From a virus: a stretch of DNA of 43,056 nt. The DNA lies in the IMG/VR virus record IMGVR_UViG_3300050821_003058, positions 1 through 43,056 of that record. One strand, 5' to 3'. The notes beneath the pieces are model-generated. The model was given only the letters and a program-made list of their open reading frames with translations. It searched no databases and was not told where the DNA came from. The translations under genes were made by a program, and so were the position numbers. Every line of letters starts with the position of its first letter. The stretch's first letter is position 1. Below, in pieces: positions 1 through 43,056 of the stretch.

Positions 1-98
1 AAGCCCATCGCCGCGAGCGAAGCCACCACATCCGCCGACGGCCGGCGCACCGTCACGATCCGCGCGTCGGGCCGGTATGCCGTGAGCCATCGCCAGAA
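1..98. repeat. Terminal direct repeat (left copy), circular overlap
   Basis: These 98 bases are identical to 42959-43056. The repeat sits inside one coding sequence, and joining the two copies closes that gene in frame (281 + 781 nt = 354 codons). This is what an assembler leaves when a circular or circularly permuted molecule is written linearly. A true short terminal repeat of a linear virion would more often lie between genes. It implies a 42,958 bp genome. Confidence 0.95.
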
Positions 99-281
99 CG
101 GCGCGGCGGTGGTCTCCACCGTCCCGGTGCACGGCTGGTTGAGCCACGAATGCAGGTCATCGAGGGAGCGGCAATGCCGCGCCTCGTCGTGCCCGCAGAC
201 CCACTCGCGGTAGGTCAGGAACCTGGACAACCAGGCGGTGCGCGACCGCGGCAGCGCCAGCACGACAAAGGGACCGCTCAT
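1..281 (-). CDS. Sulfotransferase-like / GNAT fusion protein, N-terminal part (continues at 42178-43056)
   Basis: This is the first 93 or so codons of a 353-residue gene that is cut by the window edge and resumes at 42958 reading down to 42178. The ATG at 281 overlaps the TGA of the preceding fibre gene (ATGA). Residues 8-22 contain LPRSRTAWLSRFL, which resembles the 5'-phosphosulfate-binding loop of PAPS-dependent sulfotransferases. Residues 77-89 (TVRRPSADVVASL) resemble the 3'-phosphate-binding motif with its Arg and Ser. The rest of the protein, described at 42178-43056, ends in a GNAT-like domain. Its place between tail-fibre and ejection-protein genes suggests late expression. The substrate is unknown: surface glycan or a virion component are guesses. 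The sulfotransferase fold call is moderately secure; activity is not shown. Confidence 0.75.
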   Translation of the reverse strand, partial: MSGPFVVLALPRSRTAWLSRFLTYREWVCGHDEARHCRSLDDLHSWLNQPCTGTVETTAAPFWRWLTAYRPDARIVTVRRPSADVVASLAAMG

Positions 282-796
282 CGCATCCGCCGCGCGCTGG
301 CCGTGCCCTGCACCGTCACCGTGCCGGAGGAGAACGTCGCCACCGCCACCAGATGCACCGCCGTCGCCGCGCTCACGTTGTAGCGCTTGCGCGGCACGCC
401 GATGCCCTGGGTGATCGCTCCGGTGGGGAACGACGACTGGTTCAGAATGATGATGGTATCCAGCCCGGCACCGAACGATGTGTGCGTCCCGGCACCCGCG
501 CTGAACGACACCGACCCCGAGACATCCCAGTCGCCCGCCGTCAGGTTCAGCGTGGCCACGGTGGCGTTGGTGTTGTTGGTGAGGCTCACCCCTCCGCTGG
601 TGGCGGTCATATATTCACCGGGGGCGCCGGCCGTCGCGTCGGAACCGTCGGTCACGCCGGTCGTGGCGGCGGCGACGGCGTCGCTCATAGCCTGATGGTA
701 ATCGCGCCACGCCTTGGTGTGGCCGCCGGTATCGGCGTTGATCGGCACCTCGTTGTTGGGCGGCACCGGCGGGGCGGGGCTGAGCGTCGCGGGCAT
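278..796 (-). CDS. Short fibre-like / tail appendage protein
   Basis: The protein has 172 residues. The start at 796 is chosen because its ATG overlaps the TGA of the gp10-like gene by one base (TGATG). The N-terminus is Pro-rich, followed by a helical stretch with an HTKAWRDYHQAM segment. From about residue 60 it has a beta-rich, Thr/Ser/Gly-rich domain with TAGDWDVSGSV. That domain matches the C-terminus of the 615-residue fibre at 4471-6318 (TAGDWDVRATV); both proteins end in ARRMR. The shared domain suggests a receptor-binding or trimer-tip module used on two appendages. No enzymatic motif is visible. It is probably co-translated with the next gene through an ATGA overlap. Confidence 0.7.
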   Translation of the reverse strand: MPATLSPAPPVPPNNEVPINADTGGHTKAWRDYHQAMSDAVAAATTGVTDGSDATAGAPGEYMTATSGGVSLTNNTNATVATLNLTAGDWDVSGSVSFSAGAGTHTSFGAGLDTIIILNQSSFPTGAITQGIGVPRKRYNVSAATAVHLVAVATFSSGTVTVQGTASARRMR

Positions 797-2262
797 CAGC
801 TGAACGCCGCCTGCGACGTCTCGACGAAGGCGTCGACCGCGTAGAGCGTGGCGCGCCCGCTGGTGGTGATCCGGAACACCCGGTCGCGGAACGAGCCGAG
901 CCGCGTGGTGTAGACGCGCTGGCGATACTGCCCCGAGGCCCCGCCGCTCATGGTGCGCGTGCCGGTCCAGGTAATGCCGCCGTCGTCGGACCATTCCAGC
1001 GTGACGGGCCCGACCGGCGGCGTGGAGCCCACCTCCATCTCGACCTCGAGGCGGTGGCAGAACCCGCGCTGGGTGCCGGCAAAGAGCGGCGGCAGCGTGG
1101 CCTGGCGGAAGATCGGAACGCCGCTGTCGGTCGTGCCGAGGGGATTGAGCGAATAGATGTTGCCGCTGGTGTCGCCGGCCAGGGGATCGTTGTTGACGGT
1201 GCCGGTGCAGGTCACGCGCCAGCGTCCCGTGCCGTCCACGCCCGAGGAGCGGTCGTGCCAGAACTGCGTGCCGGCGTCGTAGACCACCGTCCGGGTGCCG
1301 CCGAGGGTGAGCGCATAGAATGCGTGGCCGCCGTGCATGTAGGCCGCGGCCGACGCGGTATCGGCCCCGGCGGCATCGATCATCGCCTCGATCGCGTGGG
1401 TGGAGACGCGCTGCGGCTGGTAGCCCTGGCTGCGGAACACGACGCCCTCGGGCGCCACCCACCAGACCGAGCCGTCGACGCGCGCCACCGACTGCGGGAT
1501 GACGCCGTAGGGGATGACGCCGCCGGACTGGCGGCGGAACGGGAAATCGGCCTTGCCGGCGTCATACCAGATTTCGATCGCGGCCCGCCCGAGCAGCCAC
1601 AGCTCGTTGCGGTGCCACAGGGCTTTGAGCAGGATGTTGTCCATGCCCTCGACGTTGGCGAAGTCGAGCGCGTCCCATGAGTTCGGGTTCTGCAGCCCGG
1701 AGACGTTGAACGTGGTCCCGCGACCGGATTGCGTGGCGACGAAATAGCCGTCGATGAAGGTGATGGAGTTCGCCCCGCCGGACGGGAAATTGGTCATATC
1801 AACGGGCGTCAGGACGTTGGTCCCGTGCGGTGCCGTGAACAGGTTCGGCGGGCTGCAGATCACCACGGCGAACGGCGAGACGGCGATCGAGATCATCGGG
1901 TAATTCGCCGGCCAGGTCGGCTCGACCGGCGAGCCGACGACGCCGAGGTCAAACGTGCCGTTCTCGTCGTTGCGGTAGGCGTGCCAGCCGGAGACGGCGT
2001 AATACCCGCCGATCAGATCCACGTTGAGCGCCGCGACCGGACCGCCGGCGGGGAAGCTGGTCACCCAGTCGAGCCCGGCGGTGGGAACGAGCGCGATCGG
2101 GGTGCGCGCGTCCTGCGGCTGGCTCTCGGCCATGACGTTCAGCAGCCGCTTGGCCGAGAGCGGCACGGAGAGGTGCTGGTAGCTCTCGGTCGGGAACGGG
2201 ATGCGCTTCATCGCCGCCTTGGGCGCGAGCGCGGTGCGCAAACTGGCGAGGCTGTCGCTCAT
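796..2262 (-). CDS. P22 gp10-like packaged-DNA stabilization / tail hub protein
   Basis: The protein has 488 residues, close to the length of P22 gp10 (about 470). It begins with a conserved-looking front in which the coat-tail contact region (IPFPTESYQHLSVPLSAKRLLNV) is followed by several beta-propeller-like repeats. These include FIDGYFVATQSG, LWHRNELWLLG, ARVDGSVWWVAPEG and GGHAFYALTL, a pattern seen in gp10-family tail accessory factors. In that family the protein closes the portal vertex after packaging and holds the needle. The neighbours are fibre and spike genes, as expected for a short-tail module. The assignment rests on pattern and gene order, not a search. Confidence 0.75.
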   Translation of the reverse strand: MSDSLASLRTALAPKAAMKRIPFPTESYQHLSVPLSAKRLLNVMAESQPQDARTPIALVPTAGLDWVTSFPAGGPVAALNVDLIGGYYAVSGWHAYRNDENGTFDLGVVGSPVEPTWPANYPMISIAVSPFAVVICSPPNLFTAPHGTNVLTPVDMTNFPSGGANSITFIDGYFVATQSGRGTTFNVSGLQNPNSWDALDFANVEGMDNILLKALWHRNELWLLGRAAIEIWYDAGKADFPFRRQSGGVIPYGVIPQSVARVDGSVWWVAPEGVVFRSQGYQPQRVSTHAIEAMIDAAGADTASAAAYMHGGHAFYALTLGGTRTVVYDAGTQFWHDRSSGVDGTGRWRVTCTGTVNNDPLAGDTSGNIYSLNPLGTTDSGVPIFRQATLPPLFAGTQRGFCHRLEVEMEVGSTPPVGPVTLEWSDDGGITWTGTRTMSGGASGQYRQRVYTTRLGSFRDRVFRITTSGRATLYAVDAFVETSQAAFS

Positions 2263-2286
2263 CTGCTAACGGGGCTCGTGGAGGCG

Positions 2287-2457
2287 ATGAAATACATCGG
2301 CGTAATCCTCGCTGCCTGCGCGCTTGTGCTGCTGCTGCTGCGCATCGGCGTGGTGGTGCAGATGATGCCCCCGGTCGCGGGCGATCACCTCGACGGCATG
2401 GCCGCGATGTATCAGCAGCAGGACGAGCGGCGGCCCGCGCGTCACCATTCGCCGTAG
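2287..2457 (+). CDS. Small membrane protein on the opposite strand inside the tail operon
   Basis: The ORF has 56 codons: ATG AAA TAC at 2287, with GTGGAGG 3-9 bases upstream as a ribosome-binding site. Residues 3-25 form one strong transmembrane helix (YIGVILAACALVLLLLRIGVV). A hydrophilic tail with His, Gln and Arg follows. It fills the only gap between two minus-strand tail genes (2263-2441) and its 3' end overlaps the spike gene by 16 bases. No rightward promoter is obvious, so expression is uncertain. The same bases read on the minus strand give a His/Arg-rich peptide that looks non-coding. Confidence 0.5.
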   Translation: MKYIGVILAACALVLLLLRIGVVVQMMPPVAGDHLDGMAAMYQQQDERRPARHHSP

Positions 2458-3911
2458 GCGACCCAGTCGTAGGGCACGACGGTGCCGGCGCCTACGCCCA
2501 CCACGCGCGCGGTAAACCCGGTCAGGGTGATCCCGACCGGGTTGGCTGCGATGCCGCCGGCCGAGTCGGTCGGCGTGAGGAACACCTTCGGCAGCGCGCC
2601 GATGAATGCCGGAGAGAACACCGTGGCCGCCCCCGCCGAGCCGACGAACACCTGCCCGCTCGCGGTGTTGGCGGTCACGCTGCCGCTGCCGCGCTGCACC
2701 TTCGGCATCACCTTGACCAGCGCGCCGCTGTTCTGGACGTAGGTGGTGATGCCCGCGCCCCAGCGGTTGCACGGCGTGATGACGCCCTGCGAGCAGTGCG
2801 CGTCGATCTGGACGCAGGTACCGCCGCTGCCGGGGCTGTAGAAGTTGCAGTCCCCGATCTGGAACCCGTTGACGCCTTGCAGCGAAATGCCGGTGCCGGG
2901 CGAGGCCAGGTAGAACGCGCATCCGGCGATGGCGAGATTGACCAGCCAGCCGTCGTTGCCAAAGTTGTTGGCGGTGATGACGCCGAACGTCACGACATTG
3001 AAGATGCAGCCGATGATCGTCACGTCGTGGAACGTGGCGCCCGCGCCGGCCTGGCCGAGTTGGATCGCGGTCTGCGGCCCGTCGAACGAGCAGTTGGAAA
3101 TCATCAGCTGGCCGGTGACGGTGCCGGCGTCCTGCGAGAGAACAAAGCCGTAGCGCCCGTTCAAAAATTTGGTGTTGGTAATCCGCAGGCCGCCGCTCGA
3201 TTCCTGCTGGACGGAGAATTGCGTCGAGCCGGCCGGGAGAAAGAAGCAGTTCGACATCGCGCTGTCGCCGGCGTCGGGATTGCCGGTGCAGCGCACGATC
3301 ACCCCGCCGGTGGTGAACTGCTCGAAGCGGCAGCTGTCCATGGTCCAGACACTGGCGTTCTGGAAGTTAATGCCGACATCGCAGCCGTTGATGTGCAGGT
3401 CGCGGAACACGCTTTCCGAGTTGCCGCCGGTCGGATTGACCCGGATGCCGGTGGTGCCGGAGGCAGACGGCGTGATGTTGAACGATTCAAATGTCACCGG
3501 CGCCTGCGTGGTGACATCGAACACGATCTGGCCGGTGGTCGCCGGGGCAATTCCCGCGCCGGCGGACGACCCGTCGCCGGTGATCTTGACCATGCCGTTG
3601 ACGGTGATCGACGCGGTGATGCGATACATCGAGCGCAGCAGCACCCAGCCGCTGGTCGCCGCGGCGGCAGTGACCGCAGCCTGCACCGCCGCGGTGTCGT
3701 CGGCCGTGCCGTTGCCGACCGCACCGTAGGCCTCGGGGACGTAGAAGTAGGTGGTGGGTGCCAACGCGGCGGCGATATAGGACCGCAGCGCGGTGGCGGC
3801 GAAGCGTCCCGAGCCGGCGTGCTCGCCGACCACCGACGAGCTGTCGGTGACGGCGCCCAGGTCCGGCATATCGACGATGCGGACGCCGGTGTAGGTGGTC
3901 TGCTGGCTCAT
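2442..3911 (-). CDS. Tailspike with pectate-lyase-type right-handed beta-helix
   Basis: The protein has 489 residues. The short N-terminus (about 1-50) probably attaches to the tail. Residues 55-75 carry the phage spike signature YGAVGNGTADDTAAVQAAV, as in pectate_lyase_3 domains. From about 90 to 400 there are regular Asn/Gly/Thr-rich coils of a right-handed beta-helix (FRDLHINGCDVGINF, LMISNCSFDG, VTIIGCIFNVV, LAIAGCAFYL). The C-terminal 80 residues form a separate beta domain, perhaps for trimerisation. Such spikes bind and often cut capsule or O-antigen. The start overlaps the stop of the upstream gene (ATGA at 3908-3911). Catalytic residues cannot be placed by eye. Confidence 0.85.
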   Translation of the reverse strand: MSQQTTYTGVRIVDMPDLGAVTDSSSVVGEHAGSGRFAATALRSYIAAALAPTTYFYVPEAYGAVGNGTADDTAAVQAAVTAAAATSGWVLLRSMYRITASITVNGMVKITGDGSSAGAGIAPATTGQIVFDVTTQAPVTFESFNITPSASGTTGIRVNPTGGNSESVFRDLHINGCDVGINFQNASVWTMDSCRFEQFTTGGVIVRCTGNPDAGDSAMSNCFFLPAGSTQFSVQQESSGGLRITNTKFLNGRYGFVLSQDAGTVTGQLMISNCSFDGPQTAIQLGQAGAGATFHDVTIIGCIFNVVTFGVITANNFGNDGWLVNLAIAGCAFYLASPGTGISLQGVNGFQIGDCNFYSPGSGGTCVQIDAHCSQGVITPCNRWGAGITTYVQNSGALVKVMPKVQRGSGSVTANTASGQVFVGSAGAATVFSPAFIGALPKVFLTPTDSAGGIAANPVGITLTGFTARVVGVGAGTVVPYDWVAYGEW

Positions 3912-4474
3912 GCCGGTGGCGTCCCATTGATGAAGCCGTTGACAAAGATCGCGTCGACCTCCGGGTCGGTGAGCACCGCCGGCGTGGGATCGGTCAGCAG
4001 GATCGTCGGGATGATCGACCGCGAGACCATCGGGCGGACGTGCAGATAGCCGTGGGCGAGCATTTCCGCGTCGTCACCGCCGTCCTGGTCGAACATGACG
4101 CCCCAGCGGCAGCGGAGCGGCCAGGTGTTCATGCTCAGCGCCGGGACGAAGATGTCGAAGGTGCCGGGGTTGGCCGCATCGACGGTGCCAACGCCGGTCC
4201 AGAGCGCGGTGGCGGGGCCGGCGAGCTGCGCGCCCCAGCCGGCGCCCCAGCCGTAGTCCCAGGTCTGCCAGCGGCGGTCGGGCCAGACGACGAGCATGCA
4301 GGCCGGGCCGCCGATGCCGCCGGTGAGCGTGATCGGCAGCGCCGCCGGGTCGTCGTTCTCCAGCACCGTCACCGAGAGGCGGATGCTGTCGGCGGAGGAG
4401 ACGACGAGGTCGCGGCGCGGAATGTAGAGCGGCGAGACGCGGGCGTAAGGCAGCGTCAGTGCCATGTCGGTCAT
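3908..4474 (-). CDS. Tail-associated protein of unknown function
   Basis: The protein has 188 residues. The start at 4474 is fixed by ATGA overlap with the fibre gene stop at 4471; a longer reading frame upstream lies inside the fibre gene and is ignored. The protein is beta-rich, with many Trp residues in the middle (WPDRRWQTWDYGWGAGW). It has an immunoglobulin-like cadence (SADSIRLSVTVLENDDPAALPITL) but no motif that I can name. Sitting between a fibre gene and the spike gene, it is plausibly an adaptor or small baseplate component. This is inferred from position only. Confidence 0.65.
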   Translation of the reverse strand: MTDMALTLPYARVSPLYIPRRDLVVSSADSIRLSVTVLENDDPAALPITLTGGIGGPACMLVVWPDRRWQTWDYGWGAGWGAQLAGPATALWTGVGTVDAANPGTFDIFVPALSMNTWPLRCRWGVMFDQDGGDDAEMLAHGYLHVRPMVSRSIIPTILLTDPTPAVLTDPEVDAIFVNGFINGTPPA

Positions 4475-6318
4475 CGCATCCTCCGGGCTGCAATGGTGCC
4501 GCCGGCGGCGAGGGTGCTGGCGGTGATATTTGCCTGCACGACAAGGAAAACCGTGGTCGTCGCCGACAGCGAAATGCGTCCCGGCCCGCACGGTATGGCG
4601 AGGCTGCCAACCGGGGGAGCGTCGCCAGAGAAATTCATCTGCGACTGCATCCCGGTGGTGATCCCCGGCAATGTGGCGCTGGTCGTGCTGAAGCCCAGCA
4701 GCACGGTCGCAACGGTGGTCGTGGCGGCCGGGGTCAGTGCCACGGTGGCGCGCACGTCCCAATCGCCCGCCGTCAGCGAAATGGACGTGACATTCGTCGG
4801 CGTGGCGGTGGGAACGTTGACGCCGATGGCAACGGTGCTGCTGACATACTCGCCGACCTGCCCGGCGGCGGCGTTGTTGTTGGTTGCGGTGCCGGTGCGC
4901 ACGAAAGCGGTCGTCGCCAGCGTGGTCGAGCTGTCGGTCTGTGCCGCCGTCGGTGCGGTTGGCGTGCCTGTCAGCGCCGGCGAGGCGAGCGGTGCCTTAA
5001 GGTCCACCATCTGCTTCGTCGCCGCGCCGAGTGCGACCGTCGGATCGGCCGCGAGCGTGAGCGGGCCGCCGAGCGCAATCGCCATCGTCGCGCGGGTGAT
5101 CGAGATCGCCGCGCCGATCTGCGTGCCGGTATCGTTGTAAGTGTTCAGGAAGAAATCTGAGCCGGCGTTGCTGCCGCCCTCGGCGGTGCCGTTGATGCCC
5201 ATGCGAACGCGCAACGAACTCGCGGTCAGGAACTGCACGTAGCGCATCGAGACGGAGCCGTTGACCGAAACGAAGCCGCCGGCGCCGCTCGTGTTGATGC
5301 CGGCCTGAATGCCGCCGGTCTGCGCGAGGAACGCGCCGCTGATCGTCATGGCGGTGCCGGTCAGCGCGCCCGAGAGCGTGCCGCCGGTCAGCGGCAGATA
5401 GCCCGCGAGCGTGGTGGTGACCTGGGCGGCGGTCTGGTAGCCGGCCGGATTCGTCGCGGCGTAGCGGCTGGTGTCTGTCGGGTGGACGTGATCGCCGCGG
5501 GCGTAGAGCGCGGAGGAACCGGCTGCCGCCGTGCCATCGATGATCGGCAGCGCGTTGGAGGGATTGACGCTGCCCGCCGCCGTCATCGCCGCCGTGACGA
5601 ACGCGGTTGTCGCGATCGACGTATCGTTGTCGCCTGGCGCCGGCGTCGGTGCCTGCGGGTCGCCAGTCAGCACCGGCGAGGCGAGCGGCGCATATGGCCC
5701 AAGTGCCGCCGTCACCTGTGCGGCCGTTTGGTATCCCGACGGGTTCGTGGCCGCATAGCGGCTGGTATCGACCGGATGCACATGGTCCGCGCGAGCCCAG
5801 GTCGCGCCGGCTCCGACCGCGGCCGCGCCGTCCATCAGCGGCGTAGTGCTCGAGGCGACAGGAACCGCAGCGGCGACCTGCGCGGCGGTCTGATAGCCCG
5901 CCGGGTTGGTGGCGTTGTAGGGCGTGAACGTCAGTGCCGTGGTGACATCGGCGCTGGCCAGCACGATCGCGCCGGTGCGGCTGTTGAACGAGGTGACGCC
6001 GCTGGCCGGCACCGAGATCACGCCCGAGCCGTCGATGTGGATGGAGGCGCCGTCGATCTTGACGCCGCCGAGGATCGTCGTGGAGGCCACAGGCAGCGTG
6101 TAGCCGCCGCCGGCCGGACCGGGCGGGCCTTGCGGCCCCGGCGGTCCCTGCGGGCCGGGCGGACCGACCCACCGGCCAGGATCGGGCGGCCCGGAGGCGT
6201 TGGAGGCGTAGTCGGAATACTCGAGCCGATACCCCGGTGATTCCGGCACCGTTGGCGCGGGCGGCGATGGCGATGTCCCACTGCCCGGGTAGTCGCTGTA
6301 ATTCAGGCGATACGCCAC
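4471..6318 (-). CDS. Tail fibre with collagen-like segment and repeated DHVHP modules
   Basis: The protein has 615 residues. It starts with GTG at 6318, just past the TAG of the upstream gene (6321-6323). Residues 1-40 contain two copies of a YRLxYSDY motif. About residues 52-70 form a collagen-like run of Gly-Pro-Pro/Gln triplets, typical of trimeric phage fibres. Residues 130-320 carry repeats built around DHVHPxDTSRYAATNP and GYQTAAQV, a common fibre shaft module, plus PLASPxLTGxPxAPT segments. The last 120 residues form a beta-rich tip shared with the 278-796 protein, and both end in ARRMR. The role is host-surface binding. Confidence 0.85.
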   Translation of the reverse strand: MAYRLNYSDYPGSGTSPSPPAPTVPESPGYRLEYSDYASNASGPPDPGRWVGPPGPQGPPGPQGPPGPAGGGYTLPVASTTILGGVKIDGASIHIDGSGVISVPASGVTSFNSRTGAIVLASADVTTALTFTPYNATNPAGYQTAAQVAAAVPVASSTTPLMDGAAAVGAGATWARADHVHPVDTSRYAATNPSGYQTAAQVTAALGPYAPLASPVLTGDPQAPTPAPGDNDTSIATTAFVTAAMTAAGSVNPSNALPIIDGTAAAGSSALYARGDHVHPTDTSRYAATNPAGYQTAAQVTTTLAGYLPLTGGTLSGALTGTAMTISGAFLAQTGGIQAGINTSGAGGFVSVNGSVSMRYVQFLTASSLRVRMGINGTAEGGSNAGSDFFLNTYNDTGTQIGAAISITRATMAIALGGPLTLAADPTVALGAATKQMVDLKAPLASPALTGTPTAPTAAQTDSSTTLATTAFVRTGTATNNNAAAGQVGEYVSSTVAIGVNVPTATPTNVTSISLTAGDWDVRATVALTPAATTTVATVLLGFSTTSATLPGITTGMQSQMNFSGDAPPVGSLAIPCGPGRISLSATTTVFLVVQANITASTLAAGGTIAARRMR

Positions 6319-6320
6319 GG

Positions 6321-6965
6321 CTAGAAATACTCAGCCGGGGTGCGCTCGCCGGATGTCGGCAGCGCGACGATCTGCGCGATCGTCCGCATCGCCAGCGTGG
6401 CGGCGTCGGCATCGCCCTTCAGGTCGAACTTCGGCGCCATGGTATAGGCGGCCATCGCTTCATACGCCTGCGAGGCGATGTCCGGAATGTCAAAACTCGT
6501 CCACCGCACCAGGTCGCGGGCGGCGAGGTTGTTGTGCACCGCCATCACCGCTTCCTGCGCGATGTCGTGCCCCGAGATCGCCTGCGCGCCCTTGCGCACC
6601 CGCGCCTCGAGCAGCGCATGCACCTGCGGATCGGCCTGCTTGCCGAACGACGACGCCGCCTGGTTGGCGGTCAGCTTGGTGTATTCCTCGACGAAGGCGC
6701 GCGGCACGGCGGTGCCGTCCCACCATACCGTCGCCTGGGCATCGAGCGCAGCATGCACCGAGGCCACCTTGTCGAGCGCCAGCGCCTGGTCGGCGGCCGA
6801 CGGGGTCTCGTCCGAGGCGATGACGCCCAACTCGGTGAGCGCCATCGTCGCGATGGTTGCAACCGGCACCATCTCCGTCAGGGTCGGCGAATCGTCGAGC
6901 GGGATCACCGTGACGCCGAGGCGCCGCAACGCCCGCTCTGCGATGGTCGAGACGGAGACGGTCAT
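6321..6965 (-). CDS. Head-tail adaptor, P22 gp4-like
   Basis: The protein has 214 residues. The N-terminus (VSTIAERALRRLGVTVI) followed by a helical region with ATIATMALTELGVIASD is typical of gp4 / tail-accessory head-completion proteins that dock under the portal of P22-like phages. The position between capsid and fibre genes agrees with this. The remaining residues are mostly helical with no catalytic motif. P22 gp4 is shorter (about 166 residues), and some relatives have cell-wall hydrolase activity; I see no clear active site here. Confidence 0.6.
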   Translation of the reverse strand: MTVSVSTIAERALRRLGVTVIPLDDSPTLTEMVPVATIATMALTELGVIASDETPSAADQALALDKVASVHAALDAQATVWWDGTAVPRAFVEEYTKLTANQAASSFGKQADPQVHALLEARVRKGAQAISGHDIAQEAVMAVHNNLAARDLVRWTSFDIPDIASQAYEAMAAYTMAPKFDLKGDADAATLAMRTIAQIVALPTSGERTPAEYF

Positions 6966-6969
6966 ATTG

Positions 6970-7650
6970 CTACGCTACCGTCACGCTGGCGGACTCTGGC
7001 GCGGCGGTCGAGCCTCCGGCGTTGGTCGCCGTCACAACGCACGTTGCCGCCTTCCCGACGTCGCCGGCCTGCACATCGTAGGTTGCCGCATCGGTGCCGG
7101 CGTTCGTGCCGTCCAGCTTCCACTGATAGGCGTAGCTGGTCGGCTCGCCGGTCCATGTCCCCATCGTGCAATTGAGCGTGGTGCCCGACTGGGTCACGGC
7201 TGGCACCGCGGTGTTGACCGGCGCCGTTGCTCCGCCGCCGCCATCCGGCGGTGTGGTGCCGCCGCTGTCGACGGTGATGATGCCGGCGGCGAGGCTGGAG
7301 ACCTTCGTCGCCGTGGGCGCCTGCAGCGGTGGCGTCGCCGGCTCGTTGGCTGCCGCTTCCGCCGCTGCCTTCTTGGCGGCGATCGCCTCCGGTGAAGGCG
7401 GCGGCCCGGACGGTGCGAGCGGATCGAGCCCCAGCACCTCGAGGTGCGCGTCACGCGCCGCGGTGTTCTCCTCGATCGTTGCCGCAGCCCCGCCACGCGC
7501 GCCGAGGCTGCCGTCGCCGTTGTAATCGAGGATGATCTGCGCGCCGATCGAGGCCGCCGCCTGTGCGGCCTTCTGTGCCGCCAGCACTGCTGGATCGGGC
7601 GGAGGCGGTGCGGGCGGAGGGGTGCTGCCGCCGGTTGTTGTGTCGGACAT
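6970..7650 (-). CDS. Capsid decoration / head protein with C-terminal Ig-like domain
   Basis: The protein has 226 residues. The start at 7650 is supported by an AGGAGG site 6-11 bases upstream, eleven bases below the capsid gene stop. The first 20 residues are Thr/Pro-rich. A helical Ala-rich stretch contains DYNGDGSLG, a possible Ca-binding loop. Residues 145-226 form an Ig-like beta-sandwich with a conserved Trp/Cys core (LNCTMGTWTG, YAYQWKLDG, TCVVTATNAGGS). Ig-like domains directly after the capsid gene commonly decorate the capsid exterior and may aid weak glycan adhesion. The alternative longer start at 7872 lies inside the capsid gene and is rejected. Confidence 0.75.
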   Translation of the reverse strand: MSDTTTGGSTPPPAPPPPDPAVLAAQKAAQAAASIGAQIILDYNGDGSLGARGGAAATIEENTAARDAHLEVLGLDPLAPSGPPPSPEAIAAKKAAAEAAANEPATPPLQAPTATKVSSLAAGIITVDSGGTTPPDGGGGATAPVNTAVPAVTQSGTTLNCTMGTWTGEPTSYAYQWKLDGTNAGTDAATYDVQAGDVGKAATCVVTATNAGGSTAAPESASVTVA

Positions 7651-7661
7651 TGCTGTTCCTC

Positions 7662-8771
7662 CTATGCGTCGGCGACGGCGGTCGTGAAGATAGTGAATAT
7701 CCCGTTGTCGACAGGCTTTGTGGTGTCCACGGACGGGTCCACGCCGAAGCGCAGCTTGCCGATGCCGCGGATCTCCTGAATGCCAACGCCGTGCATGTAT
7801 CCATAGTCGCGCGTGTTGGTGGTGCTTTTCATCCGCTGCGCCCATGCACAGCCCAGCGACTGCGCACCGCACAGGAAGGACGGCGCGACATCGATGCCGC
7901 CCGCGCCAGCTCCGGCGATCACACCGAGTTCGGGGATCTCGCGGATGATGATCCCGTCGTAGATGATGTCGCCGCCGGTAAACAGCGGATTATCGGACCC
8001 GCGGTTCCAGGCGTATTGCAGCGAGTTGGTGATCGTCGTGTCGAGCAGCAGGTCGCGGAAAACCAGGCTCGGCATGAAGCAGACGAACCACTCCTCGTCG
8101 TCGTTGACGGTGATCGGGCGGATGCGGGGATTGGCGGCGCGCGCCATGCGCTTGGCCAGCGTGAGGATGGCGGCCGTCATGCGATCGCCCGGCGAGGCCA
8201 GGGTGAGCAGCGCGGTGGCCATGACGCCGGAAACCGCGTTTGCCTTCTGGTGGCCGAACAGCACGCGGTCGGCGTTGTTGACCATCCACGTGTTGCGCTG
8301 GCCCGCGGTGGCAGAAGCGTAGCTGACCTGCACGTTGCCGTCCGCGGTGATCGCGCCGAGCGAGGTGATGATGTCGGAGCGCATCTTCTCGAGTTCCCAC
8401 GTCATCAGCGCTTCGCGCGCTGCCTCACGCAGGTCGACGACGGACTTCTGCTCGTCCCAGTCGGAGACCGCGACCGCGTGACGGAACGCGGCCACCGTCA
8501 GGTTCATCGAGCGGAGGTTGAGGATTTCCTCGTTGCCCTCGAGGATCGTGTTGCCGGTGACCCCGGCTCCCACCAGGCGCCGCATCGCGGGGAACACAAC
8601 AGTGTCGCCGGCCTTGCGGGTCAAATCCTCGCGGACTTGAATCAGGGAGCCGGTGGAAGTCCCCATATATTTCGCGAACTGATTTCTTCTAACATACTCG
8701 CTGAAAAAATCTGAGTCCCAGATAAGCGGAGTTAAACCGGCTCTTGCCGGGGTTACGTTCATGTCCGCCAT
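7662..8771 (-). CDS. Major capsid protein, N4-gp56 type
   Basis: The protein has 369 residues, in the normal range for HK97-fold N4-gp56 capsid proteins. Family features are the N-terminal MNVTPARAGLTPLIWDSDFFSEY, a TVVFPAMRRLVGAGVTGNTILEGNEE strand-turn region (about 55-85), DEEWFVCFMPSLVFRDLL (about 225-242) and the C-terminal TRDYGYMHGVGIQEIRGIGKLRFG. An AGGAG site lies 9-13 bases before the ATG at 8771. The gene follows scaffold, as usual. The 179 bases between this gene and scaffold (8772-8950) contain short dyads but no gene that I can support; a late promoter or processing site there is possible. Confidence 0.9.
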   Translation of the reverse strand: MADMNVTPARAGLTPLIWDSDFFSEYVRRNQFAKYMGTSTGSLIQVREDLTRKAGDTVVFPAMRRLVGAGVTGNTILEGNEEILNLRSMNLTVAAFRHAVAVSDWDEQKSVVDLREAAREALMTWELEKMRSDIITSLGAITADGNVQVSYASATAGQRNTWMVNNADRVLFGHQKANAVSGVMATALLTLASPGDRMTAAILTLAKRMARAANPRIRPITVNDDEEWFVCFMPSLVFRDLLLDTTITNSLQYAWNRGSDNPLFTGGDIIYDGIIIREIPELGVIAGAGAGGIDVAPSFLCGAQSLGCAWAQRMKSTTNTRDYGYMHGVGIQEIRGIGKLRFGVDPSVDTTKPVDNGIFTIFTTAVADA

Positions 8772-8950
8772 GGCGGATCACTCCTGTCGCTGAGGTTGTT
8801 GGGGTTGCGGATTTCGTTGTCGGCAACGCCCGTGACCTCGGCGGCAGGAGACGCCCGATACATCCGGCGGCGACGGCTGCTGATAACGCTCAGCGGCTAA
8901 GCGTGACGCCCGATTGACCCCGGCGGCGGGCAGGCACGGCTCGGCTAGGC

Positions 8951-9796
8951 TTAGTGGGTGTTGCGGCGCTCCGGCCGTCGCAGGATGTCGTCCATGCTGG
9001 GCGGCCCGGTGAACGCGGTGGTGCCCCTGCCTGCTACGCTGCGGGCATTGGCGAGCGACGGCGGCATGCCATTGGCCGGCGAGACGCGGGGAGCGGCCGG
9101 CGGTGCCTCCGCCTCCCACTTCGCGCGCTCCTCGGCCACGATCCTCGCACGGTAGGCCGCCGGGTCGTCGCCGATCTCGCGGTGCATGCGCACCGTCTCG
9201 AGGTGCTTCGCGGCCCAGCCGTACGGGTCGAGCTGTGAGTAGAGCTTCTGGAACAGCGACGGATCGCGCGCGGCTTCTTCCTTGAACTCGGCGACCAGGG
9301 CGTCGACCGCCTCGCCCCCGAGTTCCTTCCGCAGAATCAGTTCGCTGTGGTTCAGCCGCTCGTTGAGCATGCGGGCCTCCAGCCGCTGCTGGTAGCCCTG
9401 CGGGTCCTGCACCGGGTCGATCGGCTGGTAGAGCTGCGGTGCCTGCTGGACCTGCGGCGGTGGCGGGGGCGGCTTCTTCGCCTCCTCGAGCTGGCGCCGC
9501 AATTCGTCGGCCTGCGCCTGGGCGGCCGCCGCCTTGCTTTTCCAGTCGTTGCGCACCTTTTCGAGGGCGCTGAACGGCACGGTGCGGTTGTCGCCGCCCT
9601 GGACGTGCTGGGCCAGCGCCTCGTCCTCGTCCGGCTCGGGCTTGGGCTCCGCTTCCTTGGCCTTGGCGGCCGGCTGTGGCGGCGTTTCGGGCTTCGCTGC
9701 CGGTTCGGGTGCGGGCTGCGGCTCAGGGGCCTGTGCGGGCTCCTCCGCAGGCGCGCCAGCCGTCAGGAATCCGTCAAGCTGGTCATTGGTTGGCAT
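8951..9796 (-). CDS. Capsid scaffold protein
   Basis: The protein has 281 residues and is highly charged. Residues 12-58 are a Pro/Ala/Glu-rich flexible arm; 75-108 are a coiled coil (EKVRNDWKSKAAAAQAQADELRRQL); 110-116 are a poly-Pro linker. A helical core follows (about 148-210, with LNHSELILRKELGG and LDPYGWAAKHLE), then a basic C-terminal tail (RRPERRNTH) of the kind that binds capsid subunits. Its location just upstream of the capsid gene is standard. The helical core recurs in the plus-strand protein at 36210-36788, which is unusual. Confidence 0.85.
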   Translation of the reverse strand: MPTNDQLDGFLTAGAPAEEPAQAPEPQPAPEPAAKPETPPQPAAKAKEAEPKPEPDEDEALAQHVQGGDNRTVPFSALEKVRNDWKSKAAAAQAQADELRRQLEEAKKPPPPPPQVQQAPQLYQPIDPVQDPQGYQQRLEARMLNERLNHSELILRKELGGEAVDALVAEFKEEAARDPSLFQKLYSQLDPYGWAAKHLETVRMHREIGDDPAAYRARIVAEERAKWEAEAPPAAPRVSPANGMPPSLANARSVAGRGTTAFTGPPSMDDILRRPERRNTH

Positions 9797-9835
9797 GATG
9801 TCCTCGGATTGCGCCCGAACGTGCCCCGGGCGGGG

Positions 9836-10954
9836 TTACTGCTGCTGCGTGTTGCCGGTGACGAGGCCGTGGCCGGTGCCGGACAGCATCGCGGCGGGGA
9901 TGGCGTATTTGCGGACAATCCGCATGATGGATGGGTCGAACACGACGGTGTTGCGCGAACCATCGCCTGCGCCACGGCTGCCCGCGTCGAGGTAGCGGAT
10001 GCCGGGGATGCCGGCTTGTTGCAGGGCGGATGAAACGGCAGGAGTCCCAGCCGCGTCCGACGCCCAGAGAGTTTGATAATCAAGGCCGCTTAGGTTCCGC
10101 AGACCGCGGTAAACCTCTGCGCCTGTAGCTTCCGGCGGCGGTTGCCCATACATCTTGCCGGCCTTGGTTGCTGCGTCGTGGATATCCGCAACCGCCTGCT
10201 GCACCACCGGATGCTGCTCGCTGAGTGGCTTGTCCCAGTCGAGGAAGTGCGCCGGGTCGGCGTTGACGTGGACTTCATACATGGAACCACCACCCGTCAT
10301 TTCCGGGATCGGCTTCCCACTCTCGATGAAAGCACGGTTCTCCTGTAGACGCTTAATCCCAGCTTGCACGTAGTCAGCGGCGGCATCGGGACGGTTAGCC
10401 ATATCGGTGATCTCGCCATCAATCCTCTGCAGCGCAGCGTCTACGCTGCCACCCGACAGATTGTTGACATAGTAAGAAACACGATGGCTGACGTTCTCTG
10501 AATTGTAGTCCTTCCCGTCATACAACGGCGTTGCAAGACCTTCGCGATAGTTCCGCGCCACAGCCTCTGCATCCGCCAGATACAGCCCGTGCCCATACGC
10601 CTGTGCGCCCTCTCCGGTGCCGATCTTGCTCGCATCGAACGCATCGAAGTCGTGCGGGCTGCCGTGATAGGCCGTGAAGCCCGGCGCCGGCACGTCGGCA
10701 CCCTTCGGCCCGGTGGTGCCCAGAACCGGCGCCATGGCCACCTGCGTCGCCGCAGCACGCGCACCGGCAGGCGTGATCCCGTCCGGTCCCCACACCCCTT
10801 GCTGCTGCGCCAGCGCCCGCTGCTGCGCGATGTAGTCGCCCACCGCGCCCGCGGTCTGCGTTGCGGCGTCCGCCCAAGTGGGAGGCGGCGCGAGCGGGTT
10901 GTCCCGCGTGCCCGGGATAGCGTCCGGCTGCCACAGCGCGTTGGTACCCGACAT
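9836..10954 (-). CDS. ADP-ribosyltransferase-like (ART-PolyVal type) head protein
   Basis: The protein has 372 residues. After a flexible N-terminus (1-90) comes AYHGSPHDFDAFDASKIGTG followed by QAYGHGLYLAD (about 95-128), which matches the start of ART domains found in phage polyvalent proteins; H97 would be the first NAD-contacting residue. Near the C-terminus (about 316-350) are AGIPGIRYLDAGSRG and NTVVFDPSIMRIV, the usual closing strands of the same family. A Glu-containing site probably lies in between, but I cannot fix it. The gene sits between portal and scaffold, so the product is likely packaged and injected to modify a host target. Its function is inferred. Confidence 0.75.
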   Translation of the reverse strand: MSGTNALWQPDAIPGTRDNPLAPPPTWADAATQTAGAVGDYIAQQRALAQQQGVWGPDGITPAGARAAATQVAMAPVLGTTGPKGADVPAPGFTAYHGSPHDFDAFDASKIGTGEGAQAYGHGLYLADAEAVARNYREGLATPLYDGKDYNSENVSHRVSYYVNNLSGGSVDAALQRIDGEITDMANRPDAAADYVQAGIKRLQENRAFIESGKPIPEMTGGGSMYEVHVNADPAHFLDWDKPLSEQHPVVQQAVADIHDAATKAGKMYGQPPPEATGAEVYRGLRNLSGLDYQTLWASDAAGTPAVSSALQQAGIPGIRYLDAGSRGAGDGSRNTVVFDPSIMRIVRKYAIPAAMLSGTGHGLVTGNTQQQ

Positions 10955-10955
10955 G

Positions 10956-13142
10956 CTACGGCGCGGCGGGCGGTGCCGGCTGCGGGATCGGAGTCTGCGC
11001 CAGGCGGCGCGTCGTCACCAGCTGGTTCATCGTCCCGGCCGCGGTCGAGGCGTTCTCGTGCGGCACCTGGCCGATCTTCGCGGCCGTCAGCGCGGCATCG
11101 GCGTGCGTCTTGGCGATCGTGGCGTGCTTCTGCGCCAGATCCGCCATCTGATGCGCCAATGCCATGTTGGGCGACATCTGCTCCTCCGTCGGCTCCTGCA
11201 CCGCGGCCGCCGGCGCATCGGGCGCCGTATACGGCTGGCCATACGGCGGAGCCGAGAACTCGGCGTGCATGTCATGCAGGGTGCGCACGCTGTTGACCTG
11301 CCGCTCGCGGGCCAGCGCGGCGTTCGCCGCCGCGGAGCCCTGGTCCTTCGCAATCCCCGCCTGCGCCTTCTGTTGCGCGATCTGCCCCGCCTGCTGCGCC
11401 ATCTGCTGCTGCTGCTGCTGGTGCGCGGCCATGCGTTTCAGCAGGTCGTCCTTGTCGCGCAGGCTCGAGGCCGCGATCAGCACATCGCCCGGGATCAACC
11501 CAGGCTGCATCCCAGCCAGCTGCACCAAGGTCTGGAAGTTCTCCGCCTGCATGGTCGGCACGTCCTGGCCCTCGGCGACGGTGATGTCGACGGCGAGGTC
11601 GGTGATGTCGTTCTCGACGCGGATCACCTGCTGCAGCCGCGGATCGCCGGGCTGGATCTGCATCTGCTGCATCGCCTGCGCGCGCTGCGGCGGCGGCATG
11701 GCGGCCAGATCGTCCTGCAGCGTGACCTGGCGGTTGATGCCGACCCAGCGCGTCTGGTTGAGGTCGTCGGTCACGCGCACCCACTTGCCGGCCGACCAGA
11801 ACTCCCTCGCCGCCATCCAGCACATCTCGTAGACCGTGCGTGCCCACATGCGGAGGCTGTCGGCCAGCGGCTCGTTCTGCACCGCCCCGCCGGCCTGCTG
11901 CGCGAGGATCGCGCGGCCCGACAACTCGCGCGGATCGGTGCCGCTCATCGCCGCGTTGGGCCCGCTGAGCTGCATCTCCTGCGTCGCGTGCTGCAGCAAC
12001 TGGAACTGCCCGGTGGCCAGCTCGGCGCTGCTTTCGATCTCGAACTTCATGCCGGGCGTGATCTCGACATAGCCGTCCGGCTTGGCCACCTCGCGCCGCG
12101 CCAGATCCACGTCGGCGACCGCGCCCTTCTCGGCGATCACCTGATGCACGGTCAGCAGATGCAGCGCCTTCGAGCGGCGCTTGTTGATCTCGTCCTGCAC
12201 CGAGATCAGGTCGCGGATCATGCCGTAGCGGTTATTCTCCAGGTCGATATATGCGCTCTGCAGGATCAGCGGGCACGCGCTCCGGCCCTTGCGGTCCTTG
12301 AATTTCGACCGCACCGGCTCGCTCAAATACCCCGACCGGCTGTAGGTCGCGGTCCACCACGTGCCGGCTTCCGACCAGTGGCACTGCACCACGCGAACGC
12401 GCGTGCGCTGGCTGTCGGTCCAGGTCAGGTATTCCGGCCGGTCGCTGAATTGCGTCGCGTCATTCTGCGAGAACGAGGTGTCGATGACATCGCCCGCGTC
12501 CGGATACATCTCGTAGAGCTGGTCGCGATCCATCCAGATCACGATCCCCTTGTAGCGTGCATCGAGGAAATCGCCCTGGCGCGAATGCGGGTCAAACCAG
12601 ATGCGGTCCCACGGCACCTGCGTCAGCGTGACGTTGGCACCGCCCTGGCCGTCGTCCTCGAGGCCGACCTCGACGCCGCCGAACCCCTCGACCAGCATGT
12701 CCTCGAACACGTGGCTGCGCAGGGTCTGAAAATCATTGTCGTCGGCGATGTAGCGCAGCGCCTGGGTGGCGGCGTCGGCGCGCTCGTCCTCGGCCGGCGT
12801 GCGCGGAAACGCCTTGGGGTCGGTGCGCGCCTTGCGCTCGAGGCCGCACAGCATGTCGAGTTTGCGCCGGCAGTAGTTGAACGTCAGCTCCGGCTGGCCG
12901 CGGGCGCGCAAGGCGGTGCGCTCCGGCGTGGTCCACTGATCGCCGTCGACGTAGGCGCGGTCGCGCTGTGCGAGGTCGCGGTTGTCCTGGCTGCCCTGCT
13001 CGGCCTCCTCGAACCAGCGGATGAGGCGCGCGTGCTGCTCGTCGAGATCGCGCGGGAACTCACCGCCGTCCCCGTTGTAAACGGCGACAGCCGCCGGCCA
13101 ATCGTTGCGCCGGCCTGGGACCACGGTGAGCGACGTCGACAT
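10956..13142 (-). CDS. Portal protein, P22 gp1-like
   Basis: The protein has 728 residues, similar to the P22 portal (725). Family traits are RDRAYVDGDQWT (about 60-71), PELTFNYCRRKLDMLCGLE, a VPWDRIWFDPHSRQGDFLDARY segment (about 176-198), LENNRYGMIRDLISVQDEINKRRSKALHLL and SGRAILAQQAGGA. The C-terminal 170 residues are Gln/Ala-rich helices (HQQQQQQMAQQAGQ), fitting the long barrel of P22-type portals. The portal forms the dodecameric ring through which TerL pumps DNA. The ATG at 13142 lies two bases below the TAG of the small upstream gene. Confidence 0.92.
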   Translation of the reverse strand: MSTSLTVVPGRRNDWPAAVAVYNGDGGEFPRDLDEQHARLIRWFEEAEQGSQDNRDLAQRDRAYVDGDQWTTPERTALRARGQPELTFNYCRRKLDMLCGLERKARTDPKAFPRTPAEDERADAATQALRYIADDNDFQTLRSHVFEDMLVEGFGGVEVGLEDDGQGGANVTLTQVPWDRIWFDPHSRQGDFLDARYKGIVIWMDRDQLYEMYPDAGDVIDTSFSQNDATQFSDRPEYLTWTDSQRTRVRVVQCHWSEAGTWWTATYSRSGYLSEPVRSKFKDRKGRSACPLILQSAYIDLENNRYGMIRDLISVQDEINKRRSKALHLLTVHQVIAEKGAVADVDLARREVAKPDGYVEITPGMKFEIESSAELATGQFQLLQHATQEMQLSGPNAAMSGTDPRELSGRAILAQQAGGAVQNEPLADSLRMWARTVYEMCWMAAREFWSAGKWVRVTDDLNQTRWVGINRQVTLQDDLAAMPPPQRAQAMQQMQIQPGDPRLQQVIRVENDITDLAVDITVAEGQDVPTMQAENFQTLVQLAGMQPGLIPGDVLIAASSLRDKDDLLKRMAAHQQQQQQMAQQAGQIAQQKAQAGIAKDQGSAAANAALARERQVNSVRTLHDMHAEFSAPPYGQPYTAPDAPAAAVQEPTEEQMSPNMALAHQMADLAQKHATIAKTHADAALTAAKIGQVPHENASTAAGTMNQLVTTRRLAQTPIPQPAPPAAP

Positions 13143-13144
13143 GG

Positions 13145-13345
13145 CTAGGCCGCGTTACCCGGGCCGCCGCGTGTCTTGAACGCCTGGCGCTCCTTGCCGA
13201 CGGCTGTCTTGTTGGTCGAGGCGCCGGGGCTGGTGTTGAACGCCGGCTCGGCCCTCTGCCCGGCGCTGCGGATCGGGCGCGAGGGCGGCGCGCTGCCCGG
13301 GATCTTGCCGCTCGGGTGTGCCGGCTCGCGGGGTGTGTAGCCCAT
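13145..13345 (-). CDS. Small basic head-module protein, unknown
   Basis: The protein has 66 residues. The start at 13345 is chosen because GGAGA lies 8-12 bases upstream; the longer frame has no site. The protein is Pro/Ser/Gly-rich and basic (GYTPREPAHPSGKIPGSAPP, then FNTSPGASTNKTAVGKERQAFK), so it is likely disordered. No family is recognised. It lies between two small genes and the portal gene, and its stop almost touches the portal start, so it is probably made with the structural proteins. Confidence 0.6.
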   Translation of the reverse strand: MGYTPREPAHPSGKIPGSAPPSRPIRSAGQRAEPAFNTSPGASTNKTAVGKERQAFKTRGGPGNAA

Positions 13346-13347
13346 TC

Positions 13348-13560
13348 TCAGGTCTCCTCGGTGATCGGTGGCGGTTTGGCCTTGCGCGCGGCGTCCATCG
13401 CGTCGGTGAGCCACGCGAGCAGCCAGTCGCGGGAGACCGCGTGGCCCTCGCGCGCGGCGCTCTGCTCCATGGCATCAGCCCACTTGTCGACATCGTCGCC
13501 GGCCTCGCGTTGGAACTCGGCACCGGACATGGCGTTGTAGTCGGTCACGGGCTCAGTCAT
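13348..13560 (-). CDS. Small acidic protein, unknown
   Basis: The protein has 70 residues, acidic in the first half (AEFQREAGDDVDKWADAMEQ) and helical throughout. The ATG at 13560 overlaps the end of the upstream gene by eight bases. The three bases after its stop lead straight into the ribosome-binding region of the next gene. I recognise no family. It is conserved only by context here: part of the terminase-to-portal gene string. Confidence 0.55.
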   Translation of the reverse strand: MTEPVTDYNAMSGAEFQREAGDDVDKWADAMEQSAAREGHAVSRDWLLAWLTDAMDAARKAKPPPITEET

Positions 13561-14368
13561 TCCACGTTACCTCGATCGACACGCTCTGATCGCCGCTGAT
13601 CGAGATAACCCGCACCGCGGCATAGGCTGAAGCGAGCGACGTGCCGAGCATTCCCGCCGGGATCGGCAGCGGATGCACCGACAACGTCGCGGTGACCGGG
13701 ATTTCCCGGTTGAGGCACTGCAGTGCGGCGGCGATGGCGTCGGCATCTCTCGTGCATTCCATCTGCACCAGCGTGGCGCCGATCTCGGACGTTCCTGCGC
13801 GCCGGTATTGCCGTCTGATCGCGTCCAGGTAGTTGAGCGCATAGAGCGCGATCTGCCTCACGCCCTGGATCGTCAGCACCAGCGACAGGTCGAACCACGG
13901 CTCGACGGCTGGCGCATTGTGAAGCGCTGCCGCCTTTCGGAGCATTGCCGCAGCCGTCATCTGCGGCTGCGGTATGGGCGGCGGAAACTCTCGCGCCAAC
14001 AGTCGATCCAGCTCGGCGCGCTCTCTTGCGATCTCCTCGCGGTGCGCTAAGCGGCGGCGCTCAATTACCCCCTGCATGTGGGCCAGGAACGCCGCCCTGT
14101 CGAAGTTCAGCGGCGCAAGCGGCGCAGCGACACGGCCGCGCGCGATGACCGGCGCCCCCTCGTTATCCAGCCTGCGGTATGCGCGTCTCGCGATCTGGCC
14201 GACACGGGCGCTGGTGAGACCGACATGCGCGCCGATCTCGCGCAATGTCTCGCCGTATCGGACCTGCCGGCAAAGCACCTGCCTCTGCTGCGGCGTCAGC
14301 CTGGCCGCGATCAACTCCCGCGCGGCGATCCGGTCGACCAGCCGGTCCTCAAAATCCCAGTCAATCAA
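13553..14368 (-). CDS. Protein with sigma-70 region 4-like helix-turn-helix
   Basis: The protein has 271 residues. Residues 23-68 (LTPQQRQVLCRQVRYGETLREIGAHVGLTSARVGQIARRAYRRL, key residues LTP, LREIG, SxxRVxQI) read like region 4 of sigma factors, the part that contacts the -35 box. The middle (about 90-130) is a charged helix (RRRLAHREEIARERAELDRLL). The C-terminal half has beta-rich segments (VTATLSVHPLPIPAGML) resembling nothing that I know. There is no region 2, so it is not a full sigma factor. It may be a DNA-binding regulator or a structural adaptor for late genes. It starts by ATGA overlap at 14365-14368. Confidence 0.65.
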   Translation of the reverse strand: MIDWDFEDRLVDRIAARELIAARLTPQQRQVLCRQVRYGETLREIGAHVGLTSARVGQIARRAYRRLDNEGAPVIARGRVAAPLAPLNFDRAAFLAHMQGVIERRRLAHREEIARERAELDRLLAREFPPPIPQPQMTAAAMLRKAAALHNAPAVEPWFDLSLVLTIQGVRQIALYALNYLDAIRRQYRRAGTSEIGATLVQMECTRDADAIAAALQCLNREIPVTATLSVHPLPIPAGMLGTSLASAYAAVRVISISGDQSVSIEVTWND

Positions 14369-14703
14369 TGCGCCGCCCGTTGTTCGGCCAGCATCACGGC
14401 GTTCTCGAACAGCCGCACGATCCGCCTGTGGCTGCCGCAGTCATTGAAGTTGTAGATAGACTTCAGCCGCTCCGGCGACCGCGCCTTCTCCGGCAGCGCC
14501 GGGTAGACGTAGTCGAGTGCGAGCCGCACCGCCTCGTCACGGTTCCAGTCGGTGGCGACCAGCAACCAGCCGATGGCGCAATGGGCCTCCCCGTCAGGCC
14601 CACCGATGTTGAAGGTAGCCCACCGGTCCCGCACGCCAGCGAGCGCGGTGCGCAGCTTCGCCATATCGGTGACCAGGGCTTCCGGCAGTGCGTCAAACGG
14701 CAT
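14365..14703 (-). CDS. Unknown protein following the large terminase
   Basis: The protein has 112 residues. The start at 14703 is fixed by AGGAGGG 8-14 bases upstream, located right after the terL stop (14717); upstream in-frame codons belong to the terL overlap. The sequence has TFNIGGPDGEAHCAIGWLL and DYVYPALPEKARS in a mixed alpha/beta pattern. I cannot name the family. Small genes here in related phages are of unknown use. Confidence 0.6.
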   Translation of the reverse strand: MPFDALPEALVTDMAKLRTALAGVRDRWATFNIGGPDGEAHCAIGWLLVATDWNRDEAVRLALDYVYPALPEKARSPERLKSIYNFNDCGSHRRIVRLFENAVMLAEQRAAH

Positions 14704-14716
14704 CCAGGCGACCCTC

Positions 14717-16228
14717 CTATGCCACTCTCCAGTTCGCCGGCTCCTCGTCGCGGCTGGCGCGCTGGAAAGCCAAGTCCCAGCTATCGCGCACCGGGGGCTT
14801 GACCGCATCGCGCACGAACGGACGCGACATGCAGGCATAGCGCACCGAATCGACCGCGTGGTCCTCGGCGTCGGTGTCCAGATCCTCGGGCCGCGCGTCA
14901 TCGTGCTGCATCGCGGGCAGCGTGCGGATCACATCGCGCGAGGTCGCAAAGAACAGCACCATGGGCTTGCCGTCGTCGTCGCCGACCAGACGCGAGCGCA
15001 GCTGGTCCCACCCGCCCATCGCGCCGCGCTGCGGCACCCGCTTGTTGTCCGCCGGGCGGAAGATCGCGCCGTGCTGCATCATGCGCTGGGCAATGCTCGG
15101 GCCGCCGTCCTCGGCGAACATGGCGGGATCGGCAACGCCGATCATCGCCTCCGGGTCGTCCGCCTCGCGGTCGCGGATGCCAGCAGCGACGGCCTCGGCG
15201 GTCAGCTTCAGCCCGACGTTGGGCTCGCCGGGTCGCATGCCATACCACTCCCGATAGTTGACGAGGGCTCCGCGGGCGATGTCGGGCACGGTTCCGTCAG
15301 AAACGGCCCACCAGTGGCAGGCGAACGGGCGGGCCGAACCCCAGTCGAAGCTGCGGAACCGCGCCCAGTGCTGCGGCAGCGTGCGCGGCGCAATGACGTG
15401 GCGGTCCATGGAGAACTCGGGGAAGAACGCGCCAGAGACCACCGACCAGTCGCCCTCGAGCCAGGCGCGCACCAGCTCGGGCGAGCCGGACGCTTTGAGA
15501 CGCTGGACGTAGTCGGCGCCGAGGTATGCGTTATCGGCGACCCGCGACGGAATGTAGATGCGCTCAAGCCCGGTGGTGTCCTTCAGCACGCGCCATCCCA
15601 GCGGTGCCGGGTCGATGTAACGGGCGCGGACCCATTGATGACCGGGCCCGCCCGGGTTGCCGGTGAGGCGCATTGCAACCGGAACGCCAGACCCTGACCG
15701 CAGCGTCGCCATCAGCTTCATGATCGGCGTGGGCGAGGGAAAGTTGCCGGCTTCCTCGATGTAGACGCGGGTGTAACTGTGGCCCTGATACGCCTCCGCA
15801 TCCGAATCCCGCTCCAGATAGGCGAAGGTCATGCGTGCGCCGTTGGGCATGGTCACGCGCATCGGGTTGGACGTGAAGTTGGCGCCGAGCTTGGTGTAGA
15901 TGGCGCGGGCGCGCTCGAACAGTTCCAGCAGTTCAATCCGCGAGCGGCGGATCATCAGGCCGATGGCATCGACGCCATGCTGATCGGCATGCAGCGCCCA
16001 GTCTCCCAGCACCGCATCAGACTTGCCGCCGCCGCGCGCGCCACCGAAGAAGCACTCGAAGATCGGGCAATTGACGAAGGCGGATTGCGGGCCGGGCTGC
16101 GGCTCCCACGCGGTTACTCGTGTTTCTTCCCGTTCAACCGGCTCGGCGGCGGGTCGTTTATGCTCTCGCCGTCGACGATCATAGAGTTGTCGGTCAGCTG
16201 GCTGGGCGGCGCGTGCAGTCTTAGCCAT
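14717..16228 (-). CDS. terL: Terminase large subunit
   Basis: The protein has 503 residues. The N-terminal ATPase has Walker A GGARGGGKS (62-70) and Walker B RVYIEEAGNF (154-163, Asp/Glu pair EE). The C-terminal RNase H-like nuclease has FDWG (D295), GVADPAMF (D367) and HAVDSVRYA near 465. This motor pumps DNA into the prohead and cuts it. The annotated ATG gives a 115-base overlap with terS; no good alternative start is present before the ATPase core, though the first 40 residues look loosely structured. The packaging strategy (headful or site-specific) cannot be read from this sequence. Confidence 0.95.
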   Translation of the reverse strand: MAKTARAAQPADRQLYDRRRREHKRPAAEPVEREETRVTAWEPQPGPQSAFVNCPIFECFFGGARGGGKSDAVLGDWALHADQHGVDAIGLMIRRSRIELLELFERARAIYTKLGANFTSNPMRVTMPNGARMTFAYLERDSDAEAYQGHSYTRVYIEEAGNFPSPTPIMKLMATLRSGSGVPVAMRLTGNPGGPGHQWVRARYIDPAPLGWRVLKDTTGLERIYIPSRVADNAYLGADYVQRLKASGSPELVRAWLEGDWSVVSGAFFPEFSMDRHVIAPRTLPQHWARFRSFDWGSARPFACHWWAVSDGTVPDIARGALVNYREWYGMRPGEPNVGLKLTAEAVAAGIRDREADDPEAMIGVADPAMFAEDGGPSIAQRMMQHGAIFRPADNKRVPQRGAMGGWDQLRSRLVGDDDGKPMVLFFATSRDVIRTLPAMQHDDARPEDLDTDAEDHAVDSVRYACMSRPFVRDAVKPPVRDSWDLAFQRASRDEEPANWRVA

Positions 16229-16632
16229 TCGTCTGCGCTTTCAACCGGAGTGGGCGCGCGGATGACATAGCTGATCGCCGTGCCATCCTTGCCGGTGAGT
16301 TCGTGCTTGTCGGTCTGCTCGAGCATATTCTTGCCGAGCCAGATCAGCATGGTATCGGAGCCGGCGGCGGCGCGCTGCCACTGGTAGCGGCGCAGCGTGG
16401 CGCGGCCGTTGTTGCGCGCCTCGTCGAGTTCCGCCTGCAGGGTGGGGTCGGTCTTGAGGCGTTGGTAGAACTGCACGAACGAGATGCCGTTGAGCGCGGC
16501 GATTTCGGCGACATTGCAGCCGATGCCGGCGGCGCGCTTCATTACCTCGCGGTCGATCGGCTTGGGCGGGCGGCCGCCGTTGCCTGGCAGCGGGCCGTTG
16601 CGCTTCGGCAGCCCGTCCTTGCGCGCCGTCAC
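16114..16632 (-). CDS. terS: Terminase small subunit
   Basis: The protein has 172 residues from a GTG start at 16632, which lies one base past the TAA of the frame-corrected methyltransferase gene (TAACGTG). The longer frame to 16749 lies inside the methyltransferase tail and is rejected. Residues 1-30 are basic with a KRNGPLPGNGGRPPK patch. A helix-turn-helix follows (VMKRAAGIGCNVAEIAALNGISFVQFYQRL), then a helical region (ELDEARNNGRATLRRYQWQ) fits oligomerisation. It would bind the packaging site and activate TerL. The 3' end overlaps terL. Confidence 0.8.
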   Translation of the reverse strand: MTARKDGLPKRNGPLPGNGGRPPKPIDREVMKRAAGIGCNVAEIAALNGISFVQFYQRLKTDPTLQAELDEARNNGRATLRRYQWQRAAAGSDTMLIWLGKNMLEQTDKHELTGKDGTAISYVIRAPTPVESADEWLRLHAPPSQLTDNSMIVDGESINDPPPSRLNGKKHE

Positions 16633-16633
16633 G

Positions 16634-17879
16634 TTATGCCGCCACCGGCTGGGGCACGCGCTCGGCGGCGAGGTCGGCGAAGGTGCGGCCTGGCTCAGCT
16701 GCGAGCGTCGCTGTGCCGCCAGCGAACGCCTGCCAGCGCAGCACGGCAACGTCGACGTATGCGGGCGATATCTCGATGGCGTGGCAGGCGCGTCCGGTCA
16801 TCTCGGCGGCGATGATGGTGGGTGCCGGAGCCGACGAACGGGTCGTACACCGCCTGTCCGGCGCTGGAGTTGTTCTCGATCGGGCGGCGCATGCACTCGA
16901 CGGGCTTCTGGGTGCCATGACCAGTCTCCGATGCACGCTGCTTGTCGATGTCCCACACCGTGGATTGCTTGTGGTCTCCATGCCACTGCGCGGTGCTACC
17001 TTTGCGCACGGCGTACCAGCAGGGCTCGTGCTGGAAATGATAGTGCCCGCGAGAGATGACGATATGGCCCTTATTCCAGATGATCTGCGCGCGCATTTCA
17101 AACGCGGCGGCTTCGAGGCTTTCGACGACCTCTCTGGCATGCAGACCTGCATGCCAGACGTATGCGATTGATCCAGAAAACAATGCCCACGCTTCGCGCC
17201 AATCCGCCCGATTGTCGTTGGTAACTGCTCCGCGACGCGCAGACGACAAGCCGCGATCAACGCGCCACTCGGGATCGTAGTTTGTGCCATACGGCGGATC
17301 GGTGACCATCAGGTGCGGCTTCACGCCGGCCAGCGCGAGCGACACGTCGACCTCGCTCGTCGCATCGCCGCACACCAGCCGATGCCGCCCGAGCAGCCAC
17401 ACATCGCCGGCGCGCGATACCGGCTCGGCCGGCGTCTCCGGCACATCGTCGGGATCGGTGAGGCCTGAGGTGGGCTCCGCGAGCCATGCGGCCATCTCGT
17501 CGTCGGAGAAGCCCACGAGCGAAAGATCGAAGCCGGCGGCACCGAGTTCTCCCAGCTCCAGCCTCAGAGTTTCCGCGTCCCATCCCGCGTTGAGGGCGAG
17601 CTGGTTGTCGGCGATGGCGAGCGCGCGCTTCTGATCGGCGCTGAGGCCGGCGAGCGTGATGGTGGGAACTTCGGCCATGCCGTGCTGCTTGGCGGCCTCG
17701 AGGCGGCCGTGGCCGGCGATGATGGCGTTGTGCTCGTCGACCAGGATCGGGTTGGTCCAGCCGAACGCCTCGATGGAGCGGCCGATCTGTTGCACCTGCG
17801 CGGCGCTGTGGGTGCGCGCGTTGCGTGCTGCGGGCCGCACCGAGGCGATGGAGCGATAAGTGATGGCGAGCTGGTTCAT
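16634..17879 (-). CDS. ParB-domain DNA methyltransferase, interrupted by a frameshift in motif I
   Basis: The N-terminus (1-90) is a ParB-like domain with NPILVDEHNAIIAGHGRLEAA. The methyltransferase catalytic motif IV DPPYG lies at 194-198, and TGHGTQKPVE is at about 319-328. At the SAM-binding motif I the frame reads DPFVGSGT, and one extra base (G run at 16820-16822, ACCC on the coding strand) then shifts it to a nonsense tail ending at 16695. Dropping that base restores TTIIAAEMTGRACHAIEISPAYVDVAVLRW and a natural end at 16634, giving 414 residues. Such N6A/N4C enzymes usually protect phage DNA from restriction. The shift may be an assembly error, a true mutation or recoding. Confidence 0.85.
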
Positions 17880-17900
17880 GGGTTTATTGACTAAGGATTC

Positions 17901-18140
17901 TCACCCCATGAAACGCCCGTCACCACCTATGAGTGCGCGTGCTGGGAACGGCGCACTTTGCGGCGCGGCTGGAGCGTGAGTGGGCGCACTTTTCAGCTGC
18001 TCGCGGAGGCTGCGTTCCTCGGCGAGGGCGCGGTGCGCGGTTTCCATCCATGCGTCGCGGGCGAGGGCGAGGTTGCGGACCTGCTGGCGGAGGACGGCGA
18101 TCTGCTGGTCGCGGATCAGGAGGCGGTCGGCGTCGGTCAT
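17901..18140 (-). CDS. Small coiled-coil protein, unknown
   Basis: The protein has 79 residues. The ATG at 18140 overlaps the stop of the NusG-like gene (ATGA). Residues 1-50 form a likely coiled coil (RDQQIAVLRQQVRNLALARDAWMETAHRALAEE); the C-terminus is Pro/Ala-rich. It resembles small phage proteins often found beside regulators, without a known role. The translational overlap suggests it is made with the NusG-like protein. Confidence 0.6.
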   Translation of the reverse strand: MTDADRLLIRDQQIAVLRQQVRNLALARDAWMETAHRALAEERSLREQLKSAPTHAPAAPQSAPFPARALIGGDGRFMG

Positions 18141-18700
18141 GTGCACTCCAGTGCCCTGTTCGTTACGCTTTCGCCAAACAGCCGCTGGAGCAGGCGCAGG
18201 CGGCTTCCTGCGTCCAGCCCGGCCAGACCATGCCAGACGGGCCGCCACCCGGCTCCTGGGGCAACGTAGGGCGCTTCTCCGGGGTCATCGACGATGCCTC
18301 GGGCGGAGGTGCGGGCGAGGAGTTCGGTGATGGCGTAGTCCGGGAGGGGTGTTGGCGTGGCGGGCGCGTGGCAGATGAGGCCGCCGACGCCGCGGGCTGC
18401 CTTGATGCGTCCCCAGTCGTCGCGGCTGGCATCGAAGCGGCAGAGCACGTAGCGCGACCAGAGCGGGACGACGAGCGTGTGGCGGCAGAGTGTGCGCTCG
18501 AGGAACAGGGGCAGGAAGCTCTCGAAGCCGGCGGCGCGGATGGCTTCGTCGGCGATGCGTTCGCGCTGGACCTCGGTCCAGGCGCAGTGCCAGCGAATGC
18601 CGCGGCACGAGACTCCGCGCTGAGCGAGGCTGCGCGACGGCTCGTGCTGACCCCGATCTAACCGGGTGTCCGGTTTTGGGTCAAGCGTTGCGTGGCTCAT
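18137..18700 (-). CDS. NusG/RfaH-like transcription elongation factor paralogue
   Basis: The protein has 187 residues. The start at 18700 is fixed by ATGA overlap with the upstream gene and a GGAAGG site. Residues 35-130 match the NGN domain in order: RWHCAWTEVQRERIADEAIRAAG, then GFESFLPLFLERT, then VPLWSRYVLCRFD, then WGRIKAARGVGGLI and PLPDYAITELL. The tail (about 150-187: VWHGLAGLDAGSRLRLLQRLFGES) looks like a degenerate KOW domain. Such proteins bind the RNA polymerase clamp and prevent pausing or termination. In a phage this would act as an antiterminator for long operons. The host NusG would be its competitor. Confidence 0.75.
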   Translation of the reverse strand: MSHATLDPKPDTRLDRGQHEPSRSLAQRGVSCRGIRWHCAWTEVQRERIADEAIRAAGFESFLPLFLERTLCRHTLVVPLWSRYVLCRFDASRDDWGRIKAARGVGGLICHAPATPTPLPDYAITELLARTSARGIVDDPGEAPYVAPGAGWRPVWHGLAGLDAGSRLRLLQRLFGESVTNRALECT

Positions 18701-18927
18701 GCGGCCTTCCTTCTGTGCCGGCGGCGTTCGTTGGCGCGGAACTCGTCCGGTCGGGTCGCAAGCTGGTTGATGCGCCACTGCCTGGCCTTGGCGGCGTGGC
18801 AGATGCAGCAGCGGCGGTAGGTATTGCCATTACCGCCGATCTGGATGGTGTAGCTGCTGCCATCGACGTATGGGTGGCCTTTGGAGCAGGCGTCTCGGAG
18901 GAGGCGGTCGGTCACGGTGCGCTCCAC
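18697..18927 (-). CDS. Small HNH-like zinc-binding protein
   Basis: The protein has 76 residues. CSKGHPYV (about residues 14-21) and RRCCICHAAKARQWR (about 38-52) form the two Cys pairs of a zinc ribbon often annotated as HNH-endonuclease-like in phages. A full HNH catalytic His-Asn-His cannot be confirmed. The C-terminus is very basic (RANERRRHRRKAA), fitting nucleic-acid binding. It overlaps both neighbours (16 bases upstream, ATGA downstream). Confidence 0.6.
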   Translation of the reverse strand: MERTVTDRLLRDACSKGHPYVDGSSYTIQIGGNGNTYRRCCICHAAKARQWRINQLATRPDEFRANERRRHRRKAA

Positions 18928-19145
18928 TCGGTCGGGAGGCTGGCGGCGTAGCCGTGATGCGCGGTGAGCACGGCCTCGGCGAACCAGCAGCAGGCCGCCT
19001 CGACGAGGTCGGGGTGTTCACCGCGGAGGCGGACGCTGAACACCGTGGCGAGGACGGCGAAGGCGTCGCGGTTGGAGATGTCGCGCTGCTCGAGGAGCTG
19101 GCCGACGGCCATGGCGATGTCGGCGATGCGGTCGGGGTCGGTCAT
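18912..19145 (-). CDS. Small helical protein downstream of the iteron region, unknown
   Basis: The protein has 77 residues. The ATG at 19145 is chosen because the longer frame runs through the iteron repeats. The sequence is helical with RIADIAMAVGQLLEQRDISNRDAFAVLATVF and EAACCWFAEAVLTAHHG. No family is recognised. It is the first gene below the repeat array, so its transcription may be affected by whatever binds there. Confidence 0.55.
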   Translation of the reverse strand: MTDPDRIADIAMAVGQLLEQRDISNRDAFAVLATVFSVRLRGEHPDLVEAACCWFAEAVLTAHHGYAASLPTEWSAP

Positions 19146-19151
19146 CGGGCT

Positions 19152-19299
19152 GCGCCATTTGCGCCATAACGCTGCGCCATAAACCGCCTCAGGATGGGGG
19201 ATGCTGCGCCATAAACTCGCCGCTTTAGCGGCGTTATGGCGCAAAGCCATCCCCGGCGGACCTTTCCCGCGCCATAACCGCGCCATAACCGCGCCATAA
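19152..19299. repeat. Iteron-like array of GCGCCATAA
   Basis: Six exact direct copies of GCGCCATAA start at 19161, 19174, 19206, 19269, 19280 and 19291. One inverted copy lies at 19234-19242, and a degenerate copy (GCGCCATTT) starts at 19152. The last three are spaced exactly 11 bases apart, one helical turn. The array occupies the non-coding gap right after the RepA-like helicase gene. This arrangement is typical of plasmid or phage replication origins with initiator-binding iterons, or of an autoregulatory operator. Confidence 0.85.
19197..19254. other. Long hairpin inside the iteron array, candidate origin element
   Basis: The arms are GGGGATG, GCGCCATAA and CGCCGCT on the left, and AGCGGCG, TTATGGCGC and CATCCCC on the right, with a 2-base loop and bulges of 2-5 bases. 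Two iterons form the middle of the arms. Such structures are seen as single-strand initiation sites near RepA-type helicases (RSF1010 family). A terminator role is also possible, but neither side has a T-run. Confidence 0.6.
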
Positions 19300-19304
19300 C
19301 AGAA

Positions 19305-20549
19305 TCACCCATATCGGCCCCCCGGACGCTTGGCGTTGTTGACGCGGAGGCCGATGACATCCTTGCGGTTGGCATCCTTGTAGGTCTCCTGGGCGAGCAG
19401 GCCGGAGCCGAGCCAGGTCTTGATGACGTTGGCGGCCTGGGCTTCGGTGAGGCGGAACATCTCGACCAGCACGGCGCCGGCCCATCGCTCGCCGCCGCCG
19501 CGTCGGCTGTGGGTGTAGCGACCGCCACCTGGGATGCCGGCATCGATCCGGTCGAGGGCGAGGTTGCAATCCGGGGCGGGCATGCTGTCCCAGACCGACG
19601 GCGGTTCCCACGCCTCGATGACGACCACCTGATCGCCGTGCGGATAGATCGCATCGGCGTTGTCGAGCGTGACGTGGCCGAGATGGAACCAACTGGCTTT
19701 GGGTGCGCGCGGCGCGAGATTGGCCTTGGCATCGTCGAGCCTCGCGTATTGCAGTCGGTCGTCGGGGGGCACGCCGAGGGCATTGGCGTCCTCCTCCGTC
19801 ATGGTGGAGAGCAGCAGACCGACCCTGGCGCTGTCGGTGAGGGCTTTGGCGCCGCGTGCGGCCTCGATGCTGTCCACCATGCCCTTGCGGACGTGATGGG
19901 CGAGCAGGACCGCGCAATCGCCATACCGCGCCACGCGGCGCCAGGCTGCGGCGGCCTGTATCATCTGAGGGTTAGAGTTCTCTTCTAACGTGTGGCTTTC
20001 AGCGAAGGGATCGACGGCGAGAACGCCGATCTTCTCGTCTTTCACCCGCTCGATGATGGCTTTTTCGTCGGGATGCACGACCGAAAAACCGTCGTCACCA
20101 TTGGCTGCGATCCGCACCGCGCGATCGGACGGCGAGACGAAGAACCGGCCGGCGATGTCGGCGTTGGTGATGCCGTAGCGCATGGCGAGTGCGGTGACGC
20201 GGCGGTCGACCTCTTCCTGGGGATCTTCGAGGTTGAGCAGCGCGGTGTTGCATTGGAGATGGATGCGGGTTTTCAGGAACGAGCGGTTGATGGCAAGTTC
20301 CATGCACATCGCCAGGATAAGGCTGGATTTTCCTGTGCCGCCCGGAGCGATCAGCAGGGTGACGAAGCCGCGGATGAGCTGGGTGCCGTAGAGCCATTGG
20401 CGGTGCGGGATCTGTGACGGATCGAGGATGCGCAGCGGCTGCAGGCCGAACGGCTCGGGAGGCGTCGCTTCCGCTTCTTCCTCGCGGTCGTAGACCACGC
20501 GCGGCCGGTAGCCGCCCGCCTCATAGCTTCGCCTTGTGTGGTCAACCAT
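19305..20549 (-). CDS. RepA-like hexameric replicative helicase (AAA_25 / RecA-fold ATPase)
   Basis: The protein has 414 residues. The start at 20549 has a GGGGAGG site and overlaps the upstream stop by 8 bases. Walker A is APGGTGKSS (68-76) and Walker B is IGVLAVDPF (174-182). LLAHHVRKG (about 214-222) supplies the sensor histidine region seen in plasmid RepA/DnaB-like helicases. ALLNLEDPQEEVDRR (about 103-117) is the family's LEDP block. The C-terminal 120 residues form a winged-helix-like domain. With the iteron array directly downstream, it is the best candidate for the phage's own replication helicase. Confidence 0.85.
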   Translation of the reverse strand: MVDHTRRSYEAGGYRPRVVYDREEEAEATPPEPFGLQPLRILDPSQIPHRQWLYGTQLIRGFVTLLIAPGGTGKSSLILAMCMELAINRSFLKTRIHLQCNTALLNLEDPQEEVDRRVTALAMRYGITNADIAGRFFVSPSDRAVRIAANGDDGFSVVHPDEKAIIERVKDEKIGVLAVDPFAESHTLEENSNPQMIQAAAAWRRVARYGDCAVLLAHHVRKGMVDSIEAARGAKALTDSARVGLLLSTMTEEDANALGVPPDDRLQYARLDDAKANLAPRAPKASWFHLGHVTLDNADAIYPHGDQVVVIEAWEPPSVWDSMPAPDCNLALDRIDAGIPGGGRYTHSRRGGGERWAGAVLVEMFRLTEAQAANVIKTWLGSGLLAQETYKDANRKDVIGLRVNNAKRPGGRYG

Positions 20550-21030
20550 GGGGGCGACCTCCCCGTGGTGCTGGTGGTAACGCGAACCACACCTCAGTCC
20601 TGACGATTTCCGAGACCTTGGCTTCGGCAAGCGGGAAGCCGGCACTGCCGTTGAGGCCGTGAGCTTCTGCCATCAGGGAACCCCATGGCTTGCGTTCAGC
20701 GATCATTGGCCGGAGCAGGTGCTTGATGCGCGCGGTCGCGATCTCGCGCCGGTTGCGGTCATCGTCCAGCATCGACGCGGCAAGTTTTTTGCAACTGGCG
20801 TCTGTTATGCCGCTTTTCTCGCACAGCGCGGCAATGTGCCAGGCGAGTTCCCGCGCGGCCTCGGGCTCGGAGAAGATGCCGGCGGCGACCAGGGCGTCGA
20901 GGCGGTGCGCCTCGTCCGCAGCCCAGTTCCGCAGCGTGGCCGTATAGGCCCGCTCGGCGGTGACCAGCACGATGGGTCCGAGGGACCGGACGGTCATGCG
21001 CGGGACTGACATGCGTAGGGGTACGGCCAT
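20542..21030 (-). CDS. Unknown protein upstream of the helicase
   Basis: The protein has 162 residues. The start at 21030 has GGTGGAG 8-14 bases before the ATG; the frame further upstream (to 21123) crosses the hairpin region. The protein is largely helical (AYTATLRNWAADEAHRLDALVAAG, SEPEAARELAWHIAALCEKSG, ATARIKHLLRPMIAERKPWGSL). No motif is known to me. Tight linkage to the helicase (8-base overlap) suggests a helicase loader or replication accessory role, as inference only. Confidence 0.6.
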   Translation of the reverse strand: MAVPLRMSVPRMTVRSLGPIVLVTAERAYTATLRNWAADEAHRLDALVAAGIFSEPEAARELAWHIAALCEKSGITDASCKKLAASMLDDDRNRREIATARIKHLLRPMIAERKPWGSLMAEAHGLNGSAGFPLAEAKVSEIVRTEVWFALPPAPRGGRPHG

Positions 21031-21133
21031 GGCACAGCTCCACCGGTTGACGGCTGGAGGGCTTTCGGCGATACCTGGATCGTTGGTTCCTGGTGCCGCT
21101 TGGCCGCCCTCCGGCCGAAGCATTCAGTTTCAG

Positions 21134-21163
21134 ACGGCCTCGGTGTTTCCGCACCGGGGCCGT
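21134..21163. terminator. GC-rich hairpin between operon segments
   Basis: The stem is ACGGCC-T-CGGTG paired with CACCG-G-GGCCGT, with a 6-base loop. On the plus strand it is followed by TTT; on the minus strand, the direction of the flanking genes, it lacks a T-run. It sits in the 178-base gap between 21030 and 21209. It could be an attenuator acting with the NusG-like protein, or a processing site. Confidence 0.4.
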
Positions 21164-21208
21164 TTCCATATGCGGCCTGTTCCGTAACCGAGTCCAGCGC
21201 CCGTCCGC

Positions 21209-21541
21209 TCAATGCAGCCTCCCCCGCGGGAGCCGCAGCGCGTGCTCGCGCAGTGACGCGGCCATGACCGTGAGGCAATCGCGGTCGGTGGGAGCGACCG
21301 CCCACATCGCCGCCACCACGTCCTCCACCACGGCGGCCAGCTCCAGCGCGTGCTCGCGCTTCAGCCCGATCCCGGCGATCGGCTCGCCGTCCAGCTCGAC
21401 GACGAGCCCGACCAGCGGCAGGCTCGGGTCGAGACGGTGGCGCCCGACGCCGACCGCTAGCTTGGCGCCGGCCGGGGCATGGAGGTACGCCGCGAGGAAC
21501 GCCATCACGTCGCCGCCGCGGCCGAGGTTGCGCTGGGTCAT
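21209..21541 (-). CDS. Unknown early protein
   Basis: The protein has 110 residues, mixed alpha/beta. The middle has VGLVVELDGEPIAGIGLKREHALELAAVVEDVVAAM, a beta-hairpin then a helix. No family is recognised. It starts by ATGA overlap with the upstream 79-residue gene and is the last gene before the hairpin at 21134-21163. Confidence 0.55.
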   Translation of the reverse strand: MTQRNLGRGGDVMAFLAAYLHAPAGAKLAVGVGRHRLDPSLPLVGLVVELDGEPIAGIGLKREHALELAAVVEDVVAAMWAVAPTDRDCLTVMAASLREHALRLPRGRLH

Positions 21542-21777
21542 GCGGCCGCCCCGCGCAAACGCCTGTCCACCTCTTCCGCCATCGCGTAGCCCTCGGCTAC
21601 GGCGTCCCAGCTCTCCTCTCGCATCGCTGCGTCCAGCGCTGACATGACGGTGCGCACCTGGAGATACACCGGACCACTGCCAGGCGCCGCGAAGCCTGCG
21701 CCCCGGTCGATCTCGTCGCGCTCGCGGTTGGTGCGCCGTGCCTTTGCGACCAACGCCGCCACCTCTTGCTGGGTCAT
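21538..21777 (-). CDS. Small helical protein, unknown
   Basis: The protein has 79 residues and is mostly helical and charged (EVAALVAKARRTNRERDEIDRG, then SALDAAMREESWDAVAEGYAMAEEVDRRL). It is flanked by ATGA overlaps on both sides, so it is translated as part of a chain. No motif is visible. Confidence 0.55.
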   Translation of the reverse strand: MTQQEVAALVAKARRTNRERDEIDRGAGFAAPGSGPVYLQVRTVMSALDAAMREESWDAVAEGYAMAEEVDRRLRGAAA

Positions 21778-22343
21778 TCGCGGATATCCAAAATGTCCGC
21801 GACGGTCATCTCAGGGTGGTCGTACCAATCCGGGTGATCGTCCACGATGTCCTGCAGCAGCTTGGCAACCGCCGTCGCCTCGTGGGCTTTCTTCCGCTTC
21901 AGCGCGATCACATCGAGCACCTCATACAGCGTCATGCGGACCAGCATCTTGCGCTCGGCGGTCTCGCCTTCATCCCAGGCCGCGTAGACCTTCAGCCACC
22001 GGAAATCGAAGTCGTCATCGACGATGTCGGCAAAGTCGCCCTGAGTGTTGCCACCCGCACCCGTGACCCACGCCGCCGCGCGCTTCCGCTTCTGATCATC
22101 CTCCGTGGTGTCCGATTTGTAGTTCTTGAACGTGGTCCCGGCGCCGACCCGCATCAGCGACCGCACATGCGGCTTCGGCTGACCAGCCTCTTGGCACGCC
22201 GGGCAGCGGCAGCGGCATTCGCAGACACCCGCCGCCACATAGCGATGGACCAGGAGCGATGCTGCCTCGGCGGTTTGGTAGCCGCCGCCGTCGGGGTCTA
22301 ATTCGTTGACGATGTCACGCACGTCGTCTTTCAGCTTGCTCAC
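21774..22343 (-). CDS. Cys-rich protein, possible metal-binding replication accessory
   Basis: The protein has 189 residues from a GTG start at 22343, with GGGAG 8-12 bases upstream; the start lies inside the 3' end of the ParB-like gene (29-base overlap). Residues 37-48 contain CECRCRCPAC, four cysteines that could bind zinc. The centre has WLKVYAAWDEGETAERKMLVRMTLYEVLDVIALKRKKAHE, a long helical segment. The function is unknown; the location suggests a role in DNA metabolism. Confidence 0.6.
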   Translation of the reverse strand: MSKLKDDVRDIVNELDPDGGGYQTAEAASLLVHRYVAAGVCECRCRCPACQEAGQPKPHVRSLMRVGAGTTFKNYKSDTTEDDQKRKRAAAWVTGAGGNTQGDFADIVDDDFDFRWLKVYAAWDEGETAERKMLVRMTLYEVLDVIALKRKKAHEATAVAKLLQDIVDDHPDWYDHPEMTVADILDIRE

Positions 22344-23142
22344 TGACGAATCTCCCGTGCAATTCGTTGATCCATTCGTGGGCTGCCTCGAGCTGGGGCC
22401 CGAACACATGGTCGAAGCCGGTGAAGCGACCTTCGAACAGCGCATCCACCGACACCTGTTCGTTGACCAGGCGCAGCGCGGCTAAAGCTGCTGACCAGTT
22501 CTGAGCTGGCGGTGCGGCTAACTCGCGCAGCTTCGCTTTCGCTGCGTCGGAGAGGAATGGCGATGGGGCTTGTCCAGTCTCAGCACTGTGCTGTTTCTGG
22601 ACAACATCCGTCACAGTCTGCGGTGATTTAAGCCCAAGCACCTCTGCGACCTGCCGATGCGTCTTGCCCTCGTCCTTCAGTCGGATAATCTCAGCGTCGC
22701 GCGTAGCCCTGGCGGCGTTACGCGCCTTCGCTGTCAGCTTCTCTGCCCAACTACCGGAGCACCGAAGCAATGCCGCCACCGCCTCGACATCACACGGATC
22801 GACCAACTCATTGCGGCACGCAGTTTCATACGCCCTGCTGTAATCCCCAGACGCGCGCTGCAAGCCATGTGAGGCATTCGCCGACAAAGACCATAACAAC
22901 GCATCGCGCCGCGACCCGACCCGAACGTCGGTAGCGATAAACTCGTTCTCCAGAACCTTGTTCGCGTGCCAACGATGAAATCCATCAGCCAGCCATAACG
23001 TCTGGTCGTCGCGAAAAACCACGACCGGCGGAAACGTTGTACCATCGACCAGGAGCTGTACGTAGTTTTCCAGCACCGAGCGGTCGATTTCCGCACGCGG
23101 CTGTAATTCCGCGTCTAACGTGATTGCGTCTAGCGGTGTCAT
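22315..23142 (-). CDS. ParB-like nuclease-domain protein
   Basis: The protein has 275 residues. The ATG at 23142 has AGGAGGG 10-16 bases upstream and overlaps the VRR-NUC stop (ATGA). Residues 1-80 hold the ParB/Srx fold with FPPVVVFRDDQTLWLADGFHRWHAN (about 37-61); ADGFHR matches the GxHR-type active motif. Residues 140-175 form a helix-turn-helix (RLKDEGKTHRQVAEVLGLKSPQTVTDVV). A helical tail follows. No ParA partner is seen, so partition is not supported; a DNA-binding regulator or nuclease is more likely. It is separate from the ParB domain of the 16634-17879 methyltransferase. Confidence 0.75.
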   Translation of the reverse strand: MTPLDAITLDAELQPRAEIDRSVLENYVQLLVDGTTFPPVVVFRDDQTLWLADGFHRWHANKVLENEFIATDVRVGSRRDALLWSLSANASHGLQRASGDYSRAYETACRNELVDPCDVEAVAALLRCSGSWAEKLTAKARNAARATRDAEIIRLKDEGKTHRQVAEVLGLKSPQTVTDVVQKQHSAETGQAPSPFLSDAAKAKLRELAAPPAQNWSAALAALRLVNEQVSVDALFEGRFTGFDHVFGPQLEAAHEWINELHGRFVSEQAERRRA

Positions 23143-23573
23143 AAATGCACCCTCCTGGCCCGCGGCACGCCCCACGCATCGAGCAATTTCAGCACGTCCA
23201 GCTCATCGCGTGCGACGCCGAACGCGCACTGTGCGCGCTGCAACGAGACCGACATCTCGCGCTGCGGCACCGACAGCACGCCGGTATCGGATTTAAGTTC
23301 GATCCAGAATGCGCGGCCGCGATGCAGGACACAGAGATCCGGCACGCCAGCGCAGATTCCGCGCGCGATGCGCGTGCCCGGGATGCCGGCGAAGTTCGCC
23401 TGATCGATGCTGAACCAGCACACGCCATCGGCCGACACGTGCCCCTCGCGGCACAGCTCGAGGCGTAGCACGGCGGCGATGCGGCGCTGCATCGCGTGCT
23501 CGGACGGCGCCTGCGTGGTCAGCTTCAGCGGCACCGCCCGGCGGGACCGTCGCACGGGTGCGCTCGCGCTCAC
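23139..23573 (-). CDS. VRR-NUC domain nuclease
   Basis: The protein has 144 residues from a GTG at 23573 that overlaps the stop of the upstream gene (GTGA). The PD-(D/E)XK core of VRR-NUC proteins is visible: GVPDLCVLHRGRAFWIELK (about 81-99), with D84, E97 and K99 as metal ligands, and then QREMSVSLQRAQCAFGVARD. Stand-alone VRR-NUC proteins in phages act as Holliday-junction or structure-specific nucleases. The first seven codons are identical in DNA to those of the next upstream gene. Confidence 0.85.
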   Translation of the reverse strand: MSASAPVRRSRRAVPLKLTTQAPSEHAMQRRIAAVLRLELCREGHVSADGVCWFSIDQANFAGIPGTRIARGICAGVPDLCVLHRGRAFWIELKSDTGVLSVPQREMSVSLQRAQCAFGVARDELDVLKLLDAWGVPRARRVHL

Positions 23574-23800
23574 TGAGACCGGCCCCCGAGCAGGGCGATG
23601 GACCAGTCGAGGAAATCGCGCCGCGATGGCTCCTGGCCGCAGTAGCGCGCGAGCCGTTCGGGGTTGTGGCGGACGCTCTCGAACAGCCGCAGCATCTGCG
23701 CCGCTTGCCACTCCGGCGACGCCTCGCCGACCGGCGCCGCCATCTTCGGCACGGCCTCCGTCGGAAACAGCAGGAGTTGCACGGGTGCGCTCGCGCTCAC
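23570..23800 (-). CDS. Small unknown protein sharing a duplicated 5' end with the VRR-NUC gene
   Basis: The protein has 76 residues from a GTG at 23800, overlapping the upstream stop as GTGA. The first 22 bases (23779-23800) are identical to 23552-23573. The protein is helical (EWQAAQMLRLFESVRHNPERLARYCG, then RRDFLDWSIALLG). No family is recognised. It is small, neutral and without cysteines. Confidence 0.6.
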   Translation of the reverse strand: MSASAPVQLLLFPTEAVPKMAAPVGEASPEWQAAQMLRLFESVRHNPERLARYCGQEPSRRDFLDWSIALLGGRSQ

Positions 23801-23967
23801 GACGCTGCCTCCGCAGCGGCAGCCGCTTCCGCTCGCGCGCGCCCTTCGCGATACGCCGCCACGAGCTGGGGAACCGCCGCGCAGAGGGCGCACAGCACGG
23901 CGGTCGCGTGCTCCGGCGGGGCGGTGGCGAGCACGCGCTCGCAGATTCCGCAGGTGCGCTCGCTCAT
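23797..23967 (-). CDS. Small two-CxxC zinc-ribbon protein
   Basis: The protein has 56 residues. The start at 23967 overlaps the upstream stop (ATGA). A run of eight G on the coding strand (23972-23979) serves as the ribosome-binding site. CGIC (about 6-9) and CALC (about 26-29) form a zinc ribbon; the tail is Ala/Arg-rich helix. Similar tiny zinc proteins are common in early phage operons. The function is not known. Confidence 0.6.
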   Translation of the reverse strand: MSERTCGICERVLATAPPEHATAVLCALCAAVPQLVAAYREGRARAEAAAAAEAAS

Positions 23968-24305
23968 GGCCACCCCCCCCGATAGAGCGGCGTCCTGGGC
24001 GCCTCGCGCCTGGCGGCGGCGATCTCGGCCGCAAGCTGTGCCTGCGCGAGTGCCAGCGCCTGCTCGCCGTCGTAGACGCTCGAACGCGGCCCGACCTGCT
24101 CGCCGGCGGCTGGCGGCAGCCACGCGCGCCCGGTGATCAGATGACGGCCAAGCACACTGAGCTGGCGAGCGACCGCCGCCGCGGTGCGGCCCTCCAGGCG
24201 GTCGGCGATCTCGGGGAAGCCGAGGCCGTCGCGCTGGCGCAGCACGACCGCATAGGCGAGCTCGTGCTCGGTCCAGGCCCGGGGCCGGGCGCGCGGGCCG
24301 CTCAC
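23964..24305 (-). CDS. SANT/Myb-like small DNA-binding protein
   Basis: The protein has 113 residues from a GTG at 24305 overlapping the previous stop (GTGA). RAWTEHELAYAVVLRQRDGLGFPEIADRLEGRTAAAVARQLSVL (about 9-52; WTEHEL, FPEIADRL, GRTAAAV) has the spacing of a SANT/Myb-type helix-turn-helix found in phage regulators. The C-terminal half is Ala/Glu-rich helix. It may regulate the operon or support replication; neither is shown. Confidence 0.65.
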   Translation of the reverse strand: MSGPRARPRAWTEHELAYAVVLRQRDGLGFPEIADRLEGRTAAAVARQLSVLGRHLITGRAWLPPAAGEQVGPRSSVYDGEQALALAQAQLAAEIAAARREAPRTPLYRGGWP

Positions 24306-24655
24306 GCCGCCACCTCGCGGACGAAGGCCTCGCGCCAGCAGCGGGCGCACCACCGCCGCTCGAGCGCGCCGCGCGCCACCAGGATGCCGCCGGGCGCCTG
24401 CTCGGGCTCCGAGCCGGGCGCGACGGCAATCACCTGTTCGCTACCGCAGCGCGAGCATGATGGGGATTGCACACTGTTGTTAGCGGTGGGAGTCTTCCCA
24501 GAGACGGAGGCGGTATCGACCCCGCCCCCGCCCTTTACTCCCACCGGGATACGACCCCGATGACCAAGAGAATTTACGCCCGATTGACGGTCGGCGCAGT
24601 CACGCAGTTGCGAGGCTTGGTTTGGCCATGCCTGGCGCGCTCTGCGGCCCATCAT
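24302..24655 (-). CDS. Zinc-finger protein, start uncertain
   Basis: The protein has 117 residues if started at 24655, where AAGGGGG lies just upstream of two adjacent ATGs. The C-terminal 50 residues look genuine: CSRCGSEQVIAV and RRWCARCWREAFV make a four-Cys zinc site. The N-terminal half has odd composition, so a shorter product from a GTG near residue 60 is possible. It ends by GTGA overlap with the next gene. The function is unknown. Confidence 0.5.
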   Translation of the reverse strand: MMGRRARQAWPNQASQLRDCADRQSGVNSLGHRGRIPVGVKGGGGVDTASVSGKTPTANNSVQSPSCSRCGSEQVIAVAPGSEPEQAPGGILVARGALERRWCARCWREAFVREVAA

Positions 24656-24774
24656 TTCCCCCTTGATCGGTCCCCGGCAACAAAATGCCGGCCCCAGGGT
24701 CGTGCCCCGGGCACCGGCGACAGGCGGTCAGAGTCTGGTGGGCGAGGCAGTCTGGGCGGTGGTGTTCACGGCCG

Positions 24775-24975
24775 CTATGCCGCTTCGGCTGAGGCGAAGA
24801 AGTCGTTGGGCGTCACTTTGCCCCCGGTCGCAGCGGCGATCCTGGCCATGACCTCCCGCTTCGGGATGCGCTCCCCGTTCAGATACCGATGAACGGATTG
24901 GACGCTCACGCCGATGGCCCCGGCGAAATCCGTGACGGTGATATCTCGGAGGCAAAGGTATTGCCGCAACTCCAT
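24775..24975 (-). CDS. Cro-like helix-turn-helix regulator
   Basis: The protein has 66 residues. The HTH is ITVTDFAGAIGVSVQSVHRYLNGERIPKREVMARIAAATGG (about 12-52; TDFAGAIGVS, VHRYLNG), as in Cro/CI and YdaS-like proteins. It is the first gene of the leftward early operon and is divergent from the CI-like gene. The ATG lies seven bases from a -10-like box with no ribosome-binding site, so its mRNA is probably leaderless. It likely represses the same operators as the CI-like protein. Confidence 0.75.
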   Translation of the reverse strand: MELRQYLCLRDITVTDFAGAIGVSVQSVHRYLNGERIPKREVMARIAAATGGKVTPNDFFASAEAA

Positions 24976-24982
24976 GCAGGAA

Positions 24983-25011
24983 AGCTAACCGGAATGGTGA
25001 GCTACTGTCCA
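24983..25011 (-). promoter_or_regulatory. Leftward early promoter with embedded operator
   Basis: On the minus strand a TGGACA -35 box (25006-25011) and a TTAGCT -10 box (24983-24988) are 17 bases apart. The operator-like ACCATTCCGGTT (24987-24998) fills the spacer. The layout matches the rightward promoter at 25494-25522 base for base in most positions. It would drive the Cro-like gene and the replication operon. Confidence 0.65.
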
Positions 25012-25022
25012 GCCACAGGTTC

Positions 25023-25033
25023 ACCGGACTGGC
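25023..25033. promoter_or_regulatory. Additional operator-like site
   Basis: ACCGGACTGGC matches nine of eleven bases of the operator inside the leftward promoter (ACCGGAATGGT). It lies 25 bases further towards the CI-like gene, upstream of its start. It could let the CI-like protein control its own transcription. Confidence 0.4.
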
Positions 25034-25068
25034 GCTATGCCGAATCCGCGCAATGGCGACCATCCGGC

Positions 25069-25413
25069 ATGGCCAACCGGATCAAGGAGCTACGCGAAGC
25101 GCGCAAGATTACGTTGCAGCAAATTGCCGATGCCGCCGGCACGACACTTCAGCAAATCCAGCGGCTGGAAAACGGCAAGCGTCGGCTGACGGATGAATGG
25201 ATGCGTCGGATTGCACCGGTGCTAGGCGTGCATCCTGCGGCTCTCCTGCTTGAGTTCTCGGAGGGCCATCACAGTCTGCAAGAGAGCGTCGACGAGGTCC
25301 TCCTGCTCGAGGCCTGGCGCATCAGCGACGCGGCTAAGAAGTGGCAGGTCATCGATGTCCTGTTTCCCGGCCAGCGGCGCATTCCCCACAACCAGAAAAA
25401 GCTGAAGGCTTAG
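25069..25413 (+). CDS. CI-like Xre-family repressor
   Basis: The protein has 114 residues. The ATG at 25069 gives a compact HTH_3 domain at residues 3-58: IKELREARKITLQQIADAAGTTLQQIQRLENGKRRL (key TLQQIADAAG and QIQRLENG). The C-terminal 50 residues are helical and short, with no LexA-type peptidase motif, so inactivation by RecA-driven self-cleavage is not expected. The gene lies alone between two outward-facing operator-promoters, the right position for a master repressor. Start evidence is modest: no strong ribosome-binding site precedes it. Confidence 0.8.
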   Translation: MANRIKELREARKITLQQIADAAGTTLQQIQRLENGKRRLTDEWMRRIAPVLGVHPAALLLEFSEGHHSLQESVDEVLLLEAWRISDAAKKWQVIDVLFPGQRRIPHNQKKLKA

Positions 25414-25471
25414 CTGGGCCCGATCGGCCCGCTCGCGGGCCCTCATAGCCGTTGCCCTTGATTGGTTAATA

Positions 25472-25482
25472 GCCAATCTGGT
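25472..25482. promoter_or_regulatory. Operator-like site within a larger dyad
   Basis: GCCAATCTGGT resembles the ACCAATATGGT operator 35 bases downstream. It also overlaps the dyad GATTGG-7-CCAATC (25460-25478). It lies in the 137-base gap between the repressor gene and the rightward operon. Confidence 0.45.
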
Positions 25483-25493
25483 GAGAATGGCTC

Positions 25494-25522
25494 TGGACAG
25501 CGGCTAACCAATATGGTGAATT
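25494..25522 (+). promoter_or_regulatory. Rightward early promoter with embedded operator
   Basis: A TGGACA -35 box (25494-25499) is followed after 17 bases by a TGAATT -10 box (25517-25522). The perfect dyad ACCA-ATA-TGGT (25507-25517) starts eight bases after the -35 box, exactly as in the leftward promoter. Transcription would start near 25529, ahead of the zinc-finger gene and the recombination operon. Confidence 0.65.
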
Positions 25523-25550
25523 GTCCTCCGTCATCTGGCGCGAGGCTCCC

Positions 25551-25868
25551 ATGGGCAGCAACGGCACGGTTCGGCACGTGCTCCTCCCCTGTTTGGATTT
25601 CAGTGGATGCGTCGTCGGCGGAGGCGCCGATAGCCGCCCGCCCCCCGATAATCGATGCGAATCGGCGGACGAATCCGGGCCTTCGTCAATCCCTGGTCCG
25701 TCGCGGAATTGCAGCAATTTTGCCACGCTCGCCGACTGTCACGACGAATTAACGCTCGCAGCCGCCGCGATGCGCTGCGATGCGTGCGGCGGAAGTGGTG
25801 CCCATGCCCACTTCTTCCCGAAAGGCTGCAGCATTTGCGGCGGTTCCGGCGTGGCGATGCGGCCATGA
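25551..25868 (+). CDS. DnaJ-type zinc-finger small protein, start uncertain
   Basis: The protein has 105 residues from an ATG with GAGG six bases upstream; a TTG at 25521 and an ATG at 25770 are alternatives. Only the last 40 residues are convincing: CDACGGSGAHAHFFPKGCSICGGSG carries two CxxCxGxG repeats, one zinc-binding half of a DnaJ central domain. The front half has random-looking composition. The stop overlaps the next start (ATGA). It may be a zinc protein that helps another early factor; no specific role can be given. Confidence 0.5.
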   Translation: MGSNGTVRHVLLPCLDFSGCVVGGGADSRPPPDNRCESADESGPSSIPGPSRNCSNFATLADCHDELTLAAAAMRCDACGGSGAHAHFFPKGCSICGGSGVAMRP

Positions 25869-26365
25869 ACGTGCAGCGCGACCTGCTCCGCGAGATCGAT
25901 CCGCCGCACCAGAGCCGCAGCGTGCCAGAGGACAACAAGTTCCACGCAGGCAACGGCGACGATGGCCGGCACTACTGGCTGACGCCGCCCGATCTCTACG
26001 CGTCCCTGCACGCCGAATATCAGTTCACGTTCGACCCGTGCCCATGGCCGTTGCCTGCCGGGTTCGACGGCCTGACCTGCGATTGGGGAAGTTCGTCGTA
26101 CGTCAATCCGCCGTTCGGCTCGATCATGCACGAGGGCCGGAAGAAGGGGCCGACCGCCTGGGTGCGCAAGGCAATCGCTGAATACCGCAAGGGTAAGCGC
26201 GTCGTCCTAGTCTACCCGGTCGATAAGTGGGTTCTGATGCTGCTGCAAGCTGGCGCCCAGGTGCGCAACCTCGGTGATGTACGCTGGCTTGCCACCGAGG
26301 ACGGCACCGCCGGAAGCGGCACCGGGCGGCATGTCGCCTGCTTCGTGCTGGAGCCAGCGCCATGA
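25865..26365 (+). CDS. Phage Dam-like DNA N6-adenine methyltransferase
   Basis: The protein has 166 residues. It shows the phage N6-adenine-methyltransferase layout: HYWLTPPDLYASLHAEY (about 36-52), FTFDPCPWPLPAG (SAM-binding part), SSYVNPPFG (NPPF catalytic motif, about 80-88), then a KGKRVVLVYPVDKWVL strand. It is short but within the family's range. It would methylate adenines in phage DNA, most likely against restriction enzymes. It overlaps both neighbours by ATGA and sits early in the operon. Confidence 0.85.
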   Translation: MNVQRDLLREIDPPHQSRSVPEDNKFHAGNGDDGRHYWLTPPDLYASLHAEYQFTFDPCPWPLPAGFDGLTCDWGSSSYVNPPFGSIMHEGRKKGPTAWVRKAIAEYRKGKRVVLVYPVDKWVLMLLQAGAQVRNLGDVRWLATEDGTAGSGTGRHVACFVLEPAP

Positions 26366-26571
26366 GCGTCTGGTCCGACACGCGCCTCTGCGCCGTCAAC
26401 GACATCTCCCTCTGGCACCACGTCTGGCAGCGCGAGAGCGGCCCCGACCGTGTTGCCGCCCGGGCCGAACTGCGCCGGGCAATCGCCTATTTCCGCACCT
26501 ATTTCCTCGCCCCCGAGCGGGCCGCGTTCGATGCCGCGGTCGCGCGCACACACAGGAGAGCCGCCGCATGA
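26362..26571 (+). CDS. Small unknown early protein
   Basis: The protein has 69 residues, helical and Arg/Ala-rich (RVAARAELRRAIAYFRTYFLAPERAAFDAAVARTHRR). The N-terminus SVWSDTRLCAVNDISLWHHVWQRE is Trp-rich. No family is recognised. It is tied to both neighbours by ATGA overlaps. Confidence 0.6.
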   Translation: MSVWSDTRLCAVNDISLWHHVWQRESGPDRVAARAELRRAIAYFRTYFLAPERAAFDAAVARTHRRAAA

Positions 26572-26828
26572 GCACCGAGGAACTTGCCACGCTGGCGCAA
26601 ACCACAATCGACAAGCTGCGCGCGGATATCGCCGAGACCGAGCGCGACATCGCGTTTCAGGAGATGCGCCGGGAGATACTCCTCGACACGCTGCAGATGC
26701 TCACCGGCGCGCCTGTCGATGCCCGCACCCGCGCGCCGCGCAAGCGCCGCACCGCACAGCCGGAGAGCGCGACATCGGTGGCCGACCAGGACCGCACAGC
26801 AGCCGATCTGCTGGGAGCAGCGGCGTGA
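26568..26828 (+). CDS. Small coiled-coil protein, unknown
   Basis: The protein has 86 residues. The ATG at 26568 has AGGAGAG 8-14 bases upstream and overlaps the previous stop. Residues 5-45 are a heptad-rich helix (LATLAQTTIDKLRADIAETERDIAFQEMRREILLDTL). A basic linker (RAPRKRRTAQ) and an acidic tail follow. Its place just before the Gp157-like gene suggests a recombination accessory, but there is no direct sign. Confidence 0.6.
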   Translation: MSTEELATLAQTTIDKLRADIAETERDIAFQEMRREILLDTLQMLTGAPVDARTRAPRKRRTAQPESATSVADQDRTAADLLGAAA

Positions 26829-27349
26829 AGCAGCCAGGCGCCTTCGCTGTCTCCAATGCGATGACGGCGCTGCAGCAGGCCAAGGAGCGGCTGCTGGCGC
26901 TCGATCCCTCGATCATCGACGACGAGAAGTTGCTGCTCGACTCAATCGAAAGCGAGGCCGAGGGCGATCCGTTCGCGGTGATCGACCGCTTGGTTGCCAT
27001 CGCGCTCGAGGCCGAGGACATGGCCGAACTCGCCAACGTCCGCGCCACCGAACTCGCCGAGCGCAAGGCGCGGTTTACCCGCAGGAACGAACGCTTGCGT
27101 GGCGTAGTGCTCGACATGCTCGAAGCGTTGGGCGTTAGCCGGCTCGAACGCGTGCAATACACGGCGAGCATCGGCAACGCGCCGGCGAAGGTGCTGGTCG
27201 CCGAGGACGCGGCGCTGCCCGACGAATATGTCCGCATCACCCGCGCACCCAACAAGACCGCGATCGGTGACGCACTGAAGGCGGGCACGGTTATCGAGGG
27301 CGCGGTGATGTCGAACCCCGGCCCGCGCCTCACACTTAAGACTCGCTAG
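26825..27349 (+). CDS. Siphovirus Gp157-like protein
   Basis: The protein has 174 residues from a GTG overlapping the previous stop (GTGA). It has the Gp157 family shape: an N-terminal helical half with acidic residues (IIDDEKLLLDSIESEAEGDP), then ERKARFTRRNERLRGVVLDMLEALGVSRLE, then a beta-rich C-terminus (TRAPNKTAIGDALKAGTVIEGAVM). Gp157 proteins commonly neighbour phage annealing recombinases and are linked to phage resistance in Streptococcus thermophilus; their biochemical role is not settled. Here the next gene is a RecT-like candidate. Confidence 0.85.
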   Translation: MKQPGAFAVSNAMTALQQAKERLLALDPSIIDDEKLLLDSIESEAEGDPFAVIDRLVAIALEAEDMAELANVRATELAERKARFTRRNERLRGVVLDMLEALGVSRLERVQYTASIGNAPAKVLVAEDAALPDEYVRITRAPNKTAIGDALKAGTVIEGAVMSNPGPRLTLKTR

Positions 27350-27360
27350 GAGTTGAGACC

Positions 27361-28404
27361 ATGAATGCCATAGTTCCAGTCAGCAGCACCACAATGCCGC
27401 TACGCTACGAGGACATCGAACGGCTTGCCGCAAGCGTCGCCAAGAGCGGGCTGTTTGGTATGAAAACCACCGACCAAGCGGTGGCGCTTATGATGATAGC
27501 TGCTGCGGAGGGTAGGCATCCGGCGCTAGCGGCCCGTGATTACGATATTATTGGTGGGCGTCCTGCAAAAAAGTCGGAGGCGATGCTGCGCGATTTCCTT
27601 GAGGGAGGCGGTAAGGTGGTGTGGAACGATCTATCCGACACCAACGCCGACGCCACATTCAGCCACCCGCAGGGCGGTACAGTTCGCATTTCCTGGAACA
27701 TGGAGCGGGCAAGGATTGCCGGGCTGGTGGGCAAGGACAACTACAAGAAATTCCCACGCCAGATGCTGCGCAGCCGGACGGTCTCGGAGGGTGTGCGGAC
27801 GGTCTGGCCGATGGCCACGAGCGGCTTTCACGTCCCGGAAGAAGTCACCGAGTTCACCGGCCCGACGCTCGAGGCCAAGCCGGAGCCCGAGCAGTCGCAC
27901 CGCTCGGCCCCGCTGGCAGAGTCCACACCGCCGCCGACCACGAACGGCAACGGCCCGCGCCCCTACGAGAGCGTGGTCTGGCTCGACAATCTCGGCAAGA
28001 AATTGGCCACCTCGAGCCGCGACGAGGTGGTGAAGATCGGCGGCCTTGCCTCCGTCACCGAGGCGTTGCGCGACGCGCCGGAGCGGGTGCGCCAGGCGGT
28101 GACCGACCTGCTGGCCGACGCCTACGAGCGGTGTGAGCGCGAGGAGGCGGAACTGGAGGGCGAAGTATCGGCGGCCGAGGAGATGGGCGAGCCGACCCCA
28201 GCGAACGACGAGGACGCGCGCGCCGACCTGCTGCTGGCCGAGATCGAGATCGCCCGCGATGCAAAGATGGTGCAGACCATCATGACCCGCATGACGACGG
28301 CCGCACTGACCGATCGCTGGCACCGCGACGGCCGGGCGGACCTGGTGGAGCGTGTGTCCGGCGCCGCCGAGGCCAAGGCGGCCGAGTTGCGGCTCGGGGC
28401 GTGA
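27361..28404 (+). CDS. RecT-like single-strand annealing protein candidate
   Basis: The protein has 347 residues. The N-terminal 160 residues resemble RecT-family recombination proteins: IERLAASVAKSGLFGMKTTDQAVALMMIAAAEGRHPALAARDY, then IIGGRPAKKSEAMLRDFLEGGGKVVW, ATFSHPQGG, KKFPRQMLRSRTVSEGVRTVWP. The Pro/Glu-rich linker (about 170-200) and acidic helical tail could recruit a partner such as single-strand-binding protein. No exonuclease partner of RecE type is seen nearby; the VRR-NUC protein is on another operon. Its place after the Gp157-like gene supports the call. Confidence 0.65.
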   Translation: MNAIVPVSSTTMPLRYEDIERLAASVAKSGLFGMKTTDQAVALMMIAAAEGRHPALAARDYDIIGGRPAKKSEAMLRDFLEGGGKVVWNDLSDTNADATFSHPQGGTVRISWNMERARIAGLVGKDNYKKFPRQMLRSRTVSEGVRTVWPMATSGFHVPEEVTEFTGPTLEAKPEPEQSHRSAPLAESTPPPTTNGNGPRPYESVVWLDNLGKKLATSSRDEVVKIGGLASVTEALRDAPERVRQAVTDLLADAYERCEREEAELEGEVSAAEEMGEPTPANDEDARADLLLAEIEIARDAKMVQTIMTRMTTAALTDRWHRDGRADLVERVSGAAEAKAAELRLGA

Positions 28405-28784
28405 TGCGGGCGATCAACCTGCAGGCGGAGTTACGACGCCTGCCCGGTCTGACGGATCGCACGCCTGACACCGCAGCCGATACCCTCGAAGGCACCGCGT
28501 TCGGCCCGACGTTCCCCTACCGCGACGGCTTTGTCTCCACGGTAAAATTCACCGGGCGCAGTTCATGGGAGCGCCACGCCGGCGAGGAGATCGTGCTGGT
28601 CGCGGAAGGTGACGGCCACCTGCTGATGATCGACGGCGACGGCTTCGTCGCACCGCGGGAACTGAGCACGAACCTGCTGGTGATCATCCCGGCGCATTGC
28701 TGGCACCAGATCGCGTCTGAAACCGGGATCAGTCTGGTGACCGTCAGCCCGCAGCCGACCGACCATCAGGCCGAGCGGCCATGA
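28404..28784 (+). CDS. Cupin-fold protein
   Basis: The protein has 126 residues. The start is an ATG overlapping the previous stop (TGATG); a GTG three bases earlier is also possible. The cupin pattern is GRSSWERHAGEEIVLVAEGDGHLLMIDGD (about 52-80) and then LLVIIPAHCWHQIASETGISLVTV (about 91-114), with His58 and the later His as likely metal ligands. The substrate is unknown. Cupins in phages may act in sugar or base modification, but context only says early operon, just before a DpdA-like gene. Confidence 0.7.
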   Translation: MRAINLQAELRRLPGLTDRTPDTAADTLEGTAFGPTFPYRDGFVSTVKFTGRSSWERHAGEEIVLVAEGDGHLLMIDGDGFVAPRELSTNLLVIIPAHCWHQIASETGISLVTVSPQPTDHQAERP

Positions 28785-29419
28785 TGTGCTACGCCAGCCG
28801 CACCGGAACACGCAGCAACCTGGCCGCGCTGCGTGCCTCCGGATGGGGTCTGCTGGTGTCGCGTGCGGGCGAATGGCGGAGCGAGGGCTTCGAGCACTAC
28901 TGCCTCGATAATGGAGCCTGGGCTGATTTCCAGGCCGGGCGCAGCTTCGACGGCGACGCCTTCGAGCGGCTGATAGACCGCCTCGGCGCGGGCGCCGACT
29001 GGATTGTGCTGCCGGATATTGTGGCGGGCGGCATCGCCAGCCTGGAGTTGTCGCTGCGATGGAGCAACCGCTGCCTGTCGGCCTGCCCGATGGTGTTGAT
29101 CGCGGTACAGGACGGGATGACCGAGGCCGACCTCGAGCACCTTGTCGGCCGCAATGTTGGCATCTTCCTCGGGGGCAGTACCGCGTGGAAGTTGGACACC
29201 ATGGCCCGCTGGGGCAGGTTCTGTGCGCGCCGCGGGGTCTATTACCATGTGGCGCGTGTGAATACCGAACGGCGGATGTGGATGGCGATTGCTGCCGGCG
29301 CGGATAGCGTCGACGGTTCCAGCGCCAGCCGTTACGCCGTGACGCTGCCGCTGCTCACGCGGGCAGCAAAGCAAACGGACCTGTTCAGAGGAGGCTCTTA
29401 TGGTGGCATCACGATATAA
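28781..29419 (+). CDS. DpdA-like DNA 7-deazaguanine transglycosylase (TGT family)
   Basis: The protein has 212 residues, shorter than bacterial TGT (about 370). Conserved segments are GADWIVLPDIVAGG (71-84, catalytic Asp candidate D79), VLIAVQDGM (105-113), GIFLGGSTAWKLDTM (127-141), HVARVNTERR (156-165) and AGADSVDGSSASRY (172-185). These agree with the phage DpdA group, which exchanges guanine in DNA for a 7-deazaguanine. No preQ0 synthesis genes are present here, so the base would come from the host. The modification would protect against restriction. The start overlaps the cupin stop (ATGA). Confidence 0.7.
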   Translation: MMCYASRTGTRSNLAALRASGWGLLVSRAGEWRSEGFEHYCLDNGAWADFQAGRSFDGDAFERLIDRLGAGADWIVLPDIVAGGIASLELSLRWSNRCLSACPMVLIAVQDGMTEADLEHLVGRNVGIFLGGSTAWKLDTMARWGRFCARRGVYYHVARVNTERRMWMAIAAGADSVDGSSASRYAVTLPLLTRAAKQTDLFRGGSYGGITI

Positions 29420-29648
29420 ATCTGGCGGCTTGGAGGAGCGGTTTATTATTCGGAGGCTGGACGGCGCCCCTATTCCAGAGGACCGCAGATACTCCCTGGT
29501 ACTAGACTTCTCTGGCGCCGATCCGCACGCACTTGTAGCCGCCCATGCATATGCCGCCAGCGTGCGCGCAGAAAACCCGCAACTCGCCGACGATATCGTG
29601 CATGCGCTAACTCACCCTAATACGGCTCCCAAACAGTGGAGACCTTAA
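29400..29648 (+). CDS. Small unknown protein
   Basis: The protein has 82 residues. The ATG at 29400 has AGAGGAGG 6-13 bases upstream although it lies inside the end of the DpdA-like gene. It has a beta-hairpin front (FIIRRLDGAPIPEDRRYSLVLDFSGADPHA) followed by a helix (LVAAHAYAASVRAENPQLADDIVHAL). This shape is common in small early phage proteins without known function. Confidence 0.65.
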   Translation: MVASRYKSGGLEERFIIRRLDGAPIPEDRRYSLVLDFSGADPHALVAAHAYAASVRAENPQLADDIVHALTHPNTAPKQWRP

Positions 29649-29869
29649 AGGGGCTCGGCTGCATCGCGGGTCTGTTCGCCTTCGCCGCGTTCGGGCACCT
29701 CTTTGTGGGAGCCGCGATCCTTTGGTTCCTCGTCCTGGGGCTGTGCTTAACGCCGCTCTTTGTGGTCGAGCTGGCGCGGTCCATGTGGGCGCGCTTCGTC
29801 GTGTATAGCGACGCCCAGTACGAGGTGCAGCGGCAGCGGGAGATCCGCCGCGCCCGGGGCGGCTACTAG
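29636..29869 (+). CDS. Small two-helix membrane protein
   Basis: The protein has 77 residues from a GTG at 29636. Two hydrophobic segments (GCIAGLFAFAAFGHLFVGAAIL and LVLGLCLTPLFVVELARS) form a hairpin; the C-terminus is Arg-rich (YEVQRQREIRRARGGY). There is a 13-base overlap with the previous gene and no clear ribosome-binding site. It could affect the host membrane during takeover. Confidence 0.55.
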   Translation: METLKGLGCIAGLFAFAAFGHLFVGAAILWFLVLGLCLTPLFVVELARSMWARFVVYSDAQYEVQRQREIRRARGGY

Positions 29870-29919
29870 GCCAAGCGGCTAGCTGTCGCGCTGGCCAACC
29901 AAGCTAAAGGAACATCAGC

Positions 29920-30222
29920 ATGAGCGACGACAAGACGACGGCTATGAAGCTGTCTGACTACCCGCTGACGCAATGGCAGCCGCACAAGCCTGCAACATGG
30001 CCATGGCGGATAGGAAAGCTGCGCCAACCGACGCGGCTACGCATCTGGAATGGTCATGGCGCTGATCCTGAATTCACTGAGCGATGGTTGCCTGCTGGAG
30101 CGTATGTGAAGATCGTCATGGTGTCTCGCTTCGGTGACGTGGGCATAACCGATGATCTAGATGCGGAGCATAGTTATCACTCGCGCATCGACTTGGAGAT
30201 GTTGGAGCCTGTGAATGTCTGA
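29920..30222 (+). CDS. Unknown early protein
   Basis: The protein has 100 residues. AAAGGAAC lies 7-14 bases before the ATG. Trp-rich front (LTQWQPHKPATWPWRIGK) and beta strands (YVKIVMVSRFGDVGITDD). No family is known to me. From here to about 31.26 kb the DNA has more AT-rich codons (TAT, AAT, ATA) than the flanks, which hints at a different origin. Confidence 0.6.
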   Translation: MSDDKTTAMKLSDYPLTQWQPHKPATWPWRIGKLRQPTRLRIWNGHGADPEFTERWLPAGAYVKIVMVSRFGDVGITDDLDAEHSYHSRIDLEMLEPVNV

Positions 30223-30469
30223 CTCCACCCCTCACCAAACCACGATCGGCCGCATCATTCGCGGCCTGGGCATATTGCCAGGGTATGGTCCGCATCCCGG
30301 CATTCCGATGGTAATCTTTCTTGTTGTGATGGGTGCCCTAGCTGCATCAATGCGTGGCGGACTACTGGGGGCGATAGTCGGGGCAGTTGGCATGGCATCG
30401 TGGTCAGTGCCGTTGCTCTTGGCTGGAGCCTACAGCCGGGCGAAGGAGTGTGAAAATCATGGCCGATGA
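30215..30469 (+). CDS. Small membrane protein, unknown
   Basis: The protein has 84 residues with two hydrophobic segments (MVIFLVVMGALAASMRGGLLGAIVGAVG and SVPLLLAGAY). The hydrophilic N-terminus contains TTIGRIIRGLGILPGYGPHPG. The start overlaps the previous stop by eight bases. The composition is lower in GC than the neighbours. No function can be given. Confidence 0.55.
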   Translation: MSDSTPHQTTIGRIIRGLGILPGYGPHPGIPMVIFLVVMGALAASMRGGLLGAIVGAVGMASWSVPLLLAGAYSRAKECENHGR

Positions 30470-30641
30470 AACCCAGACCACCGCTTCATCTCCCGGCGAA
30501 GATCGGCCAGCGACTTTCATAGGAGCTTGGCACGACCAGGAGATTGACGCAGGGCGGCGTGTTCCAGACTTCTGGGACGACTGCAACACGAACGCGAAGC
30601 TAGCCGCCTACCTATGGAAAGTCGGTTACAGGAAAATCTGA
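30459..30641 (+). CDS. Small acidic protein, unknown
   Basis: The protein has 60 residues. GAAGGAG lies 10-16 bases before the ATG, which is why this start is preferred over the longer frame. The protein is acidic with DQEIDAGRRVPDFWDDCNTNAKLAAYLWKVGY. It overlaps the membrane-protein gene by 11 bases. No family is recognised. Confidence 0.55.
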   Translation: MADETQTTASSPGEDRPATFIGAWHDQEIDAGRRVPDFWDDCNTNAKLAAYLWKVGYRKI

Positions 30642-30644
30642 ATC

Positions 30645-30992
30645 ATGACCGAGAAAACGACCGACCGCTTCTGGGACGATAGTGGCAAACCCGTCAGGCA
30701 GACGTGGTGCCCGGACGCGGCTCGCTACGATCGTGGGAAGTGTGGATGGCCGCAATGCGGGTGCCCAGATAATGGTCCTACCGATGCGGATGTGAAATCC
30801 CAAACTACCGAACTCCACCGGGCTGTGATAATGCTTAATCGAGCGATCGATGACTATTGGAACGACCATGTTCGCGGTCTCGGTCTAACAGGTATGGGCG
30901 AACACCACATGCTCCGTATTACCAACGCCCAGCGCCGTTGCAGAGAAGCCCTTGAGGCAGAAGGCGTGGAAGGTCTGACCAATGCAGAATGA
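30645..30992 (+). CDS. Small Cys-containing early protein
   Basis: The protein has 115 residues. The first half has four Cys (WCPDAARYDRGKCGWPQCGC), a possible metal site; the second half is helical (TTELHRAVIMLNRAIDDYWNDHV, then RRCREALEAEG). No family is recognised. The start three bases after the previous stop has an AGGAAAA site. It overlaps the next gene by eleven bases. Confidence 0.6.
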   Translation: MTEKTTDRFWDDSGKPVRQTWCPDAARYDRGKCGWPQCGCPDNGPTDADVKSQTTELHRAVIMLNRAIDDYWNDHVRGLGLTGMGEHHMLRITNAQRRCREALEAEGVEGLTNAE

Positions 30993-31263
30993 AACGACCG
31001 CAGCATGGAGGTTTATCGAATCCGCCCCCAAGGATGGCACGCCAATCATAGGAGCGATCTTACAGAACCTATCCAGGGACAAGGACCGGCCCGACCTGGA
31101 AAGGTGGGATGGCATCCAAATTATTATGCGTCACCCTGGACTCGCGCCAGACGGCTTCGACGTGGGTTGGAACATGGCGGCGCCAGTTGGTCATGGTGGC
31201 TTCCCCGATGAGTGGTTTGCCGGATGGCGTCCACTGACGAAGCATCCGCAGGAGTGGGCGTAA
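30982..31263 (+). CDS. DUF551-like small protein
   Basis: The protein has 93 residues. AAWRFIESAPKDGTPIIGAI (residues 7-26) is the hallmark opening of a widespread family of small phage proteins of the DUF551 type, followed by WDGIQIIMRHP and FPDEWFAGWRPL. Their role is unknown. It is the last gene of the rightward operon; 40 bases separate it from the convergent GH5-like gene, and no clear terminator hairpin was found there. Confidence 0.7.
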   Translation: MQNETTAAWRFIESAPKDGTPIIGAILQNLSRDKDRPDLERWDGIQIIMRHPGLAPDGFDVGWNMAAPVGHGGFPDEWFAGWRPLTKHPQEWA

Positions 31264-31303
31264 TGGAAGATCAGCCGCGCGATTCCCATACGACCAGATG
31301 CGC

Positions 31304-33031
31304 TCACCCAACCCAGGGCTTGATCCGCTGGGTGCCCAACGTCGTCAGCCGCGATCCGTCGGGCACGGCGAACGCGCTATCCACCAGGTCGTGGTAGCCG
31401 TTCCCCATCGCCCAGAACACCGCACCGCACCTGTTCGCCTGTTCCGCGCTGATCACCGCGTCGATCACCGTGTTGCCCTGCGGCGCGAGGCTGTAGCCGT
31501 CGCCGGCGTCGTTGCCGAATTCATCGACGCAGGACCACAAGCCGAGCTGGTTCTTGTTGTTGTCGATCCAACTCGTGACCTTGCCCGCGGCGTAGTTCGG
31601 ATCGGTCCCGTAGTAGTAAATGTGCGGCGTGCAGAATAGCTGGTGCGTGCCGCAGGCCTGCACGACGGTCGCCAGATTGCCGCCATCGTAGCCGCCGACC
31701 GGCTGGATGCCGATCGGGCCGGGGAAGCCGGCATTGCGGATCGCGTTGATGATCGCGATCTGGTTCTGCGCTGTCGTCGCAGCGTTGGCGGACGGCTCGT
31801 TCGGCGTCTCGAGGAACACGTAGGGGTTGGTCTTGTAGATGGTGGCCATATGCGCATACCAATCGGTCCGGCTTTGGTTGCCGCTGTGATCCTCGATCAT
31901 GACGACGACGCCTTTGGCGCCATACATCTTGACGATCTTGTCGATGTCGGCGTCCGTATCCCAATAGCCGTTGGCGTAATTCCCGCAATTCAATCTGAGG
32001 GCGGTGGATCGGCCGAACTGCGACAGCAGCGTGAGCCCGCACGCGGAGCAGTCCTGCGGCGAGCCGTTGAGGCCGCGCATGTGCCAGGGCTTGCCGTTCG
32101 GATCGAGGAAGCCGCCGCTCGCCGTCACCGTGTAGTAGCCCCCGGTCACCGGCGGCGCGGGCGTCGGCGGATAGACCAGATTGGGCGGCGCGTTGGGTTG
32201 CCGGATCCACGACGAGCCCGAGCCGGAATAGGTGTACCACGTGCCGCTGGCGTGGTCCTGGCCCCAGATTTGGCTGTCGACGTAGGCGGTCTGCGCGGAG
32301 CCGTCGCCGCCTGGCACATCGACGCCGTTGCTCTGGATGTGCCCGGCCGATGTGATCGTCAGCGTCTTGCCGTCGTGCATCAGAATCGACCCGCCCGAGG
32401 TCGTGGTGAGCGCGTTGACATCGCTGCTCGGCGCGGGCACGGCGACGACGAAGGCGTTGCTCTTTCCGATCACGGTCGGATTGGCGGCGTCGCGCACGCT
32501 GATCTGCATCGCCGACGACGCCGTAGCGATCGCCGGGTGCGGGAAGGTGAACGTCGTCGCCGTGACGCCGCTCGCCGGCACCGCGGTCCAGGCGCCGGTG
32601 GCGCCGTCCTGATACTCGAGCGTCGGCACCGCGCTGACGTAGCCGCTGATTGTGCCGGAGACCGCGAAGGCGACGCCCACGGTCTGCTGGCCGATGCTGG
32701 TGACGGTGATGGTGTGAGCGACCGGGGGCGGTGCAGCGGCTTCCATCGCCGCCACGGTCGTCGCGAGCGTGTTGAGCTGCGCGGCGTTGGCAGCGGCCTG
32801 CGAGGTGAGCAAGTTTGCCAAGGTCCGCATGGCATCGGCGGTCGGCGTCGGCGCCGCCGCGGCATACTCCGCATCGAGCTCGGCCTCGAGCTCGGCGCGG
32901 ATTTCCGCCTCGAGCCGCGCGCGTTCGTGCCGCCATGGCGTGGTCCAGTTGGTCAGCAGCAGCGGCGGCGGCTCGGACTCGGACGATGGCTCCTGATAGG
33001 CGTCGCCGTCGAGGTTTTGATCGTCGGACAT
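31304..33031 (-). CDS. GH5-like glycoside hydrolase with coiled-coil and Ig-like front
   Basis: The protein has 575 residues. Residues 32-58 form a charged helix (RHERARLEAEIRAELEAELDAEYAA), 104-200 an Ig-like beta domain, and 245-285 a short segment like fibre glycan-binding repeats (QIWGQDHASGTWYTY). The catalytic barrel runs about 298-575. NEP at 411-413 gives the acid/base E412 and CVDEFGN (E504) the nucleophile, both as in family GH5 (cellulases, mannanases). TASGGFLDPNGKPWHMRGLNG opens the barrel in the usual way. No signal peptide, so it is probably a virion-borne depolymerase or a lysis-time exopolysaccharide degrader. Confidence 0.8.
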   Translation of the reverse strand: MSDDQNLDGDAYQEPSSESEPPPLLLTNWTTPWRHERARLEAEIRAELEAELDAEYAAAAPTPTADAMRTLANLLTSQAAANAAQLNTLATTVAAMEAAAPPPVAHTITVTSIGQQTVGVAFAVSGTISGYVSAVPTLEYQDGATGAWTAVPASGVTATTFTFPHPAIATASSAMQISVRDAANPTVIGKSNAFVVAVPAPSSDVNALTTTSGGSILMHDGKTLTITSAGHIQSNGVDVPGGDGSAQTAYVDSQIWGQDHASGTWYTYSGSGSSWIRQPNAPPNLVYPPTPAPPVTGGYYTVTASGGFLDPNGKPWHMRGLNGSPQDCSACGLTLLSQFGRSTALRLNCGNYANGYWDTDADIDKIVKMYGAKGVVVMIEDHSGNQSRTDWYAHMATIYKTNPYVFLETPNEPSANAATTAQNQIAIINAIRNAGFPGPIGIQPVGGYDGGNLATVVQACGTHQLFCTPHIYYYGTDPNYAAGKVTSWIDNNKNQLGLWSCVDEFGNDAGDGYSLAPQGNTVIDAVISAEQANRCGAVFWAMGNGYHDLVDSAFAVPDGSRLTTLGTQRIKPWVG

Positions 33032-33048
33032 GGTATCTCCTGGTGGGG

Positions 33049-33243
33049 TTATTTCGGTGGCGCGTTGGCGGGGGGTGTGGCGCAGGCCGGGCAGTAGCCC
33101 TGCAGCATCGCGGCAGTGATCTGCGCTCTCTGTTCAAAGACGATGTAACTGAGGACGCCGACGACAATCAGCAGCGCGAGCGCGCAGGCCTTCAGCGGCG
33201 TGTTGGCGTAGCCGAGCAGCGTGTTGATGAGTTCCCGCGGCAT
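33049..33243 (-). CDS. Small membrane protein, lysis-associated
   Basis: The protein has 64 residues. The ATG at 33243 has GGAGG 8-12 bases upstream. One transmembrane helix (ACALALLIVVGVLSYIVFEQ, residues 19-38) is followed by a short tail with CPAC. Located directly after the endolysin gene, it may be a pinholin, inner spanin or regulator. Family unknown. Confidence 0.6.
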   Translation of the reverse strand: MPRELINTLLGYANTPLKACALALLIVVGVLSYIVFEQRAQITAAMLQGYCPACATPPANAPPK

Positions 33244-33244
33244 G

Positions 33245-33811
33245 TCATGCCTCCACGGCTGGCGGCGGCTCCGGCCAGGTCTGCGCCGCCTGGGCGGGCA
33301 GTCGCGCCAGCCGGCGGCTCCAGCCGAGGCCGAACGTCGTCCAGGTGGAGAGCCCAGCCATGAAGAAGATGCGCTGCGCATGCGCCTCGATCGCCAGCTC
33401 GGTGCCGGTCGGATCGCGCGCGATCGCCGCGGCCAGCGCCTGGCGCGTCACCGGGCCGATGATGCCGTCGACGCCGACGCCGAGGCCCCACTGCAGGAAC
33501 CGCACCGCGCGGCTGACGCCGTTGTTGACGGCGGCATCGAACATCACCAGCGCCAGCCGCCCGGGCATTTCGCCGCACAGCGCGCGGTCGAAGTAGTCGC
33601 GCTTGTAGATTTCCCGAGCCTCGTCCAGCGTCAGCTCGGCGATGTTGAGGCCGGGATAGCTCGCGGCGGAGATCCCGTATTTCGTGCCGCGCAGCACGCC
33701 GGCCCCGACCGACCCGCCGGTCCAGTTGCCGGGGTCTGACCGGTTATCGGTGAACCCGCCCTCGTGCCCGATCAGGATTTCAAAGATGCGGGGATAATCG
33801 TCGGGCATCAT
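33245..33811 (-). CDS. Endolysin, GH108-type N-acetylmuramidase
   Basis: The protein has 188 residues, typical length. ILIGHEGGFTDNRSDPGNWTGG (about 12-33) contains the family's catalytic Glu in HEGG. KYGISAASYPGLNIAELTLDEAREIYKRDYFD (about 44-75) and ALVMFDAAVNNGVSRAVRFLQ are also characteristic, followed by a peptidoglycan-binding-like GVDGIIGPVTRQAL. It cleaves the glycan backbone of peptidoglycan at the end of infection. The start overlaps the upstream membrane gene stop (ATGA). No signal peptide, so a holin is needed. Confidence 0.9.
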   Translation of the reverse strand: MMPDDYPRIFEILIGHEGGFTDNRSDPGNWTGGSVGAGVLRGTKYGISAASYPGLNIAELTLDEAREIYKRDYFDRALCGEMPGRLALVMFDAAVNNGVSRAVRFLQWGLGVGVDGIIGPVTRQALAAAIARDPTGTELAIEAHAQRIFFMAGLSTWTTFGLGWSRRLARLPAQAAQTWPEPPPAVEA

Positions 33812-34053
33812 GGCTTGACCCTTTCGACGCAAGCCGTGAGCAGCGGCACGATCACGCGCTCGCGCGCCTCGCTCTGGCGGGTTTCCAACTGCACGCGGGC
33901 GGCGTCCTCGCGCGCGAGGAACACCAGGAGCCCGATGATGAAGATCGTGTTGAGCAGTACAAGGATCAGGAACTGCGCGGGCAGCGCCGTGAGCAGCCGA
34001 TCGCCGACCGCGACCGCGGCACCCCACATGCCGGAGGGCTTGTCCTCGCTCAT
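33808..34053 (-). CDS. Membrane protein, holin/spanin candidate A (paralogue of the next gene)
   Basis: The protein has 81 residues. The N-terminal 25 are hydrophilic, then one transmembrane helix (LPAQFLILVLLNTIFIIGLLVFLA) and a charged helix (REDAARVQLETRQSEARERVIVP) ending in LLTACVERVKP. It resembles the gene at 34050-34301 along its length (LP-Q-L, VLLN, F-GL, LP-L-AC). Two related one-helix proteins next to an endolysin suggest a holin/antiholin pair or inner-spanin function. Start by ATGA overlap. Confidence 0.65.
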   Translation of the reverse strand: MSEDKPSGMWGAAVAVGDRLLTALPAQFLILVLLNTIFIIGLLVFLAREDAARVQLETRQSEARERVIVPLLTACVERVKP

Positions 34054-34301
34054 CGCGGCACTGGCGGCGGTGCCGGATAGACCCCGTGCGGAAACGCTTC
34101 CAAGGGGATCGTCTTGGAGCACGCCTCAAGCATCGGCAGCAGCGCCCGCTCGCGCGAGGCGTTCTGTTGCGACAGCAGCCAGAATAATCCGCCGAGGAAA
34201 CATACGTTCAGAAGCAGAACGAGCAGCATCTGCCCCGGCAGCGCGCGGATGATCCCGGTGGAGACGGTCGAGATCACGCCGTGCTGCTGATCGTCGGTCA
34301 T
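34050..34301 (-). CDS. Membrane protein, holin/spanin candidate B (paralogue of the previous gene)
   Basis: The protein has 83 residues. The helix is RALPGQMLLVLLLNVCFLGGLFWLL; after it SQQNASRERALLPMLEACSKTIP mirrors the sister protein's charged tail with the conserved Cys. The C-terminus is Pro-rich (PHGVYPAPPPVPR). A GCGAGG site precedes the ATG at 34301 within a 13-base leader (34307-34319) that is repeated before the 31-residue gene upstream. Confidence 0.65.
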   Translation of the reverse strand: MTDDQQHGVISTVSTGIIRALPGQMLLVLLLNVCFLGGLFWLLSQQNASRERALLPMLEACSKTIPLEAFPHGVYPAPPPVPR

Positions 34302-34321
34302 CGCGAACCTCGCGTGAGAAA

Positions 34322-34417
34322 TCAGGTGAAGCGGGCGAGCGCCAGGACGCCGATCACCAGCATTGCCCAGAACCCGGCGACGGCCGCGGCGAGGACCAGC
34401 ATTGCCCAGACCGACAT
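34322..34417 (-). CDS. 31-residue membrane miniprotein
   Basis: The ORF is 32 codons, almost wholly hydrophobic with two copies of WAMLV thirteen residues apart. These come from a 16-base direct repeat (34356-34371 and 34395-34410) in frame. It shares its 13-base leader and GAGG site (34424-34436) with the gene below. It could be a tiny holin or lysis regulator. Too short to be caught by length filters; expression unproven. Confidence 0.5.
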   Translation of the reverse strand: MSVWAMLVLAAAVAGFWAMLVIGVLALARFT

Positions 34418-34444
34418 TCGTACACCTCGCGTGAGATCTCACCT

Positions 34445-34648
34445 TCAGCCGGGGCAGGTGCACCGCTGCCGCAGGTCGGCGGCGATCGCCCGGGACTGGT
34501 CCAGCTCGACCAGGCTGACCGCCCAGGCCGCCGCCAGGTGCCGGCACAGCGCCGCGGCCTGCGATGGTGCACCGGGCGGCGCGGCGGGTGCCGGGTCCAC
34601 GTCAGCGGCGCAGGGCAGTAGCACCACGAGAGTCAACAGGGCGCGCAT
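34445..34648 (-). CDS. Secreted or lipoprotein-like small protein, possible outer spanin
   Basis: The protein has 67 residues. It starts RALLTLVVLLPC, a short signal with a Cys that could be lipidated, then ADVDPAPAAPPGAP, a Pro-rich linker as in Rz1-type spanins. The rest is helical with two more Cys (LCRHLAAAWAVSLVELDQSRAIAADLRQRCTC). The lipobox is not canonical (LLPC). Location in the lysis block agrees with a spanin role; the evidence is weak. Confidence 0.5.
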   Translation of the reverse strand: MRALLTLVVLLPCAADVDPAPAAPPGAPSQAAALCRHLAAAWAVSLVELDQSRAIAADLRQRCTCPG

Positions 34649-34785
34649 GGCGGGGAACCTGAGCGGGTGTGTCCGCAAATTCATCTTATCGGACGGAACT
34701 TTCGGGCGCCCCGAGCGTGTCCAGATCGGGACAGTTCTGCTTACCATGCCTTATGCGGAGGCGCCTTAATCGGGGCCGGCGTGCG

Positions 34786-35004
34786 TCACTGCCCCCGGAT
34801 CACCGAGGGCGTGCAGCCCACGCAGACCCGCATCGGCTTGCGCGGGGCGTCCGGGCGGTGCTGCACGAGGCAGCCGCAGACGCCGCACCGGGCGCGCTGG
34901 TTGCCGGGCAGCAGCGGCGGGGATGTCCACTCGACGCAGACCAGCACGTCGGCCTGCTCGCCCTGCTCGGCGGTGACGATCTCGACCCGAGGTGTCCTGC
35001 CCAT
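34786..35004 (-). CDS. Small zinc-ribbon protein
   Basis: The protein has 72 residues. CGVCGC (about 40-45) and CVGC (about 61-64) make a four-Cys ribbon. The N-terminal half is beta-like (RVEIVTAEQGEQADVLVCVEW). No strong ribosome-binding site precedes the ATG. Function unknown. Confidence 0.5.
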   Translation of the reverse strand: MGRTPRVEIVTAEQGEQADVLVCVEWTSPPLLPGNQRARCGVCGCLVQHRPDAPRKPMRVCVGCTPSVIRGQ

Positions 35005-35014
35005 CGGCCCATGA

Positions 35015-35179
35015 TCACCACAGAACGGGCCGGTAGAACAGCAGCAGCAGGATCAGCACGACCACCACCAGGCCGATGCCGCCCGCGCCGTAGGGGCCAT
35101 ACAGGCCGCCCCTGTAGCCGTACCAGCCGCCGCCGCCGAACAGCAGCAGCAGGATCAGGATGACCAGCAGCAGCGACAT
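35015..35179 (-). CDS. DUF3309-like small membrane protein
   Basis: The ORF has 54 codons and the strong site AGGAGG 6-11 bases before the ATG. It reads SLLLVILILLLLFGGGGWYGY, a Gly/Tyr-rich turn (RGGLYGPYGAGG) and a second helix IGLVVVVLILLLLFYR. Two mirrored helices around a Gly-rich loop match DUF3309, a family common in alphaproteobacteria. It may have been taken from a host; a role in lysis or membrane stress is possible. Confidence 0.75.
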   Translation of the reverse strand: MSLLLVILILLLLFGGGGWYGYRGGLYGPYGAGGIGLVVVVLILLLLFYRPVLW

Positions 35180-35197
35180 GGCGACCTCCTAAACACG

Positions 35198-35226
35198 TTG
35201 ACAAGCCTGTGCGTGATGTGTATGTT
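35198..35226 (+). promoter_or_regulatory. Strong sigma-70-type promoter
   Basis: TTGACA (35198-35203) and TATGTT (35221-35226) are spaced 17 bases apart. The expected start point is at about 35233-35234, which is the first base of the next ATG, so the mRNA is probably leaderless. The promoter lies in the 54-base divergent gap between 35179 and 35234. Confidence 0.75.
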
Positions 35227-35233
35227 GTGCGTC

Positions 35234-35443
35234 ATGGAAGCTGCTTTTACCGAACGGCTGGTGACCCTGGTCAACAAGGACCAACTGGCGGCGATCGACG
35301 ACTGGCGGTTCAAGAACCGCATTAACTCGCGCGGCGAAGCCATCCGTCAGCTGCTGGCGGTCGCCCTGACGGCCAACCGGCTCGGGCTGGTCCGCGACGG
35401 CGAGCTGCATATCAACCTGTCTCGCGCGGAGAGAACGCCATGA
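35234..35443 (+). CDS. Ribbon-helix-helix-like small regulator
   Basis: The protein has 69 residues. TERLVTLVNKDQLAAIDDWRFKNRINSRGEAIRQLLAVAL (about 5-44) follows the ribbon, helix, turn, helix pattern of Arc/CopG-type proteins, with VTLVNKDQ as strand and SRGEAIRQLL as second helix. The ATG at 35234 coincides with the promoter's predicted start point; upstream in-frame codons lie within the promoter and are rejected. It may repress its own promoter. Confidence 0.7.
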   Translation: MEAAFTERLVTLVNKDQLAAIDDWRFKNRINSRGEAIRQLLAVALTANRLGLVRDGELHINLSRAERTP

Positions 35444-35676
35444 GCGACAACCCGATCCGGCTGGAGTTGCTCGGCGAGATGATCCGCCGGCTCCAGGCCG
35501 ATGTGCGGACCCTGCGGGATGACGGTAAATCCCAGCGCAAGCTGTTCCTCGACAGCTTCGACGCTTTGAACGACCGGATGGCGGGCCTCGAGGCCCGGCT
35601 GGACAGCCGCATCGACCAGCTGGCCGATATCACCTTCGCCATCGCCGACAAACTCGGCGTTGAATACCGACGATGA
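35440..35676 (+). CDS. Coiled-coil small protein
   Basis: The protein has 78 residues and is almost all helix with heptads (LGEMIRRLQADVRTLRDDGKSQRKLFLDSFDALNDRM, then LEARLDSRIDQLADITFAIADKL). It begins by ATGA overlap with the ribbon-helix-helix gene, so both are made together. It may serve as partner or antagonist of that regulator; this is only context. Confidence 0.65.
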   Translation: MSDNPIRLELLGEMIRRLQADVRTLRDDGKSQRKLFLDSFDALNDRMAGLEARLDSRIDQLADITFAIADKLGVEYRR

Positions 35677-35787
35677 CCCCTTAGCGGACTGCCGCCGCGT
35701 TGTGAGCGCGACGACAGCCCTAACGCGGCGCCCACTCCAGGCCCAATCGGCACCGCGCTTTCCCCGGGCTAACACAAGGACACTGCT

Positions 35788-35919
35788 ATGCGTATCTGGA
35801 CCACTCTCGCCCTGCTCGCCGCGATCGTCGCCGGCCTTGGCGCATTGAGCGCCACGGCGTTCGCCCGCACCTGCACGACCAGCTGCTACGGCAACAGCTG
35901 CACCACGACCTGCTTCTAG
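35788..35919 (+). CDS. Secreted Cys-rich micro-peptide
   Basis: The ORF has 43 codons with AAGGA 8-12 bases upstream. Residues 1-26 form a clear signal peptide (TTLALLAAIVAGLGALSATAFA, with AFA before the likely cut). The mature peptide would be only 17 residues, RTCTTSCYGNSCTTTCF, with four Cys in symmetric C-x3-C-x4-C-x3-C spacing that could make two disulfides. Export to the periplasm is expected. Similar tiny Cys motifs occur in alphaproteobacteria, from memory; the function is unknown. Confidence 0.65.
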   Translation: MRIWTTLALLAAIVAGLGALSATAFARTCTTSCYGNSCTTTCF

Positions 35920-35993
35920 TCGGAACGGGGCGGCGTCCGCGCCGCCCAACCCCGATGAGCGACGACAGAGAACGCCAGCTAAGGATTCAGCTG

Positions 35994-36131
35994 ATGACCA
36001 CACAAGCAGAGCGGCTCAGACAAGAGATCAAGATGGAGAACAGGAAGTTCCTCGTCCAACTCTTGCTTGCCAGCGCGGCCCTGCTGGCCGCAGGCGTGGC
36101 CATCGGCCGCTTCTGGCTGTTCCACACATAA
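35994..36131 (+). CDS. Small single-helix membrane protein
   Basis: The protein has 45 residues from an ATG with AAGGA nine bases upstream; an ATG at 35955 in the same frame lacks a site. The front is charged (AERLRQEIKMENRK) and then a transmembrane helix FLVQLLLASAALLAAGVAIG. Anchored with its N-terminus inside the cell. Function unknown. Confidence 0.55.
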   Translation: MTTQAERLRQEIKMENRKFLVQLLLASAALLAAGVAIGRFWLFHT

Positions 36132-36209
36132 CGGACCTCGCCGGAGCCGCCTTCATGGGTGCCGTCGTCGGATTGCTGACGTTAATTCTGAGACATTAAG
36201 GGGCGTATT

Positions 36210-36788
36210 GTGACCACCACCGAGCGGCAGCGCATTGCCGCGATCCTTGGCATGCTCGGCAGCAGCCACGCTGGCGAACGCGACAACGCAGCACGCGCCG
36301 CCGAGGCGTTCCGCCGCAAGCATGGCCTGACGTGGGACGAACTGCTGCGGACGCCGACAGCGGCGACGGACGAATGGATGGCGCGTGCTGCGGAGGCCAG
36401 CCGCCGGGCGTCCGAGGCACAGACACCGAAGCCTCCCCCGCCACCGCCGAAGCCGGAACCTAAGCCGGAGTGGTCGGCCGAGGAGCAGAACGAATGGCTG
36501 AACCACTCTGAATGGGTGCTGCGGCAGAAGGTCGGAGACAAAAAGGTTGAGGCCGCCATCGCGTATTTCCAAGCTGCGACAGCCAGCGATCCGAGCCTGT
36601 CTCAGCGGCTCTACGAGCAAGCGGACCCGTATGGTTGGGTTCTGGCGCAAATGGAGGAAGCCCAGCGCCAGCAGTCACCGCGCCAAGCGACGGGGCCACA
36701 GCGGTGGTTCGATGATCCGTGGATGTTGGGCTGGACGCTGTCCATTACCGCCGCGACGTTCCTGATCCTCGCGTATTTCCACGTCTGA
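36210..36788 (+). CDS. Membrane-anchored protein carrying a scaffold-core-like domain
   Basis: The protein has 192 residues from a GTG with AAGGGG six bases upstream. Residues 5-45 look like the DUF2786-type helical domain (IAAILGMLGSSHAGERDNAARAAEAFRRKHGL). A Pro-rich linker is at 74-88. Residues 97-151 (LNHSEWVLRQKVGDKK, LSQRLYEQADPYGW) align with residues 148-204 of the scaffold at 8951-9796. A C-terminal transmembrane helix (WTLSITAATFLILAYF) ends the protein. The combination is odd; possible roles are discussed in the findings. Confidence 0.7.
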   Translation: MTTTERQRIAAILGMLGSSHAGERDNAARAAEAFRRKHGLTWDELLRTPTAATDEWMARAAEASRRASEAQTPKPPPPPPKPEPKPEWSAEEQNEWLNHSEWVLRQKVGDKKVEAAIAYFQAATASDPSLSQRLYEQADPYGWVLAQMEEAQRQQSPRQATGPQRWFDDPWMLGWTLSITAATFLILAYFHV

Positions 36789-36809
36789 GCCGCCTTCGCC
36801 GGCGTCGCG

Positions 36810-38906
36810 CTAGGGCGCTGCACCCGTCCCCAGCCCGTTGCGCAGCTCCATCCCGCGCTTAAGGCGCTGGGTCATTGCCCGCTCCGAAAACAGGTGATTG
36901 ATCAGCGTGCCGGCACCCACTCCGATCGCTGCACCGGCCCCGGGAATAGGTATCAGGACACTGCCCAGCGCGGCGCCGACCCCAGGCGCTGACGTTTGCA
37001 TCGCCGTCCGACCGGCGGCTCGCATCGCGTCGCCTAAGTTCTGCGAGGTGGGCGAGCCCTTGGGCTGAGCCAGCCGATCTGCCGCCGCTGACCGGCGCAT
37101 GCTGTCGCGGATGTTCCAGAGCTGGTCGAGCGTGTCCTGCGTCACGTGGGTGAACGGGTCGTAAGGATCATTGGCCTGGCGGGCATCGATAATGCGCCGC
37201 ATCAGGTTCTGGACCGAATTGTAGTTCGGCTTGTTCTGGCTATCGAATAGCTTGAACCGCTCGGCGTTCAGCGCATCCATGGCGTCGATCTGCTGCGAGC
37301 GCGTGCGGTAGTCGTCCCGCAGCTGCGCTTTGTATCCCGGTGCCGCCGCCTCGATCTGATTGTCGATGGAATCGAGCACACCACCAAGCACGCCAGAGAC
37401 GCGCGACAGGTTCGGATCGCTGGCATGGGCCGCGCCGGAGGTCAGGTGCTGCACATCCTGCCGGAAGCTCCACAGCTCGCGCGGGTCAACGATCTTCGGC
37501 GTGCCGTCGGCGTTCTGCAGCCGGTCTATCAGTGGTTTTACGTATTGCTGCAGCTGGGTGTTCTGCTTGTTCTTCGGATCGCTCAGCACATCCTGGATTG
37601 TCTGCACGACCGGCTGCACGTCGGCGTCGCCGGCGTTGGCGAACACCTTCGGCTCGGCCGCGACCATGGCGTCCTGTCTGGCTTTGGTGGCGGCCTGGAT
37701 CTGCACCTGACCGGGCAGGGCGTTGTTGATGGCGTTGGCGCGCAGGGTGTTGTTGTGGGTTTCGTCCGCCGTCAGCGCGGCATCGAGTTCCGGTGTCTGC
37801 TGGCGCAGTGACTTCAACTCACGCGCGATCTGCACGTCCTGGCTGGCCTCGGCCTCGTTGAACTTCTCTCCGGGCAGGTATTGCGTGGTGTCGCGCACCC
37901 CAGGCTCCTGGGGTTCGAGCAGTTTGTTGCCCTCTGCCGTGGACCTGTAGGCGGCCTCCTCCTTCGGGGTTATTCCCAACTCAGCCCCAGGCGTGACCTG
38001 CGCGCCGGCAGCCCCGGCCTGTGGTTCCGGTGCCGCTCCGGGTTGCGACTGTGTCGGCGCCGCGGCGCCTGGCGGCGGTTGAGGTACCTCCGGCCGCGTC
38101 ACTGGAATGCCGGTTGGCGATGTCTGGACATCAGTGGGAGCCGGGTGGAATGGCGTCGGGGTGCCAGGCTTCTGCGGCACCGGCTCAGTCGGCGGCGTAG
38201 CTATCACGCGCGCCGTAACATCGGGACCGAGCGGGCTCTGTTGGAAATCCGGCGGCAGCGGCGCCTCTCGGGCCGCCAGGCCGGGCGGGACAGGCTCGCT
38301 GCCAAACCGCAGATCGCCGGGCCGCAAGAGCGAGGTGCGCGGCGCGAACGGGTTCGGATTGCCTGCCGCGATACCAAGCATCGCCAGCGTAGCCTCCGGG
38401 CTAACTTTGCCCGCTAGCGGCGCATTCGGTCCGCCGACGCTGGTGGCCTGCCCGGTCCCTTCCAGCAGGTCGAGCAATGGATTGACGACCGTGCGAATCG
38501 GGCCCCAGTCCCACTTGATACCGGCGGAAGGATCGCCCTGACCCGGTGAGACCTCCTTCGTGGCGATCGGCAGGACGCTGCTAGTCACATACCCAGGTGG
38601 TGGCGCCATGGCCGAGCGCGCTTCGGCAATTGTCGGAAAATGACCTGACTGCGGTGGCGCGGCTTGCACGTTCGGAGCGATGACGGGCGGCGCCGTCGCC
38701 GACGGCTGCGTGCCCGGGATCGCCGCGGCTGGCACATAGTCACCGGAAGAACTGACGTACCCGCCGGACATATCCGGCACTTTCGGCTTGTCCTCCGGTG
38801 GCGCGAGAGCATAGCCGTGATCGCCCTGTCCGGAGCCTGCTGCGACAGGAGCCGCTTGCCAGGCCGGAGTATTACCGACGACCGGCGCAGATTCCCACGC
38901 CGCCAC
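36810..38906 (-). CDS. Putative ejection (internal virion) protein
   Basis: The protein has 698 residues from a GTG overlapping the upstream stop (TAGTG). The first 320 residues are Pro/Ala/Gly-rich and disordered, good for passing through a portal. The rest is helical with charged patches (RELKSLRQQTPELDAALTADE, RRIIDARQANDPYDPFTHVTQDTLDQLW). Near the C-terminus is a hydrophobic Gly-rich stretch (GVGAALGSVLIPIPGAGAAIGVGAGTLI, about 655-682) that could enter the membrane. Together with the two upstream genes it resembles the P22 gp16/gp20/gp7 set. It is the last gene of the late operon. Confidence 0.65.
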   Translation of the reverse strand: MAAWESAPVVGNTPAWQAAPVAAGSGQGDHGYALAPPEDKPKVPDMSGGYVSSSGDYVPAAAIPGTQPSATAPPVIAPNVQAAPPQSGHFPTIAEARSAMAPPPGYVTSSVLPIATKEVSPGQGDPSAGIKWDWGPIRTVVNPLLDLLEGTGQATSVGGPNAPLAGKVSPEATLAMLGIAAGNPNPFAPRTSLLRPGDLRFGSEPVPPGLAAREAPLPPDFQQSPLGPDVTARVIATPPTEPVPQKPGTPTPFHPAPTDVQTSPTGIPVTRPEVPQPPPGAAAPTQSQPGAAPEPQAGAAGAQVTPGAELGITPKEEAAYRSTAEGNKLLEPQEPGVRDTTQYLPGEKFNEAEASQDVQIARELKSLRQQTPELDAALTADETHNNTLRANAINNALPGQVQIQAATKARQDAMVAAEPKVFANAGDADVQPVVQTIQDVLSDPKNKQNTQLQQYVKPLIDRLQNADGTPKIVDPRELWSFRQDVQHLTSGAAHASDPNLSRVSGVLGGVLDSIDNQIEAAAPGYKAQLRDDYRTRSQQIDAMDALNAERFKLFDSQNKPNYNSVQNLMRRIIDARQANDPYDPFTHVTQDTLDQLWNIRDSMRRSAAADRLAQPKGSPTSQNLGDAMRAAGRTAMQTSAPGVGAALGSVLIPIPGAGAAIGVGAGTLINHLFSERAMTQRLKRGMELRNGLGTGAAP

Positions 38907-41524
38907 TAGGGCTTTCTCCGCGTCTGCCCGTCAGGCCCGACGAACAGCGCACCCGACGGTAAAGCATTGAAGTCGGCGTCAGACTTTACTGTGACAGGCG
39001 CAGCCGCCTGACTTCCCGGCTGCATGGAGATGCGGTTTCCGTTGCGATCCTGCACCACGGCGGATGGCGAGGCGCGCGAGACAATATCCAGCGCCCGCTT
39101 GTATTCGTCGTCTGACAACCCCTTGGACCACTGGCTCGCCGGTTGCCCGGAGATGGCGCCCATCGCCGCGGAATAAACTTCTGGATTGCGTTGCGCGTTC
39201 CAGTCGCGATCGAATCGATTCAGAGAATCATATTTATGCGTTGCCTGAAATTTCGTCTCATTGTCCGCGAAGTGCGAAAGCGCCGCCTGCGTGTAATCCT
39301 GATTCGCCTGATTGCTGATGAGTTGCATGTCGAGGATCGACTTGTTGGTAGCGTCCTGGAGATCGATGTTCGGGTTGGCCTCCTTGAAAAGTTTGATGGC
39401 CTGATAGCCGCCGCGCGCGCCAAGCACCCCCCGCTCCTGGGTGCCGGCACCGACCAGCGCCAGCTTGGAGAATGCCTGCGCCGCATCCGATCCTGAGAGA
39501 TTGGCAGACTCCTTTTCCCAGCCGGTGACGGCTGACGGCAGCCAGCGCTGGAGAAATGACGACGCCGCCGTTCTCCAATCAGTGCCGGGGCCTGTGCTGA
39601 AACGCTGCAGCACATCCTGCATTTCCTTGATGCGGACCTGATCGGCCTGTGCCTGCCTGCCCGCCTCCGCGATGGAGCGAATGTCCTGAGCATCATTTTT
39701 GTAATTCGTCTCGGCGACCGTGTACGCCGCCGGATCGCGCTCGACCTGCTGTTGGGCCGGCGACAGGCCTTGCGTGACCTGCTGGCCGCCGCTGCCTCCT
39801 TGCGTGCCGGGCGCTCCCTGGCCACCGGCTGATGGGTCGGGAAATCCAGACGGCAGATTGCGCTCATAGACACGAACCCGCGCCTTCGAAATCGGATCTT
39901 CCACGATCGTCGGATGCCGGTACGTTTCCGCCGCTATTGCGTAACTCGCCTGCTCCTGTGGCGTAGCGGTCCCGGCAGCGACCTTGGGGCCGAGCGTCAT
40001 CACCAGCTGCTGTGCCTCAGCGTCGGCACGCTGCGCCGGCACGATCTCCGGCTTGTTGGTTCCAGTGGCGTCAACGAAGCCGGCTATGCCGGGGCCACCG
40101 GCGTTCGGATTGAACTGGTAGTTGGGTAGTGGCTTGGCCGGGTCGTCCTGCTTGCCGGTCAGGGTATGCGTCTGGACACCGGTCACCGGATCGACGCTGA
40201 CGCTATCGGCCTGCATGTAGATCTGAGCCTGGGCGCGCAGGCCAGCGGCGACTGCCTTCAGCCGGCCCGTAGGATCGGGCTGCGCTTCCAGCACTGCCGC
40301 CCGGCGGTTCAACTCCAGCGCCGCCTGCGCCTGCGGTGAGTTGAGGCCGGTTGCCAGCGGCGGCCGTGTAGCCGCGGGCGGCGCAGCTGGAGGCGCCGCG
40401 GCCGGAGGCGGTGCGAGCGGGTTCTGCGGCGACGGCGGAGGTGAGGCGGCGGCGGTCGCCGCAGGAGGTGCCGCAGGAGGTGCCGCAGGAGGTGCCGCTA
40501 TGGCGGCCGGTTTCGGCACGGGCGCCTGCGAGGTATCGTTTGGTCCGGCGAGCCCCGGATAACTCTGAGCCTGGTTAGCGAGCCACGCCTCGTCGGTCAT
40601 CGGCCCGGTGACCGGTGCGGAGCCCGCAGGAGCCCCGCCAGAGGGCGGTGGCGGGATGGCGCCTGTCGTGGCCACCTTATACGGTGCCGGCGTCGCAGCG
40701 CCGCCAGCGGGCGGCTGTGGCGGCGCGGCGGCGGTCTGCGCACCTCGCCCCGGGTTCGATGCCGCCCACGGCGTAGCGCCATACTTGTCGTACAGGGCGC
40801 CGGCTACCTGCCGCTGCACCATCCATGGCGCATCCATCGCCCGCGGCCACCGCGAGACGTCCAGACCGGCCAGCTTCCCACCCTCCTGCCAGGTGGCGTT
40901 GCGGATCTGCCAATAGCCCGAGGCGTCGCCACCCTGGGCGTTCGGCACGTTCTTGCCGGCGCTCTCCCGTTGCGCGATCGCGTCCAGCGCCTGCTCGCGC
41001 GGCATTGCCGCAACCGGGTCAGGACCGCCGCCGCCCTGTGCTGCACCACCGCCTGCCGCCGGACCGCCATACCCGGGCTGCCCCGGCAGCGGCGCGGTGG
41101 CGGCGCGGATCGCCGCATCGAACCCGGGCGCGGTGACCAACCCATACTGATACTGCTCCGGCACCGTCAGCGCGCGCGCCGCGAACGCCCGCGTCGCCGC
41201 CTCGCCGGGGTAGGCATCCGGCGCGTTCGGCAGTTTGAACCCGTTGGCGCGCGCATCGGCGATCAGCCCCGGATACGCCGCCGCCCGCGCGTTCTCGTCC
41301 GGCAACTGGAGCAGCGAGCCCGCTATCCGGCCCACCATGCCCATCTCGTTCTGGCCGAGGCCTTGTGCGCCCTGGTCGAGGAAAAGCTGATTCCGCGCCG
41401 GCGCGTATTGATTGGCGATCTGCTGCGATTGCACGTTCGCCGCCGCCGCGCCCGATAGCGCGTTCACCAGGACGCTGTCGTCGGGGAACGGGCTGGTGGT
41501 CGGTGTGAACTCGATGGTGGGCAT
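38906..41524 (-). CDS. Ejection protein with lytic transglycosylase-like domain
   Basis: The protein has 872 residues. Residues 1-150 are helical. A lysozyme-like domain follows (about 180-260): LDAIAQRESAGKNVPNAQGG with a catalytic Glu in QRES, GYWQIRNATWQEGGK and then MVQRQVAGALYDKYG. A 130-residue Pro/Ala linker (about 265-395) leads to long helices (DAEAQQLVMTLGPKVAAGT, DVLQRFSTGPGTDWRTAASSFLQ). Such proteins are injected and locally open the peptidoglycan during DNA entry. A 12-base tandem repeat codes part of the linker. Confidence 0.8.
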   Translation of the reverse strand: MPTIEFTPTTSPFPDDSVLVNALSGAAAANVQSQQIANQYAPARNQLFLDQGAQGLGQNEMGMVGRIAGSLLQLPDENARAAAYPGLIADARANGFKLPNAPDAYPGEAATRAFAARALTVPEQYQYGLVTAPGFDAAIRAATAPLPGQPGYGGPAAGGGAAQGGGGPDPVAAMPREQALDAIAQRESAGKNVPNAQGGDASGYWQIRNATWQEGGKLAGLDVSRWPRAMDAPWMVQRQVAGALYDKYGATPWAASNPGRGAQTAAAPPQPPAGGAATPAPYKVATTGAIPPPPSGGAPAGSAPVTGPMTDEAWLANQAQSYPGLAGPNDTSQAPVPKPAAIAAPPAAPPAAPPAATAAASPPPSPQNPLAPPPAAAPPAAPPAATRPPLATGLNSPQAQAALELNRRAAVLEAQPDPTGRLKAVAAGLRAQAQIYMQADSVSVDPVTGVQTHTLTGKQDDPAKPLPNYQFNPNAGGPGIAGFVDATGTNKPEIVPAQRADAEAQQLVMTLGPKVAAGTATPQEQASYAIAAETYRHPTIVEDPISKARVRVYERNLPSGFPDPSAGGQGAPGTQGGSGGQQVTQGLSPAQQQVERDPAAYTVAETNYKNDAQDIRSIAEAGRQAQADQVRIKEMQDVLQRFSTGPGTDWRTAASSFLQRWLPSAVTGWEKESANLSGSDAAQAFSKLALVGAGTQERGVLGARGGYQAIKLFKEANPNIDLQDATNKSILDMQLISNQANQDYTQAALSHFADNETKFQATHKYDSLNRFDRDWNAQRNPEVYSAAMGAISGQPASQWSKGLSDDEYKRALDIVSRASPSAVVQDRNGNRISMQPGSQAAAPVTVKSDADFNALPSGALFVGPDGQTRRKP

Positions 41525-41536
41525 GGCAGGCTCCGC

Positions 41537-42178
41537 TCAATACGGGCTGGGCACGCCGGAATAGGATGGCGTGTAGGGGCTGCCGACCGTGCCGCTGTTC
41601 AGGATGTTCGTGTTGTTGCCGTAATACTGCGTGCCGCCGGGGAAGATGCTGCCGGTGAAGTTCGGATTACTCAGCAGGCCGGAGGCCGTCGTGCCGATGC
41701 CCTTCGCGATCTGGCTGTCGATGTTGGCCTGCGCGCCGGCGGCACTCAGGTCGGTCTGCGCCTGCCCGGTCGCGGTGGTCGCGCCCAGCTTCGTGAGATC
41801 CATCAGCCGGTTGTAGTATTGGGAAAAATCCTGATTGGCCAAACCCTGGCCGAAGGTTTCCTCGCCCTTGATGGTAGCGCCCGAGCGGAGGATGCCCTGG
41901 GAAGCGGCGCCGGCATCGATGGCGCGCAGCCCCTGGCCGAGCTGCCACTGGTAGCCCGGCGACGTCTGGTAATTGCCCATCGCCTTGGTCGCCGCGTCGG
42001 GTCCGTTCAGCCCCAGCAGGTCGGTCTGCGCGCCGAGCGTCTGGGTGCCGGCCGACGTGAATGGCTGCATCAGCGCATTGGCCTGGCTCTGGCCCGCCGA
42101 AATCGCGCCCTTGCTGAGCAGGCCGCCGGCAAGGCTGCTCGCAGCCCCGATGCCCGCCACTGCCGCTGCTGCGCCCAT
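41537..42178 (-). CDS. Ejection / DNA transfer protein, P22 gp7-like size
   Basis: The protein has 213 residues. The ATG at 42178 overlaps the upstream stop (TAATG). The N-terminus (AAAAVAGIGAASSLAGGLLSKGAISAG) is a hydrophobic Gly/Ala helix. SPGYQWQLGQGLRAIDAGAASQGILRSGATIKGEETFGQGLANQDFSQYYNRLMDL (about 83-138; key SPGYQWQLGQG and GILRSG) is a conserved segment of phage DNA-transfer proteins from short-tailed phages. The C-terminus is Gly/Asn/Tyr-rich. It is injected with the genome to help form the trans-envelope channel. Confidence 0.75.
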   Translation of the reverse strand: MGAAAAVAGIGAASSLAGGLLSKGAISAGQSQANALMQPFTSAGTQTLGAQTDLLGLNGPDAATKAMGNYQTSPGYQWQLGQGLRAIDAGAASQGILRSGATIKGEETFGQGLANQDFSQYYNRLMDLTKLGATTATGQAQTDLSAAGAQANIDSQIAKGIGTTASGLLSNPNFTGSIFPGGTQYYGNNTNILNSGTVGSPYTPSYSGVPSPY

Positions 42179-43056
42179 TATGCCGCCTCCTCCAAACTCA
42201 ATCGGTAGAGCACGCCGAACTCGTCCGCGCCGAGCCGGCGATAGAACGTCCCGAGCCGGGGGCCGGCACCCCGGTGGCCGGCGCGCATCAGCACCGCCGC
42301 GCAACCCCGCGCGCGCAGCCGCGCCACCGCCTCGCGCTGCAGCCGCATGCCGAGCCCGCTTATGTCGGGCGACGCAAAGAAAATGGTGTGCTCGGCCTGC
42401 ACAACGTCCGGCGCGTCGAGCGACGGCGCAATGACGCTCACCAGGTAGCCGAACAGCCGTCCGTTCGCCCTCGCGGTCAGGCACTGCAGCGCGCCGATCT
42501 CGTCGAGCCGCCCGAACAGCCACAAATTCTTGCGGGCGTGATCGTCCGGCGACTGATCGGTCTGCGTCAGGTGTTCGCGGAACAGCGGCTCGGCGTCGCG
42601 ATAGAACTCGCCGAACGGCTCGACCTGGAACGTCACGCCGTCGAACTCGCGCGGCGCCTGGCGCATTGCGGCGATGATCCGGTGCTCGACCTGCTTCGCG
42701 AGCTTCACCACCTGCGGCCGGTGCGCCGCCATGTAGCGCACCAGGGCGCCCATGTTCACCTGGATGTTGAGCGGCGCCACCGCCTGCCACCACGCCGCGT
42801 CGTGGGCGTGCGGCAGACAATGCTCGAAGATCCTCGCACAGCCGGCCTCGGTCGCCAGCTCGTCGTAGCCCACCGACAGCACGCCGGGCACCCGCGCCTC
42901 GATCTGGTCGAGCTTGCGCTCGAGCCGGCGCATCGCCGGGCCCATCACATCGGCATCGAAGCCCATCGCCGCGAGCGAAGCCACCACATCCGCCGACGGC
43001 CGGCGCACCGTCACGATCCGCGCGTCGGGCCGGTATGCCGTGAGCCATCGCCAGAA
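42178..43056 (-). CDS. Sulfotransferase-like / GNAT fusion protein, main part (starts at 281 across the junction)
   Basis: This part runs from the window edge to the stop at 42178 and is continuous with 1-281. Numbering from the true start, residues 75-89 hold the 3'-phosphate-binding-like segment and 118-158 carry VPGVLSVGYDELATEAGCARIFE then WWQAVAPLNIQVNM, both as in short phage sulfotransferase-like proteins. Residues 200-353 look like a GNAT acetyltransferase: a beta-rich front, then SGLGMRLQREAVARLRARG (about 293-311), the acetyl-CoA loop and helix, and a final FYRRLGADEFGVLYRLSL typical for GNAT ends. I have not seen this exact fusion described. Position says late expression. Confidence 0.75.
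   Translation of the reverse strand, partial: FWRWLTAYRPDARIVTVRRPSADVVASLAAMGFDADVMGPAMRRLERKLDQIEARVPGVLSVGYDELATEAGCARIFEHCLPHAHDAAWWQAVAPLNIQVNMGALVRYMAAHRPQVVKLAKQVEHRIIAAMRQAPREFDGVTFQVEPFGEFYRDAEPLFREHLTQTDQSPDDHARKNLWLFGRLDEIGALQCLTARANGRLFGYLVSVIAPSLDAPDVVQAEHTIFFASPDISGLGMRLQREAVARLRARGCAAVLMRAGHRGAGPRLGTFYRRLGADEFGVLYRLSLEEAA
42959..43056. repeat. Terminal direct repeat (right copy), circular overlap
   Basis: Exact copy of bases 1-98. See the left copy for interpretation. Annotators should collapse one copy before counting genes. Confidence 0.95.

Follow-up and report, generated by a model that had tools for sequence, protein, structure and literature searches.

The window analysed here, which is the whole stretch of 43,056 nucleotides of a virus record, encodes a P22-like portal together with head and tail proteins, and 98 identical bases at its ends (positions 1-98 and 42959-43056) fit a genome that is circular or circularly permuted. 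On its minus strand, at 19305..20645, we find the gene of a RepA-like hexameric helicase with a RecA fold (Pfam AAA_25, E=3e-32), whose start codon is uncertain, with a GTG at 20645 and a conserved part beginning at about 20456. An array of short repeats lies just 3' of its stop codon, the first iteron being placed 5 nt past the stop. Read in the sense of the helicase, the array comprises three exact copies of TTATGGCGC at 11-bp steps (iterons 1, 2 and 3, minus strand, at 19291..19299, 19280..19288 and 19269..19277), followed by a hairpin (19197..19254), two more exact copies (iterons 6 and 7, minus strand, at 19174..19182 and 19161..19169) and one partial copy (iteron 8, minus strand, at 19152..19160), which reads GCGCCATTT on the plus strand and has GCGCCAT in common with the others. 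At the position aligned with this partial iteron, relatives carry a matching copy, AATGGCGC. The hairpin itself is made of an outer stem, an inverted iteron pair, a GC-rich inner stem and a short loop, with an exact inverted copy in one arm (iteron 4, plus strand, at 19234..19242) and an exact copy in the other (iteron 5, minus strand, at 19206..19214).

Counted as GCGCCATAA, the exact repeat occurs seven times in the window, always within 19161-19299: six direct copies on the plus strand, starting at 19161, 19174, 19206, 19269, 19280 and 19291, and a single inverted one on the minus strand at 19234-19242. Shuffled versions of the window hold a mean of 0.18 copies, and seven were reached in none of 100 shuffles. 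The last three copies (19269, 19280 and 19291) are spaced by exactly 11 bp, close to the helical spacing at which direct repeats occur in iteron origins. The initial annotation had reported six direct and one inverted copies, three of them at 11-base spacing, and exact counts and shuffles confirm this description. The 58-base hairpin with two iterons in its arms, also part of that description, is equally borne out, as it folds at -24.7 kcal/mol as single-stranded DNA on either strand, with a z of about -7.2 that was equalled by none of 200 shuffles. Its strength alone is nevertheless ordinary, 18% of other stretches of the window matching or beating the strongest 75-nt fold in the 350 bp past the helicase stop, the genome being GC-rich throughout; the weight of the hairpin evidence lies in its conserved form (see below) and not in fold strength. 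No Rfam family matched the array and hairpin region, and a reading of the region as an RNA family was set aside. A check of the tRNA/att context revealed no tRNA. The region, with an AT content of 0.26-0.44 throughout, shows no AT-rich unwinding element; an AT-rich stretch is present in one relative (L011). Cumulative GC skew, which had been put forward as a check on the origin, has its minimum at ~0.5 kb and its maximum at ~21.1 kb of the window and does not mark the array.

The helicase motor matches the PDB profile of RepA (1g8y, E=2e-30), and its modelled fold finds 1nlf, 1olo and 1g8y as top Foldseek matches (TMt 0.79-0.83), so that profile and predicted fold support a motor of the RSF1010 RepA type and the array does adjoin a RepA-like helicase gene, as first described. 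Beyond the motor, AlphaFold2 predicts a C-terminal winged-helix domain (19308..19595, minus strand), which corresponds to residues 288-383 in the numbering used hereafter, based on window positions 19308-20456, and which we propose as the iteron reader from its co-variation with iteron bases. The predicted domain contains helices at 294-306, 327-334 and 338-351 and wing strands at 354-360 and 366-372. The model of the helicase, for which plasmid-record rows were left out, reached a pLDDT of 94.5, and the winged helix modelled alone a pLDDT of 89.9. No PDB sequence matched the winged helix, and a structural search with this domain alone gave weak winged-helix matches, none under E=0.001; the origin-binding domain of phage P4 was not among the 50 structural matches listed. 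In many helicases of the family the chain is extended at its N-terminus (about half, with 76 fused and 71 stand-alone among 158 helicases); this extension is a Prim-Pol in two of them (L005 and L008), and other relatives have a separate Toprim protein encoded directly upstream. In the window, no primase was matched by tblastn or Pfam.

Used alone as a query against genome contigs, the window helicase found no relatives, whereas an alignment of plasmid, phage and viral relatives retrieved 159, the best 80 of which were kept. An exact DNA search of viral contigs with three iterons in tandem gave no match either, because the iteron sequence drifts. When helicase loci were inspected, one 8-mer was present four or more times at most 350 bp past the helicase stop in 55% of 241 loci, compared with a background of 1.3% of 13,823 windows; the other ~45% have fewer than four exact copies. 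In the 96 non-redundant loci that reach four copies, both orientations are always represented; spacings of 8-12 bp are the commonest, those of 10-12 bp being seen often across the family, and the median distance from stop codon to first iteron in the family is 8.5 bp. Two contigs with a helicase 69% identical to that of the window (75% over the conserved part) show the same layout with the repeat TTATGGCGG/C/A, and helicases 37% identical show it with a different repeat. In close relatives, direct iterons are followed by a hairpin with iteron arms and then by more iterons, the sequence having changed. Two relatives (L097 and L099) have extra sequence between helicase and array, and no repeat array was seen downstream of the related helicase in two others (L008, 6125-6232; L015, 13185-13527).

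The hairpin follows a similar pattern. Close relatives repeat its plan of an outer stem, a pair of iterons and a GC-rich inner stem, each with a sequence of its own; among 40 distinct close loci in which an inverted pair could be identified, 36 have an inner stem of at least 5 bp (mean z -4.5). Across a wider set, 54% of loci have their strongest fold in the hairpin stretch, versus 3.6% expected. What is conserved is thus the form of the hairpin, and not its sequence. A distant example is the Microcystis phage Mae-Yong1326-1 (L009, 6134-6680), a cyanobacterial phage: its motor is 29% identical, its iterons read ACTGGCGCA, and its hairpin is long and almost perfect, with 27-nt arms that are 96% complementary.

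Helicase and array also occur together on complete circular plasmids of Rhodoplanes (53.8 kb), Methylobacterium (31.5 kb) and Microvirga (39.7 and 40.9 kb), the Rhodoplanes record carrying phage genes as well. An annotated Rep initiator is absent from three of the four plasmid records, although two of these three hold uncharacterised proteins that are possible separate initiators, and the fourth (L014) carries repB and repC. Of the plasmid records with this helicase, L011 encodes a terminase, portal, capsid and tape measure, and L012 a tape measure and an integrase, which makes both of them candidate phage-plasmids.

Further evidence came from comparing the iterons with the protein. Alignment of the 96 loci gave an iteron consensus NNTGnnG[C/A/G]A, and every helicase column was scanned for association with each variable iteron base. 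Base 8 was associated with residue 364, in the wing of the winged helix, with a z of 24.5, the next-best column reaching 4.4. In the training loci, Arg364 goes with C at base 8 in 66 of 69 cases, and other residues (Gly, Ser, Tyr or His) in none of 24 (p=3e-19). The rule was fixed before fetching the held-out loci, which came from four more scans that delivered 320 new loci, 65 of them kept for being less than 85% identical to all earlier helicases and among themselves; in these held-out loci, drawn largely from the same collection as the training ones, Arg364 goes with C in 48 of 49 and non-Arg residues in 0 of 16 (p=3e-14). The Microcystis phage obeys the same Arg-C rule. Weaker associations were seen for residue 365 with the two bases before base 8 (Lys mostly with GC/GA, Glu mostly with CG, Met often with TG/GG) and for a Gln/Arg near 321, on the N-terminal side of the conserved Trp325, with the base that precedes TG (a Gln there mostly with G, an Arg mostly with C). 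The latter scores 53/56 for Gln and 12/18 for Arg in the training set and 23/30 and 10/13 in the held-out set, a result that depends on gap placement, and both positions are less strict predictors than 364. In the window, the strongest covarying positions are the wing residues R364 and K365 (R427 and K428 if numbered from the GTG), with codons at 19362..19367 on the minus strand. A relative with a helicase 75% identical (L004) has G instead of R at 364, and its iterons are mostly TTATGGCGG instead of TTATGGCGC, base 8 being mostly G instead of C. The whole code covers clear arrays, those with at least four exact copies.

The possibility that this co-variation is an artefact of the tree is addressed by a motor-only tree, on which residue 364 changes 23 times, and by 15 supported independent pairs, in which the base follows the residue in about 14 and goes the opposite way in none (p about 1e-4). 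With the motor controlled for, the similarity of iterons still goes with that of the winged helix (partial rank correlation 0.27, 0/500 permutations); the correlation with the motor, once the winged helix is accounted for, is lower (0.10, 3/500 permutations). Altogether, the comparison indicates that origin specificity would be largely readable from a few amino acids of the helicase. Pairs of loci with near-identical motors lead in the same direction: motors 97% identical are joined to winged helixes 34% identical (L123/L115), motors 91% identical to winged helixes 24% identical (L463/L127) and motors 80% identical to winged helixes 14% identical (L126/L130), and the iterons differ in every pair. 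These cases suggest that reader domain and array have been exchanged or have diverged together, as expected if both work only as a pair.

Since iteron bases co-vary with winged-helix residues, the helicase is most likely the protein that binds the iterons and would load there; we hold its binding to be very probable, and the suggestion of the initial annotation that the binder would be RepC or one of the small proteins nearby is probably wrong. The idea of a replication origin beside the helicase gains support, as array and hairpin are kept in helicase-bearing relatives, close ones included, contrary to the refuting case named in the initial annotation (repeats lost from close relatives with the helicase), and we consider it highly likely that the region functions as an origin. 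That the array region is the replication origin of the phage with the adjoining helicase as its initiator can be held with good, if slightly lower, confidence. Physical binding, origin activity, self-loading and the role of the hairpin are all read here from sequence comparison. In the mechanism that we propose, every iteron (TTATGGCGC in this phage, NNTGnnG[C/A/G]A across the family) would be bound by the C-terminal winged helix; several helicase monomers, seated on the direct iterons and on the inverted pair, would start ring formation at the origin, and the helicase would be loaded at the array without a separate initiator. Unwinding might then let the hairpin extrude as a loading or priming structure for a primase, a partner that is fused or adjacent in many relatives.

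An origin closer to that of RSF1010, where a separate initiator of RepC type would bind the iterons and the helicase would be merely recruited, is unlikely in our opinion. RSF1010 does join iterons, RepC, RepA and priming hairpins (PMC4234260), the motor of the phage helicase is closest to RSF1010 RepA, and HTH proteins are encoded among the genes near the helicase; however, the residues that co-vary with the iteron bases, also in held-out loci, sit in the winged helix of the helicase, and its immediate neighbours are not conserved, the ORFs immediately downstream of the array having no match in 19 close relatives. This lack of conservation argues as well against a small nearby protein as the binder. 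Pfam and PHROGs recognised no RepC-type initiator among the window proteins scanned, beside which the window has several ORFs of unassigned function.

A regulatory role of the array would be compatible with helicase binding, too. An operator or attenuator, bound by the helicase or another protein and regulating transcription through the region, would agree with the position of the array between two same-strand genes, with a hairpin after a stop codon and with a NusG-family gene a few hundred bases beyond the array, but the unmatched downstream ORFs, the extra sequence that parts helicase from array in L097 and L099, and the lack of both a T-run after the hairpin in the window and an Rfam match make us regard it as improbable. 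A parS-like partition site has very little chance of being the answer, as the two ParB-like matches encoded nearby (16695-17879 and 22315-23175) face an array that follows the helicase in many loci without ParB-like neighbours, covarying residues that sit in the helicase, and, for the first match, a fusion to a methyltransferase.

As a rule, a helicase of the DnaB/RepA class depends on a separate initiator or loader to reach the origin. The alpha protein of phage P4 unites an SF3-type helicase with origin recognition: its single chain has a C-terminal winged helix, contains a primase as well and acts on short iterons at ori1. The helicase described here resembles alpha in being motor and putative origin reader at once, and also in the primase within the chain for a part of the family, but differs in its motor class, and the window offers no counterpart to crr, the second site of P4. 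With RSF1010 it shares the hexameric RepA-class motor, the iterons and the origin hairpins; RepA of RSF1010, though, has no winged helix, and the iterons of RSF1010 are read by the separate RepC. The analogy to RSF1010 first drawn for this locus therefore holds in part.

Other mobile elements offer experimental precedents for the layout, and a like logic, with different motors, has been shown or proposed for them. The archaeal plasmid pRN1 encodes ORF904, a Rep with an SF3 helicase and a C-terminal winged helix, and its origin is a stem-loop of 100 nt directly 3' of the Rep gene, conserved in form but not in sequence (PMC4234260); winged helix, position and conservation in form only are shared with our locus, whereas pRN1 lacks iterons and has a different helicase. 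SaPI Rep and SCCmec Cch2 are self-loading initiator helicases whose C-terminal domain recognises short iterons directly downstream, with Cch2 translocating 3'-5' (PMC7581432). They resemble the phage locus in the iterons directly 3' of the helicase gene, in a primase often fused or adjacent and in the inverted repeats that can lie in the origin, but their motors are of the DUF927 and D5/Primase_Cterm types, unlike the RecA-fold RepA class (AAA_25) found here. The phage helicase would thus most likely follow the logic of SaPI Rep and Cch2 with a different motor, its C-terminal domain reading the iterons. In the same motor class, the AAA_25/RepA-type helicase gp46 of Lactococcus phage F13 has a demonstrated 5'-3' activity and a suggested structure-specific substrate recognition, and the parts of that report available to us describe neither a winged helix nor origin recognition (PMC8965321). 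The open-access literature, of incomplete coverage, gave no account of such a helicase/iteron arrangement for RepA-class helicases.

For the family as a whole, we think it probable, with more reserve than for the single locus, that alphaproteobacterial phages and phage-plasmids, with outliers such as the Microcystis phage, widely use a RepA-class RecA-fold helicase as its own sequence-specific initiator, in which winged helix and array would form an exchangeable specificity cassette on near-constant motors, and specificity would be largely predictable from residues 364/365 and the Gln/Arg near 321. If true, loading by a self-targeting helicase of the RepA class could be tested with one protein and one DNA, and the residue-base pairs would be a readable specificity code, from which phages and phage-plasmids with a common type of origin could be predicted. 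The unassigned phage protein family phrog_25693 would gain a function, and helicase plus array, used as a marker, could help to locate the origins of uncultured phages.

Some neighbouring genes, all on the minus strand, deserve a mention. The NusG-family protein (18137-18697; Pfam NusG, E=1e-8) is encoded between helicase and terminase, and since genes of this family also precede the late genes in two relatives (L011 and L015), it may be a phage elongation or antitermination factor for late genes. The protein at 16695-17879, which adjoins the terminase, fuses a ParB-N-like domain to a DNA N6/N4 methyltransferase domain and is found with 83% identity in another relative (L100), and the one at 22315-23175 combines an N-terminal ParB-like match with a central helix-turn-helix. 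Finally, a protein of 575 aa encoded beside the endolysin (31304-33031) contains a glycoside hydrolase family 5 (cellulase) domain.

Follow-up and report, generated by a model that had tools for sequence, protein, structure and literature searches.

A phage protein combining a sulfotransferase-like and a GNAT domain, encoded at an exchangeable gene position whose occupant covaries with residue 2 of the ejection protein EJ1

T7 gp13 and P22 gp14 are thought to act as dedicated assembly chaperones. The gene coding for T7 gp13 (phrog_308) precedes that of a gp14-like protein. The gp14 class forms an outer-membrane pore in T7, and the ejection proteins are mosaically conserved (PMC8954989). A lone GNAT encoded before podovirus ejection genes has been likened to T7 gp13, with its role only guessed at (PMC6775973). 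Sulfotransferases are also encoded by phages, and their function is unclear (PMC10580990). With respect to N-terminal processing, NatA-type enzymes act on Gly, Ala, Ser and Thr, and according to the (X)PX rule, a Pro at position 1 allows removal of the Met and blocks N-acetylation (PMC2946573).

At the position of T7 gp13, the gene described here codes for one protein that consists of a sulfotransferase-like and a GNAT half. The families to which these halves appear to belong are known. In the open-access literature searched, no report was found of a fusion of this type, of an exchangeable gene position before the ejection gene EJ1, of N-terminally modified ejection proteins, or of an N-terminal code.

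One gene divided by the ends of the contig

The window is the whole analysed stretch of 43,056 nucleotides (IMG/VR record IMGVR_UViG_3300050821_003058, positions 1 to 43,056). Its first 98 bp are repeated exactly at its end. Closing the circle minus one copy of this repeat creates a single minus-strand frame, which runs from position 281 to 1 and continues from 42958 to 42178. The joined gene has 1062 nt, corresponding to 353 codons plus the stop. It lies in a P22-type gene block with the following features, given in gene order:

796..2262, minus strand: head closure protein Hc3 (P22 gp10-like; phrog_578, E 6e-75)
278..796, minus strand: small fibre-like gene coding for 172 aa, with a stop that overlaps the ATG of the fused gene (ATGA)
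1..281, minus strand: 5' portion of the joined gene, comprising codons 1-93 plus two bases of codon 94; it codes for the initial half of the sulfotransferase-like domain, including the two PAPS-type motifs; assigned from the join and from read-through in homologues
42959..43056, no strand: exact 98-bp duplicate of positions 1-98, the terminal redundancy of the contig
42178..42958, minus strand: 3' portion of the joined gene, coding for the remainder of the sulfotransferase-like domain, a linker and the GNAT domain, and ending with the stop TAA
41537..42178, minus strand: EJ1, small DNA-ejection protein, 213 aa, starting MGAAAAV (phrog_598, E 1e-21)
38906..41524, minus strand: EJ2, second ejection protein with a transglycosylase domain, 872 aa (PF06737, 27.5 bits; cut-off 27)
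36810..38906, minus strand: EJ3, 698 aa, taken as the third ejection gene on the basis of gene order only; a family search gave no match

The original prediction, that the linear break splits one gene of 353 residues located between fibre and ejection genes, was therefore correct: fibre-like and head-closure genes precede it and ejection genes follow. The range 42178-43056 given there extends over the 98-bp duplicate; without this copy, the gene occupies 42178-42958 together with 1-281.

The five homologues of the joined protein found in a first round are 60-67% identical to it and uninterrupted across the join position. Because homologues in other contigs read through the equivalent position, the join is real. 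A scan with an alignment as query yielded 80 loci, mostly of full length. All scans together gave 213 fused frames with at least 120 unique full-length proteins, 63 of which are less than 80% identical to one another. The proposed search for the fusion in other phages was thus successful: both domains occur in one unbroken frame in phage contigs and in an Azospirillum prophage. The latter is a prophage-type region on a contig of Azospirillum rugosum (L089), the only carrier of the fused gene among 385 genomes sampled from its class. Among 50,697 annotated phage records there was no close relative; the best matches to the joined protein cover one half only at roughly 23-32% identity, and the Azospirillum-type fused protein gave no match to annotated phage records.

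The sulfotransferase-like and the GNAT half

The following elements were located in the joined protein:

231..254, minus strand: LPRSRTAW, residues 10-17, 5'-phosphosulfate-binding-loop-like motif, from the alignment of 86 sequences
90..125, minus strand: GTVETTAAPFWR, with the invariant Glu56 as candidate catalytic base
15..53, minus strand: TVRRPSADVVASL, residues 77-89, 3'-phosphate-binding-like motif with R80 and S88 (R-x7-S)
42337..42372, minus strand: SPDISGLGMRLQ, acetyl-CoA pyrophosphate loop of the GNAT domain, divergent in sequence

In the 86-sequence alignment, P9, R12, W15, H29, E54, T55, W61, R62, R78 and S86 are invariant (model numbering; adding 2 gives the numbering of the window protein), and the invariant motif residues are far above chance expectation. 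LPRSRTAW was matched by eye to MPRSGTTL of cellular Sulfotransfer_3 proteins. The R-x7-S spacing is the same as in the cellular Sulfotransfer_3 alignment (A6). The predicted resemblance of the two motifs to PAPS-binding elements is thus upheld by the invariance of their P, R, R and S residues and by the spacing shared with the cellular members.

These motifs agree with profile comparisons. Compared to 14 cellular Sulfotransfer_3 domains, the N-terminal half was assigned a probability of 82% (E 1e-5) by hhalign, and the Arg and Ser that make up the 3'-phosphate motif are aligned. Against Pfam Sulfotransfer_4, the homologue at locus L010 scored 25.7 bits (curated cut-off 22.8), and L088 and L008 were also above the curated cut-off of a sulfotransferase profile; the window protein itself reached 17.6 bits and is below the cut-off. 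A PF17784 search of 60 genomes gave no match even in the controls and was left out of account. A profile of the N-terminal half matched SgdX2 (PDB 8y9p; E 0.0013), in which an Asp is aligned with the invariant Glu of GTVET, and weakly the sulfotransferase 5tiz (E 0.14). Biotin ligases and the designed helix bundle 9u78, which were also matched in the PDB, were regarded as chance similarities. The second match of a BFVD structure search was a phage protein named as sulfotransferase family.

The N-terminal half shares with Sulfotransfer_4 and Sulfotransfer_3 the P-loop PRSxT, the R-x7-S motif, the FWR segment and the F/YxDL strand. It differs by a loop with RSR instead of RSG, by its short length and by the fusion to GNAT. 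A sulfotransferase-like fold is highly probable. The PAPS-type site appears to be intact, and we consider it somewhat more likely than not that the domain is an active sulfotransferase. The phrog_10855 'hydrolase' of Pamexvirus/Casjensviridae-type phages is homologous to this half (E 4e-12) but occurs unfused, and its gene lies outside the virion block in both of the genomes inspected.

AlphaFold, applied to 86 sequences that did not include the joined window protein, produced a confident two-domain model (pLDDT 93.9, pTM 0.83); an earlier model from six sequences that did include it had a pLDDT of 51 and was set aside. The GNAT domain comprises residues ~198-353. Its fold superimposes on solved GNAT structures with Z values of 14-16 over ~145 residues. 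The best value, 15.9, was obtained for DpA, and RimI is among the matches. The similarity to the GNAT acyltransferases (RimI, polyamine and aminoglycoside acetyltransferases) extends over the whole domain, and there is virtually no doubt that the C-terminal half has a GNAT fold. Profiles, motifs and the confidently predicted fold thus all bear out the fusion of the two domains. Of the structural comparison that had been suggested, the part concerning GNAT was positive (Z ~16), and the list of PDB fold matches for the whole model was filled by this half.

In contrast to known GNATs, the phage domain is the C-terminal partner of a sulfotransferase-like domain, and its CoA loop does not end with the customary Gly/Ala. 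Compared to the consensus Q/R-x-x-G-x-G/A, the homologues mostly contain [R/P/S]-G-L-G-M-[K/R/Q]; the central Gly is kept throughout and the final position is usually neither Gly nor Ala. Since the loop departs from the consensus, acetyl transfer by this half is likely but not certain, and cannot be assumed.

Each half also occurs alone in phages. Stand-alone GNATs (phrog_1249) precede the ejection genes of PfAn1, Vibrio Zobellviridae and cobaviruses. Those of PfAn1 and the Vibrio phages, which like some others lie directly upstream of ejection genes, share position and neighbours with the fusion and belong to the same family as the fused GNAT half (HMM E 3e-13; hhalign 98%); the cobavirus GNAT is known by report only. 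Unlike the fusion, these proteins lack a sulfotransferase half, and the EJ1 that follows them mostly starts with MV. Lone sulfotransferase relatives exist in Clavibacter phage 33 and Pseudomonas phiH1, outside the virion blocks. Versions containing only this domain occupy the position before EJ1 in L082, L087 and L088, and in L083 (8004-8831), L084 and L085 the domain is combined with another, shorter C-terminal part that was not matched by the GNAT profile. T7 gp13 shares the position, but profile similarity was not found: hhalign against five gp13 sequences gave a probability of 0.5%, and no homology of the GNAT half to gp13 was detected.

The gene position before EJ1 and residue 2 of EJ1

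EJ1 corresponds to the gp14/gp7 class (T7 gp14/P22 gp7 type) with regard to gene order and size. Its ATG overlaps the stop of the fused gene (TAATG) and is preceded by an SD-like GGAGG. In 106 of 110 measured loci, EJ1 starts -4 to +20 nt from the stop of the fused gene (median +1), and the position of the fused gene is conserved across very diverged phages. In related phages, this slot is occupied by a cupin gene, a lone GNAT gene, or sulfotransferase/Asp-hydroxylase genes. The slot cupins, encoded immediately upstream of EJ1 in L260, L273, L278 and other loci, have ~115 aa, begin with MKRAENQP, contain four invariant His and match Pfam Cupin_2 weakly (E 9e-5).

The occupant of the slot covaries with residue 2 of EJ1. 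This residue is Gly in 75 of 77 loci with the fusion, Pro in 57 of 58 with the cupin (the protein starting MPF, MPW or MPL), and Val in 23 of 26 with the lone GNAT; only profile-confirmed EJ1 proteins were counted, and the cupin and lone-GNAT loci stem from dedicated scans. Among EJ1 homologues near neither a sulfotransferase nor a GNAT gene, a control group that includes some cupin loci, Gly is found in 11 of 69. The closest relatives of the window EJ1 without the fusion (44-59% identical) mostly begin with MP and have a cupin gene ~3 nt upstream.

A tree of EJ1 was calculated without the first 12 residues. Gly went with the fusion in all eight supported independent pairs of fused and cupin loci (sign test, p = 0.008). 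Pairs of fused loci and the rest were concordant in about 12 of 13 cases, with none opposite, as were 7-8 of 8 cupin-Pro pairs; the link between lone GNAT and Val rests on four supported pairs only and is not significant. Within the fused class, the entropy of residue 2 is 0.37 bit, compared to 1.3-2.3 at residues 3-12, and all four Gly codons occur. The class is reflected best by residues 2 and 3, with 1.36 and 1.05 bit of information, compared to 0.2-0.6 bit at later positions.

The confirmed exceptions in the fused class are L076 (Pro) and L158 (Ala), whose GNAT halves are among the most degraded of the 120. The same is true for L100 and L112, where a hydroxylase gene lies in between. This pattern, recognized post hoc in few cases, suggests that Gly2 is paired with the GNAT half. 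A misfit is L026, where the GNAT half appears intact by eye and the next gene starts with MT and has no match to the EJ1 profile. Several of the unconfirmed exceptions are start-calling errors: automatic calls gave a wrong residue 2 in some loci, and L029, L021 and L061 read MG, as does L072 from a GTG. A leader peptide on some EJ1 proteins following lone GNATs was considered and dismissed, as these cases are better accounted for by starts at GTG or by a probable single-nucleotide deletion. An apparent single-base deletion just 3' of the EJ1 start codon was seen in the contig of L437.

Possible roles of the fused protein

The original prediction had named host glycans, a virion protein or a small molecule as possible targets. 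Because the gene is coupled to EJ1 and the N-terminal residue of EJ1 covaries with the enzyme in the slot, modification of the virion is favoured. From this coupling and from the folds and motifs we infer both the substrate and the two reactions. The fused enzyme would be made together with the virion proteins. Removal of the Met from EJ1 would expose the Gly, and the GNAT half would acylate, probably acetylate, this N-terminal residue; the MG start found in 75 of 77 loci fits a NatA-type substrate. The sulfotransferase-like half would probably transfer sulfate to EJ1 or to another virion protein. That the two-domain enzyme matures the adjacent EJ1 in this way is a tentative proposal, which we rate just short of evenly balanced. 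Since the Pro associated with the cupin blocks N-acetylation, the fusion and cupin classes may use different N-terminal chemistry. A more general and somewhat more speculative reading is that podovirus-type ejection loci hold an exchangeable maturation slot, whose enzyme finishes the N-terminus of EJ1 in lock-and-key coevolution with Gly, Pro or Val.

The slot adjoins genes of internal virion proteins, and the comparison of its lone GNAT with T7 gp13 (PMC6775973) leads to a different interpretation, namely that the slot proteins are dedicated chaperones which recognize the N-terminus of EJ1 and load it into the procapsid; the folds of enzymes would then have been reused, with catalysis being secondary or lost. 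The divergent GNAT loop is in line with this, and the N-terminal signature of EJ1 fits binding equally well. However, the active-site-type residues of the sulfotransferase-like half are invariant, the slot cupins keep their four His, and the gp13 profile has no detectable relation to the fused GNAT; we regard such a function as rather unlikely. A further explanation relies on the few bases that separate the slot gene from the EJ1 start. Because the two are physically adjacent, co-inheritance could produce the association without function: gene and first EJ1 codons would be one recombination cassette, and the enzyme would act on a host envelope glycan, a lipid, a small molecule or a host protein. 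Both the mosaic conservation of ejection proteins (PMC8954989) and the stand-alone sulfotransferase relatives outside virion blocks are compatible with this. Yet hitch-hiking alone would not keep residue 2 constant in each of the classes when residues 3-12 vary and every synonymous codon is used, nor does it agree well with the drop of class information after residue 3, and we regard it as rather unlikely, too. An enzyme of the moron type, which serves metabolism or host takeover and has no part in virion assembly, would resemble the sulfotransferases of unclear function elsewhere in phage genomes (PMC10580990), but is very improbable in view of the tight overlap with both neighbours and the position retained across very diverged phages.

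If maturation of EJ1 is the correct reading, virion ejection proteins would be modified post-translationally by phage-encoded enzymes, possibly also by sulfation, and DNA-ejection channels would need phage-made modifications, an infection step of which no earlier report was found. From the covariation, a concrete candidate for the substrate and for its modified site is obtained, and the N-terminal chemistry is expected to differ among three phage classes.

Two further observations concern neighbouring genes. Asp/Asn beta-hydroxylase-like genes (PF05118; E 3e-13 and 1.5e-11) recur beside the slot, some of them after sulfotransferase genes, and the EJ1 proteins that follow them in L083 and L088 also start with Pro. 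Their locations are:

L083, 8834-9379: PF05118-type gene
L088, 1879-2418: PF05118-type gene
L100, 6957-7574: PF05118-type gene
L112, 6918-7580: PF05118-type gene
L007, 7302-7991: PF05118-type gene

Elsewhere in the window, positions 16695-17879 (minus strand) code for a protein that combines a ParB-like nuclease domain with a DNA methyltransferase (phrog_498, E 2e-117).
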